The notes beneath the pieces were generated by a model. It was not told the DNA's origin. It saw only the letters and a list, made by a program, of their open reading frames with translations, and did no database searches. A stretch of 64,000 nt of DNA from Chaetoderma sp. LZ-2023a (Eukaryota > Mollusca > Caudofoveata > Chaetodermatida > Chaetodermatidae): the NCBI GenBank assembly GCA_034401795.1, contig CM067363.1, forward strand, positions 33,212,470 to 33,276,469. Reading direction: 5' to 3'. Both the position numbers and the translations under genes were made by a program. Each line of letters opens with the position of its first letter. Within the stretch, counting starts at the first letter, position 1. Below, piece by piece: positions 1-64,000 of this stretch.

Positions 1-111
1 TAGTCATTCCAGTGGTAAATTTTCAAAAATAGTCTTCTCTTGGCCAGCAAATCTAAGTTCCAATAAGCAAATCCTTTTATTTTTTATCAAATTTAGTCAT
101 TAAAGGGTTAA
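1..111. mobile_element. MITE-A (TTAA-type foldback), right half
   Basis: The window opens inside a foldback element. The half-arm starting TAGTCATTCCAGTGG runs through the shared 'aaaatagtcttctcttgg' segment and ends in AAAGGG followed by TTAA at 108-111. The same arm recurs at about a dozen places in the window. The left half lies outside the window. Confidence 0.6.
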
Positions 112-335
112 TAATGGTTTAATGAGACAAGAAAATCCCAATTTGCTTTGTCAGTTCCATTTGCAGGTCAAGAATACTACTATTTGGAAATCTACCACTG
201 TAATGACTGGTTCGGTTATCGGTTAATTTTCACAAATAGTTTTCTGCAGATTTGCAAAAACATGTTTCTCTAAATGGACATTTCTCAAAAACACTACAGA
301 AGTCGTGTTTGGCCAGTTTGAGTGCTTTAGGGTTA
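112..335. mobile_element. MITE-A, diverged copy
   Basis: A degenerate copy abuts the previous one. The central palindrome around 'gactggttcggttatcgg' is eroded, but the right arm (aaatggacatttctc, then agaagtcgtgtttggcc) and the closing GGGTTAA at 329-335 remain. From here to 627 I see only AGGTCA-like half-sites near 430-455 and no gene. Confidence 0.5.
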
Positions 336-669
336 ACACAAGAATTCTGCAGAATTAAATGTCGCGCCTCTCCTGTTTGTCACAGTGGCACTGACCTTAA
401 AATTGAAAAAAACAGATTTGTATCAAGGTCACATCGACCTTGAGCTTTGACCTCAGTATCATCATGCTGCTTCCTAACAGTATAGGCAATCACATAGCCA
501 AGTTTAGTTGCAACAGGATTAACTGATCCTGAAATATAAGTGGAGACGGTTTGCTAAACGCAAAAACTTAACATTGTTGATAGAAAAGTGACGCATATGT
601 CTCCCTTTCTGCTTCACAGACGAGACAAAATAAACGAAATCTAGGATTTCTTTTTTCACGAGAGAGTTG

Positions 670-845
670 ATACTTACCTCCCTAATACTTTTGATATTGC
701 TAAATATTGGCTTTCACTCAATAAACACTCAGATTAAAACAGTTAGGTGCCCCTACTGGGCAGGGAGTCAGAGCGTAGTCTGGCGGATGCCAGCCCCACC
801 ACCGCGCATGCGCAGACTAGCACTTCCTCTGACTAGATTATTGGC
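670..845. repeat. DIRS 3' inverted terminal repeat
   Basis: Positions 670-826 are the near-exact reverse complement of 7503-7660. The match continues with mismatches to 'attattggc' near 845. It includes the palindromic 'gcgcatgcgc' and the 'taatacttttgatattgc' block. A 42-bp extension (628-669) outside it is not shared with the other terminus but is found inverted in the internal complementary region. Confidence 0.9.
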
Positions 846-915
846 TGACACACATGCAACTATTAAGAGCCTGAAGACCGAGCCTCTGTGGGGTGGAGAG
901 GCCGGGTCCGTATCT

Positions 916-1014
916 AGGGAGGTAAGTATCAACTCTCTCGTGAAAAAAGAAATCCTAGATTTCGTTTATTTCACTTCAAGAGTATACTTACCTCCCTAAT
1001 ACTTTTGATATTGC
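916..1014. repeat. DIRS internal complementary region
   Basis: The first part (916-971) is the reverse complement of the outermost left end of the element (628-683). The second part (969-1014) is the reverse complement of the outermost right end (7630-7675). The two meet at TTT (969-971). In DIRS elements such a region is the template that joins the two unequal ends when a circular DNA is made. Its position beside the 3' terminal repeat matches DIRS-1. Confidence 0.88.
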
Positions 1015-1546
1015 CAGAATTCGAAAGTGAATCTGGCGGGAGGGAGGCGAGGTCAAAAGACCAGCTCATCCCAATACGCTTTTCTGCGTTTAAGGCACTT
1101 AAACTTCTGAAACTGTAAGAAAAAACAGTCAGGATTTGACTAACCATCGGATAACACGACCGATGTATGAGAGATGACCGAATGTCATATGCGCTCCCCC
1201 CCCCCTCCTTCCTGGGAGGAAGAGTCGACTGACCTCAATGTCCTATACGCTCTCTACGTACAAGTGCCATGTACTACAGGACAGAGACGAAAAAGCTCCA
1301 TTTTCGTAACTCTCAACAATGAACCACACAAATACACAAACCATCACCATATTAATAACGGGTAATCGTGACAATACAATCAACAACGGACAACACATGA
1401 ACAAGACTGACCTTGTTGAAAATGGCTGCTGACATCATCTTCCCATCGGTAAAGACTGATGCAGGCCCAAAAAAGTGGGTGTTTCCATAAATTAATTGTG
1501 ATATATATAAGTAATGAGGAAATCACCTCAAAAAATATAAACCGAT

Positions 1547-2600
1547 TTATTTTTTCAAAACCGACAAGGCGAGAGGATTAGAGGTGTCACGGAGATAATG
1601 GTCTGTAAAACTTGACTCACAGTGCCACTGAGCCACCGACATAATATCATCCACAGGGACCCCATTAAATAGGGCCGTGGATGTCACTACGCCGCGGACA
1701 CTGTGAGCCTTGGCCACGTCAACCTGCTTCCCGGTGGCGGATTTATGGCAAAACTGAATGCATTCCACAATCCACCTGGAAATGGTGTCCTTAGAAGCCC
1801 TCCCATGGGGTTCAATATATGACAACCATAACGCTGACTGGTCGGTGCGCCATGCCGCCGTACGTTGTTTGTACCGGCGCAGCGCCCGGACGGGACACCA
1901 TGCTTTAGAATTAGGATCATATCTAGTTAAAGCAGGCAAAATAATAGGTTGACCTGGATATTTCAACGACTGATTTTTAGCCAAGAAATTAATCCTAGGT
2001 AGCAGCTTAAGGCCTTCCCCTGAAACCACAAAACGGTCATCCTCGGCTGATAAGGCATGAATCTCACTCCTACGCCTAGCCGAGGCCGCAGCAATTAAAA
2101 ACACAGTCTTCAGTGTTAATAGTTTCATAGAAATGGAACTAAGTGGTTCAAAAGGCTTATCACCTAGTACTTGAAGCACTAGCGATAAACTCCAAGACGG
2201 AATCACAGGAGGATTCCTTGGTCTTAGATTGCCCATGCCTTTAATTAATACATTCAATGTATTTACTTCATCACTTCCCCTCTTAGCCAAGCAAGGAATA
2301 ACAGACATTAATGCTGACTTATAACCAGCAATAGAGTTAGGCTTGAGGCTATAGGCATCATAGAGGTGACAGAGGAAATCAGCTACTACTTGAATAGATG
2401 AATCCATTGGATCAATACATCTTTTTGAGCACCATTCTGCAAATCTGTTGATTTTATAATTATATGCTCTGGAGGTTGACCCCCTCCTGGCTTTGGCCAT
2501 AAACATGGCTGCTTGCTCAGAAAAGCCCTCCTTAATTCTAGATTCCTTGACAACATCCACGCAGTCAATCTGAACATTGACGGATTGTTGTGAAGGGCCT
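1547..2600 (-). CDS. DIRS tyrosine recombinase (YR)
   Basis: This is the integrase of the element, a lambda-integrase-type site-specific recombinase acting on circular element DNA. The C-terminal catalytic half shows the expected tetrad region: the first Arg in AASARRRSEIHAL, the His-x-x-Arg box as AHSVRGV, and the nucleophile Tyr in DHYLRD close to the C-terminus (stop at 1547-1549). The N-terminal part (from about 2600) is the DNA-binding helical domain, with 'RRGSTSRAYNYKINRFAEWC'. The frame is open much further, to 4483, but that upstream part overlaps RT/RNase H in another frame and is probably not translated as YR, so the start is undefined. It overlaps the RT ORF by about 215 bases, as is usual in DIRS. 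No stops or frameshifts. Confidence 0.88.
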
Positions 2601-4572
2601 TGCCCTGGAAGATAATATCGTCCATCAGAGGCAGAGGAACCGGATTGCAGACCAGAAGGTCCAGCAGATCCGTATACCATGATCGGCTTGGCCAATCCGG
2701 GGCGATCAGAAGCACTTGGCATTCCTCTTGTCTGATTTTCTGAAGAATTTTTGGAATCAGGATTGCTGGAGGGAATGCGTATGCATACATTCTCCCCCAG
2801 CTGATAGCTAACGCATCTGTTGCGAAAGCGCTTGGATCCGGAATCGGAGAGACGTACGTCGTCATCTTCGCATTCTTCTTCGTTGCGAACAAATCGATGT
2901 TGGGTTTCCCCCAATGGTCGAACAGACGATCCGCCACACATTGATTTAGTTGCCATTCCGTGGGTAAAACACTCATCCTTCGGCTCAATGAGTCTGCAAG
3001 CAGGTTTAACCTTCCCGGAATATGAACTGCTTTCAAGGTAATCTGGTGATCCAGACACCAACATAGCAGTTTCCATGTCATCATACAGAGACTGGGCGAC
3101 TTCGTTCCGCCCTGGCGGTTTATGTAAGTCACAACTGTTGAGTTGTCTGAACGAATAAGAACAATCTTGCCCTGAACTTTCTGTAAGAAATGTTCCAGGC
3201 CCAGGACTACTGCTCTTAGCTCCAGTAGATTTATATGTTCCTGTGACTGTTCCAGATTCCAAAGCCCTGATATCGTGGATTCTTCCAGGCAAGCTCCCCA
3301 GCCCTCCATCGATGCATCTGTATACACAGTCACCTGAGGGTGGGGAGGGGTTAGCAAAACCCCCGGTAAGAGATTCTCTGTATTCAACCACCATTGCAGG
3401 TGGTGAATCAGAGGCGCCAACACTGACACATTCGAGTCCAGCGAACCTGTACTCTGGGTCCATTGTGTCATGAGAAACAACTGGATCGGCCGCCTGCGTA
3501 AGGCGGCCTGAGGAATGACTGGTTCCAACGAAACCATCAACCCCAGCATTCTCAAGTAAACCCGTGCCAGGACATGACGACTGTCGCACACTGACTGAAT
3601 CAACGAGATGAGTATTTGAACCCTCTCCTGAGTAGGATAAACATATCCTGTCTCCAGATCGAAGAACATCCCCAGGTAAACAAACTTCTGGGATGGAGTC
3701 AGCTCTGATTTTGGGAAATTGATCATCCAGCCCAAGTCTGTGAGAATTTTCAAAACAATCTCCAGATTGGCGGACAAACTTTCCCGGGTGTGCGCTTTCA
3801 ACAGCCAGTCGTCTATGTACGTGTGGACTGCTATGCTTCTCCTGCGGAGGTATGCTGTGATCGCAAGAACCACACGGGTGAAAACCCGAGGAGCCGTGGA
3901 AATTCCGAAGGGCAACACCCTGAATTCCCACTGTCTGCCCTGGAATGCAAATCTCAGGAAGCGACAGAAACTCCTGTGGATGGGGATGTGGAAATAAGCG
4001 TCCTTCAAATCTATCGACGCCGTCCACATCCCCCTCTCCAACCCCGCCAACACCGAGCGCACCGTTTCCATCTTGAAACTGGGCGTCTCGATGAACTTGT
4101 TCAATGGCTTGAGGTTGAGAATCGGTCTCCACCCACCGGTGCGTTTTGTTACCAAGAACAGGGTTGAATAGAAGCCCGGACACCTTTGTGCCGGCTGAAT
4201 AGCTCCTTTTTGTACGAGGGAATTTATCTCCTCCTCGATACACAACCTTTGATCTGGATCTCTCGGAACGGGAGTCCAGATTGGCACCAGAGACAGTCGC
4301 GACGGCGGGCCTGTCATCCACTCTGGATGATACCCCACGGAAAGCCATCGCAAGACTAAACGGTCCTGAGTTAACCGTTCCCACTCTTGCATGTGGTCGG
4401 CTAGCCGGCCTCCCACCGGTCCACCTAGGGACCGCGGTGGACACAAGGCATGCAAGAGCGGCACTGTCTCCGTCGCCATACACACCGGCGTGGTCCTTAC
4501 CGCGGTAAGCGCCCTGTCAGGAACGATAACCACGCCCAGATCCTCGCGCGACCCGCCCCGCCCCGCGCGCAC
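2386..4572 (-). CDS. DIRS reverse transcriptase / RNase H polyprotein
   Basis: The 728-residue ORF copies element RNA into DNA. RT motifs are in order: GGWRPILNLKPLNKF (about 146-160), the first catalytic Asp in SIDLKDAYFHIP (D188), FRVLPFGISTAPRVF (217-231) and the active-site YIDDWLL (252-258). RNase H follows with VYTDASMEGWGACL (D419), LLELRAV (E451), RSDNSTVV (D476) and HIPGRLNLLADSLSR (D527), so all four acidic residues are present. Residues 535-728 form the region usual between RNase H and YR in animal DIRS elements. I recognise no methyltransferase signature there but cannot exclude one. The ORF overlaps the gag-like ORF by 56 bases in another frame, so frameshifting or reinitiation is needed. 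The frame is intact. Confidence 0.92.
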   Translation of the reverse strand: MRAGRGGSREDLGVVIVPDRALTAVRTTPVCMATETVPLLHALCPPRSLGGPVGGRLADHMQEWERLTQDRLVLRWLSVGYHPEWMTGPPSRLSLVPIWTPVPRDPDQRLCIEEEINSLVQKGAIQPAQRCPGFYSTLFLVTKRTGGWRPILNLKPLNKFIETPSFKMETVRSVLAGLERGMWTASIDLKDAYFHIPIHRSFCRFLRFAFQGRQWEFRVLPFGISTAPRVFTRVVLAITAYLRRRSIAVHTYIDDWLLKAHTRESLSANLEIVLKILTDLGWMINFPKSELTPSQKFVYLGMFFDLETGYVYPTQERVQILISLIQSVCDSRHVLARVYLRMLGLMVSLEPVIPQAALRRRPIQLFLMTQWTQSTGSLDSNVSVLAPLIHHLQWWLNTENLLPGVLLTPPHPQVTVYTDASMEGWGACLEESTISGLWNLEQSQEHINLLELRAVVLGLEHFLQKVQGKIVLIRSDNSTVVTYINRQGGTKSPSLCMMTWKLLCWCLDHQITLKAVHIPGRLNLLADSLSRRMSVLPTEWQLNQCVADRLFDHWGKPNIDLFATKKNAKMTTYVSPIPDPSAFATDALAISWGRMYAYAFPPAILIPKILQKIRQEECQVLLIAPDWPSRSWYTDLLDLLVCNPVPLPLMDDIIFQGKALHNNPSMFRLTAWMLSRNLELRRAFLSKQPCLWPKPGGGQPPEHIIIKSTDLQNGAQKDVLIQWIHLFK

Positions 4573-6643
4573 CTCGGTGCACGGGCGGCTGCCTGGCTGA
4601 CGGCGGCTGAGGAGCCTGCGCCCCCCTCACTGCTGGCCGAATCGCACGCGGCCGAGGCCGGCGCTGCGACGGCGGCTGGCCTCTGACTTGGCCAGCACCA
4701 CCTCGAGCCTGCAGGGGACGATACGCAGGGGCCGCGGCGCGAACGTTAGCACGACGCAGTACCTCAAACTGTTCGCGCAGCGCCCTCTGGTTATTCACCA
4801 GGGTGACCGTCTCCTGGAGGTGGCGACATCCCTCACCTCCAAAAAGACCAGGACCCGTCATAGGCGTACGGAGTAGCCTATTATACAGGTCCTGAGACGG
4901 GCACAGATTGTCCAGGGCAAATGTGCGTCTTGCCCTGACACTCCTGGTCACCGCCCGCGTCATACAGTCCAGCGCCAGGTTAATACCATCCTGGATGGTT
5001 CGCTGGACCGCGAGCGGGCCTGGCTGGCGCGATGCGGATGCCGTTACTACCCCCTGTAACAGCTGGGAGACGTGGGACAGAGCGGCAATCGAAGCCCTCC
5101 CACTCTCCTCCGCATCACGCAACGCGGTATTCGCCGAACGCAACGCGTTCGCGCACAAGACCCCCGCGTCAGAACGGGATCCTGGCCGCGTATCCTCACC
5201 CAAAGCCGCGCGGTCATCCACGCTGGGCTTGGGTACCACACCGTACCGCTGGTAGTCCAGGGGCACGATGCGACAACGCTTGGCCACCTCGCGAGGGGCC
5301 TTCGCGAGACGTCCACTCGTGTTAATGGACGCCTCCGCCGCCTTGAACATGTCAACGACATGCTCCGCCAGCGGCAGAGAAGGCATAGCGTTAGCAGTTG
5401 GTTTCCCAGCTAACCACGGCGTGTGAACACGGTGGCTAGCCGACTGCTCCACGGGCAGATCAGGCCTAACGCTCACCAACCACTGGCAAGCGTCATACCA
5501 ATCCTCCTCCGTGGCTAACTGCGAGCGCTCTACAAGACGGGGTCCTTCGTCTTCCTCCTGAGCGCAAGCAGTACTTGACGGCGGGTACGCTGATACACCT
5601 GGCAAGCCAGGGAAAACATGCGGGCCTGACAGCACCGGCATGAGAATATCACTGGTTTGACCAGGAGCAGGCACCGCGGTAGAGCGCGGGGTATATACAG
5701 CCCTACCACGGGCCCGGCCAGCACCAGCTACACTCTCGGCAAGCCGAGGTATGCGGTACCGCTGGCCATCAGCAGCGCCCTGGGCCACCACCTGAACCGC
5801 GGACCTTACTCCAGGGTGAGTAATACCGTGGAAAAAAGCGCCTGTATTCCCCGCGAGGGGTGCACAAACGTCTTCATCCATGTCCGCGTCGTCAGACGGC
5901 GACCCCAGCAGGTAATCCTCATCACCCTGGTCAGAAAGATTAGACCCCGGGTCAGCAAAGAGAGCTAACCCGGGCTGACCAGGAACGGTGCCATAGGAGG
6001 TACTGGCCACCGCGGCGTGCGGATACCCCTGGACTGATAAGCAGCCAGCGGGTTCCAGCGACAACCGTCCACGGTCCCCTATCGGCGCGGCAATAAGCCT
6101 GCTGCCAGGGCCGTGGAACGCCCCCTCTAATGGGGCCACCTCTGAATCGTCGGACAACGGAAGCGGACTAAGGAAAATCGATCCAGAGGCGGGGATTACC
6201 TGCTCCGAAGCCGATGATGAGGACAATAAAGGATCTGGTCCAGGAAGCATGCCACGAAGCAACCCTGGAACCAAATCTTTTATTGTCCTCCTCATCTCTC
6301 CCAACATCTCGGTCCGAAAGGTCTCCATATCCACCGCGGACGAGACCTTCCCCTTACCCTTCTCACTTACAACCTCTCGTTTCCGCTTCATCTTCTTCTC
6401 CTCCACTACCACCTTGTCCGTCGCCTGTAAGCAGCACAAGAATTCGGACATTAACTCGCCCCCCCAGTGCTTACATATGTCACAATTAATCAATGGACCA
6501 CAAGGGCTACATCGAAAACACAGATGCGGCCAGAACTTCACATGCATAAAACGTCCACAGGACGCGCAACCCGGTCCCTGAAACAGGGCAAAGGACAAGG
6601 AGTATGAGCAACTAGTTAAGCTTAGAAACTCAATCCAACTCAA
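4517..6643 (-). CDS. DIRS gag-like ORF1
   Basis: The 708-residue ORF sits where DIRS elements carry their gag-like protein. Its N-terminus is Cys-rich (GPGCASCGRFMHV, LCFRCSPCGPLINCDICKHWGG), like a small zinc-binding fold. Next comes a Lys-rich stretch (EEKKMKRKREVV), a long low-complexity Ser/Pro/Gly-rich middle with little recognisable homology, and a strongly basic Arg/Gly/Pro-rich tail (from about residue 650) suited to RNA binding. The assignment rests on position, length and composition. The chosen Met at 6643 is the first in frame; Mets near the Cys-rich block are possible starts. It is GC-rich compared with the AT-rich flanks, which marks the element as an insertion. Confidence 0.72.
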   Translation of the reverse strand: MSWIEFLSLTSCSYSLSFALFQGPGCASCGRFMHVKFWPHLCFRCSPCGPLINCDICKHWGGELMSEFLCCLQATDKVVVEEKKMKRKREVVSEKGKGKVSSAVDMETFRTEMLGEMRRTIKDLVPGLLRGMLPGPDPLLSSSSASEQVIPASGSIFLSPLPLSDDSEVAPLEGAFHGPGSRLIAAPIGDRGRLSLEPAGCLSVQGYPHAAVASTSYGTVPGQPGLALFADPGSNLSDQGDEDYLLGSPSDDADMDEDVCAPLAGNTGAFFHGITHPGVRSAVQVVAQGAADGQRYRIPRLAESVAGAGRARGRAVYTPRSTAVPAPGQTSDILMPVLSGPHVFPGLPGVSAYPPSSTACAQEEDEGPRLVERSQLATEEDWYDACQWLVSVRPDLPVEQSASHRVHTPWLAGKPTANAMPSLPLAEHVVDMFKAAEASINTSGRLAKAPREVAKRCRIVPLDYQRYGVVPKPSVDDRAALGEDTRPGSRSDAGVLCANALRSANTALRDAEESGRASIAALSHVSQLLQGVVTASASRQPGPLAVQRTIQDGINLALDCMTRAVTRSVRARRTFALDNLCPSQDLYNRLLRTPMTGPGLFGGEGCRHLQETVTLVNNQRALREQFEVLRRANVRAAAPAYRPLQARGGAGQVRGQPPSQRRPRPRAIRPAVRGAQAPQPPSARQPPVHRGARGAGRVARGSGRGYRS

Positions 6644-7483
6644 GGAGAAGGAAAACGATCATAAAGATCAATATACATCAAAAACCAGCCTAGCGCTTGA
6701 ATTGCTAATAAATACATAGCCAGCTGATTATGACGTCATTAATCCCGTGACAGGAAAAATTCGATCCCAACAAAACATCCAAGTGCAAAGACGAATTGTA
6801 TGCTGAATGGATAAGTTGACTACACAACCATCAGATACATATAGATAACTCTTTACTGGCAAAAATGTTAATTATCTCCCTTTGATTGTTTACAATAATT
6901 AACATCACCACATTATCAATAACTAGATACCTGACACTTTGTATAGACAAACCATCCAACGTGACGAACCGGAAACTCCACCATCTGCACGCCTCTTAAC
7001 TCTCTCCACCTCATGGGGAAGGAATTGGAACAAGAGGGCAAAGTGAGAAGACCTTTATACCAGGCCTCCAACTCACTGGGCATAATTTTTCATTTGGTTA
7101 GATAACCTAACAGTGTTAGTAGGAAATGGAACCATGGTGGAGAGAATACTAATTCTCTGGTACTGTGACGTCACAACCTAGCGTCATACAGACCTGTGGA
7201 CAGAAACAGAAAGAGAAATTAGTCCTAGGTAGCACCGAGTTGACCTAAACCAACTAACTAAGGCGCTTATCACGGTAAACGCGAGTCCCGGAAACACAAT
7301 ACACCGGGAAGAAAACTCGCTAATTTTACTAGAAGTCACCTGATTTAAAGGTCCTCCGTCCTCCTGTGGCGACGTATTCCTATCCGCCATCCAAAAAAGT
7401 GACTAACACTCCAAACAAACACCACTTAAACAGTTTAAGAGAGCGAAAAAGCTATTGAACAAAAAAACATGTGTGATCTCTTT

Positions 7484-7660
7484 GCCAATAATCTAGCAAA
7501 GAGGAAGTGCTAGTCTGCGCATGCGCGGTGGTGGGGCTGGCATCCGCCAGACTACGCTCTGACTCCCTGCCCAGTAGGGGCACCTAACTGTTTTAATCTG
7601 AGTGTTTATTGAGTGAAAGCCAATATTTAGCAATATCAAAAGTATTAGGGAGGTAAGTAT
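7484..7660. repeat. DIRS 5' inverted terminal repeat
   Basis: Reverse complement of 670-845. The outer 15 bases (7661-7675) are not in the other terminus but appear in the internal complementary region. The sequence beyond 7675 (accatttatctaactt) shows no target duplication with the left flank, as expected for DIRS. Confidence 0.88.
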
Positions 7661-7830
7661 ACTCTTGAAGTGAAAACCATTTATCTAACTTGACACTGTG
7701 TCATTATTGATGCAAGCGTAACACAATCAATCAATTTGAACTGGATTTCAATCAGTTTTACTATCAAAAGTAAACTTAACTCGAATGACCAAATATGATA
7801 AAGACATTCATGGAGTATTCAATATCATTG

Positions 7831-8209
7831 TTATAATATAGCTATAGCTCGTTCAAATTAACAGTTATACTATAGCTATAGCTCGTTCAAATTAACAGTT
7901 ATAATATAGATATAGCTCGTTCAAATTAACAGTTATACATGTAGCTATAGCTCGTTCAAATTAACAGGTATACTATAGCTATAGCTCGTTCAAATTAACA
8001 GTTATACTATAGCTATAGCTCATTCAAATTAACAGTTATACTATAGCTATAGCTCGTTCAAATTAACAGTTATACTATAGCTATAGCTCGTTCAAATTAA
8101 TAGTTATACTATAGATATAGCGCATTCAAATTAAGTTATAATATACATGTAGCTATAGCTCGTTCAAATTTACAGTTATAATATAGCTATAGCTCATTCA
8201 AATTAACAA
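7831..8209 (+). repeat. 34-bp tandem array, about 11 units
   Basis: The unit is close to TATAGCTATAGCTCGTTC followed by AAATTAACAGTTATAC. Units differ by single substitutions (gctcgttc/gctcattc) and small insertions (atacatgtagc). Each unit holds the palindrome AGCTATAGCT. There is no open frame. Confidence 0.92.
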
Positions 8210-8328
8210 GTTACTACACCCTGTTGATATAAACACGTTCCTCTATATAATGATATCGTACATGCTGAACATGACGGTCAAGGTTCGAGTATTTGTCTCA
8301 TTTATTTGGCCTCTTTATATTCATTTAA

Positions 8329-9865
8329 CCCATTAACACTCGAAGCGGCTTCTGGAGTGGCCTTGAGAAATGTTGATTTGCAGACCAAGAGAAGACTATT
8401 TTTGAAAATGTATTACTGGAATGACTGGCTCGATAACCGAGCCAGTCATTCCAGTGATAAATTTTCAACAATAGTCGTCTCTGGTCTCCAAATGGCCATT
8501 TCTCAAGACCACTGCAGAAGCCGGTTTTGGCTGATATGAGGGTAGGTTTGCACGATTATCCGATATTATCGAAAATCGCGATTTTTTTCCCCCAGCCACA
8601 CTTTTTTACGATATGATTTTGAAAAAATTGAAATATCGCGAAAACTTTACTGTCGCGCCGTAGTCTGCTTATTTGTCATGTGTTCGTACCGTAGCCTTCT
8701 ATGATGGCAAGCTGTTGAGTTTATTTCCAAACCAACAACTTTGCGAGAGCGGTGGGCTTAGATTAGGGACAAGTCAAGAAAAGGTTCAAATTCATTCTTT
8801 AAAATTGTTTCCAAAGATGGACAATAATACAAAAATTGAACGCAATTTACCAGTACAATTTCTTGACGCCATACTGTATACCTCAAAACCATGATCCCGT
8901 GAGTGAAATTATTACCTGGGACGGTATAAATAGTGTATATTTCTTAATAAGCATGGTCTATAAAATAAAAATTAATCCAATATTTGACAATAAATGGCAT
9001 CGCGAAAATATATAAATCACGTGATACTGCATGCTCTCCTGTTTTTGGAGGCGTGAGGTGGTGTGTTCACAAATGTGATAGCTAAATGAGACAGTATACA
9101 CGCTTTAACTAGCAAGGTGGACTATCCGAGATGTTTCGGAAGGCGAACGATTATTAATAAAATATATAAATCACGTGATATGGCTCGCTCTCATGATTTT
9201 GGAGGCGAGAGGTCACAAATGTGATAGCTAAATGAGACAGTATACTCGCTTTAGCCTGCAAGGTGAACTATCCGAGATGTTTCTGAATGCCAACTATTAT
9301 TAGTAAACGGCTACTCAGTAAATGTGGATCAGATCTAAACATTAGATATCTATGGATCTAAACTGCATTCCTAATATCACGTCATTTGTACATTTTCACA
9401 AAGACGACATGAAATGTCAATTTTTTTGGATTAATTTTGATGTAATAAACAGAGTACGCAATATTTAGGCTGTCCAATGTAATAATTTCACTCCCGCAGT
9501 GATGGACAGGTTATACATTAAGCCAAGGTGTAAGGCGTCACAAATTTATAACGGGAAATTGTGTCCTATTTTCGTGTTATTAACGATCGGTCTTTAAGCA
9601 TCTTGGCGACTGCATTTTTAATTTTAATTTACCAATTACTAGTCATATTCAGTTAAAACTGATACGAAAACTCATAGCGAAGGCGATATATCTACATAAG
9701 CCAAACCGTGCAGTACAACTCAACCGAAGACCAATTCACCCCGTGAATTTCGCATACCGTAAAATAGGTTATACAATATATCTAAATATCATGATTTTTT
9801 TCACCACGATATATCACGATACCTCCTAGGACAATATCGTGCAAGCCTATATGAGGGCTAAAGGG
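8329..9865. mobile_element. MITE-A, interrupted by a hAT element
   Basis: TTAA flanks lie at 8325-8328 and 9866-9869. The left end is CCCATTAACACTCG and the right end is GGCTAAAGGG. The centre is the palindrome 'gactggctcgataaccgagccagtc'-like region at 8420-8450. Removal of 8543-9849 and one 8-bp repeat restores an ordinary 230-bp MITE-A. TTAA targets and CCC ends are typical of piggyBac-type elements; the class is inferred from that. Confidence 0.8.
8543..9849. mobile_element. Non-autonomous hAT element nested in MITE-A
   Basis: The termini TAGGTTTGCACGAT and its inverted partner ATCGTGCAAGCCTA are flanked on both sides by the perfect 8-bp duplication TATGAGGG (8535-8542 and 9850-9857), the hAT hallmark. 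The 1307-bp interior has no transposase frame. It does contain a direct duplication of about 145 bp (near 9008-9150 and 9165-9310), beginning with the shared motif ATATATAAATCACGTGATA. Confidence 0.9.
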
Positions 9866-10163
9866 TTAAACACGCCTGCTGAGTATTGAGTTTTTACGTT
9901 TTTGATTTACCAATATTCACAAACAAAAATAGTCTCAAGACTATAACCCTTTGACCCCAAAAGAGCAAACATGATAAATGATTTACAAAGTAAGAAATAT
10001 TGTTGAATATTTTGAAACAGATTTAACTGGAAGCTGTTACTGACTACAGCAGCAGCATCCGGATCCTGTTGAATGGATTTCAAAATAATCAAGAACTTGC
10101 CTGATTTATGTTTGCCTTGAAATTGAGAGACTCCCTGCTTCAAAGGGTAAAACTGCTGTTTTA

Positions 10164-10820
10164 ACCCTTTAATGGTCAAGAGTGCACTAAATTAACCCAT
10201 AGAAAAACTAATTTCTACAAGAAAATATCTGTGTGCCGAACAAGAACCAGTGGTAAATTTTCAAAAATAGTCATCTCTTGGTCTGCAGATGGACATTTCT
10301 CGAGATCACTGCAGCCGTTTTTGTCAGCTTAGCTTTTAAAGCATTAACCCGTTAACTCATATCAGCCAAAAACGGCTTCTACAGAGGTCGTGAGAAATGG
10401 CCATTTGCAGACCAAGAGAAGAGTATTTTTGAAAATTTACCACTGGAATGAATGGCTCGATAACCGAGCCATTCATTCCAGCGCTAAACTTTAAAAAATA
10501 CTCTTCTCTTGGTCTGCAAATTGACATTTTCTTTGAAAAAATTCAAGGCTTTAACAAGACCAATCTCAGATTGCAGACCGTCACCATGTCACCCTCACAA
10601 ATTTTGTCACATCATTTTGCAGATTATTTTACTTTCCAGATTTGTTTTATTATGTCCACAGTCGTGGAATCCTCGTGTATGGTTACACCCTTTCTTTTGT
10701 TTAGATTTGAGTCAAATCGGATCAGTAGTTTTATTAGATACATGTATAACTCTGGATGGACGGGCCGACTCGAATACTATACCCTCTATAAAAGCCGGTT
10801 TGACCATTAAAAGGTTAATT
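10164..10820. mobile_element. Adjacent MITE-A copies
   Basis: At least two copies lie side by side. One starts at TTAACCCTTTAATGG (10164) and keeps one arm (aaaatagtcatctcttgg). The next starts near 10347 with TTAACCCGTTAACTCATA, has the complete central palindrome 'ggctcgataaccgagcc' near 10455-10475, and ends at AAAAGGTTAA (10811-10820). Its 3' arm is stretched by unrelated sequence. The preceding 9870-10160 has a weak MITE-B-like core and nothing coding. Confidence 0.65.
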
Positions 10821-11019
10821 ACTGGAAAATTTGAATATATACACCTGCGCAAAATTGCTGCAAGAATACCAATATCTAAAATTTTGTACATGTAAATCTG
10901 ATTGCAATAGATAATAATACAAGGAAAGTAATGCTGATGCGGATGATGTCAAGGAAACACTGAAGGATGCTATTACCACTTGAACATGTGCCATGCATGT
11001 AAGCATTTACCATACAGCT

Positions 11020-11755
11020 TACAGCTATTGCTCTACAGCTGACACAAAAACACCTGATGCTCAGAACTATTGTTCTACAGCTGACACAAAACACCTGATG
11101 ATCACAGCTATTGCTCTACAGCTGACACAAAACACCTGATGATCACAGCTATTGCTCTACAGCTGACACAAAACACCTGATGATCACAGCTATTGCTCTA
11201 CAGCTGACACAAAACACCTGATGATCACAGCTATTGCTCTACAGCTGACACAAAACACCTGATGATCACAGCTATTGCTCCACAGCTGACACCAAACACC
11301 TGATGATCACAGCTATTGCTCTACAGCTGACACAAAACACCTGATGATCACAGCTATTGCTCTACAGCTGACACAAAACACCTGATGCTTACAACTATTG
11401 CTCCACAGCTGACACAAAACACCTTATGCTTACAACTATTGTTCCACAGCTGACACAAAACACCTGATGCTTACAACCATTGCTCCACAGCTGACACCAA
11501 ACACCTGATGCTCAGAACTATTGCTCTACAGTGACACAAAATACCTGATACTCAGAACTATTGCTCCACAGCTGACACAAAACACCTGATGCTCAGAACT
11601 ATTGCATCACAGCTGAGACAAAACACCTGATGCTTACAACTATTGTTCCACAGCTGACACAAAACACCTGATGCTTACAACTATTGCTCCACAGCTGAGA
11701 CAAAACAACTGATGCTCAGAACTATTGCTCCACAGCTGACAAATCACCTGATGGT
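11020..11755 (+). repeat. 41-bp tandem array, about 18 units
   Basis: The unit reads close to ACAGCTATTGCTCTACAGCT then GACACAAAACACCTGATGATC. The first half is nearly uniform (11100-11340) and the later units are more diverged (TTACAACTATTGCTCC type). Every unit carries the E-box palindrome CAGCTG. The array lies about 250 bp beyond the MESD polyadenylation motif. From 11756 to 12000 I see no feature. Confidence 0.92.
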
Positions 11756-12009
11756 CGGTAATGCCATCTGTAAATGTCCTCAAACCTCTGAACACGGTTC
11801 TGAGTCTGTCACTGATTAGCATGGCAGGTACATGTATATGCACCCTGTGCCTGGATGACGGACTGAACACGCCGTCTCATGCTGGGACACCAGTATTCTC
11901 TGCCATTCCTCAGTTCCTGTAAATTCAAGAGGCTCCCTCACCATGCACTGCAAACATCTCAGATGTACCTTTCAGTGTTCAGGACAGAGATTCTTTCATG
12001 CCACAATAT

Positions 12010-12015
12010 TTTATT
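12010..12015 (-). terminator. Candidate MESD polyadenylation signal AATAAA
   Basis: AATAAA on the minus strand lies 155 bases past the MESD stop codon (12171-12173). It is the first canonical hexamer after the stop in the transcript direction, beyond an (AT)n tract at about 12050-12094. No cleavage site can be seen directly. Confidence 0.45.
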
Positions 12016-12046
12016 CACTGATCTGGGTGGTGTTTAACTTTTGCGG

Positions 12047-12049
<3 letters not shown>

Positions 12050-12094
<45 letters not shown>
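12050..12094. repeat. (AT)n microsatellite
   Basis: A pure alternating AT tract of about 44 bases in the predicted MESD 3' untranslated region. Confidence 0.95.
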
Positions 12095-12097
<3 letters not shown>

Positions 12098-12170
12098 CAT
12101 ATATCTGAATATATAATATATTATTATTGCTGCTGATTAATTAGATATATAATTCTATATAACAATTTTA

Positions 12171-12299
12171 TCACAATTCAGTTTTCTTTTTATTGTCTTT
12201 ATCTTGTTTTTTGCTTTTATTACTGTCACTGTCTGAAGGAACTTTCTTCACTGTATCTTTTGTAGGCTTTTTATCTGGTTTACTCTCTTCTTCAGATTT
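12171..12299 (-). CDS. MESD: MESD exon 5 (C-terminal tail)
   Basis: Encodes residues 191-232, a highly charged Lys/Asp/Ser-rich tail beginning KSEEESKPDKK and ending KKKTEL, then TGA. In the family this basic tail contributes to LRP binding, and its end is an ER retrieval signal (REDL in mammals). The acceptor is tttatag at 12300-12306; entry phase is 0. Confidence 0.93.
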   Translation of the reverse strand, partial: KSEEESKPDKKPTKDTVKKVPSDSDSNKSKKQDKDNKKKTEL

Positions 12300-15200
12300 C
12301 TATAAATGACACAAAAACAAGAATAAAACAATTTTAAATAACATTTTAATTAAATGTTTGAAATTGATTAATAAAAGTGAGATTTTCTCCGAGAGAATGG
12401 ATGAATCCTAAGTCTCACATTCTACTAGCCTTAAGGTTACTTTGAGATTACGATAAAGAGTAGTAAAAGTATGGGTCTCACCATCGGTAGTGGTCTAGAT
12501 TAGTAAGCATCAGGCATAGACCCGAGTTAAAGCTTAACACGAAAGTCTGGAACAAAACACTTAAGTTACTGCTATAGCGTCTTCTGCATGCTCGATACCT
12601 GTTGACACACCAATATTTTCTGAGCTGCATTTGAAGAACATGTCCAAACCTTGACCATCACTGTTGCGCTAACTTCATAGAGACTGACGGTTGTCATGGT
12701 TGTAAAGCAACAATGAGACACATATAGAATCGCATAGACCTGTGTATCTTAACTTTCATGGGAATGATAGAGCACCAAATGGACCGTTCCCGTTTTAGCT
12801 ATGCTCCGCCCATCTCTAGCTAAGACCCTGTGCCTTTACCATGATAACTCTGCACATCTCACCTGTTTACCTGTGCCTTTACCAAGATAACATCTCACCT
12901 GTTTACCTGCGCCTTTACCAGGATAACATCTCACCTGTTTACCTGCGCCTTTACCAGGATAACATCTCACCTGTTTACCTGCGCCTTTACCAGGATAACA
13001 TCTCACCTGTTTACCTGTGTCTTTACCAGGATAACATCTCATCTGTTTACCTGTGCCTTTACCAGGATAACATCTCACCTGTTCTTCTTCTTCTTTTCGT
13101 TCGCTGATCATACCGCCAGTCCTGTAAGTGACTATCGGCATGATCATAAGCGTTAAGTGCGTGGATCCATGGTTTATTAGAGTGCGCCGTGCGGCCTGGA
13201 ACCTCCGTCTTCAGCACTCGAGGTTTCTGTCCCGTTACCTCACCCTTACCTCCTTTAGTCGCCTCTTACGACACGCAGAGGATACGGAAGGTGTATTCTA
13301 AGCCCCACCTACCTGTTTACCTGCACCTTTACCAGGATAACATCTTACCTGTGCCTTTACCCGGATAACATCTCACCTGTTTACCTGTGCCTTTACCATG
13401 ATAACTCTGCACATCTCACCTGTTTACCCGTGCCTTTACCAAGATAACATCTCACCTGTTTACCTGCACCTTTACCAGGATAACATCTTACCTGTTTATC
13501 CGCGCCTTTACCAGGATAAGTCTGTCCCTCAATTGACACCTCAGAGCACCTGTCTTGTTGAATGAGGTAGTCTTTTATTTCCCAGGCTTTAGCTCCATCC
13601 TTTAACATGAAGATCACTCTGTCTGTTCCAACCACAAATCTATGAAAAAACAATGCTCAAACACATTATAATTTCACAGAGCAAGAAAAACCTATTTTTT
13701 AAGATTTACTGCTGGAATGACTGGCTCTGTTAATGGATACATGTATATCTTGGGACCAGTGCAGAAGCTGTTTGGTCACCCTAACTGTTAACCCTGACCA
13801 CTCTGATGTCACTATTCTATGTTTTACTGTGTCAATAGCAAAGAAACCTGACCACTCTGATGTCACTATTCTATGTTTTACTGTGTCAATAGGAAAGAAA
13901 CCTGACCATCCTGATGTCACTATTCTATGTTTTACTGTGTCAATAGCAAAGAAACCTTACCACTCCAATGTCACTATTCTATGTTTACTGTGTCAATAGC
14001 AAAGAAACCTGACCATCCTGATGTCACTATTCTATGTTCTACTGTGTCAATAGCAAAGAAACCTTACCACTCCAATGTCACTATTCTATGTTCTACTGTG
14101 TCAATAGCAAAGAAACCTGACCACTCCAATGTCACTATTCTATGTTTTACTGTGTCAATAGCAAAGAAACCTTACCACCCTGATGTCACTATTCTATGTT
14201 TTACTGTGTCAATAGGAAAGAAACCTGACCATCCTGATGTCACTATTCTATGTTCTACTGTGTCAATAGCAAAGAAACCGTACCACTCCAATGTCACTAT
14301 TCTATGTTTTACTGTGTCAATAGCAAAGAAACCTTACCACCCTGATGTCACTATTCTATGTTTTACTGTGTCAATAGCAAAGAAACCGTACCACTCCAAT
14401 GTCACTATTCTAGGTTCTACTGTGTCAATAGCAAAGAAACCTGACCACCCTGATGTCACTATTCTATGTTTTACTGTGTCAATAGGAAAGAAACCTGACC
14501 ATCCTGATGTCACTATTCTATGTTTTACTGTGTCAATAGGAAAGAAACCTGACCATCCTGATGTCACTATTCGATGTTTTACTGTGTCAATAGCAAAGAA
14601 ACCTGACCACTCTGATGTCACTATTCTATGTTTTACTGTGTCAATAGCAAAGAAACCTGACCACTCTGATGTCACTATTCTATGTTTTACTGTGTCAATA
14701 GGAAAGAAACCTGACCATCCTGATGTCACTATTCTATATTTTACTGTGTCAATAGCAAAGAAACCTTACCACTCCAATGTCACTATTCTATGTTTACTGT
14801 GTCAATAGCAAAGAAACCTGACCATCCTGATGTCACTATTCTATGTTTTACTGTGTCAATAGGAAAGAAACCTGACCATCCTGATGTCACTATTCTATGT
14901 TTTACTGTGTCAATAGCAAAGAAACCTGACCACTCTGATGTCACTATTCTATGTCTTACTGTGTCAATAGGAAAGAAACCTGACCATCCTGATGTCACTA
15001 TTCTATGTTTTACTGTGTCAATAGCAAAGAAACCTTACCACTCCAATGTCACTATTCTATGTTTACTGTGTCAATAGCAAAGAAACCTGACCATCCTGAT
15101 GTCACCATTCTGTGTTTTACTGTGTCAATAGGAAAGAAACCTGACCATCCTGATGTCACTATTCTGTTTTACTGTGTCAATAGCAAAGAAACCTGACCAC

Positions 15201-18200
15201 TCTGATGTCACTATTCTATGTTTTACTGTGTCAATAGCAAAGAAACCTGACCATCCTGATGTCACTATTCTATGTTTTACTGTGTCAATAGGAAAGAAAC
15301 CTGACCATCCTGATGTCACTATTCTATGTTTTACTGTGTCAATAGGAAAGAAACCTGACCACTCTGATGTCACTATTCTATGTTTTACTGTGTCAATAGC
15401 AAAGAAACCTGACCATCCTGATGTCACTATTCTATGTTTTACTGTGTCAATAGCAAAGAAACCTTACCACTCTGATGTCACTATTCTATGTTTTACTGTG
15501 TCAATAGCAAAGAAGCCTGACCACTCTGATGTCACTATTCTATGTTTTACTGTGTCAATAGGAAAGAAACCTGACCATCCTGATGTCACTATTCTATGTT
15601 TTACTGTGTCAATAGCAAAGAAACCGTACCACTCCAATGTCACTATTCTATGTTTACTGTGTCAATAGCAAAGAAACCTGACCATCCTGATGTCACTATT
15701 CTATGTTTTACTGTGTCAATAGGAAAGAAACCTGACCATCCTGATGTCACTATTCTATGTTTTACTGTGTCAATAGCAAAGAAACCTGACCACTCTGATG
15801 TCACTATTCTATGTTTTACTGTGTCAATAGCAAAGAAACCTGACCACTCTGATGTCACTATTCTATGTTTTACTGTGTCAATAGGAAAGAAACCTGACCA
15901 TCCTGATGTCACTATTCTATGTTTTACTGTGTCAATAGCAAAGAAACCTGACCACTCTGATGTCACTATTCTATGTTTTACTGTGTCAATAGCAAAGAAA
16001 CCTGACCATCCTGATGTCACTATTCTATGTTTTACTGTGTCAATAGCAAAGAAACCTTACCACTCCAATGTCACTATTCTATGTTTACTGTGTCAATAGC
16101 AAAGAAACCTGACCATCCTGATGTCACTATTCTATGTTCTACTGTGTCAATAGCAAAGAAACCTGACCACCCTGATGTCACTATTCTATGTTTTACTGTG
16201 TCAATAGCAAAGAAACCGTACCACGCCAATGTCACTATTCTATGTTCTACTGTGTCAATAGCAAAGAAACCGTACCACTCCAATGTCACTATTCTATGTT
16301 CTACTGTGTCAATAGCAAAGAAACCTGACCACTCCAATGTCACTATTCTATGTTTTACTGTGTCAATAGCAAAGAAACCTTACCACCCTGATGTCACTAT
16401 TCTATGTTCTACTGTGTCAATAGCAAAGAAACCTGACCACCCTGATGTCACTATTCTATGTTTTACTGTGTCAATAGCAAAGAAACCTGACCACTCCAAT
16501 GTCACTATTCTATGTTTTACTGTGTCAATAGGAAAGAAACCTGACCATCCTGATGTCACTATTCTATGTTTTACTGTGTCAATAGCAAAGAAACCTGACC
16601 ACTCTGATGTCACTATTCTATGTTTTACTGTGTCAATAGCAAAGAAACCTGACCACTCTGATGTCACTATTCTATGTTTTACTGTGTCAATAGGAAAGAA
16701 ACCTGACCATCCTGATGTCACTATTCTATGTTTTACTGTGTCAATAGCAAAGAAACCTGACCACTCTGATGTCACTATTCTATGTTTTACTGTGTCAATA
16801 GCAAAGAAACCTGACCATCCTGATGTCACTATTCTATGTTTTACTGTGTCAATAGCAAAGAAACCTTACCACTCCAATGTCACTATTCTATGTTTACTGT
16901 GTCAATAGCAAAGAAACCTGACCATCCTGATGTCACTATTCTATGTTCTACTGTGTCAATAGCAAAGAAACCTGACCACCCTGATGTCACTATTCTATGT
17001 TTTACTGTGTCAATAGCAAAGAAACCGTACCACGCCAATGTCACTATTCTATGTTCTACTGTGTCAATAGCAAAGAAACCGTACCACTCCAATGTCACTA
17101 TTCTATGTTCTACTGTGTCAATAGCAAAGAAACCTGACCACTCCAATGTCACTATTCTATGTTTTACTGTGTCAATAGCAAAGAAACCTTACCACCCTGA
17201 TGTCACTATTCTATGTTCTACTGTGTCAATAGCAAAGAAACCTGACCACCCTGATGTCACTATTCTATGTTTTACTGTGTCAATAGCAAAGAAACCTGAC
17301 CACTCTGATGTCACTATTCTATGTTTTACTGTGTCAATAGCAAAGAAACCTGACCACCCTGATGTCACTATTCTATGTTTTACTGTGTTAATAGCAAAGA
17401 AACTGGTGTATATTTTTCAACAATTTTCGCGGATGGTAGACAACAGCAACATCTTCCACCAAATTTGGTGAAAATGAACAACTTAATCTTTTAATTTAAT
17501 TTGAAAATTTAAAATTTTGAGTGCTAAGGGTTAAAGCATGAATCCATGAAATCTGAATAATTATTAACCCTTAAACATATTTAATGATCAAATCTGCTCA
17601 ATAATATATAAATGGAGGAATCCCGTTTTAGCTATGCAACGCCCATCTCTAGCTAAGCTCCACTCACGCATTGCCCATGTTGGGATCAATTCATGCACTC
17701 CCTGTGTTTCCTGAAAACAATACAAGTAAGCTGTTGAATATTTTGAAACTAATTTGATTGGCAGCAACAGCACCTAGTCAAATTAGTTTCAAAATATTCA
17801 ACAGCATGTTTATTAAATAGTAGACATGCTATTCGTACAACCTTCAGGACCAACTTGACGGACTATTAAGCGCTTAAGACGGACTAAATCAAGCCATTCA
17901 TGATGTACATGTAATTTCAGCCTACATGCATGACATGTGATGATGTTGATTATGCCATCATATATTTGACTCAGAGAAACAAGATTCCTCTATTTTGTCA
18001 TAGAAAATGTCCATTTACAAAACAAGAGAAAACTATTTTCAAAAATTTACTATTAAAATGATAAAGCCAGTGATTCCATGGTCCATAGTAAATTCTAAAA
18101 AGATTTTTCCCTCTTGTCCTGCAAATGGATACAGGGCATAATTTATTAGGAGTAGCATTTTAAATGATTTCTGGAAAACCCAAGATGGCTATCAGAAAAA

Positions 18201-18461
18201 TTGACCAATCGAAATTCTGTATACAAGTTCCGACCCATACCAGGCTTAGGGTCATCTCAACTGAGTTTGCTTGAAATCGGCCAAGTGGCTGCCGGAAATA
18301 TTGACCAATCAGAATTTTCGTTAGACGTGCTGAAGCTTTAGAGGACAGAATTAGTCTACCCAAGTTTCATTAATGTGAATCCCTTTTCCTAATTGTGTCA
18401 TGAAAAACATGACAAATTTGACAATTACAACCATATTTAATGGACACCCGCCCTACTGAAG

Positions 18462-18526
<65 letters not shown>

Positions 18527-21500
18527 TACCTAGTTATGAAATACGTGTGTAAATTTGCTAGACGCATACCTTTCAAAAGTGGGATTAAAAGTAATTTCAA
18601 GTCCGAAACAAGAAGCCCAAGGAACCTGTGTCGCTCACCTGGAGCACCATCAATTTTTGTCACAATTGTTGGTGGGTGGTTTAGTAGTCTTTTAAATAAG
18701 TTTGTGGACATTTTTACAAGCGCAATATGGCTGCCAAACACGCTACATTTTGATTGGCTCACGGTGCTAAACTTAGTCCCATTTACATGTAATATCACTA
18801 TTATCAACCTCGTCGAAAATTATCACAATTGCACTCACTAATTACTCATGCAATGTGATAAATTTTGACGGGGTTGATAATAGTGATAGTAACTCTTTAA
18901 TGGTCATACCGGCCAAAAGCGGCCTCTGTTATGGTCCATTTACATACAGGCCAATAGAATAAAATTTTTGAAAATTTACCCCTGGAATAACTGGCTCAAT
19001 AACCGAGCCAGCCCTCCCAGCGATAAATTTTCAAACATTGTATTCTCTTGACCTGTAAATGGATATTCAATGAGTAGATATTTAAATTTTCTTGACCAAA
19101 TTTGACAATTAAAGGGTTAAATGCGACCTTGTTCCAGATGCTCTCTGTTCCATTACCTCTGAAGCTCAACATTGGCATTAAACAGACTGGACTGCCAGAT
19201 TGCTGTAATAGTTTCTGTTTCTTTGTCACTTGGATTACCTGCGAAATAAACAGACATGTACAGCAGCTTCCCAAAACAACAACATGTTCCTGCCTCTGAG
19301 GCTCAACATTGCCATTAACCTGTTAACACTCATATCAGCCAAAAACGGCTTTTGCAGTGCTCTTAAGAAATGTCCATTTGCAGATGAAGAGAAGACTATT
19401 TTTGAAAATTTACCACTGGAATTACTGCCTCGATAACCGAGCCAGTCATTCCAGTGGTAAATTTTCAAAAATAGTCTTCTCTTCGCCTGCAAATGGACAT
19501 TTTCTATGAGAAAATTGAAATTTTCGTGAATAAATTCAAGGGTTAGAGGGTTAAATAGACTGGACTGTCAGAGTGAAGGAAAAAATAGTTTCTGTTTCTC
19601 TCTCACTTGCAAAGTAAACAGACACATATACGTACACGTACAGTAGCTTTCTAAAACAAAAACATGCAGAATTGTAGTTAGTACATTTCTGAACACGGTG
19701 TAAGAAATGCTGTTGAACATTTTTGGACTTAGTTTGATTCCAAAATATTTGACAGTAAGTTTTATTTTGTTTCTGAAACATTTGAAATTATTTCAGAGCT
19801 GTACGGTAATGCATTATAATTACTGGAGCAATGTTTAACCTTCATGAAAAACTAACATAATAAAAGTAACATTCTATCTCATAGTGCTTAGATCCGCCAT
19901 TAAAGTACCGTACATTGTATGTGACATCATAATCAAACACATCACACGGCGACGTCAAAATCAAAATGAGGTAGCTCCGTCACGATAATCAAAAGGTCTT
20001 ATCTATTGATATTTTGAAACGATTTAACTCATAGCTTTAAAATAGTCAACAGCTTACCTGTAGAGTTACTTTGAAATTTAGATTTTGGAAGCTCAGGTTT
20101 CAAATCGATTCCAGCGCGTAAAAAGTTGACAGAGCTTAGCTTGCAATGGTTGGTGCATAGCAAGTAATGGATCCCTCTATTCTTAGTTGCCAGGTCTCCA
20201 CCATTCAGATCATTAAGCCGGGAGGCCTAGCCCACTTCGCTTTGAAAATAATCATGTCTAATCAAGTTCGCGGACATAGCTTTTTACACGCATTGTTCAC
20301 GTGAAGCATGGCGAGTAACAAGTCTGCACATCAGGTACCCGGTAATTATCAGAAGCTTTGGAATCGGCTATATTCAATGTCGTGTTATATGCTTGTGTAT
20401 AGGCCCGTTTTCGCAAGTAACCGAATATACGACTCCAACAGAAATAAAAGAGTACAACACTGGCCTCGTTTAAATACTCACGGATTTTGTCTGGACTCTG
20501 TTTATCAACGCGCTCGACTGCCAAAATAATACTTGCCGTTTGCTGGTCGCACGCATTAATAGCAAGTACAATCCAGATTGAAAGTAGCGCGCTCCAATGT
20601 CTCAAACAGCGGGTTATAGTTAGCGAGTCGACCACACACTTTGACCGATATTCCCGTGAATGATATTATGTCAATAAATATAGTGACCTAATAAAGTCGT
20701 GAAAATAAACAGTCGCAATAGCCATAATGTTTTTCTTCTCTAAATCAGAAAGCCGATTTATTTATTTTACCTATATTTACCGTTGATTGGAGATGGAAAT
20801 GAAATCTTGAATCTTGAAAAGCAATTGAAAAAAATTGTTCTAATTTCGTGGCATGCCTCAACCTCAGATGACAGTATACCGTGGTACTGCGGTATTTTTT
20901 CATGGTACCGATACCGTCATGTAAATGTCAATACCGCCCAGCTCTAGCCCGGAGGTTATTATAATTCTGAGAATAAACTCAACTGTTTCATGAAAAAATG
21001 AAGTTATATAAAGGCATACAAGCCACTCATGACAAAAATATAGGCAGACAATACCACAAAAGGAGGAATATTTCTTGCAAAAAGATATGGACAGTATTAG
21101 CTATGGGCTAGGAAAAGCAGCTTATATTTTTGGTCAGTCCAACAATTTTTCCATCCATCCTTTTTCTCCAGGCCAAACTCCTTAAAAGAGAGAGGAACAA
21201 ACAAAATTAAGAGCAGTACTACTGCATCAACAGAGAGTAACAGATCAAATTTGGGTCATTAGGTATCAACAACTTGTAAAGATAAAGAAATCAACAGAAC
21301 TGGCAACCCAGTGAGTAGAAAATCGGCGCAAGAAGTAGTAGTACAGACCCTGACACCCATTCAAACATATTAAAGAAGACTGTAAAGAATATTTTAAACC
21401 TAAATCTTGATACCTTCTTAAACAGACGTGAAGAGCTTATTACCCGGAAATATATTGGTGAAATATACACTGCAATACTAGTGAAATGCACAAAGCAAGT

Positions 21501-24500
21501 ATATTTTTGTTGCAATACAGGACCCTCGGATCTGTACCGACAGATAACCTCTTCAACATAGTTAAGTGGCCAGGATAGAACCAATACCGTGAACCTAGTA
21601 TTCTCCAACGAAAATGATATAGTAGAAAACATTCTGACTGAAGACCCAGTGGGAAACAGCCATGACATCGTGATCTGTTTCATTTAGCTATCGTATCTAT
21701 GTCACCTATTAAACGATATCTTTACTAGAAACAGTGACAAACTATTAAATCAAATATTTTTGCTCGACAAAAAGGCCAAAATCGGCCTCAACCATAGTAA
21801 TGATGACGATTTTGTTGACCATATGTACAAATGTTAGGGTATTAGCCTGATAAGTCAGGTTCTACCAGTACACGCGGCTAATAATATGGGATATATAGAA
21901 ATATTTTCACATTACCATAATAAATATTTGGTGGTAGAATTATTACAATATTTCGCACAGCACAAGAACATAGTGAGTTCTACATGGCCTTATTCCCAAA
22001 AACTGGCTACAAGGCATGTAGAGATATTCTGGTACCGAATATAGTACATTATTGGAATTTGACAATGGTGTGCAACTACTAAATTGCATATGACGAAATT
22101 ACTGTATAGTAAACATTTTTTAAACCTTTGATACTTTATTAGTATTTATTTTATTGACACACTGGCAACGCACAGCTTCAATTTCCACATGCTAACCAGC
22201 CGACAGTCATGCACCCATTAGTTTAATTTGTTGATCACCATCTCCCCGGTCGAGGATCAAACCGTCATACTGCAACTCCGCATGGCATCAGCAACCAGAC
22301 ATCTTTCCACTGGACCACCGCGCCAAGACAAAAAGTCTAGGTTTAGCCAACCAGCTTTCAGATGTCTGATATACTGACATTCTGACGATTCCACTGGACC
22401 ACCGCGCCAAGACAGAAAATCATTGATCTGACAGAATTAGCGCCAATTTTCGGTATGGAATTGTGTACTATGAAATTACGCTCCTGTACAATTTTTTTAA
22501 ATTCGGAATACAACTAGCATATTTCCTATAAGTATTTGTGGGTGAAATTCTGGGGGTGAACGTATTGCAATGAAAACCATGAATTAGCCTACATTTGAGC
22601 TTATTTACGTTACAAAATTTTTCATTTTCTCACTACGTCGTAAGCTTATGCCTATACCTATCTAAACATATGGGTGATATTCTGGGCCGAACCCATTATG
22701 AGCGATATGTCAGGACATATCGACACCTATCTGAATGTGGTGAAGTATGTAGTATCACGATACATGTGTGCGTGGATCGTACTCGTATCGTGTGACAAAG
22801 GATCATGATGCATCGATGCACCGATGGATCATTACACCCCTAGTTTATAATGGTAAAACCGGCCAATACTTCCTCTACAGTTCTCTTAAGGACTGTCTAT
22901 TTGTGTCAACTTGTCGTTTATAATGGTAAAACTGGCCAATACTTCCTCTACAGTTATCTCGAGGACTGTCGATTTGCAGGCTAAGAGAAAACTATTTTTG
23001 AAAATTTACCACGGGAATGACTGGCTCGGTAGCCAGTCATTCCAATGATAAATTTTCAAAAATAGTCTTCTCTTGGCCTGCAAATGGACACTGACTAAAC
23101 AAATTTAGATTTTCTTGACCATTAACCCGCTAATCATCAAACCGGTCAAAAAAACACCTCATAAAAAATAATTTTCCTAAATTCCATTTATAAACTTACA
23201 AAAAATCCAATCATTCACTGAGCAAAAATTTCAATTTGCTTGAACTCTTGACACATTAAAGGCTTAATTGATAAAAGACACCCTTTAAGTGCTTTGAAGC
23301 ACTCTGCTTGACTCAAGAGAGATTATAGCGCTCAAGTCCTCACAAAACCTTTAGCACTCATATCAACCAAAAATGGCTTCTGCAGTGGTCTTGAGAAATG
23401 TACATATGCAGACTAAGACAAGACTATTTCTGAAAATTTACCACTAAAATGACAGGCTCGATAACCAAGCCAGTCATTCCAGTGGTAAATCTAAAAAAAT
23501 AGTCTTCTCTTGGTCTGCAAATGGACATTTTCTATGACAAAATCCAAATTTTCTTGAATAAATTTGATGGTTAAAGGGTTAAATGCTAAATCTGGTGACT
23601 TTCCAAAAATGTTAAAAGCTTACCTGATACAGTCGCAAACATCATGAGTGATCTCCCCTTCTTACTCTCCTTCAGTATGCTCTCCGGGTTTTTTGGATCG
23701 AATTTAGAGATATCAATTTTGGGTTGCTCTCGTTTCCATTCAGGTAATTCATCTTCTTCTAATGGCTCATCCTCTTCCTGAAATATAAAATAAAAAATGG
23801 TCAAATTACCCTCTCACATAACCCTCAACACTGTGTAACATAAGGATCAAATTACCCTCCCACATTTCCCTCGACACTATGTAAGGATCAAATTACTCTC
23901 CCACATTACCCTCGACACGGTGTAAGAATCAAATTACCCTCACACATTACCCTCGACACCATGTAACGTAAGGATCAAATTACCCTCAAACATTACCCTC
24001 GACACCGTGCAAGGATGAAATTACGCTCCACATTACCCAGGGTGTGTACACCTTTCAGGATTTTAAATTCCATGACTTTTCCATGACTAAAATTAACAAA
24101 TTCCATGACCTCCAAGAATCAATATCTCAGAAACAGAAGACTTTAAAATATTACTGGAATGGTATATATTATGTGGGGCTATTACTGCAATTATTGCAGC
24201 CTAATGTGGCAAGAACCTCTCGGTAATTTAATTTAAATTATTTTGAAACTAATTTCACTATGTGCATTAATATATAAATAAAGAAATCCAACATTATATA
24301 GGAATGATTTAAAGATTAACGGTAATAACCCTTTCACAGATAAATCCTTGAAGAACTAAATTCTGTAATACTTATTCTGATTATTTTGAAATTAATTTGA
24401 CTGGAAGCTGTTGCTGCCTAAGCCAGTCAATTAGTTACAAAATATTCAACTGACAACAATTTTCTTGTATGGTTTCCTTGTAAATGCGGTATCAGGAATT

Positions 24501-27500
24501 CAAGGGTGAAAGGGTTAAGGGCACTAGCTACAATGTATCATCATCATCATGGCATCATACAGTACAGCTCGGAGATAACTTAAAATAAAATGCGTCTGCA
24601 ACGCGTGCATGACGCGTCCATAGTGGGTCTATTTCAAAATAATGGATGCATCACTTTCCCGTTGTGAACAGTAAAACAACACGGTGTGAAAGTAAAACAC
24701 ATGGCTTGGACAGTTTGACAATGCATCAGAACTTACATGTATTACACAATGCATTTATGATATTGGTTCATGGCGAACACAGGTGATGCGTAGAAGTGAT
24801 AATGAAGTTGCTTACGGATAATTTTCACTACTATTAATCTATGTCAAATCTCGCCAGTCGGCATGTTTCGCTGCGCTGGATGTTTATAAAAGTTAAATGT
24901 GAAACGAACCGATGTTTACGGTTCTTGCAGCAGATGCAAAACGTTCAGGGGCGCAAAATGTTCAGGGGCGCAAAACGTTCAGGGGCGCATCGTTACATTA
25001 ATTCTCAACCAGGAATCATGATTTTGTGTTTCGTAATATTTATAATTTTGATTTTTAATATTATGTCCCGTTGTCTTTTTTAGGAAAACTTTCTCATATT
25101 TACTTTTGCCCCTTCTAGGAAATGTAATGTACCGCTAAGTTTGATTGGATCCCGGGTAGTTGGAAACATGGAGTTGGTATGTACGCCGGGTATTATGCAA
25201 TGCACATACGAATCTTTTAAACTCATTAAAAATTTGGCATCTGTTCCGTTTTGCTTTTAACAACGCATTTGGCACTATCTCTGGGGGACATCAAACAAGT
25301 TCAAACTTGCTTATTTACGCATTTAATGCTCGTTCTCAATGCATATATTTATTATTTTAAATGCATCAAAAAAATTAACTAGATGCGTTGTGAATGCATT
25401 GTGTTTTTAAAACCGATGCGTTGGAAACGGGCCTTCAACGCATCATGCACGCATTTCAGACCCATTTGTACGTTAAGTTATCTCTGAGCTGTACTGCCTA
25501 ATCAGTACATGTAAATGCATTCGGCAGTATATTTACTGGCGAGATTTTTGGTCACTTGGCCGATTTCGTCCCGGCCGACATGGTTAAATTACATTCTTCC
25601 GAGTATTAATCAGCCTCCACTATAGGGCGAGTTTACGCCATCACTCTCGTAGCTACTCGAAGCTCTCCTCCTATTTATCTGGATTGCACGAAGTCTCTAC
25701 TCGGGTACTAATATTAGCCTCTTCGTGCTACACGCATAACACCCTAAACTCGTCCTATATAGTGGAAGCTAATACATTACGTGATTTCTATTTTTTCGCA
25801 ACAACATTTTATGTCAAAATTTGGATTAATTTTAATTAAATAAAAATGTGAATTATACACAATATCTAGGCGGTCCCAATTAATAATTTCACTCCTGTGA
25901 TGAAGGATATAAGGTATACATTAAGCATAGCCGTAAGGTAGTAAGAATTTCTAGCATGAACAATTCAAAATTTTCAATTTTCGTGCTATTTTTGTATAAT
26001 TTTTTTCAACTTTTTTCTTGAAATATACCTAATATATACAGCAGAATTTTATGCCATCATTTTTTTCTAAGCGAGGTTTTCATTTTCCATGACTGACCAA
26101 AATTACGATTTTCCATGACTTTTACAGGCCTGGAATTTAGATTTTAAAATTCCATGACTTTCCAGGATTTCCATGACACGTGCGAACCCTGTTTACCCTC
26201 GACACTGTGTGTGGATCAAATTACCCTCCCACATTACCCTCGACAACGTGTAACGTCAGGATCAAATTACCCTCACACACTACCCTAGCCATGTGTAAGG
26301 GTCAAATTACCCTCCCACATTACCCTCAACAACGTGTAACGTAAGGATCAAATTACCCTCCCACACTGCCCTCGACACCATGTAAGGATCAAATTACCCT
26401 CCCACATTACCCTCAACACCGTGTATTGCCAGGATCAAATTACCCTCTCACACTACCCTCGACACTGTGTAAGGATCAAATTACGCTCCCACATTACCCT
26501 CGAAACTGTGTAAGGATCAAATTACCCTCCCACATTACCCTCGACACCGTGTAACATAAGGATCAAATTACCCTCCCACATTAACCTTGACACAGTGTAA
26601 CGTAAGTATCAAATTACCCTCCCACATTACCCTCGACACTGTGTAGCTTAAGGATCAAATTACCCTCCACATTACCCTCGACACTGTGTAAGGATCAAAT
26701 TACCCTCCCACATTTCCCTCAACACTGTGTAAGGATCAAATTACTGTCCCACATTTCCCTCGACACCGTGTAAGGATCAAATTACCCTCCCACATTACCC
26801 TCGACACTGTGTAACGTAAGGATGATGATTTGTTTGGTTTAAGGTTTTTGAGCAGCTCACACCTTGAGTTGAGATTTTACTAATACATGTCGCCTCTGCC
26901 TTGAGTTTGTTGTCTAATATTGGTACCTCCCCATCTGGTTCAATTGTGAAGACGCCACTGAAAAATCCTGATAGGATGTTAGATTTTTGCCTGTCGTCAC
27001 TGGTTTTCATAGATTTTGGATCTGTAGGGTCTGTACAAAGATCTCCTATTCCTGCTCTGGTTTTGCTCTTTGAGGTAGAATACCAAATTTGGTTGAATTC
27101 CACCACAATAATAGATTCATTACACCATATACATACCTCACAATACATTAGACTGGAAAAGAGACACATAATTTATAGAAAACATATAGGCCTTCTGGAA
27201 ACTGTACAGTGACGGGCAACTAAAGTAGTACCAGACCTATCATACCTAACCTATGAAGCCAGGCTTAAAATACTCAATTGACCAACTTTGGTATATCGAA
27301 GAAAAAGGGGGATATGATAGAGACCTACAAAATCCTAACTAAAAAATATGACCCAGAAACCTGTGAATTTTTTCAGTTAAGAGAAAATCTTATAACTAGG
27401 GTTACAGTCTAAAGTTATATACAAACCAAGACCAAGACTCGACTTGCAAAAATACTCTTTCAAACATCGAGTTATAGACTTATGGAATGGCTTACCACAA

Positions 27501-28470
27501 AACATAGTTGAAGCCCAAACAATATTATCTTTTGAATCTAGGCTGGATAAGTTATGGAAGACTCAACCGTTATACTATGATTAGCCCCGCAGCCGATATA
27601 AAGCCCGATTGGTATCAGACCAACTATTAAAAACGGTACACTAACCACAGGCCTTTGAATTTCCGTCCATCCGTCCCTCTACCACATATTCCCCTACTAT
27701 ATATAATATACACAAGGTATCAAACCTTCATCTGTGGGCACCATTTTCAGAAAGCTGATTGGTTGGTTTGTTGTCAAAATCCGCTGACATCACGGTTCTG
27801 ACTACAAACCAACCAATCAGCTTTCTGACAATGGTGCCCACAGATGAAGGTTTCATACATTGTGTATATTATATATAGTAAGGGGGGGAATGTGGTTTAA
27901 AAAGGCCTGTGCATTAATTATCATTAACTAATACCCTCAGATACAAAAATTTCAAAACACCAAATAACCTGTTATAACAGGCCGATAGGCCTTCTTACAG
28001 AATATAGATTATGATTGATAACACAAGAAAAGAACATCACATAGCATACATTATTTTAATATTCTACCATGATCATGTTACAAAAACTGGTAACTTTGGT
28101 TTATTGCGGCTATTTATTATTAATACATACAAGTTCAAGATTATTTATTTTGATATAGAATATATTGGGCTGTCTGTTATCAGAATATAAACAAGTACTT
28201 TATGATGAGTAATATATTACACTGAATATTGACTGACAGCACGACTAAGAATTTTTCCGCGGTATTTTCGTGGTAAATATTTACCTCCCATTGATCATAA
28301 AGTCGTTCTAAATCGGCGTCAGTATAATCGAGAACGCTCTTCTTCTTCCATGCTTCTTTCTCCTTTGGCTTGTCCTGTTTTTCCACATTCTTCTCGCTAT
28401 TTGCAGCAAGAATTAGTAGAAATATCACACCAAAAACACAAAATAGTCGACTGCTAGAAGGACACGACAT
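12171..28470 (-). CDS. MESD: MESD, LRP chaperone (five-exon gene)
   Basis: MESD (Boca in flies) is an endoplasmic-reticulum chaperone that folds the beta-propeller/EGF modules of LDL-receptor-related proteins such as LRP5/6, and so supports Wnt signalling. Exons on the minus strand are 28285-28470, 23624-23777, 19157-19238, 13492-13639 and 12171-12299. They total 699 bases, 232 residues plus stop, close to the vertebrate length of about 234. Intron phases are 0, 1, 2 and 0 and join without error. Landmarks are a signal peptide (residues 1 to about 25), SVLDYTDADLERLYDQWE, PESILKESKKGRSLMMF, ETITAIWQSSLFNAN, FVVGTDRVIFML, AWEIKDYLIQQDRC and TYPGKG, then a Lys-rich tail ending in KTEL, a KDEL-like retention motif. 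The introns contain only transposons and tandem repeats. I am very sure of the identity; only alternative splicing at exon 4 is open. Confidence 0.96.
12850..13491 (-). repeat. 36-bp minisatellite derived from the exon-4 donor
   Basis: Two blocks (about 12850-13085 and 13312-13491) are separated by a SINE-like insertion. The unit on the minus strand is GTGAGATGTTATCCTGG followed by TAAAGGCGCAGGTAAACAG. It equals the last 30 bases of MESD exon 4 plus the first bases of its intron, so each unit carries a candidate 5' splice site. A variant unit (with 'atgataactctgcacatctc') occurs in both blocks. It lies entirely in intron 4, directly after the exon. Confidence 0.9.
13086..13311 (-). mobile_element. 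SINE-like insertion in the minisatellite
   Basis: Read on the minus strand it begins near GGGGCTTAGAATACACC, contains GTCGTAAGAGGCGACTAA, and ends ACTGGCGGTATGATCAGC then CGAACGAAAAGAAGAAG, an A-rich tail typical of retroposons. The same 3' end recurs alone at 55343-55390 between target duplications. The GTAAGAGGCGACTAA block resembles a repeat widespread in mollusc genomes (recalled, not searched). The flanking repeat units share CCTGTT on both sides. Confidence 0.65.
13492..13639 (-). CDS. MESD: MESD exon 4 (core fold)
   Basis: Encodes residues 141-190, the most conserved part of the family (FVVGTDRVIFMLKDG, AWEIKDYLIQQDRC, YPGKGADKQ). Acceptor tttcatag, entry phase 2, so the split Arg codon joins AG from exon 3 with A here. 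The donor is CAG/GTAAGA at 13491. Weaker but good copies of this donor follow every 36 bases (after 13456 and 13420). They stay in frame for two repeat units before a stop. Confidence 0.94.
13692..13787. mobile_element. MITE-A half element
   Basis: A truncated arm (gatttactgctggaatgac to gcagaagctgtttgg) abuts the TTAA that starts the MITE-C copy. The remainder of the element is missing. Confidence 0.5.
13792..17400 (+). repeat. 54-bp satellite array, about 67 units
   Basis: The unit is CCTGACCATCCTGATGTCAC, TATTCTATGTTTTACTGTGT, CAATAGCAAAGAAA (54 bases). Variants alternate at fixed sites (GACC/TACC, CATC/CACT, TGATG/CAATG, AGCAAAG/AGGAAAG, TTTTACT/TTCTACT). Six units have lost one T (TGTTTACTG, 53 bases). 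Because 54 is divisible by three and the unit lacks stops, both strands show long open frames of an 18-residue repeat. I regard these as non-coding. Confidence 0.97.
13792..17530. mobile_element. MITE-C copy with giant internal tandem expansion
   Basis: Flanked by TTAA at 13788-13791 and 17531-17534, with ends CCCTGACCACTC and GAGTGCTAAGGG. From about 17397 the sequence (ACTGGTGTATATTTTTCAAC, then an imperfect palindrome near 17430-17470) matches the short MITE-C at 38917-39115 on its other strand. The difference is the subterminal part, which is single-copy there and repeated about 67 times here. It lies in MESD intron 3, starting about 150 bp from exon 4. Confidence 0.85.
17618..17965 (+). 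mobile_element. MITE-B copy
   Basis: Starts CCGTTTTAGCTATGCAACGC, has the central palindrome CTGTTGAATATTTTGAAAC ... GTTTCAAAATATTCAACAG, then CAATTCGT-type and GACGGACTAAATC segments. Central spacer is short (ttggcagcaacagcacc). From 17966 to 18440 there is a decayed MITE-A core (17990-18140) and no coding signal. Confidence 0.75.
18467..18526. repeat. (AT)n microsatellite
   Basis: About 58 bases of alternating TA in MESD intron 3. Downstream, 18600-18660 carries the fragment AAGCCCAAGGAACCTGTGTC, which resembles a dispersed invertebrate repeat. Confidence 0.95.
18788..18893. repeat. Imperfect palindrome around TATCACTATTATCAACC
   Basis: AATATCACTATTATCAACC at 18791-18809 pairs with GGTTGATAATAGTGATAG at about 18875-18892. 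The intervening arms also pair (TCGTCGAAAATTATCACA with TGTGATAAATTTTGACGG). Probably a small foldback element of about 100 bp. Confidence 0.7.
18895..19118. mobile_element. MITE-A copy
   Basis: Starts near CTTTAATGGTCATACCGGCC, has the central palindrome GGCTCAATAACCGAGCC, and ends AAAGGGTTAA at about 19109-19118. It lies about 38 bases downstream of the MESD exon-3 donor in transcript direction. Confidence 0.8.
19157..19238 (-). CDS. MESD: MESD exon 3
   Basis: An 82-base exon encoding residues 114-141: NPSDKETETITAIWQ then SSLFNANVELQ, matching the KETEEITSLWQ/SLFNAN block of the family. Acceptor tttcgcag at 19239-19246, donor AG/GTAATG. Entry phase 1 and exit phase 2 match its neighbours. 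A decayed tandem duplicate lies just upstream in the gene (19287-19610). Confidence 0.94.
19287..19620 (-). pseudogene. Decayed tandem duplicate of MESD exon 3
   Basis: Segments 19287-19318 and 19551-19650 repeat, in order, the region around MESD exon 3 (19148-19283). The first copies the exon's 3' part (cctctgaggctcaacattgc) and the second its 5' part and acceptor side (gtttctgtttctctctcact). The copy is unusable: the donor GT has become GC (AG/GCAGGA), the acceptor region has changed, stops have appeared, and a 232-bp MITE-A sits in the middle. The encoded remnant still reads ERETETIF where the true exon has DKETETIT. Confidence 0.85.
19319..19550. mobile_element. MITE-A inserted in the duplicated exon
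   Basis: TTAA at 19315-19318 and 19551-19554. The duplicate lacking the insertion (19172-19195) reads GGCATTAAACAGACTGG, which proves the TTAA target and the exact ends CCTGTTAACACTC and GGTTAGAGGG. The centre GGCTCGGTTATCGAGGC-type palindrome is near 19428-19446. Confidence 0.92.
19650..21519. other. MESD intron 2 sequence without recognised gene
   Basis: AT-rich intron sequence. The end CGTCATGTAAATGTCAATAC CGCCCAGCTCTAG near 20910-20948 resembles a hAT terminus, and CAGAGCTGTACGGTA at 19795 could be its partner, but I could not find a target duplication. TGTTGAATATTTTG-like MITE-B core traces lie near 20010-20060. No open frame looks real. Confidence 0.35.
21520..21690 (+). pseudogene. 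LINE endonuclease fragment
   Basis: Positions 21580-21684 read TNTVNLVFSNENDIVENILT followed by EDPVGNSHDIVI. This matches the end of the AP-endonuclease domain of CR1/L2-type LINEs (consensus-like NxLDLVFTNxxxLI...LGxSDHxxI). Upstream and downstream frames are broken. It lies inside MESD intron 2 on the antisense strand. Confidence 0.6.
22140..22335 (-). mobile_element. tRNA-derived SINE
   Basis: Read on the minus strand from about 22328, TCTTGGCGCGGTGGTCCAGT GG resembles a pol III A box region. GGTTTGATCCTCGACC follows about 50 bases on as a B box. A second partial copy of the head (gattccactggaccaccgcg) lies at 22389-22410. No tRNA fold is intact, so it is not a tRNA gene. Confidence 0.6.
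22845..23130. mobile_element. MITE-A with partly duplicated left arm
   Basis: The left arm TTTATAATGGTAAAACCGGC CAATACTTCCTCTACAG occurs twice (22849 and 22918) before the central palindrome GGCTCGGTAGCCAG near 23020. The right arm ends near the ACCATTAACCCGC segment at 23130. Confidence 0.7.
23335..23582. mobile_element. MITE-A copy beside MESD exon 2
   Basis: Left arm TTTAGCACTCATATCAACC, centre GGCTCGATAACCAAGCC, right arm ending GGTTAAAGGGTTAA at 23569-23582. About 40 bp separate it from the exon-2 donor. Confidence 0.82.
23624..23777 (-). CDS. MESD: MESD exon 2
   Basis: Encodes residues 63-114: the acidic EEDEPLEEDELPEW, then IDISKFDPKNPESILKESKK and GRSLMMFATVSG. Acceptor tatttcag, donor TCAG/GTAAGC, phases 0 in and 1 out. 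A MITE-A copy ends about 40 bases downstream of the donor. Confidence 0.95.
24560..25496. mobile_element. Foldback DNA element nested in the hAT-like element
   Basis: Inverted termini CAGTACAGCTCGGAGATAAC and GTTATCTCTGAGCTGTACTG-type (the right end reads AAGTTATCTCTGAGCTGTAC TG). Inside, further pairing arms include GCAACGCGTGCATGACGCG and AACGCATCATGCACGCA. No target duplication was convincing and there is no transposase frame. Confidence 0.65.
25610..25772. mobile_element. Small MITE, about 160 bp
   Basis: Left end GCCTCCACTATAGGGCGAGT and the inverted right end GCTTCCACTATATAGGACGA. The inner arms also pair (CGTAGCTACTCGAAG / CTTCGTGCTACACG). It is nested in the larger hAT-like element. 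Confidence 0.65.
26825..27585. mobile_element. CR1/L2-like LINE copy with 5' inversion
   Basis: Two parts of one type of reverse transcriptase lie head to head. On the minus strand (26825-27090) an RT N-terminal stretch reads SKTRAGIGDLCTDPTDPK, SMKTSDDRQKSNILSGFFS and GVFTIE. On the plus strand (27190-27585) is the ORF C-terminus: YEARLKILN, TLVYRRKRGDMIETYKIL, FKHRVIDLWNGLPQNIVEA and SFESRLDKLW, with stops. This order is what twin priming leaves: an inverted 5' part joined to a normal 3' part. It lies in MESD intron 1. Both parts are dead. Confidence 0.75.
27697..27885. mobile_element. Near-perfect palindromic MITE
   Basis: Arms AACCTTCATCTGTGGGCACC then ATTTTCAGAAAGCTGATTGG (27724-27765) are mirrored at about 27808-27855 around a short centre near 27790. 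The arms extend outward to the ACTATATATAATATACAC end and its inverse. Confidence 0.88.
28285..28470 (-). CDS. MESD: MESD exon 1 (signal peptide)
   Basis: Encodes residues 1-62. The ATG at 28470 is followed by a typical secretion signal with hydrophobic core FCVFGVIFLLILA, then a Lys/Glu-rich linker and the family block VLDYTDADLERLYDQWE. Donor GAG/GTAAAT, phase 0. In-frame upstream codons exist, but this ATG puts the signal peptide at the N-terminus. Upstream DNA contains a tRNA-like sequence and a LINE tail, so any promoter is short. From 27886 to 28284 there is intron with no clear feature. Confidence 0.94.
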
Positions 28471-28534
28471 CTTAAATAATAAAGGTAGATAACTTGTATA
28501 AGTATTGTAGAGCGCAAGATTCAAAATTCGGTGG

Positions 28535-28625
28535 TGTTTTGGCTCGTTGGCAAAACCGTTGCGCCGCACACGCTTGGAATTCAAATCCAAAGAGCCCGGT
28601 TCAATCCTTCGTCCAGGCATGTGAT
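28535..28625 (+). other. tRNA-like sequence upstream of MESD
   Basis: GGCTCGTTGGCAAAACCG resembles an A box and CGGTTCAATCCTTCG a B box 60 bases later. It could be the head of a SINE or a tRNA relic. No clean cloverleaf is apparent, so I do not call a tRNA gene. Confidence 0.3.
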
Positions 28626-28639
28626 CAACCAAGTAAAAC

Positions 28640-28958
28640 ATACTGTTACTGTTACCACCAAGCTTATCCCTGGCATGCAAAACCTTCCATACAGTAAACG
28701 CCTACACATATTGAATCTATCGACCTTGGCATTCAGACGATATGCTTGAAATATACAAAATTTTACACAACCATTATGACATGCCCACATCCAAATTTAT
28801 CTAACTTTATGATGAAAACAGTGCCGCTACGGTGCACAGACCATTGGAAGAGTTTAGATGAAAACATTGTCACTGCACCATCCATCAATACATTAAAAAA
28901 CAGACTTGATAAACTATATGGAAAGACCATCCACTGCGCTTCAATTTTGAATTTGTAG
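28640..28958 (+). pseudogene. LINE reverse-transcriptase C-terminal remnant
   Basis: Frames broken by stops read LIPGMQNLPYSKRLHILNLS, TLAFRRYA, EIYKILHNHYD and INTLKNRLDKLYG. This is the same C-terminal block seen at 27190-27585 (KLVP..L.YE.RL..L.L.TL..RR), so it is another CR1/L2-type LINE tail, less decayed at its end. Confidence 0.65.
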
Positions 28959-29729
28959 CAGACTTCACCACTGTTTATGACACCGAAGTAGACCTGACGT
29001 TAGAGGCTTGATAAAGGCTTACTGTCAGTAGAATTTCATGTTTCATGTTTCATGTTATTGTTACTATGTTGTGATTCCCCCCTGTTTATCAGGGTAATGC
29101 TAAACCGGTTAGCCACCCCATCACCAATTAGTATTATTCAGGTTATGCACTGTTCATCGCAGTGTTAGGGGAAAGGTGGCTAAATTGGACCGGCAAGAAA
29201 TTTGGACCATGCCCATTCCCCAAAAACCTAAGTAACGAGGCCGCTGATTGGTCATTCACTAGGGAGCAGTACGTCATCACAACACGTGGTTCATGCAAAG
29301 ATGGCGGGCCAACGAAGGAATATGGAAAGGTAAGCCTTAAATGAATCTGCTTATAATCAATGTAAAAAAGAGATTATGAACAATTCATAAACCAGGACAC
29401 TTGCAAGGCGTATTGTAATAAAAATGATCTATGATGGTAAAAGGCATCTATCCCTTAATGCACCAGCGCAATATTCAATCATGCCATTCTAAGGTGTACT
29501 GTGTGACCCACAATGATTTCTGACCTACCCTATTGCGGGTATATTGGACCAGTGCAAAGAGGTCAAATTGGACCGGTGCTCCAAATTACCCTCATGTGGT
29601 CTAAATTACCCTCATGTGTCTTAATAACTTGACGTACTGGAATAGCCTACAGAAATGTGTGTGAGTGGTCGTAATGGCAATGGTGGTGGTTGTGATGGTC
29701 GTCATGGTGGTGGTGGTGGTGCGTGCGTG

Positions 29730-29736
29730 CGCACGC

Positions 29737-29770
<34 letters not shown>
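29730..29770. repeat. (GT)n microsatellite with GTG/GGT flank
   Basis: A TGTGTGTG tract follows a GGTGGTGGT stretch (29680-29720). It lies in the intron of the pogo transposase gene. Confidence 0.9.
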
Positions 29771-29772
<2 letters not shown>

Positions 29773-31339
29773 GTGTTCGTGCACGCACACGTGTTGTGGT
29801 TGAGAGATTGATATACAGTTAAGCCTGTCTATAACGCACACCTAGCGACCACCAAAACATGGTCAGTAAAGAGAAGTGGTTGATAAAAATACATCGTGTA
29901 ATTATCAGTCTAAACAGTGTTTGGGGTCACAATGTGTCGGTACTTACGAGCACCCGTTTTTAAGAACCACCAGCTAGTGGCCCCGAAAGTAAGTCGCCCT
30001 TATAGACAAGTTTGCCTGCATAAGCATTTACAAATAATATTGGTAGTTTAGAACAAGTTTGACTTTATTTAACTGATTAGCATAGAGAAATCATTGAGCA
30101 CCATGGTAGGCATAGCTAACCAAACCATTTAATCTGTTGCAGGGAAAGTTATGGCAAGTGGTCATCCAATGACATGGAGCGTGCTCTGTCTGCACTCCGA
30201 GGTTGAGGAATTGGTTTGAATGCAGCAGCTCGAACTTACAGTGTACCTAAGGCTACATTAAAACGGCATCTGGACTTTAAGAATAAATTTGCAAATGGCC
30301 CCACAAGGCAGTTTGGTAGGTCAACTGTACTACCAGTCGAGTTAGAAGAGGAATTGGTTGAGCACGTCTTAAAACTAGAAAGCATGTTTTTCGGTCTTAC
30401 CAGGAGAGATCTTATGTCACTGGCATTCCAGCTTGCACAGAGAAATGGCATTCGACACGTTTTCAACAAGGATAAGGAAAGCGCTGGAAAAGACTGGTTT
30501 CAGTCGTTTTTGAAGAGACATCCTCAAATTGCACTCCGTCAACCAGAGGCTACATCTTTAGCACGGGCATCAGGTTTTAACCGAGAGAGTGTGAATAAAT
30601 TCTACGATATGCTAGAAGGCATTCTTGATAAGAACACAATGGACGCAACGCGAGTCTTTAACATGGATGAGTCGGGTCTAACAACAGTACAGACACCACA
30701 GAAAATATTAGCATTGAAAGGAAATCATCAAGTTGGTGCAATGACAAGTGCAGAGTGTGGCGTTAACACCACTGTTGTTTGTTGTGTCAGTGCATCGGGA
30801 CAGTATATTCCACCAATGATACTGCTTAAACGTAAAAGAATGAAAGATGAGCTGAAAGACAGTGCTCCGCTGAGGAGCTTAGTGTTATGTAATGACAGCG
30901 GGTGGATGGATCAAGAACGATTTCTATTATGGATAGAACATTTCCTGTCTGTTGTGAAGCCTACAAAGGAAATCCTAGTTCTCCGTATTATGGATGGTCA
31001 TAGTTGACACACTAAGAATCTGGAAGCAATCAATATGGCTCGGGAAAATGGACTCATTATGCTTTCGCTACCACCACACACAACACAACTGGATGTGGCG
31101 TTTTTTAAACCCCTGAACACATACTATAATCAGGCTGCTGAACGGTGGTTATGAGACAATCCAGGCAGAGGAATTACAACATTCCAAGTTTCTAAATTAT
31201 TCGGACAAGCATACATCAAAGCTGCCACAATGGCAAATGCTGTTAGTGGCTTTGCTAAATATGGTATTTGGCCATGCACTAGAGATGTCTTCGAAGAGCA
31301 TGAATTCAAACCGTCTGCCTTATCAAAACAAGCTACAGA

Positions 31340-31830
31340 TCCCGCAACTACCCCGAGTGTCAGTACAGCGATGGATCCGACAATTACCCCGAGTGTCAGT
31401 ACAGCAACGGAACCCACGACTACCCTGAGTGTCAGTACAGTGACAAATCCCAGAACTACCCCGATTGTCAGTACAATGACAGATCCCACAACTAGCCCGA
31501 GTGTCAGTATAGTGACGGATCATGCAACTCCCCAAGTGTCAGTACAGCAACGGATCCTGCAACTACCCCCAGTGGCAGTTCAGCGACAGATCATGCAACT
31601 ACCCCGAGTGTCAGTACAGCGACAGATCCGACAACAACCCTGAGTGTCAGTACAGCGACGGATCACGCAACTACCCCAAGTGTCAACATAGCGATGGATC
31701 ACACAGCTACCACAAGTGTCACTAAAGCGATGGATCCCACAACCACCCCCGAGTGTCAGTACAGCGATGGATCCCGCAACTACCCCGAGTATCAGTACAG
31801 ATACGGATCACGTAACTACCCCGAGTGACA
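31340..31830 (+). repeat. 30-bp coding minisatellite in the transposase linker
   Basis: About 15 units of ACTACCCCGAGTGTCAGTAC AGCGACGGATCC type encode repeats of TTPSVSTATDP. Unit lengths vary between 27 and 33 bases, and single-base deletions shift the frame (for example near 31527). Confidence 0.85.
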
Positions 31831-33439
31831 ACAACTCTACGAACACTAGCTCTGTTACTGTTTCCATCATGGTATCCGAGCAGGCGCATATTTTACGTTC
31901 AAACAACATTACCGATCTTGGGACTAGTCAACATACCATTATTCCAACCAACCCTGTAGGCCTATTCAGTGTGCAAGCAAGCACACTTCCAATGTTGTCT
32001 TGTAATCCTGACTCCAACATTGCTGAGACTACACTCAATCCAGTTACGAGCACTGTTACGTCAGCCGTGTGTAATCCCTCAAGAATAATGTTTAAACGAG
32101 TATCAGTTACAGACATTTCGCCTATTCCCCGCAAGGTACTAAAGATAGCAACACGGTCAACGCGCAAGAGCGAAGCACAGATTTTAACTTCGAGTCCGTA
32201 CAATGAAACGTTAGCGATTGCAAAGGAAAAAAGGAAAGAGGCAAGCCTAAAGGTAACGGTCGGTCTAAAAAAACAATTAATTTCAGTAAAACATTGGAAA
32301 CTAACACAACAACTACAAATGCAACACTGACAAAGACCACGGACACAAATGCGAGAACAGCGGCGTCTACGTCCACATCAGATAAAAATGTCGGGAAAGG
32401 TGGCAAATGTAGAAAATGTGGCAAAAACAAAAGTACAAAAGGAGCTAAGACAGTATCTGACGCAAATGACGCAGATGACTGGTTCTGTTTTATGTGTACA
32501 GAATCGACTAAAGAAGATATGATCCAATGTCAAAACTACGAAAAATGGGTGCACACTGCATGTGCCGACATAGGATTTGGCTCCCAGTATGTATGCGAAT
32601 TATGCGGGGATTAGCCAGATTAAAGTGCAATATGAAAAAAGCATCTGCCATGCATGGCACCAAATGGTCGGTATGTCAGTATTGCTAGGCCAAAAATCGT
32701 GCATTCTTGGCATTGGATGAGATGCAAATTAGTCGTGGATGTCTCTCAATGCATGTCATATACAGTCAAACATGTCCATAGCGACCACTATATGGTCCTA
32801 CAAATATGCTCACTAAAGACGGACAGTTGCTTACTATGATTCAGTTGCTATGGTATATAGCTTTTGGGAACAAAATATGGCGTTTCTTAAAAACAGGTGG
32901 CATTGCAACCACCCATCTTAAAGAACCACCATATCCTGGCTCCAAAAGCAAGCGGTTGTTATAGAAAAGTGTGACTGCTTATGTCATATGAACACAGCAA
33001 CAAATAATCACATACTTGTTAATATATACAATCCGGATTAGGCTGTATGGAAAGAAAACAGTTATAATTTCAGTGGTCCAATTTTGGCTTTCATAGTGGT
33101 CCAAATTTGCCTCCATGGCGTCTTAATTGGACCACCACAAAATATTTTTGAAATTATCCTAATAGTCTTCGTTCTTATCGTAATTACTTAAAGCACTGCC
33201 ACAAGTTTACCATTGGAGATGTGTTATAAATAGAGTAAGTAAATATAGATTGTTCCTTGAAATTCACAATTTTATCTTAGGGGGTCCAATTTTGCCCCCT
33301 TTCCCCTAGTCAGGAGAATAGAAGATTGATATCAAATAAAATGATAACAAGAGTTCATGTACATTTACTAAGAAGGGTGTATGTACAGTGTACCAGTGTT
33401 CATGTAACACAACTTTGTAGACGGATTCAGACTAGTCCA

Positions 33440-33860
33440 CCTTTTCCTTGCTGCCTGTTTGCTTTGAAAAGATAGTGCAGGTCTCTAGCACAGGCATCAT
33501 GATGCAGAGTCGATGGCTTGAAGTAGAGAAGGATCGGACAGATTTCTGAACTCTAGATGTAGCTCTTCTTTGCTAGGATTGAGCGTCAGGCTGACGAGCA
33601 AGTTACCATTGATTTTGCTTTCGAGAAGGCTTTCTATGTTTTCTGTAGCGGGTTGCACTAGGATAAGCATTTTTGCAACGAAATAGGAAGTGATCTATAT
33701 TTTTTGGCTCTGAGTGGCATAGTGGGCATATATCTGATTCATGACCATTGGTGAATCTCTTTCTTGCACTCTGGAGGGTATAAGTTCCAGTGAGGAGTTG
33801 CTTTAACGTCGCGGATGAAGAGTGATGGCAAAAAGGGCCACTCTCTTGTTGAACCATATG
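33440..33860 (-). pseudogene. LINE ORF2 C-terminal fragment with CCHC-like end
   Basis: The minus-strand frame reads LKQLLTGTYTLQSARKRF, ESDICPLCHSEPKNIDHFL and FRCKNA. This is the C-x2-C...H...C motif found at the end of many LINE reverse transcriptases. Beyond the stop near 33603 the same strand continues with LLVSLTLNPSKEELHLEF and a second family-like block. 5' truncated; possible clade I/Jockey-like, not certain. Confidence 0.68.
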
Positions 33861-33869
33861 CTAAGTGTG

Positions 33870-35985
33870 AGTATGAGTCAACCTAGTGAAATTGTAAGTT
33901 ATTGTGATGCACGCCGCATTATTTGAAGATGGGGTGGATGATTTCCCTAGAATTCAACACCATCACCTTATTTAGGTCAAAGATACTGTATTGGTAGTTG
34001 CCGCTTTATTTATGTGGTCCTTCTGCTAGATCCTAAACTATCACTTAGTTGTTAGGTCCATGTCCAGGCTTTGGCCACAAGTGGCAAATATGTCTACCTA
34101 TCTTTTCATACATGAGCTTGACTGGCGAAGATGCTCTGTTTCCATATGGTTACCTTACGGCACATCCCCATCAGAGAGACAGCGTGCGGGCATGTCATGG
34201 TGTGATAGCTTCAGAATCATATAACGATCCAGTTACTTATCATACCGCAACCACAACAACATCACTAGGACAAATCATTGTCACATAAGCAATTGAAAAT
34301 CGCATATATGTTTTTGGTGGGGAGTAAGAGACAGATATCCAACTATAGTGAGGGTGTGGCGGGTTCCAAGACCGCACCCGTTCACTTTGAAGAGTTAGAT
34401 TGAGTCCATATTCTGTCCATCACCTGTTTGGTGAGGCTAACATTTACCTGCCTTTAGGGTTATGTTAACATGCCAAGAGATGCACTGCTGGCCAGTTAAA
34501 ATAACATGTTTTCGCAGTGCTGCCTACTTTGGCACGGATGTCTAAGCTAACTAGTATACGAAGATACAGAGAGTGCGGTGTTACATATCCGCTACATCTG
34601 GAACAGAGGCTTACATAAATGACTCCTAAGGACTTTTAAACCTATCCTATCGAGCTAAAATAGCCAGGTTTAGTCGATCACATGTCTGGTTCGCATAATG
34701 AGAACATGAACAGTGGCCACAGTGAAAAAGTTATGCTGGGGGGAAAAGGTGGTGCAGATTTATTGTTGCTATATAGTGTAGTCCAGCGTACTGCGGTCCT
34801 AGTATTTTATATAATATAAACAAAACAAGTAACTAGAATGGCTGCTGCCATATATATATAACCAACCATAACTGTATTGTCAATAAATAAGGTCACACGA
34901 CCTTGCGGTACTCGTTAGTCATAAGCACAACAGTAAAGATAATATATACATTAAAGAAATAAACTATAAAATGGGGTCTCAGACGACCGGTCGGTACGTA
35001 TTTGTCATCAGTACCTGGAAAGAAACAAATGAATACAATAATACCAAAATACAGTTGGAAAAAGTTCGTAGATCACTTTAGATGCTGTGTCACAGATGAG
35101 GAACGCGAGATGGCACGATAGTGGAGTTGCTGGGAAGTATCCGCAGATGAACTGTTGATGCGCCTCACTCTCAAAGACTGTGAAGAAGAACGATTGCAGA
35201 TGCGAATGTCTATTAGATAGTCATAATTAATTTACACATCTAATTAAGCAGTGTGTTAAAAATTCTGTACTGTAGCGGAAGTTGAAAGCTGTCCCGTAGT
35301 AATGAAGGGCTACAGTTAAAAGTTATAAAATGCATGTGCATCTTCTGTGTACACAATACATGCTGCATCGCATAGCTTGTGCGGTGCATCAGGCAATGTC
35401 CCACTAGACTGTGGTCAAAAAGTTAAATATCACACATGACACATTTCGCAGAATTTGTTCACCACTTTTCAGCGTGGTTCGGCAGATCTGACGAGTTGTC
35501 AACCAAGAATCACCACTCGTTCTACATACTACGAGCTTGTTACATCGAAAGAATTATATGCACCAACTCGGTACATTCTAAGATGCAATCTCTCCCAATG
35601 CGGAGTTGTCAGGGAAGCTCTGACATGCGTGCATGCGCGCCACGCGATCTCTCAGACTTAGCCATTATTTAGAAACCTCTGCTATATGGCTTTATACATG
35701 CATACCATCCTACCAAGGGGGCGTGATTGGAACGTATCCGGGCGGTCGTTTCGTACCCAGCTAGGCTGTGATGGTTTGTACCTGGTTGAGCCGCACAACA
35801 AAAGCGACGGGGCACACTATCTGGCATTACTGCCTACAGTAATTTTGGAAACGATGTGAAGTAAATAAACAGTCAGACAACAACGCTCCAAATTGAACTA
35901 ATCCGGCTTTGATATAACTACAAGTACCATCTGGGCAACAGAGTACCGCGGGTACAATCTGGCGACGTGTAACAAATATAATGTA
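33870..35985. other. 2.1 kb without a recognised feature
   Basis: No convincing coding frame, terminal repeat or tandem structure is visible. Short candidate splice-like motifs exist (for example the minus-strand acceptor-like TTTCTTTCCAG near 35018), but nothing joins into an exon chain. Confidence 0.4.
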
Positions 35986-35986
35986 T

Positions 35987-36760
<774 letters not shown>

Positions 36761-36844
36761 CATTTGCTCTTTTTGAGCACATTTTTATGCATTTTTTCGG
36801 CATGCTTCGCATTTTTGTTAATTTGCTTTTTGTTAATGGATCTT

Positions 36845-37265
36845 TCCAGTTTTTGCTACGCCCCGCCCCTCTCTATCTACACCCCACCCACACCTGGTCC
36901 ATGTTGGGATTTATCGATCTTTGAACTCCCGGATAATCAATTTCCAGAAAACTATACAGGTAAGCTGTTAAATATTTTGAAACTAATTTGAGTGGGTGAT
37001 GTTGCTGCCTATGGCAGCATCAGCGCCCAGTCAAATCACTTTCAAAATATTCAACAGAATGTTTATTAAATAGCAATTACATACAATTCGTACAACATGT
37101 CGGACTATTAAGCGTTAAAAATGGACTATATCGTACGATTCATGACGTCATAATTATGACATCATCAGACATGTCCCTTAGTTAATTATGACGTCATATG
37201 CCGTCAGATAATCGATGGATAAACTTTGAAAGGTCTATTACATCCATATTTCACTCATCCCTTTC
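36845..37265 (+). mobile_element. MITE-B copy
   Basis: CCAGTTTTTGCTACGCCCCG opens the copy. The central palindrome (36964-37052) has the spacer GGTGATGTTGCTGCCTATGG. Several TGACGTCA-like sites follow at 37143-37200, and the copy closes near CTTTGAAAGGTC. Confidence 0.82.
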
Positions 37266-37321
37266 CACCCAATCCCATGCCCATCAAATTCCCTTGTTCT
37301 TCCTGTCGAAAATAAGTTAGA

Positions 37322-38160
37322 TGTAACCAATATGCAATACTATGTGATTGCTGTGGTGTCTGGATACACTTACGCTGCTCAAAGGTCATCATTTGTGAAT
37401 ATGCAAAATTAGAAACTCAGAGGTGGTGCATTAACTGCAATAAGGAAGTATTTCCCTATAATCACTATGACGATGATACTGATTTCATGTTAGCCATCCT
37501 GGACATAAATGAAAAATATAACCACATGTACCAATATACCCACCAATACACACTTTTTAATCCGTTTAAGCTGAACAAATCCTAGCAAAATACTACACCT
37601 CAAGTATCTAACACGAGAATGTGATTGTATTCTTCAAAAGGAATTTAATGATAATTTGATTAAGAGTGTAAATGAAACAGTCATATTCTCCCAACTTCAG
37701 ATTAATATCAGATTTTTTCTGAAGAAAAGGATAAACTATATGCATGTTTCTGGATGCAAGCTCTCATGAATTTGATCTAATCGATGTTACTGAGACGTGG
37801 CTGAACCACCACCCCCCCCCCACCACTTAGCTTAATTGATAGACAGCACTATGACTTCATTGAAACACTTATACCAGCGCAACACACAACTACAAGTGGA
37901 GGTGGTGTAGGTATCTATGTTAAGGATGCCCTTCAATATACTATAAGAGAGGATTTGTGCATGATGGAAGCAGATACAGAAGGCCTTTTTATTGAAATAC
38001 CCAGAACTAAATCAAAAAGCTAAATTTTTGCTGTTATTTATAGAGCCCTAGGTGCAGATAATGATAATTTAATCAAAGCTTTCGATAACATTTTGCAAAC
38101 TATTCAAAAGGAAAATAAGATAGGGCACATTATGGGAGATTTTAATATTGATATACTAAA
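37322..38160 (+). pseudogene. LINE: PHD finger plus AP-endonuclease, broken
   Basis: Frame 37322-37582 has no stop and reads CNQYAILCDCCGVWIHLRCS...QRWWCINC, a PHD/RING-like zinc finger of the kind that precedes the endonuclease in some LINE families. After a frameshift come the endonuclease motifs FDLIDVTETWLN, SGGGVGIYVKDAL, EGLFIEIP, VIYRALG and IGHIMGDFNIDIL. Further traces to about 38440 (TLIDNIFTN-like and DLSDYLP) complete the domain end. The catalytic Asp/Asn of GDFN is present, but stops and a poly-C expansion kill the frame. Confidence 0.78.
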
Positions 38161-38504
38161 ATAAAACTGCTTTATACACAAAACCTACTAAATTTAATTG
38201 GGTCATATGGCTTCTATCCAATCAAAACAAAACCAACGGTATCAACTGCGGCCATCATTGACAATATCTTCACAAATAGCATTGCTGAATGGAAAACTCA
38301 ATTAAGTATTTTTGTTGCAGACCTCTCTGATTATCTGCCTACCAACTACTTGAGAAAAATAGAAGCCAAACAAAAATCGTTTATAAAAGAAAATCTAACG
38401 TATGTGGACGTTAATTGGAACAGAAAATATCGAAAAATTTAATTACGCTATTTCTACTATAAATTGGAATTGCGTTCTCGATCGTCAGCCATCTTATGAT
38501 AGAT

Positions 38505-38790
38505 AGATAGATAGATAGTGCATGTATATTGCGCTGAACTCCATGCGATTGCGTGCTCTTAGCGCTGTACATCTGATCACCTGTTCATTTAACAGTCTCT
38601 GCCCGGCCGCCACACACGTACAGAGAGCTAACTCATCTCAGGTACCTATTTACAGCTAGGCCGACTGACACAACGCAGAATTAAGTGACTTGCTCAAGGA
38701 CACAACGCGGCGGATCGGCAGGGAAGTGAACTTGCGAACCTAGAGTTGCGAGCTCAAATACCTAACCACTCACCCACCGCACATATAAAT
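38505..38790 (-). mobile_element. tRNA-headed SINE with L2-like tail
   Basis: Read on the minus strand, TGGTTAGGTATTTGAGC (A box region) and GGTTCGCAAGTTC (B box, 38728-38740) form a tRNA-like head. CCTTGAGCAAGTCACTTAA follows, then a tail with AGCGCTAAGAGCAC and GCGCAATATACATGCAC that ends in (TATC)n. The AAGTCACTTAA and AGCGCT blocks resemble MIR/L2-type sequences; that comparison is from memory. Confidence 0.65.
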
Positions 38791-38916
38791 TCCTAAAAAA
38801 CATACCATACTGTGCGTATATGATCGCAGCTTTCCACCAAAGACAATTTCAAACAATTGAAATGAAACCAAACTAAACCATGGCTAACTAGAAATGGTGC
38901 TTGTCATAAGAGAAAC

Positions 38917-39115
38917 ATACCCTTACCAATCCGATGTCAAAATTGTAAATTAAATTAAAAGACGATCTGGTGTTCATTTTTTAACAAATTTGGTGGAAGA
39001 TGTTGCTGTCATGGACAGCAACATCGTCCACTAAAATTGTTGAAAAATGTACACCAGTTCTTTGTTATTCACACAGTAAAAGACAGAATATTGACATCAG
39101 AGTGGTACGGGTTAA
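38917..39115. mobile_element. MITE-C, unexpanded copy
   Basis: Ends ACCCTTACCAATCCGATGTC and, inverted, CCCGTACCACTCTGATGTC next to GGGTTAA. The centre is the palindrome GATGTTGCTGTC/GACAGCAACATC near 39009-39035. Its right arm contains one unit homologous to the 54-bp satellite at 13792-17400, so this copy shows the ancestral arrangement. Confidence 0.78.
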
Positions 39116-39479
39116 CGTTTAGCAAGCTGCTTAGAAAATACAAATAATCTTAATATAAAAATCTTGCAACAGACTAAACCACATAATCCGGAGAGCCAAA
39201 ACCAACCATTATCATAATAAATTCAACAATCAGAAAGACAACATCAAAGAAACATTGAAGTTAATAAAAATCTTTACTGAATAAAAAAAACATGAAATCA
39301 GAGACATCAGGATTTATATACAATGACAAAATTTTAACGGAAGCCAACATATAGCAAAAAAAATGTATTAATATTTTACTAATAGGCCTAATTATTGGGC
39401 CAAGCCCATTTTTTTAAATAGCCATTATGTGGCTGTAGTAACATCATTTCCTGGTAGAAGTGACCATTGACCCTGTAGA

Positions 39480-40060
39480 TGTGTCATGCTGTGCTCAATA
39501 CTCATCTCCGCCCATCTCTAGTTAAACTCCGCCCATCTCTAGCTAAGCTCTGCCCATCTCTAACTAAGCTCCCCATTTCTGGCTAAGCTCCGCCCATCTC
39601 TGGCTACGCTCCGCCCATTTCTAGCTAAGCTCCCCATCGCTAGATAAGCTCCGCCCATCGCTAGCTAAGCTCCGCCTATCTCTAGCTAAGCTCCGCCTAC
39701 ATCTAGCTAAGCTCCGCCCCTCTCTCTTTCTCTCTAAGCTCCGCCCATGCTTTGAGCGTGTGGGCTCCATCGATCCCTGCACTCTCTGAATCACAATTTC
39801 CAGAAAACTATAGACGTATGCTGTTGAATATTCTGAAACTAATTTGACTCAGTGCTGTGACTGTTGCTGCCTATGGAGGGAACATCGCCCATTCAAAGCA
39901 GTTTCAAAATATTCAAAAGATTGTTTATTAAATAGTAAAGACATACATTTCGCACAACTTGACGGACTTAATTACGTAATTCGTGACGTGCTTGATCATG
40001 GTGTCAGCCTACACGGGACGTAGTTGATTTTGACGCCATATGATTGGGTGAGAAACTGGA
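39480..40060 (+). mobile_element. MITE-B with tandemly expanded subterminal motif
   Basis: The CTCCGCCCATCTCTAGCTAA motif that starts every MITE-B is repeated about 11 times here (39505-39745), with small variants. The rest of the copy (central palindrome near 39810-39915) is normal. Confidence 0.8.
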
Positions 40061-40219
40061 TTCAACTGTCAGATTTTGTGCAGAGGGCGCGCTCGATAAC
40101 ATATTGCCCATAACCTTAACCAATCAAAAGCCAGAGTGAGTCCCAGTTTATCGCATATTAACATTTACGGAGTATCAATCAGCACAGATCAAAGTGACAA
40201 GAAAAATGTAACTTGCTTG

Positions 40220-40241
40220 ATTGGCGGGGGGGGGGGGGGGG
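40220..40241. repeat. Poly-G run
   Basis: About 21 consecutive G (a second, shorter run lies at 40491-40501). Such runs are prone to sequencing error. Confidence 0.9.
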
Positions 40242-40869
40242 GTGCTAGAGGAGCTTTTTCAAGCCCGTGGACTAAAACCCGAAAATCCATCATCAACCAT
40301 GGGGAAAGTTGAGATGACGCAAAAGGCATAAAATATAAGTCGACGGCAAGATATGTATTATTTCTTATCACCTAGTGTCCCCTCGTGGTCCGAAGATGGA
40401 CGACGCAACTCTATTTAACAACACAAGATCGGCGGGCGTAGTCGTGTAAAGACTCAGAAAATAGATACATCAATGGCGGAAGTTTTGAGGGGGGGGGGGG
40501 TGCCTATGTACCCGGCCACCGACCCTGTGAGTTGTGAAATTCATTCATTTAATTCGGTGCATAGACATAGTTAGTAAGCGCAATATGCCGCTTATCATAC
40601 ATAATGGAGACTTTTTCTGCTTTTTCTATGGGAGTTTGACTTTAAGGCCAGGCAACTCTCTCAGAGACACACCCGCACCCACACCCAACTCGCCCCCTCC
40701 CTACAACACCGACCACCACCAGCACCATCATGGATCCAGCCTACCACTCCCTCTCATAGCCTCCTTATGCCGCCACTGACATGTATATATCAGCAGAGTA
40801 GAAGATGGTTAGACACGTCGAAGTGGTTGGATCTTACAGCTATAGCTTGTCCTGATGACCACAGGAATC

Positions 40870-41235
40870 GACCTTTCCAATTTTAGCTATGCCCCACCCA
40901 TCTCTAGCTAATCTCCACCCACACCTCGCTCGTTATTGGGTTTGAACTATCTCTGAACTCCTTGACTATCAGTTTCCAGAAAACTATGCAGGTAAGATGT
41001 TGAATATTTTGAAGCTAATTCAACTGGGTCTATGACAGCAACAGCGCCCAGTCAAATTAATTTCAAAATGTTCAACAGCATGTTTCAAAAACATACAATT
41101 CGTACAACGTGTCGGACTATTAAGCGTTAAAAACGGGCTATATCGTATCATTCATGACGTCATGATTATGAAATCAGCTTACACGTCACTTAGTTGATTA
41201 TGGCGTCATGTGCTGGATGGATAAATTGGAAAGAA
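40870..41235 (+). mobile_element. MITE-B copy
   Basis: Starts CCAATTTTAGCTATGCCCCA; central palindrome at 40998-41075; TCATGACGTCATGATTATG at about 41153. Faces an inverted copy immediately downstream. The stretch 40060-40869 before it holds two poly-G runs and no gene. Confidence 0.82.
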
Positions 41236-41600
41236 TTCACCTTCCAGAGTATTCATCCATCATCTGACCTCGTATAACGTCATAATCAGCTCAGCTGTGT
41301 ACGATGACGTCACAATCATTATGTCACAAAGGGTTCCATATAGACCGTCATCAAATCTCAAATAGTCCGACAAGTTGTATGAATTGTATGTCTTTGTAAT
41401 TCTTTGCTTTTTTATAAACATGCTGTTGAATATTTTGAAACTAATTTGACTGAGCGTTTCAAAATATTCAACAGCTTACTTGTGTATTTTTTGGGAAATT
41501 GATAAGCAGGGTGTTCAGAGATCGATCGATTCCAACACGAGCGACGTGTCGGTGGTGCTTAGCTAGAGATGGGCGGGGCACAGCTAAAATCGGAAAGGTG
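41236..41600 (-). mobile_element. MITE-B copy, inverted
   Basis: Reverse orientation: TGACGTCACAATCATTATG first, the central palindrome near 41418-41472 with a nearly absent spacer, then AGAGATGGGCGGGGCACAGC and CGGAAAGG at the end. Confidence 0.8.
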
Positions 41601-41782
41601 AATCTTGGTCGTGATCTGTGAGCACGCTATTGCTGCGATACCTGATAAGGTGCTCACGATAATCAGTCACGACTCGATAACTGACGACTCGATAACTGAT
41701 CCTCTGTCTCACTCTGGAATGCTGTCTACCTCATTTCTACACCTGTACTGCTTATGATAGGTAGCAACATCGTCGTGTCGTG

Positions 41783-42282
41783 NNNNNNNNNNNNNNNNNN
41801 NNNNNNNNNNNNNNNNNNNNNNNNNNNNNNNNNNNNNNNNNNNNNNNNNNNNNNNNNNNNNNNNNNNNNNNNNNNNNNNNNNNNNNNNNNNNNNNNNNNN
41901 NNNNNNNNNNNNNNNNNNNNNNNNNNNNNNNNNNNNNNNNNNNNNNNNNNNNNNNNNNNNNNNNNNNNNNNNNNNNNNNNNNNNNNNNNNNNNNNNNNNN
42001 NNNNNNNNNNNNNNNNNNNNNNNNNNNNNNNNNNNNNNNNNNNNNNNNNNNNNNNNNNNNNNNNNNNNNNNNNNNNNNNNNNNNNNNNNNNNNNNNNNNN
42101 NNNNNNNNNNNNNNNNNNNNNNNNNNNNNNNNNNNNNNNNNNNNNNNNNNNNNNNNNNNNNNNNNNNNNNNNNNNNNNNNNNNNNNNNNNNNNNNNNNNN
42201 NNNNNNNNNNNNNNNNNNNNNNNNNNNNNNNNNNNNNNNNNNNNNNNNNNNNNNNNNNNNNNNNNNNNNNNNNNNNNNNNNN
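41783..42282. other. Assembly gap, 500 N
   Basis: Exactly 500 N, a conventional placeholder for a gap of unknown size. Open frames spanning it are meaningless. Confidence 0.99.
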
Positions 42283-42900
42283 CGCATGACACGTGTGTTA
42301 GCGTATTTCTGCCATCACCGCATATCTACTAGTTAAAACTAAATATAGCGGCAAATTGAAACATATCTTCTAGTTAAAATTGCAAGATGCGAATCTTGCC
42401 TCCGCCCGATGAGTACAAAACTGATGAAATTGGCCGTGAAATTGACAGAGTCTCGTTGTGTCTGACTCAAAACTCAGAACAACGATATTATTTTATGTTA
42501 AACAGTTGGAAAACTTATGGTTTCTGCGCAATATTGTTCAAACTAACGGCGCCTTGTCAGACCCTGAATATATAATGAAGACTGGTTCTCTCAGTTGTCA
42601 ATTACGGCCTAGCAGGCACCTACCCAATATGTGACACCTTGTGGCAATTTGTGTCGAGAATTGAGCTTCTGGGTTTTTTTCTTGAGCACGAGATCAGGTG
42701 TCTTGGTAATCGATGATTTCCATGGTTACGCATACGTGGGCACAATAACTAGGTTCCTCTTATAAAAACCTCGTTGAAGTTCTGATTACACTCTTTGCAT
42801 GAGATGAACATCTGGTCAAAGAGGCATTAGAACACACGATGTCTTCCACTGTTGTTTGGTATTTTTGGCTCAGCAAAGGTTACCAGTAGCCAAACCTATC
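42283..42900. other. About 600 bp without a recognised feature
   Basis: Follows the gap. No coding or repeat signal that I can name. Confidence 0.4.
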
Positions 42901-43335
42901 CGAAAGCATCAACCAGTCATCTAATTATTTCCTGCATATCTCCATCCATCTTTGTGATGCCTTTAGCTTCTCTAACTACTCGATAATTAAACCTGAATCC
43001 ATTCCCCTTGATTTCGCCCAATGGTTGGTCCAGTGGCAGGCTAGAAAATCTTCAGTTTCACTTAAGGGAGCTAAAAAAGCAGTTTAGCTGATCTTTGATT
43101 CCCTCCGAAATTCTCTCCATGTCTCTCAAATGCACATAGGTCCGACGAGTGTACTTATGGTGGTTAAAATCAAAGAGCGCTGGTATTAGTGTCGACAGTA
43201 TGTCAATGTAGAATGAGAAGTGTTGTTCACCGCGTGAACAGATAACTATGGCAACCATCATTTCTAGCTGTAGTGCATGGTCTCAAATTGTAATGGTAGG
43301 ACTCTCTGTGCACAAATCTGTCTTCTACGGTTCTT
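42900..43335 (-). pseudogene. Fragment of a repeated uncharacterised protein family
   Basis: The minus strand reads MMVAIVICSRGEQHFSFYID then ILSTLIPALFDFNHHKYTRR and TYVHLRDMERI. It continues, with a frameshift, as ACHWTNHWAKS...DSGLIIE. The pattern (LxL..xRa.R.gdw.lhl..l..m.p.f.a.d..nYaRw.pvy..dm) is one I associate with a multicopy family of unknown function in invertebrate genomes. Function not known; the copy is broken. Confidence 0.45.
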
Positions 43336-44034
43336 TCTCTCGCTGATTGTCTAAGTAATGTTGTCCTTGCATCTTTTGCCGGGTATGATGCGTCAGCTCC
43401 GAAACCGTCTGGGCGGTCAGCCAATGGGACTGATGTGTCCTTTCAAGTGAGGTGAACATGAAGATGTATACTGTTCCAACAGCATCAGCGTCCGTTACTC
43501 TGGCAGGTCGCTAAGCCAATTTCGCAAATGCATATTCAAGGTGTCCGCATCCAAACACGATAGCAGGCGCAGTCTCAGTGAATGTTTCTCGACATGTACA
43601 TTACAAAACTTGCAAGGGGCTAACAGTGTTTAATTAATGACCATTACTGGTATTCATCCTAGATTCAATCTTTCCGTTTCCGGTCTTACACTTGTCATTC
43701 CTTTCTTCCTCAACTGACATGTAAACAAGAGTGTTAAACAACTAAAGCGATACAGGGCCACCAAATGACCCCAAAATATTCGCGGTAGCCCGTCTCTGTC
43801 CTCTAGTTTTATGGTCATATGTCTCACATTCGTATTATGTTCCAATATGCAGCAACTACGATGATTCTTCTCAATGAAATTTAGTGTTAGTTGGAACCGT
43901 CCTGTAATTGACAAGAGATCTTGTGAAATTTAGTATTGGAGAAGATGAGACAGCACACTGGGCATTCCCAGAAAAACTGTACTTTTAGATGGCATCAGTG
44001 CGTCTCCATCACTTCCGGAGGGCGGGTGCTTTAT

Positions 44035-45230
44035 TATCAGTTGAAATCTTCCTGGAAGATCCATCGCTGTTGAAGATGAAAGGGCACGCGTGTCCAGCGC
44101 CAGAAAATCTTTGACATATAGATGGCCTGAGTGTGAGTCTTTTGCATTGCTTGGGGTAATGTTAGTTTAAATCTTGTTTGATGATGTGTAGGTGTTGGGG
44201 GAAGAAATAACACATTGGTCCTCCCACAGGAAAACTGCACATTTTAATGTCCCATGGGGTGTGTCTCCAGCTCTCCTCTAGAAGTAATATTAATTGAAAT
44301 CCTACTGAAATATGTGTAGGTGTTGGAGAAGAAATAACACACTGTTCCTCCTACAGGAAAACTGTATATTTTAATGTCCTCCATGTGTATCGCCAGCTCT
44401 CCTCTGGAAGAAATATCAATTGAAATCTTACTGAAATATGTGTAGGTGTTGGAAAAGAAATAACACACTTGTCCTCCCACAGGAAAACTGTACATTTTAA
44501 TGTCCCACTGGGTGTGTCTCCAGCTCCCCTCTGGAAGTAATATCAATTGAAATCATACTGAAATATGTGTAGGTGATGGAGAGGAAATAACACACTGGTC
44601 CTCCCACAGGAAAACTGTACATTTTAATGTTCCACTGGCTGTATCTCCAGCTCCCCTCTGGAAGTAATATCAATTGAAATCCTACTGAAATATGTGTAGG
44701 TGTTGGAGTGGAAATAACACACTGGTCCTCCCACCGGAAAACTGTACATGTTAATGTCCCACTGGGTGTGTCTCAAGCTCCCCTCTGGAAGTAATATCAA
44801 TTGAAATCCTACTGAAATATGTGCAGGTGTTGGAGAAGAAATAACACACTGGTCCTCCCACAGGAAAACTGTACATTTTAATGTTCCACTGGGTGTGTCT
44901 CCAGCTCCCCTCTGGAAGTAATATCAATTGAAATCCTACGGAAATATGTGTAGGTGTTGGAGAAGAAATAACACACTGGTCCTCCCACAGGAAAACTGTA
45001 CATTTTAATGTCCCACTGGGTGTGTCTCCAGCTCCCCTATGGAAGTAATATCAATTGAAATCCTACTGAAATATGTGTAGGTGTTGGAGAAGAAATAACA
45101 CACTGGTCCTCCCACAGGAAAACTGCTCATTTCAATGTCCTCAGAGTGTGTCCAGCATTTCTGGAGACATTATCAATTGAAATCTTATTGGAATATGTGT
45201 AGGTGTTGGAAGAGAAAATGGCATATAGGC
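44035..45230 (+). repeat. 127-bp tandem array, about 9 units
   Basis: The unit contains GAAATCCTACTGAAATATGT, GTAGGTGTTGGAGAAGAAAT, AACACACTGGTCCTCCCACA, GGAAAACTGTACATTTTAAT and GGAAGTAATATCAATT. The middle units (44290-45120) are about 95% alike and the outer ones decay. Unit length is not a multiple of three. Sequence from 43440 to 44034 before it shows nothing coding. Confidence 0.93.
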
Positions 45231-45660
45231 ACTACCACAAAATTGTTTGACATTGAGATGCCTTCGGAGCGTGTCTGGTGTATTTGTGGAGGAAATATTA
45301 GGTGAAATCTTACTTAAATATATACAGGCACGGAGAGGAGGGAGGGCACACTGGGAAGGCCAGGGCACCCATTCTGGGTGTCATTTGGCATGGTTTCTGT
45401 TAAAGTTCAGCATGCGAGATGAAAACTAGCGATCGAAATCATTGTCCATTTTGCACAAAACTCTCGCCATTCTCTTCACAAGGGGTGTGCTTCTCCAAAG
45501 TCATTATGTCTGCAATACACAAAATCGACAAAAAAATTCCAAGTGCCAGACACGTGTTGTCAGTTACCACGAACTCGTGATTATCTATTGGTACTGTTGT
45601 TTAAGAGAAAATCCGAAAATCCCGGAGCAAAGTATCAAACTTGTTGCAGTTGTTGACGAG

Positions 45661-46220
45661 CAGTGCCGAATTAAGCTGTCGCGAGGCCCTAGGATGGATA
45701 CCCAAAGGTGGGGGAGAGAGCATAAGATATGTCCCCTCTCGTCGGGGAAGTACGGGAGGCCCCCTGGAAAATGTGTAAATCTAGATGCTATGAGGTGCAT
45801 TAAGACGCGTAATTTGGTATAATATTTGTAATTATTATTGAGGACAAAATGTGGTTTTAACACGCTTGCCGTTACGTAGTATATAGAAAAAAACCTAAAA
45901 TGCCTTTTGGTTCAACCCTTTAATGTCTAAATGTGTTTAAAAAAAACTAAACAAATTTCTTATAAGAATGTCCATTTGTAGATCAAGAGATTATTTTTGG
46001 AAATTTACCACAGGAATGACTGGCTCGGTTACCGAGCCAGTTATTCGAATGGTAAATTTTCGAAAAAAGTCTTCTCGTGGTCTGCAAATGGTCATTTCTC
46101 AAGACAGATATAAAGGCTGTTCTTGGCTGGCTTAGGCAGAAAATGGTTAAAGAGTGGGGCCCCCTTAGGAGCGAGGCCCTAGGCTGCAGCCTAGTTAGCC
46201 TAGTGGTTAATCCGGCCCTG
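45661..46220. mobile_element. Non-autonomous hAT element, 560 bp
   Basis: Ends CAGTGCCGAATTAAG and, inverted, CAGGGCCGGATTAACC. The arms both carry GCGAGGCCCTAGG. The perfect 8-bp target duplication TTGACGAG lies at 45653-45660 and 46221-46228. A MITE-A copy (about 45913-46152) is nested inside. No transposase. Confidence 0.93.
45913..46152. mobile_element. MITE-A nested in the hAT element
   Basis: Left end ACCCTTTAATGTC after TCAA (a mutated TTAA). Centre GGCTCGGTTACCGAGCC, right end AAATGGTTAA. Confidence 0.78.
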
Positions 46221-46929
46221 TTGACGAGGCCACATATGTATGCAACGCTATTGTGAAAATGTAAATTCTAGTAATTGTGGCTATTGGCATTTTGAAAAGA
46301 TGTTAATCCAGGTGTCGTAGTCGTCACTGCCCTATAATATACTTTATATGCCCTAACCAACATGTGCAACATGATTGTTGCTCTAATCTGGTGTAGAACG
46401 ATTTTTGTATTCACCAAGCTCACTATCGGCATTGAGGTTAGCTATCAGTAACCAGAGAGCCTACTGATAACCGCAAGCTATTCTCAATATCAATCCCAAA
46501 ATTATCTGCTAATATTCAGCATTAGTAGATAACCTTCAAGTACCGGTTCATGACATTAAAATAAGGATTGCTGTCACTATTGTGTCCATAAGATAAGGGA
46601 AGCTATCTGGTAAACTGTGTCATGGGCAGTATTTACGAAAGGGCCAGCGCTGAAGAAGTTATTGGTTTGATTCGCGTCTATCGTCTATCCTATTCACGCC
46701 ATATTTAGCCCCGCCGCTTTTGGATTTGAATTTCATGTAAGCGCGGGACGAGCCAATGCGCCATGTAGTACATGTCCAAACCAGAATAGGCAGTGGAGCG
46801 AATACACGGCCTGTCATTTTGTGGATTTAGCCTACTGTAATTTAGCTGGACCTTGGTTTGGAAGTAAAGAACTTTCAATATCCAACTCGCTTGATAGGTC
46901 TGACTGAAAGGAAAACTAGGGGCATCCAT

Positions 46930-47295
46930 TTCTGGCTACGCCCCGACCACCTCCAGCTATGCTCCAGCCACCTAAAATACTTTTTGAATCTATGTTGATA
47001 CTTTCAACATTGAATTCCTAGAAAACGAATGCCAAGGTAACTATGCAGCCAAGCTCTTGGATATTTTTTAACTAATTTGACTGAGATTAGTTGCTGCCCA
47101 TGGCTTTCATTCAAATTAGTGTCAATGTATTCAACATAAATTAGAATATTCAGTAAATTGTAAATTCTTCAAAGATACACAATTCAAACACGTTCGTGAG
47201 GGATCTTTTCCAGGTTCATGGCGGACCTACGTCATTGACTGATGTCACAACCGAAGGACAAAACCAATGACAAAACCAAGGCTCTGAATTGTATT
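46930..47295 (+). mobile_element. MITE-B, divergent copy
   Basis: ATTTCTGGCTACGCCCCGAC replaces the usual opening. Core AGTTGCTGCCCATGGC with decayed arms lies near 47060-47120. From 46229 to 46929 there is no recognisable feature. Confidence 0.6.
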
Positions 47296-47979
47296 TCTTC
47301 GTTGAATTAACAATTTAATAAACATTCTAATTTTTGTTAAAGGATACCTAATCTATCTCATGATATCTATACAGATGATCTAATAGGCCACTCATAAACT
47401 ATGCATGGAATTTTAAGCTTTTTATCATCCCGTATAAGAAAGATAATCAGGCTTTAGTAGTTAACTGTTGGCACCGTTCTACCGCCTATGATGGCTGCCG
47501 TGATTTACTTTTCAACCAATCAGAAAACCCCTAGCGTGCCTGCCTCGGTATACGCACTCAGTCATAGGTGCCATCTATAGCTTGACAATGTGGTATAAAA
47601 GCAACTATACGGATAAGCTGTTGAAGCCAATTTGCCTTAGGCAGCAACCGCTTCCAGTCAAATTAGTTTCAAAATAGTCAACAAGATTGTTACATAATAA
47701 AGAATATAATACATTGGCACTTAATGACATCACACACTATCACTTGAGGAGACACAATGGTGGCGATCACTGGTCAATATTTACGCGATATTACAAAGCA
47801 GATAATTGTGATACAGATAAGGGAAAATGACAGGATATGAATGATATGGAATATATAAACCATAATCTATCAGTGCTAAACAACATTTGAGGTGAGATTA
47901 GCATCCCTTTAAATACCTTGAAACTAATTTGACTTGGAGATGTTGCTGCCATGTATTACGTGTATAGTTACTTTGAAAT

Positions 47980-48345
47980 GGACCTTTGCAGTTTTAGCTA
48001 TGCCCTGCCCATCACTAGCTAAGCTTCACCCACACCTCCAATCGATCCATTACCTTCCTGACTATCAATTTCCAGAAACCTATACTGGTAAGCTGTTGAA
48101 TATTTTGAAACTAATTCGACTAAGGTGTCCAGTCAAATTAGTTTCAGAATATCCAACAGAATGTTTATTAAATGGTTAAAGACATGCAATTCGTACAACG
48201 TGTCGGAATATTAAGCGTTAAAGATGGACTAAATCGAGTCATTCATGATTAATTATGACGTCATCATACACGTCACTTAGTTGATTATGACGTTGTATGA
48301 CGTCAGATGATAGATGAATAAAACGGAAAGGTCAAATGGAAAGTT
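47980..48345 (+). mobile_element. MITE-B copy
   Basis: GGACCTTTGCAGTTTTAGCT opens it. The central palindrome is at 48091-48160 with spacer AAGGTGTCC. TTATGACGTCATC and similar sites follow, and the end is near GGAAAGGTC. Confidence 0.82.
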
Positions 48346-48744
48346 GGATGCTAGGAAGTTCAAACTGTTAGATCGATTAAAAACGCGTACCCAGTAGCTG
48401 GGCAGGGCATAGCTAAAGATTGAGTCTTCTCTTGCATACGTACAGCTGTGCATCATATTTCATTTAAAGATCGACTTAATCCAATACGACAACCAGGTAA
48501 GCGTACATATATTGTCATTACCTCGTCACCAATAAATAGCCAAGTGTCAAAATATGAAACTTAGACAGAAAGTGGAACCATGTAGTCTTCAGTGCGCATG
48601 CCTGTCTTTAAAACGTGTAACCTGTAAGTGAGTATACTATTTGCCAGTCGTTATAGTGATAAGAAAGCTTCAGACTATTCAGTGATTTATAGGTATGGTA
48701 TGGTATGGAGCATATTCAAACAGTATTATCATTAACGGAGGATT

Positions 48745-49115
48745 ACACTTTATCCATCAATATTATTACGTCATAATCAACTACGTCACGTGTAGGATGC
48801 CGCCATAATCAATTTCATCACGAATGCTTAATTGATGACAGATTAAGCGCTGTTGTACGAATTGTTTAGCTTTACTATTTAATAAACATGCTGTTGAATA
48901 TTTTGAAACTAATTTTACAGGCCACTGATACTGCCATATACAGAAACATTACCCAGTCAAGTTAGTCTGAAACTATTCAACAACTTACCTGTAAGGTTTT
49001 CTGGAAATTGATAGCCAGAGAGTTCACGGATCGGTCCCAACATAGGCGGAGTGTGGATGGAGCTTAAATAGAGATGGGTGGAGCATAGGTAAAACTGGAT
49101 TCCTCCTTTAAAAAG
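48745..49115 (-). mobile_element. MITE-B copy
   Basis: Inverted orientation: TTACGTCATAATCAACTACG, the central palindrome near 48890-48985, then GAGATGGGTGGAGCATAGG. Confidence 0.78.
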
Positions 49116-49367
49116 GACTCCTATTCGAAAACTTACTTTTTAAAGCTTTACATATTTCATTCTAAATATAAACAAATAACGCTCAACTATTGATTAATGC
49201 TCTTTCAGGTGCTTGGAAATGACATCATACCTCGACAAGGTAAGAATATAAAAAGTAATAAATCACTCGTTAGTATTTCACAATAGACCATTGATTTCAA
49301 TTAACTCAGGTTGTATTACCTTCTGACTAGTTAACCCTCTTGTGTCAACATATCATGAAATCCATCG

Positions 49368-49740
49368 TGACGGAATTACACAAACTCAGAGACCATTGAC
49401 CTTTGAGTTTTGTAACTATCTTATTATTAACTTGAGAAAGGCTAAATCTTTTTTCAGATGAGAGAAGTATATTATAATTTTCGTTTTCGACATTCCATAT
49501 CAGCAAGGGTTGGGTCATATATTTTGAAAAAATATGATTTCTGGACGTGACGGAATTACACAACTAAGAGACCATTGACCTTTGAGTTTTGTAACTATCT
49601 TATTATTAACTTGAGACCGGCTAGCTCTTTTTCAGATGAGAGACGCATATTATAATTTCCGTGTTCGATATCCATATCAGCAAGGGTTGGGTCATATATT
49701 TTGAAAAAATATGATTTCTGGATGTGACAGAATTACATGA
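49368..49740 (+). repeat. Two 180-bp direct repeats starting TGACGGAATTAC
   Basis: Copies begin at 49368 and 49548, and a third partial start (TGACAGAATTAC) is at 49724. They share GAGACCATTGACCTTTGAGT, GTAACTATCTTATTATTAAC and CAGCAAGGGTTGGGTCATAT. The start motif recurs alone at 49903 and, inverted, as ATTCCGTCA near 49950. Confidence 0.9.
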
Positions 49741-50039
49741 AAAAACCTGCATTTCCAGACACATAATCTATTCTAATGTTTCTGCAAATATTCACACAAA
49801 GTAGGCTTACTATATGATTTATGATGTGTTCTTCCGCTGGATTAAAATAGTTTTGATGGGCCTGTTTCTAAACATAATGGAACGACACACTTATTAATGG
49901 TGTGACGGAATTACAACCGTTGACGTGATGGAATTAATATATGTAAAATTCCGTCACATTATCAAGAATTAGATATGCTGAAATGCTCTTTTCACTAAAT
50001 TAGATATGACAGCTAAGTAACTTTAAACTGACGACATAT

Positions 50040-50350
50040 TCAATTGCGTCACAGGTATGTTGATATCACAATCAAATACGTCAGGAATGACGTATCTAAG
50101 GCCGTCACTAACGCTTAATGGTCTGTTAAGTTGCACGAATTATATATTTTTATTATTTAATAATCACTATGTTGAATATTTTGAAACTAATTTGACTGTC
50201 ATAGGCAGCAACAGCACACAACCAGCTTACACCTTACGTGTATAGTTTTCGGGAAATTGAGATTCAGTGAGTTCAGGGTTCGATCGATCCCAACACGGAC
50301 ACAGCGTGGGCGGATCTTAGCTAGTTAATAGGCTGGGAATAACTAAATCT
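50040..50350 (-). mobile_element. MITE-B copy, truncated
   Basis: Inverted copy with the core around 50168-50225 reduced (CATAGGCAGCAACAGCACAC), ending TTAGCTAGTTAATAGGCTGG near 50330. Confidence 0.7.
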
Positions 50351-50489
50351 GGATTCATTCATTACGATAAGTTTTATCTGAAACGCTATCAATAGTAAAT
50401 TGCAAGTTTAATTGAATAATCATCAAAATTGACAAGTGAAAGCTTTCTCATGAATAATGTCCTGTCATTGACCATGTCAGAAAATTACT

Positions 50490-50650
50490 ACTCTAATGGC
50501 TGTCTCGTAAAGGGCTCAGTTACCATGGCATTCATTCCAGTTGTAGATTTTCTAAAATAGTATTAGTTTAGTCTGCGAATGGACATTTCTCAGGATCATC
50601 CCGGAAGCGTTGGCTTGTTCATGGCAGTGCTAACTAAACCCAACAATTCA
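50490..50650. mobile_element. MITE-A, decayed
   Basis: The palindrome TGGCTGTCTCGTAAAGGGCT and the right arm AGTATTAGTTTAGTCTGCGA ATGGACATTTCTC remain, with arm differences of about 25%. Confidence 0.55.
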
Positions 50651-50731
50651 ATTAGAACACAAACTGCTGAATTAGAATTATGGTTAGTTCATCTATTGAT
50701 GAACGTTTGATCTGAATTCTGTGCCTTTAGC

Positions 50732-52900
50732 CTAAAGGCAGAAACCACATATCAAGCGTTCCTCATCATCAATTATGCCATAGCTCTCGCCACATGTCAG
50801 GTGATACAATTTTTTACACACGCAACATTTTATCCATTCATCGCTTCTATAAGGGTCTTGCGGATCTCCACCCGCCCACTGACAGGAGGGGCATTTATAA
50901 ACAACCAGATTCCTTTTTACTGGTAATTTAGGCTTAGACTTCAAATGTTGTTTCTGTTGTTTTGTCTTTATGTCATTCATATTGGCCGATAGTTCAGCAG
51001 CCCCTTGTTCAGCAGTAGTGATTGCCATTTCAGCGTATAGCGTATCCATTTCCAAGACATGTTGGTCAAAAGAAGCTCCTGTTTCAACATGATCATCTTT
51101 AAGAACGACCATTTCATTTTCCCATGTATGTACTTCAACCTCGGTCTCAACCACGGGAAGGTCCTTTTCTGTACCGTCGGTAGTTTTATATGCTAATTCA
51201 CGGACTACGGACACCTCTATACTGATAAAGTACTTTGCACAGATTGATGCGTTGGTGATGGATGTCACGTGGTGTACGTTTATTGTCTAAGGAAAGGGTT
51301 TAAGATTTTACCACAACGCATGCACTTGGAGAAACGACAACTCGCTGTTTATAGCCTCTTGGTTAAAAATCAGTGTTGTTATATTATCTGGACAGCCTCT
51401 GCAAATGTATATGCATCATTCTCAAGGTGACTTTTGGTTGTGATTTTCCTATATGCTATTCTTTTAACATTTCCACCAAGAGCATCACTAGGGCCCTTGC
51501 CATGACTTGTTGCGAAATAGTTCCATGTCACGCCTACATTATAGACTTGTTGAAGCTTGGGGACCAAGGCGAAGATAAATCTGTTCTTGTATTGGCTGGA
51601 TGGGCCACCTGTCCATATATCCACGTGGCGTATTGGATGTTGCTTAATGATTTTCATAACCTTTGATGTGAACGCTGCCACAGTTGATTTGTCATGGTCA
51701 CGACAATCGGAAACTAATGCATAGCTTAACCTCTCGGCACGGTGATAAATCATTGTCGTGTACACAGTAACTTGACGCTGCCGCCAGTGAGCGGATTGTA
51801 TTTCATCCTGAAAACTACATGTAACGTTCTCGGCAAAGTCCATTTGCAGCACACACGATTCACTTTCTGTGCGAGTGGCAGCATCTTTGTTGAGATTATA
51901 AGACGCTGTCTGTTTTGCTTTACGGTTCCAGCTAAACTTCGGCATTTGAGTTTTCAAAGTCAGCATAGCTTCTTCTGCTGTTCCTTGGAACTTTGTTTTT
52001 TGAACAAAATTGTCCTTTTGCAGAGCCCACTGGTACCATTTCAAATACACAGAGTTATCTACAGTCACTTTAGATGAGAAGTTTTCATCGAATAGTTTTC
52101 CATCTGAGCAAACTTGGCATTCATTTAATGCACAGTCCAAACAGTCAATTCTACATATGCACTTATTCCAGAATGCTTCTTTTGAATACAGAGGGAATAC
52201 ATCTGGGTACTTCTGATGAAGACGTCCGAGCATTAGAATGACATTATTGTGGTTTGTGCATCCACATACGTTTCGTGGCATTTGAGAGGACAGCAGCACC
52301 CGCTTGGGCCGAAGGCTAGCAAAGGTTGATTTTCCAATTTGCTTGTCATGATTTTCTTCAATGAACAGATGGAATGTCTCTCGAATTGGCATGTACACGT
52401 GCCGTTTTTGAATTCGTCCTTTTCTGCCTTGATCATCACAAACGGTTATATAGTCTGTCTTTTTGGGCATCATTCTTGAGATTGAATCATCTTGATAGAA
52501 CTCTATTACAGCCTTTTCTATGCGTGGTGGAATGGTAGTTCCAGATTTACGTTTAGATACTATGCACACATCCAAATATTCGTACGCTAATGTCTTAAGT
52601 AAAGCTACTCTTTTCCGTGGGATTTGGGGCAAAGAACGGACTGCCTTTCCTAGGGATGCATGTGTTTTGTAAACTTCAGTTATCGGTTGAAATCGATCGA
52701 TATTGTCCCAGCCATCAAAGATCTCATTAGTTCGCGTTCCATAATTCATCACTGCTATCTTATTTCTCACTAGCAAATCGCGTTTTTTCAGCCTCATTCA
52801 TCTCGGCAATGCGTTTTCGTTTTCGCTCCTTGTCTCGTTTCTTATATTTCGAATATGCACGTGGATCTGATCTCTACCTTTTTTGTCGAGCCTCGCTGAT
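50732..52900 (-). pseudogene. Transposase-like uncharacterised protein, broken by frameshifts
   Basis: Three minus-strand frames make one protein. Near 52760-52900 is a basic coil (DPRAYS, YKKRDKERKRKRIAEMNEAE). At 51379-52790 lies the main part: THASLGKAVRSLPQIPRKR, VCGCTNHNNV, CSDGKLF, then VLQMDFAENVTCSFQDEIQS, RQRQVTVYTTMIYH, DIWTGGPSSQYKNRF and ATSHGKGPSDALGGNVKR. At 50732-51268 is a tail with a PHD-like finger (CPSCQWAG...WIKCCVCKKLYHLTCG...ICGFC). The MDFAEN / DIWTxGPxSQ / SHGKG layout looks like an RNase-H-like transposase core and belongs to a multicopy animal family whose name I do not know. At least two frame breaks separate the parts. Confidence 0.6.
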
Positions 52901-53184
52901 GTTCTGCCGCCGTTTTTTGCCATCTTCAAGACTGCAAAGACAAGGATGTATTACAATTACCTATATTAAAGCTGAACTGTCAAAATAATCATACGATATT
53001 GCACATTTAGATGCATATTTGCATGTGTATTTAGACATATATTCAATAGCAGTTTCCATAGTTAATACAGAAACTTATATAGCAGACAATGCGAAATTAG
53101 CAAAAAAATGTATCAATGTTGGTGTTCAATATGGCGCAAGTGTTGATGATGGTTAATTGTTAGAAAATAAGAATGGCAATGCAC

Positions 53185-53282
53185 AACAACAGCAGCAGCA
53201 ACAACAACAACAACACCAACAACAACAACAACAGCAACAACAACAACAACAACAACAACAACAACGACGACGACGACGACAG
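53185..53282. repeat. (CAA)n with (CGA)n end
   Basis: About 80 bases of CAA/CAG triplets passing into GACGACGAC. From 53283 to 53790 no further feature beyond AT-rich DNA. Confidence 0.95.
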
Positions 53283-53794
53283 GGGCAATGACAGGGGCAA
53301 CTGACGACATTGTCGAAGACGGCCACGGCAACAATACTGATGATCTCTTGATTTGGGGTTCACGGGTTCAACCAATGAATGAATTAACAAACAAATGAAC
53401 ACACAAATAAAGAAATGAATGAATATATTTATATAATTAATGAATATGCCTATATGAAATGAGGTTAAATGGAAAGAAATGATTGCCTATGACTAGATAG
53501 ATGGATTCCTGAATGCATACCTGTGGGGGATGGATAAACTAATGAATGAACATATAATGCAATGAACGAATTTCTTGATGTAAATTGTCTGAGTGGGTGA
53601 ATATATTGGTGTATTAAGCTACTCTATGAAGAAATGGATAGTTCTAGGGTTAATAGACTAAAGCACAGTCTACATTGAGCCGCGACCGCGGCAGGGAGCA
53701 TTTGACATATCATATATGGATGGAAATATTTGCCCCTTGTCCACTTGCAGGCCCCCACCCCACCCCCTTTAAAGATCTGCAAGAGGACATGTAA

Positions 53795-53985
53795 ATGGAC
53801 CTTTCCATTTTTAGCTATGCCCCGCCCATCACTAGCTAAGCTCCACCCACACCTCGCCGTGTTTGGATTGATCGATCCCCGAATGCCCTAGCTATCAATT
53901 TCCTGAAAACTATACAGGGAAGCTGTTGAATATTGTGTAACTAATTAGACTGGGTGCTGTTGCTGCCATAGGAGGCATCATGAGA
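53795..53985 (+). mobile_element. MITE-B, 3' truncated
   Basis: GGACCTTTCCATTTTTAGCT to the first half of the palindrome (TGGGTGCTGTTGCTGCCATA). The second half is absent. Confidence 0.78.
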
Positions 53986-54049
53986 ACGAGAATAAAAATT
54001 CGGGTCATATGTCAATTGTTCATGGAATTCATGATCACCATGGTCTGAC

Positions 54050-54250
54050 AAAAAAAATCTTTATGGTGGTCTTCAGACATGGCTATTTGAAAGGCCCAGA
54101 GAAGGGTATTTTTTAATATTTACCACTAGAATAACTGGCTCGGTAACCGAGCCAGTCATTCTAGTGGTAAATTTTCAAAATTACTCTTCTGTCGGCCTAC
54201 AGATAGACACTGACTAAGTAAAAACATTAATTTTCTTTACTATTACCCAT
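54050..54250. mobile_element. MITE-A copy
   Basis: Palindromic centre TGGCTCGGTAACCGAGCCAG at 54135-54154 with both arms. From 54251 to 55074 the DNA has three TTACATTTGCATAG-type repeats (near 54512 and 54895, and a variant at 54712), possibly an unknown dispersed repeat. Confidence 0.78.
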
Positions 54251-55079
54251 TTAATGAACAAGCCGACGAAAATAAATTCAGTGGTAACTTTACAAAAAAA
54301 TTAATCGTCTAAAATTAAAATATCTTGAAAAATATAGATCATCAAAATGTGCAATTGATATATCAAGTAGTATTCTGAGCGCTTTGAGGCGCTGTTGACA
54401 CAAGAGGGAGTAAATGGCATACAGGATTGTATAACTACACACACTATTTACTACTCGTCAACCACCGGTCCGAATTTAATAATTTTTAGATCTCTATGTT
54501 CGAAGATGAATGTTACATTTGCATAGTAAGGTCTGTTACTTGCAACCATGTAGTTATTTATATATCCTTCTTAAAATTTGCGTAAAGGCCTCTAAAACGA
54601 CAAAGATCGCATATTTCTCTAGAAGGGTGGTCGTGATCAGCAGGCGATTTCTCCGGAGTGGTTAGGCATAATATAATAATTATCACATAGTCCAACTCAT
54701 AATTGGACCTCACATTTGTACAGTAAATTTCATTACTGGCGCCCATCTAGTTTTGGAGATATATTACATGAAGTTGGAAAACACGCTTACAAAGACCGTT
54801 GGCTCGCTTGGAGGTGGCCGTGGTCAGCAGGGCATTACGCATAGCTCACTGTGCATATTGAAAATCTGTAAGGGCGTCATGTTTAGGAGTGATTGTCACA
54901 TTTGCATAGCAAATTTGGTGAAAATCGGCGCAGCGGTTATGGGGATATTCTGCCTCAAACTTCTTTTAATACCGTTTTTCCCGATCTGGCTCGCATTGTA
55001 TACCCATCCTATCATTTTCTAGTTCTCCTGGGTCTCCCTCCTCCAAACAATGTGTTTGTCAAACCGTATGCGTGACTGG

Positions 55080-55480
55080 ATGATTTCCAGTTTATCCATC
55101 AATCATATGACGTCATAATCAACTATGCGCCGTGTAGCACGACGTCATAATCAAGTACGTCATAGATAAGTTCGGCACGAACACATAATTGATGCCAACT
55201 AAGCGTTGTTGTACGAATTGTATGTCTTTACTATTTAACAATCATGCTCTTGGATATTTTGAAACTAATTTGCCTGGGTGTTGTTGCTATCAGAGGCAGC
55301 AACAGCACCCAATCAAATTATTTGCAAAGCATTCAACAGCTTCTTCTTCTTCTTTTCGTTCGCTGATCATACCGCCAGTTATGATCATGTCATTCAACAG
55401 CTTACGTGTAGCTTTCTGGAAATTGAGATTCAGAAAGTGCAGGGATCGCTCGATCCCTACACGGCCAATTTAGATCATGT
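55080..55480 (-). mobile_element. MITE-B copy with a SINE scrap inside
   Basis: Standard inverted copy (ATCATATGACGTCATAATC; core near 55250-55340). It is interrupted at 55343-55390 by a 48-bp retroposon fragment with a 13-bp target duplication. Confidence 0.82.
55343..55390 (-). mobile_element. 5'-truncated SINE, 48 bp
   Basis: Flanked by CATTCAACAGCTT on both sides (55330-55342 and 55391-55403). On the minus strand it is the 3' end ACTGGCGGTATGATCAGCG with an AAGAAGAAG tail, the same end as the element at 13086-13311. Confidence 0.88.
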
Positions 55481-55574
55481 GCAGAACCTTTAATACACGT
55501 GAATTTCAAAATTTTGAAGACAGAAGGCTTTCAAATTATTAGGTATGAAAATGATAATTTGCTACATTAATTTG

Positions 55575-56268
55575 ACTTGGAGACGTCGTGAATGATGTAG
55601 ATAAGTACGTCACGAACGCATATTTAAAAACGGACTATGCGTTGTTGTACGAATTGTATGTCTTTACTATTTAATAAATATTCTGATAGGCAGCAACAGC
55701 ACCCAGTCAAATTAGTTACAAAATATTCAACAGCTTTCCTGTATACGGTTTTCAGGAAATTGATAGCTAGAGCATTCGGGGGATCGATCAATCTCAACAC
55801 GGCGAAGTGTGGGTGGAGCTTAGCTAGAGATAGGCGGGGCATAGCTAAAAGTAGAAAGGTCCGTTATGTCTAGAAATAAGCATTTGCTACATGTGTCCAA
55901 GTAATGGACCCTTCCATCAATCATTTGACTTCATAATCAGATACGTGACGTATAGGATGACGTCATAAATGGCGCAGGTAAGTTTTTCACGAGCGCTTAA
56001 TTGATGACGGACTATGCGTTGGTGTAAGAATCGTATGTCTTTATTTGTTGAATATTTTGAAACTAATTTGACTAGGTGCTGCTGCAGCTATAGGCAGCAA
56101 CAATACCCAGTGAAATTAGTTTCAAAATATTCAACAGCTTACATGTATAGTTTTCTGGAAATTGAAAATCAGGGAGTTCAGGGATCGATCGATCGTTCCC
56201 AACACGGACGAGGTGTGGGTGGAGCTTAGCTAAAGATGAGCAGGGCATAGCTATATCTGTATTCCTGC
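55575..56268 (-). mobile_element. Two tandem MITE-B copies
   Basis: Copy one is about 55575-55862 (core 55680-55735, end GGCATAGCTAAAAGTAGAAA) and copy two about 55905-56265 (core 56046-56140, complete palindrome). They have the same orientation and are separated by about 40 bp. Confidence 0.8.
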
Positions 56269-56529
56269 ATTACGCTTTACGGGCGGATCTGAATGGCATT
56301 TTAAACAAACACGATGTTTGCCATTACATCGCTGCAATAAAGTGCTTTCAATAGAATAGCATGTAGCTTTATATTAGCCTTGCAATCAATAGTAATATTT
56401 AGAGTGTCGAGTCTGTGTACTGTTGGATATAGTAATCACTGTAATCAATGTTTTCCAAACGTTATTCTTTATTTTAACTGAACATCATATGCCTCTAGAA
56501 ATAGAAAATGTCGAGCAATGATGGATACG

Positions 56530-56885
56530 TGTCTAGCTAAGCTCCGCCCATTTCTATCTAAGCACCTTCCACTTTCTACGTGTATTGTAATTGATTTGAT
56601 ACTTTGAACCCCGAATTCCCAGAATCTAAATTTCAAGGTAACAATACAGGTACTCTGTTGAATTTGATGATTCTATTTTGACCTGGGGGTGTTGCTGCCG
56701 ATGGCTCCCATTCAAATTAGTTTCAAATTATTTAAGAATGTTTATTAAATTTTAAAGTCATCAAAGACACAATTCGTACACCTTCGTCATCAACTTTTCA
56801 ATTTTCGCGAGGAAACTATGTCGTTCTGATTATGACCTCAGCTAACAAGTGGCGTGATTGATTATGACGTCATATACTAGAGTGA
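56530..56885 (+). mobile_element. MITE-B, divergent copy
   Basis: Opening GTCTAGCTAAGCTCCGCCCA, core GGGGGTGTTGCTGCCGATGG, arms decayed, a TTATGACGTCATA site near the end. Confidence 0.65.
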
Positions 56886-57022
56886 AAGATCGGCTCCCTC
56901 AACTCATAAGTTGTCCACAATTTGCGAGCATGTATTTTCTTCTAGCAGCATTCATAACTTGACCATAATTTGAGAGCGTGTGTTTTTTATACCCGCTAAG
57001 CTTATGTTCTTGTTGACTCCAG

Positions 57023-57176
57023 CTGCACCACAAATCGAGGCACTGCGACTTGTAGAGGGTCACAATCCTCAAACAGGGCGACTAGAAGTGCGAGTAGGGG
57101 GCGTCTGGGGGACAGTCTGTGATGATCTTTTCCACAACACTGAAGCTAGAGTTGTATGCAGATCACTGAATCTTCC
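57023..57176 (+). CDS. SRCR exon, N-terminal half
   Basis: Encodes the first half of the module with VGGVWGTVCDD and VVCRSLNLP. Entry phase 1 after the acceptor gactccag; donor GTATGT, exit phase 2. The (ACA)n tract begins six bases into the intron. Confidence 0.9.
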
Positions 57177-57182
57177 GTATGT

Positions 57183-57249
<67 letters not shown>

Positions 57250-59021
57250 CCAACAACAACAACAACAACAGTACCAACAACAACAGCAGCAGCAGCAGCA
57301 GCAGCAACGACAAAAACAACAACAATATCGACAACTACGGCACTATGGTGATACACTATGGGCGAGAAAAACCCGGGTGGGGGTATCTTCGCCATGTCTC
57401 CAACAACGCTTTTCCTACGCCTATGACTCATTAGAAGGCCCCTTGAGTCCGAAAGACAGGCAAATTCATGTCAACTGTCGAAGCAAAATAAGGAAGATAT
57501 TTGTCACTCGGGTGGCCTCTCAGCGCATCTAAGGAAGAACCTCTAAACTCCACCCCACCCACCCCCAACCCCCGGACCGCAATCTTTCCCCGATCTGACC
57601 TTTCCAGTTTTAGCTCTTCCCCGCCCATCACTATCTAAGATCCACCCACACCTTGCTCGTGTTGGGATCGATCGATCACTGAATTATCAATTTCCAGAAA
57701 ACTATACAGGTATGCTGTAAAATATTTTGAAACTAATTTGACTGGGCGCTTCAGTCAAATTAGTTTCAAAATATTCAACAGAATGTTTATTAAATGGTAA
57801 AGACATACAATTCGTACAACGTGTCAGTCTACTAGGCGTTAAACATCGAGTCATTCATGCGTAATGATTATGACGTCATCCTACTGGTCACGTAGTTGAT
57901 TATGATGTCATATGACGTCATATGAAGGATGATAAACTTGTAAAGGTCCATTACTGCCCAGGGGCCGCCACCGTAATAAATCCAGTCCTGAACACTGTTT
58001 TCCAGCAACATACTTACCTCGCAATGGGCATTTCCAGGTATTGCTAAGCCCCGCCCACCTCGAGCTAAGTTCCACCCAGACCTGGCTCGTGTTGGGATTG
58101 ATCGATCCACGAATGCCCTGACGATCAATTTTCTGAAAACTATACAGTTAAGCTGTTGAATATTTTGTTGTATGCCAGCAACAGAGCCCAGTCAAATTAG
58201 TTTCAAACTATTCAACAGAATATTTATTAAACAGTAAAGACATACAATTCGTACAACATCGCATAGTCCATTTTCAAATATGCGTTCGTGACGTACTTAT
58301 CGAGATCATTCATGACGTCATTCATTATGTGGTCATTCTTCACGTCGTGTAGTTGATTATGACGCCATAGGATGGGTTGATAAAGTGGAAAGGTCTATTG
58401 AGATTCTGAAAACTCGGGGTTCGAAGTGTTAAAATGGAGGATTTCAGTTTTAGTTATGCCGCGCCCATCTGTCGCTAAGCTCCACCCACACTTCACCCAT
58501 CTTGGGAGTGATCAGTCCCTGAACTCCCTGACTATTAATTTCCAGAAAACTATTGTCCCTACAGGTAAGTTGTTGAATATAGCCTACGGCAGCAACATTG
58601 TACAGTCAAATTAGTTTCAAAATATTCAACAGCCTGTTTATTACATAGTAAAGACATAGGCTACAATTCGTACAGCAACGCTTAGTCAAATAATTGACTG
58701 AGAAACTGAAAACCTGCTTTTATTCAAATGCGAATAAAATTGGGCGCTGCCTATCTAAGAATGGGTGGGCACAACTAGAGATGCATCTTTTTGTTATGGT
58801 GGTGGGGTTGGTGGTGTTGGTGTTCTTGAATGGCACCAGTATGTCTCTTGTTAACAGGACTGCTGACGCTGACGCAATTCAAATGGCGCCTTTCGGAGCA
58901 GGTACAGGTCCAATCCATCTGGACAATGTCCAGTGCTTGGGACACGAGGCTAGCTTAAATGAATGCATGTTCGTGACAACATCATACTGCAGTCACAGGG
59001 AAGATGTGGCTGTAAGCTGTG
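57023..59021 (+). CDS. SRCR domain protein (two exons seen, partial gene)
   Basis: Scavenger-receptor cysteine-rich domains are extracellular ligand-binding modules of receptors and secreted proteins. Exon one, 57023-57176, reads PQIEALRLVEGHNPQTGRLE, VRVGGVWGTVCDDLFHNTEA and RVVCRSLNLP. Exon two, 58858-59021, reads MAPFGAGTGPIHLDNVQCLG, then HEASLNECM and REDVAVSCG. Acceptors are CTCCAG and AACAG; donors are GTATGT and GTGAGT. The split Pro codon joins exactly (phase 2), and the outer boundaries are both phase 1, the usual SRCR module phase. Six Cys are present (VCDD, VVC, VQC, NEC, SYC, VSC), fitting a group-A-like pattern. More exons must lie on either side but are not recognised here. The intron (57177-58857) contains an (ACA)n tract and three MITE-B copies. 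Confidence 0.9.
57182..57315 (+). repeat. (ACA)n / (GCA)n microsatellite at a splice donor
   Basis: ACA triplets to about 57280, then GCA triplets to about 57306. The open frames through it (poly-Thr, poly-Asn, poly-Val) are intronic artefacts. Confidence 0.93.
57598..57950 (+). mobile_element. MITE-B copy in the SRCR intron
   Basis: GACCTTTCCAGTTTTAGCTC to CTTGTAAAGGTCC; core 57714-57782 with a reduced spacer (GGGCGCTTCAG). Confidence 0.85.
58035..58395 (+). mobile_element. MITE-B copy in the SRCR intron
   Basis: TTTCCAGGTATTGCTAAGCC opening; the left half of the palindrome is lost (TTGTTGTATGCCAGCAACAG); end GTGGAAAGGTC. Confidence 0.8.
58435..58690 (+). mobile_element. MITE-B, truncated, in the SRCR intron
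   Basis: ATTTCAGTTTTAGTTATGCC to CATAGGCTACAATTCGTACA; ends about 165 bp before the second SRCR exon. Confidence 0.75.
58858..59021 (+). CDS. SRCR exon, C-terminal half
   Basis: Encodes TADADAIQMAPFGAGTGPIH then LDNVQCLGHEASLNECM and the terminal VAVSCG. Entry phase 2, exit phase 1 at TGTG/GTGAGT. The GPIxLDNVxC signature is diagnostic of the family. Confidence 0.9.
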
Positions 59022-59269
59022 GTGAGTACTAGTTAATGAAAACAAACCTACACACGCACTTTGTGACATTGGGCTGGAAGCATCTATGTTTATATAAGGG
59101 CATCCATTGCAGTAACTTATCTGCTGAATGTGAACAGCATCCGTTATCTTGCTTGTAGAGTTACGTAACTGTTGTATCTGGGAGTCTCAAATTCCAAAGG
59201 ACAGCTTTGCAACTTATTACAGGGAAAAAAACCCACGTAAAATATGAGATGTTCATTGGCTGGGTCATG

Positions 59270-59830
59270 GAAGATTCCACTTTATCCATTACATCATAAA
59301 TGATTATATTAGGCCCGTCGTTAACTCTTAATAGCCCGCCACGTTGTACGAATTGTATATCTCTACTATTTAATAAACATGCTGTTGAATATTTTAAAAC
59401 TAATTTGACTGGGCGCTGTTGCTGCCATACAACAAAATATTCAACAGCTTAACCGCACATTTTTCTGGAACTTGATAGTCAGGAAGTTCAGAGATCGATC
59501 CCAACACGAGCGAGGTGTGGGTGGAGCTTAGCTAGAGATGGGTGGGGCATGGCTAGAAATTGAAAGGTCCATTGATGACGGATTCGTTGTTGTACGAATT
59601 GTATGTCTTTATTCTTTAATAAGCACTCTTTTGAATATTTTGAAACTAATTTGACTGGGCGCTGCTGCTGCTATAGGCAGCGACAGCACCCAATCAAATG
59701 AGTTTCAAAATATTTAATCTGCATAGTTTACTGGAAATTTAGATTCAGAGAGTTCAGCGATCATTTGATCCGAACACTGACAAAGTGCGGGTTGAGGTTA
59801 GCTAGAAATGGGCGGGGCATAGCTAAATCT
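59270..59830 (-). mobile_element. Two abutting MITE-B copies
   Basis: Copy one is about 59270-59573 and copy two about 59571-59830, joined at GGTCCATTGATGACGG. Both are inverted, each with the central palindrome (59387-59452; 59632-59715). Confidence 0.8.
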
Positions 59831-59993
59831 GGATCCCTTCATTATGTAGTAGAAGAGAGGAATGATCAAATCATCTAGAAGACAATTTTATTTTATTTTT
59901 CCAGATCCATTTTAACCATATCACAATAAATATTAATAAGTTAACAACTATGAGACAGTTTATGCGCGTTCCGTTGGAAACCTGAATTCCCAG

Positions 59994-61080
59994 AATCAAG
60001 ATTCAAGATTCAAAATTCAAAATTATTTATTTCATGCTTAATATATAGATATAGGATATATACATCACATTCGGGCGGTCCATCAAAGGCAGAGCCTATG
60101 AATCGATGGACCCCCTACACATAAAACAAGACAGTACAATATATAAGGTGACAGCTTGTAGATATGGGATTGTAGGTGGGGAGTCATGACCCCACGGACA
60201 TCTTATATTTATGGGTGTAAGACCTCAGTGAAATTGATTATATATTTGGAAGTACCAGGTGAGCTAGTGAACGGAGTAGCACCAGTATAGCAGTAGGCAT
60301 CATTAGGTAATGGTGTATTTATAGAAGCATTATATCATACTACTGGAGAGGCATGATGGGAAGCAAAATGGCTGCTGCACTGGCTGACATCGGCCAGTGC
60401 TGCCGAACCACGGTATCGTGAGAAACTGGTACGAGATTGTTGCGCTGTATTCGTATATAAGTGGGGTATGATGATAATGGACCCCGGGTTGGGGATTGAT
60501 GGTGTCTGTCAGTAATTGAGGGTGGAGGTTGTTGCTATGACGTCGGCACACACTTTCAGTATATTCAGCAGAAGTTATGAACAGGAGTTTAGGAAATAAT
60601 CGAGTGAATAGGAATCGCTAGACGTAGAAGGACAGACTGGATAAAGGGGTTGATATTTAGTTATGAGTTAGGGTTAATAGTTATGACAAGCGGACTTAGT
60701 TTGATAATCAAGGCACGAGTTTGGGTTATAATTCTGGATACTACGGAAGACCACCGTAGCGTACCTGCACTTCATGATAATCAGTCAGATCAGGCCCGGA
60801 TAGCAAATAGAAATATCGTTCAATACATCTACCAACGAGGCGAGCTGCTATCCATCTCTTTTGTTTGCGGTAAGGTTGGTTGTCGCAGCAACCGCACATA
60901 CAAACCTTGCCCAAAGCCGAGGAGACTTCAGAGTCGGGTATACATCAAGAGTACGTATACCCAGTGTTAGGAGGTACGTCAGAAATATAGGTGACGTCAT
61001 AAAATCTTCAAGCTGATATAAACATCTGTATTATAATAATAACGCCTGTGTAGGCGTAAGCACAGGACGGAACAACATAT
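59994..61080 (-). other. Probable LINE 3' region, not resolved
   Basis: Starts with the AGATTCAAGATTCAAAATTC terminus also seen at 35991, which suggests a minus-strand LINE 3' end. No RT motif could be read in the following kilobase, so only the end is supported. Confidence 0.35.
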
Positions 61081-61212
61081 ATATTTGTACCATTTTGTCC
61101 TAGATTGTTCTACATATAAACGATCCTCATAATATTTTGTAATTGTCTTCCATCTAGGATGTTTATTGTAGATACAGGGATTTTAATATGGTACATTGTG
61201 AGTAGGGTGGGA

Positions 61213-61216
<4 letters not shown>

Positions 61217-61246
<30 letters not shown>
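61217..61246. repeat. Poly-G run
   Basis: About 29 consecutive G, with one T-containing break at the end. Confidence 0.93.
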
Positions 61247-61247
<1 letters not shown>

Positions 61248-61534
61248 GCTCAACAATAACATAGCAGTATTAGAGTGAGAAAGTTGTTGGTGGATATGAC
61301 TGTAGACAAGTATTTTGTTTGAGGTAGACTATCGACATCCGATATGTTCACTGAGAAAAAGGAATATCAGATGAATGTTCAAGCTGATTGAGATCTGGTA
61401 GGAATCATCTATTTCGGTTCATTTCATGCTTTTCATCGTGGCATAGCTCTCCTAAATTTACACCTACCACACTGATGGCAATATTCCATCTTCTATTATA
61501 TCTAGAGCAGAGAAACTGGCGCACAATATACAGG

Positions 61535-61640
61535 AAATTTGGTGGACGATGGTGCTGTTTATGACTGCAGCATCTTCCACCAAACCTGCCTAGAGAATGA
61601 AGCACCAGATCCTCTGCTTTATTTTGAAAATTGATAACCC
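61535..61640. mobile_element. MITE-C-like relic
   Basis: AAATTTGGTGGACGATGGTG CTG pairs with CAGCATCTTCCACCAAACC, the same central palindrome as MITE-C at 38917. The outer arms are lost. Region 61640-61900 is AT-rich without a gene. Confidence 0.5.
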
Positions 61641-61914
61641 TGCCATCTGGGCTAGGGTTAGGGAAGAAGCGAAATCATGAAAAAAGATTTTGATTGACTT
61701 ACAGATCATACATGCAGGTGAGCCGACAAACCGACACAGTCGCATCATAATAACTTGATAATAATAAGAGTATTAATAACAACGGTAACAAGCCAGCTAA
61801 TATTTGAGCCGAGTTTCTTATGGTAAATATAGATTGATAAAATGCTTGAAATAGTAAAAAGCATTGACGCAGAATTGGTAACAACAGCTAAAATCCCAAT
61901 TTTATCCATCTACA

Positions 61915-62060
61915 CAATTAAGCTGGTGACTCTTTTGAAACGAATTCTAATGGAATATATTGCTGTCATAGGCAGCAGCAGTTTCCAATCAAATTAGTTT
62001 CAACACATATTCAACAGAATATTTATTAAATTGTAAATGGCTTTTCGAATACGCACCTAC
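61915..62060. mobile_element. MITE-B core relic
   Basis: TTTTGAAACGAATTCTAATG, centre TTGCTGTCATAGGCAGCAGC, then CAATCAAATTAGTTTCAAC. The outer parts are missing. An ACGAACCTTCAGGACCAAAG motif is duplicated just after it (62055 and 62100). Confidence 0.6.
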
Positions 62061-62129
62061 AGGACCAAAGATTTAACAAGCCAAGCAGTGTTCGAATACG
62101 AACCTTCAGGACCAAAGATTTAACAAGTT

Positions 62130-62320
62130 AAGCCTTTAATACACGAATTTGTTCAAGAAAATTTCTGTTTTCCCCTATAAAATGTCCATTTGCAGACCAA
62201 GAGAAGACTATTTTTGAAAATTTACAACTGGAATGACTGGAATGAGTGGCCTGCAAATGGGCATTTCTCAAGACCACTGTAGAAGCCGTTTTGGCTGATG
62301 TGAGTGTTAAAGGGCTAAGC
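62130..62320. mobile_element. MITE-A with collapsed centre
   Basis: Left arm AAATGTCCATTTGCAGACCA; the palindromic centre is shortened to TGGAATGACTGGAATGAGTG; right arm CAAGACCACTGTAGAAGCC and AGGGCTAA end. Confidence 0.72.
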
Positions 62321-62582
62321 CGTCTATCCCATGTTGTGTTTCCTTTGTTTCACAGTTCCATAGGAGAGGTTCGCCTTTAAGAGTGAGATGACGTCACAGA
62401 TGTCAGATGACGTCACAGATGTATGTTGTGCACTTAACAACTTGATAAATAAATCTATGTACATCGAAATTCTCTGGTTTCTATAGCAACCTAGCTCTCT
62501 ATAAACACACCCAGTGATTGAAGCCAGGACATGTTGCAGAATCTAGTGTTGACCGATATATAAACCCTCATAATGCAGGTTA

Positions 62583-62612
62583 CCGGGGGCGGGGGGGGGG
62601 GGGGGGGGGGGG
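62583..62612. repeat. Poly-G run
   Basis: Interrupted G tract of about 27 bases. Confidence 0.9.
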
Positions 62613-62749
62613 TAGTGATCCAATGTGACCCGGTATTGGTGCTGTACCTGACCACTAACCAGAGTTATCAGCGTATATATTACTGCACGTGGGGGTCAAT
62701 CGAATGGTGGCCAAGTCCATATCTAGGAATGCCATGTTATCCAATTCAT

Positions 62750-63135
62750 GAATCCATTTCCTCGCTCAAGCATATGACGTCATAATCAAATACTCGACGT
62801 GTATGCTTCATAATCATGAATTCATAATCATGACTTCATGAATGATTCGATTGTGCCAGTCTTTAACCCTTAATAGTCCGGCACGTTGTACGAATTGTAT
62901 GTATTTGCTATTTAAGAAGCATGCTGTTGAATATTTTGAAACTAATTTAACTGGGCGCTGTTTAGCAACAGCACCCAGTCAAATTAGTTTCAGAATATTC
63001 AACAGCTTACCTGTATAGTTTCTGGAAATTGATAGTCAGGAAGTTCAGAGATCGATCGCTCCCAATAAGAGCGAGGTGTGGGTGGAGCTGAGATAGAGAT
63101 GGGCGGGGCATGGCTAAAACTGGAAAGGTCCATTT
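62750..63135 (-). mobile_element. MITE-B copy, complete palindrome
   Basis: Core 62925-63005 (GCTGTTGAATATTTTGAAAC ... CAACAGC). Ends GGCGGGGCATGGCTAAAACT GGAAAGGTCC. Confidence 0.85.
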
Positions 63136-63234
63136 CCACCACTTGTCTAGAAAATTCTTATTTGGAACTCGTCAAATCTCGTTCCAAATGAGATCTTACT
63201 AAACTCGTGTGATACATCTAGGCCTCAATCTTGT

Positions 63235-63563
63235 TCCATAAAGACGTCATAATCAACTACGTGACGTGTAGGATGACGTTATAATCGATTACGTCATGCA
63301 TGACTCTATTTAGTCGGTCTTAAACGCTTAATAGTTCGTCAGGTTGCACGAATTGTATGGCTTTACTGTTTAATAAACATACTGTTAAATGTTTTGAAAC
63401 TAATTTGACTGGGCAATGTTGCTGTCATAGGAAACACAAAATATTCAACAGTTTCCTGTATAGTTTTCTGGAAATGGAAATTCAGAGAGTGCATGACTCG
63501 ATCGATGCCAACACGGGCAAAGTGGGCGTGAATCTTAGCTAGAGATGGGCGGGGCAAAGCTAA
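63235..63563 (-). mobile_element. MITE-B copy next to a coding exon
   Basis: AGACGTCATAATCAACTACG to GGCGGGGCAAAGCTAAATT; core 63380-63450 with the left half mostly lost. Its end lies within five bases of the stop codon of the membrane-protein exon. Confidence 0.8.
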
Positions 63564-63567
63564 ATTG

Positions 63568-63952
63568 CTACATTGTCTGTGTCGTGTAGTGAGTCACGTT
63601 GTCAGTCACTGATCTATTAGACAGTGATTCGGCATTTATACTTGCTGGGATAAAAAGCACATAACGACAGATCAATCCGAATATGAATACGGCTAGCATT
63701 ATGACCACAGCAACACCTCGTTTGATGTAAATTATGTGCCAGTCACGTGATCTCAGATCCGAGGATGCTCCAGCACTCCGCGTGGATTGAATATTATTTC
63801 CACACGCGTACAAAGAACCATAGTGGTGACTTTGGATTCCTGATTCGGAGTGATGGCTACTATCAGTAATCGCTTCATTTTTTCTACATCCATCGCCTTG
63901 CTTTGTATCATCTAGTTCAGTTGTGTCACTAAGATCTCCATCGAAGAGTAAC
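63568..63952 (-). CDS. Probable 3' exon of a single-pass membrane protein
   Basis: A minus-strand exon follows the good acceptor TTTTATTTCAG (63953-63963) and stays open for about 128 codons to TAG at 63568-63570. It encodes ELLFDGDLSDTTELDDTKQG (acidic), a Ser/His-rich stretch, the basic RDWHIIYIKRG, one clear transmembrane helix VAVVIMLAVFIFGLICRYVL and a short tail ending YTTQTM. A type II-like topology (basic residues before the helix) is likely. I do not recognise the family, and upstream exons are outside the window. The main doubt is that it is a chance open frame. Confidence 0.45.
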
Positions 63953-64000
63953 TCTGAAATAAAATGTAATGACGTCATAATTAATTACGTCACATGTAGT

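Follow-up and report, generated by a model that had tools for sequence, protein, structure and literature searches.

The fourth intron of the MESD gene opens with a minisatellite that straddles the border with exon 4, its 36-bp unit comprising the last 28 bases of the exon and the first eight of the intron (CAG/GTAAGATG). It is fairly likely, judging from the present analysis, that this is a tolerated boundary minisatellite, with most splicing taking place canonically at position 13491 and only a minor pool of MESD being extended. Coordinates refer to the window, the whole 64,000-nucleotide stretch of DNA that was analysed.

The MESD gene and its surroundings

MESD is encoded on the minus strand of the window by five exons whose borders follow the GT-AG rule and whose phases agree. 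The coding parts of exons 1, 2 and 3 occupy 28470-28285, 23777-23624 and 19238-19157, respectively, and are followed by exon 4 (13639-13492), whose last 28 bases (13519-13492) contribute the exonic bases of the repeat unit, and by the coding part of exon 5 (12299-12171), which closes with KTEL and the stop codon. When joined, the exons encode a product of 232 residues with a KTEL terminus that belongs to the Pfam family Mesd (PF10185; 8.8e-72, 240.5 bits against a curated cut-off of 24.4). The best match of the product among known structures is the MESD of PDB entry 2kgl (9.8e-65), presumably the mouse protein. The end of exon 4 encodes GQ-YPGKG, which is common to the 2kgl protein, and the solved MESD chain 2kmi stops at YPGKG. 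According to the available text of a study of human MESD disease, the ER does not retain the mutant protein (PMC11607015).

Several other features lie in the same window. A decayed duplicate of exon 3 together with its upstream flank is located just before exon 3 on the minus strand (19666-19551, with 74% identity across 116 aligned positions, and 19318-19285, with 86% across 36). A TTAA-flanked insert separates the two parts, and the donor reads GC in place of GT; this is a second boundary-spanning duplication in MESD and probably the older one. Much of intron 3 is taken up by about 67 copies of a 54-bp unit (13793-17403), an array that ends about 150 bases before exon 4, and intron 1 contains minisatellites with units of about 41-46 bp (23801-24038 and 26193-26823). 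The similarity of the intron 1 unit to the intron stops about 20-24 bases short of exon 2 and does not reach the exon itself; the unit recurs at 17 further places on the strand. Long ORFs on the minus strand at 1547-6658, one with a reverse transcriptase domain (RVT_1, 3.4e-22), have a layout that we take to be that of a DIRS-type element, and a transposase ORF with DDE_1 and Tc5-type DNA-binding domains (30207-31007, plus strand) is followed by another 36-bp minisatellite at 31331-31827. Rfam and tRNA scans of the window gave no match.

A minisatellite across the exon 4-intron 4 border

The array consists of two halves on the minus strand, 13519-13313 and 13083-12827, which are parted by a retroposon of 228 bp. 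The first half comprises the exon-end unit and units B, C, D, a short E and F, while the second carries donors at 13078, 13006, 12970, 12934, 12898 and 12862 and a dead donor, CAG/ATGAGATG, at 13042. A further dispersed repeat, met at 12826, truncates the final unit before its donor. A sequence-only reading of this DNA had named the gene and proposed that the repeat matches the end of exon 4 plus its donor, and both points are borne out by the Mesd match and the 36-bp unit; its figure of 30 exonic bases per unit is replaced by 28 exonic and eight intronic ones, and the interval that it gave, 13419..13639, is far too short for an array that extends to 12827 and has a retroposon within it.

The repeat 36-mer has ten matches in the window at up to three mismatches, exon copy included, where none is expected, and the motif CAGGTRAGATG has 12 occurrences in the window, of which 11 lie at the MESD array (authentic donor included), as compared with 0.06 per window in shuffled sequence. 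Counted from the authentic donor, consecutive GT[A/G]AGATG motifs are separated by 36, 36, 43, 28, 270, 72, 36, 36, 36 and 36 bases. The 270-base step is made up of one unit and the retroposon, and the 72-base step of two units between which the donor has changed to ATGAGA. Ten copies including that of the exon were compared position by position, leaving aside the short unit, the retroposon-cut unit and the copy at the retroposon end. The intronic units differ from exon 4 at two to four of the 28 exon-matching positions of the 36-base unit; position 21 is A in exon 4 and G in all nine intronic units, and position 19 is G in exon 4 and A in eight of the nine. Copy number has to be treated with care because it derives from a single assembly with three identical adjacent units and, elsewhere in the window, a 500-base N gap (41783-42282).

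A chance repeat or an unrelated minisatellite is ruled out by the 36-mer matches, the number of donors, and the identity and register of the units. It is also unlikely that the repeat was the source of the exon end, because GQ-YPGKG is common to the MESD of 2kgl; the same conservation backs the direction of copying proposed earlier, from exon to intron. A search of the genome (2.44 Gb, 2753 contigs) with a 401-base query spanning exon 4 and the array start found this locus alone, very common words being skipped, which favours an exonic origin over membership of a dispersed repeat family. Searches for MESD-related loci in a prokaryote set (genome_contigs) and a virus set (viral_contigs) returned 73 and 5 pattern stretches, respectively, and no relative, as expected for such sets. 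A Pfam scan of the second half of the array, translated into 80 residues, gave no family.

Growth of the array and insertion of a retroposon

A 72-bp block of two units, C-D, is present twice, with 71/72 positions identical between the upstream copy (13384..13455, minus strand) and the downstream copy (12827..12898, minus strand), and both copies hold the same 7-base insertion. Units B and F are identical in their 28-base parts, and three adjacent units of the second half are identical to each other. These identities of blocks and single units are, on the evidence of the sequence, the mark of repeated duplication within the array. The doubled 72-bp block also lends indirect support to an array length that may vary among haplotypes or cells, a trait of the amphioxus repeats discussed below.

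The retroposon in mid-array (13085..13312, minus strand) is 228 bp long and has a GAA tail. Of 254 candidate copies in the genome 40 were scored, the MESD copy among them, and the other 39 are 97-99% identical to it; the element has therefore probably been active recently. The flanks of 11 other copies were read, and in ten of them a word of 9-15 bases stands at both ends, as would be expected of target-site duplications; the remaining copy has none (6 bases). All 11 are preceded at the start point by GCCCT (seven GGCCCT, four TGCCCT). The MESD copy does not have GCCCT and the array sequence AAACAG stands in its place, which probably places the insertion after some or all of the array had formed. 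A short copy at about 55341-55390 is bounded by an 11-base direct repeat. A literature search with a stretch resembling the retroposon, an approximate query whose first base is unlike that of the window, gave no match.

Donor sites of the array and their predicted U1 pairing

Beyond the authentic exon 4 donor GTAAGATG (13484..13491, minus strand) the array contains ten CAG/GTRAGATG donors, the dead donor and a chimeric donor, CAG/GTAGGT, that is formed at the edge of the retroposon (13312, minus strand). The second and third donors, both CAG/GTGAGATG, lie at 13448..13455 and 13412..13419 on the minus strand, and the earlier statement that the donors at 13491, 13455 and 13419 are exactly 36 bases apart is correct. 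They are followed by the fourth at 13369..13376 and, after a step of only 28 bases, by the fifth, CAG/GTAAGATG, at 13341..13348 (both minus strand). There are, in addition, nine secondary CAG/GTAAAC sites in the array that are absent from exon 4, which reads GCGGATAAAC; they arise from the array states at positions 19 and 21 jointly.

Donor strength was approximated as the simple predicted duplex energy with the 5' end of U1, which is not a trained splice-site score. By this measure the extra donors pair at -11.1 kcal/mol against -11.0 for the authentic one, the main array donors range from -11.0 to -12.9, and the chimeric donor at 13312 (-12.9) pairs more strongly than the authentic site. Among MESD's other authentic donors, those of exon 1 (-6.9) and exon 3 (-6.7) are predicted to pair less tightly, and that of exon 2 at -11.0. 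An energy of -11 or below is attained by 22 of the 4091 GTs on the strand as a whole. The interval 13491-12827, authentic donor and retroposon included, accounts for 12 of them with its 62 GTs, versus 10/4029 elsewhere. A dominance of 13491 is thus not derivable from donor strength, since its copies are predicted to pair with U1 equally well or better. In some experiments with duplicated donors the intron-proximal site is preferred.

Predicted consequences for the protein

Splicing from 13455 or 13419 would keep the frame with exon 5 and add 36 or 72 nt, that is, 12 or 24 residues (VRCYPGKGAGKQ and VRCYPGKGAGKQVRCYLGKGTGKQ), to the product. The frame analysis thereby agrees with the earlier claim of in-frame extensions of 12 and 24 residues followed by a stop. 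The extension would fall where the solved chain 2kmi ends, and each inserted unit, read directly, adds one cysteine. Past the third donor the 7-base insertion TGCAGAG shifts the frame into a TAA at 13393..13395 (minus strand). Of the 11 extra main donors that were tested, only two preserve the frame with exon 5; the other nine, including the fourth and fifth, run into this TAA with a predicted product of 222 residues that ends in ...VRCAELSW and loses exon 5 and with it the KTEL end. The TAA lies 16 bases from the junction for donor 13376 and 44 bases for 13348; for each of the remaining seven the distance is between 80 and 530 bases. By the 50-base rule, nonsense-mediated decay is expected for transcripts from these seven inner donors because of this distance. 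Two secondary sites were followed through to their products, 13463 (201 residues) and 13384 (222 residues), and neither is in frame with exon 5.

Among eight full units, taken from donor to donor, there are seven distinct changes, of which four are non-synonymous and three synonymous; 12 of the 36 possible transitions in the unit are synonymous. These changes give no sign of coding constraint on the repeats and are too few to decide for or against it. The array tolerates both the loss of a donor and a frameshifting insertion.

Proposed origin of the array and alternative readings

It is proposed that a 36-bp segment with 28 exonic and eight intronic bases was tandemly duplicated at the border of exon 4 and intron 4, and that slippage or unequal exchange, point mutation, the 7-base insertion and the arrival of the retroposon would have followed, steps that are read back from the sequence. 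The start of intron 4 would thereby have been filled with donors that look functional. By analogy with the boundary repeats of amphioxus known as mirages, most transcripts would use the authentic donor at 13491, and the array would be a largely tolerated intronic repeat. Leaky use of 13455 and 13419 would probably affect a small percentage of the mRNAs and yield MESD with 12 or 24 further residues at the junction between the folded domain and the tail. Deeper donors would lead to the 222-residue protein without exon 5 or to mRNA decay, and should be disfavoured.

Alternatively, the array could be a working device for length variation, in which 13455 and 13419 are used well above the level of a leak to give MESD of 232, 244 and 256 residues, the set varying with repeat number between individuals. 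Both donors are in frame and predicted to pair with U1 as the authentic one does, the inserted 12-mers are free of stops, and the insertion point lies just past the part solved in 2kmi, at the chain end YPGKG. Yet every unit would bring a cysteine into an ER protein, the units show no sign of coding constraint, mirages elsewhere seem not to disturb splicing, and in the human ABCA7 repeat discussed below the retention of one unit does not change with repeat size, all of which makes such a device unlikely. The related view that MESD is a length-polymorphic chaperone, in which a hypervariable array of in-frame donors of equal strength places one YPGKG module or two, with a new cysteine in each, between the folded domain and the tail, in proportions that follow repeat number, is rather improbable as well. 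Protein-length variation in practice, as foreseen by the sequence-only reading, is not supported, given that 2/11 donors are in frame, splicing at mirages is seemingly undisturbed and the ABCA7 figure is about 2%.

The array might instead serve as a landing platform for U1 snRNP or as a splicing modulator, its uncut sites affecting the definition of exon 4, premature polyadenylation or the handling of exon 5. The concentration of 12 of the 22 strongest predicted U1-pairing GTs of the strand within 13491-12827 fits such a role, as do the single-molecule observations in the accessible part of PMC8724738, where a 5' splice site at the exon end recruited SRSF1 and led to more U2AF and U2 at the upstream 3' splice site, and the excerpted result on ABCA7 that skipping of the next exon rose with the length of the repeat (PMC5954066). 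That the array contains a broken donor and has taken up a retroposon speaks against tight selection, and we regard this role as very unlikely. Scarcely credible is a nascent gain of an intron or exon, whereby the array units or the retroposon would give rise to an additional exon between exons 4 and 5. Boundary duplications have yielded new introns elsewhere, according to the sections available of PMC4974935 and PMC2812944, and an exon of 43 bases would be delimited by an acceptor-like CTTACAG in the retroposon, whose last base is 13122, and donor 13078, which the (GAA)n tail immediately precedes. However, 43 bases break the frame, and the acceptor-like site, judged by eye, is without a long pyrimidine tract. 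The tolerated minisatellite with mostly canonical splicing at 13491 therefore stays the preferred reading.

Comparison with known systems

The MESD array is, going by its sequence, of the same kind as the amphioxus mirages, which the excerpted reports describe as minisatellite-like repeats of unstable length across exon-intron borders in Adh3, the globins BflGb6 and BflGb9, TnC and PGBD5 (PMC3087553, PMC3902484). In these excerpts the AG/GT signals are kept in many units, the BflGb6 copies are 81-100% alike, the Adh3 units measure 10-72 bp, and the data are said to suggest that regular splicing is undisturbed (PMC3087553, PMC3902484). Like mirages, the tandem units of MESD straddle the border with their 28 exonic and eight intronic bases, and the splice signals are kept in many but not all of them, with ten further CAG/GTRAGATG donors, one chimeric CAG/GTAGGT, one dead donor and one unit cut off before its donor. 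The MESD array differs from mirages in the gene concerned, in its 11 near-identical donors, in a unit divisible by three and in the retroposon inside it, and the genome of 2.44 Gb is several times larger than that of amphioxus, which makes a different host animal probable.

The human ABCA7 intron 18 VNTR is an intronic repeat of 25 bp whose unit starts with the donor GT and which includes the donor of the exon, as far as the available text goes (PMC5954066). The MESD array likewise begins with the authentic donor and has donors in its units; unlike the ABCA7 unit, which is intronic and opens with GT, that of MESD corresponds to exon 4 at 28 of its 36 positions. According to the same excerpts the donor of the second ABCA7 unit is used, and the frameshifting retention of one unit accounts for about 2 +/- 1% of transcripts, a value assigned by text order since two isoforms are given 14 +/- 6 and 2 +/- 1% 'respectively' (PMC5954066). 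This figure may understate the use of the donor, because blocking decay increased the transcripts with premature stops (PMC5954066). Whereas one ABCA7 unit shifts the frame, one or two MESD units keep it. The passages at hand further report that one-unit retention was constant over VNTR size and that skipping of the next exon rose strongly (PMC5954066); the constancy speaks against a tuning of the extended isoform by repeat number, and the skipping indicates that such arrays can act on splicing by a different route.

Internal tandem repeats at exon-intron boundaries have also been described in human duplicated genes, with 27 intron modifications in the part of the study available (PMC2812944). 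Like the MESD repeats these are found at the boundary; in the human genes they change splicing or gene structure. They derive from the comparison of paralogues in segmental duplications, unlike the MESD case, which concerns one gene with no known paralogue. A tandem duplication across an intron-exon boundary is shared with the case in the accessible text of PMC4974935, where a new intron formed. A notothenioid antifreeze gene was considered as a precedent and dropped, as the portion of the source available states no origin at an exon-intron boundary.

With its 11 near-identical donors at steps of 28 to 43 bases, plus one of 270 and one of 72, the array offers a test of donor choice within a single natural intron. 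Order and context must decide that choice, because the donors are equal in predicted U1 pairing. Should the second and third donors be used, this would be a repeat expansion in the course of becoming a protein extension. Set beside the published cases described above, MESD seems to stand out for the number of its near-identical donors, for a unit divisible by three and for the retroposon within the array.
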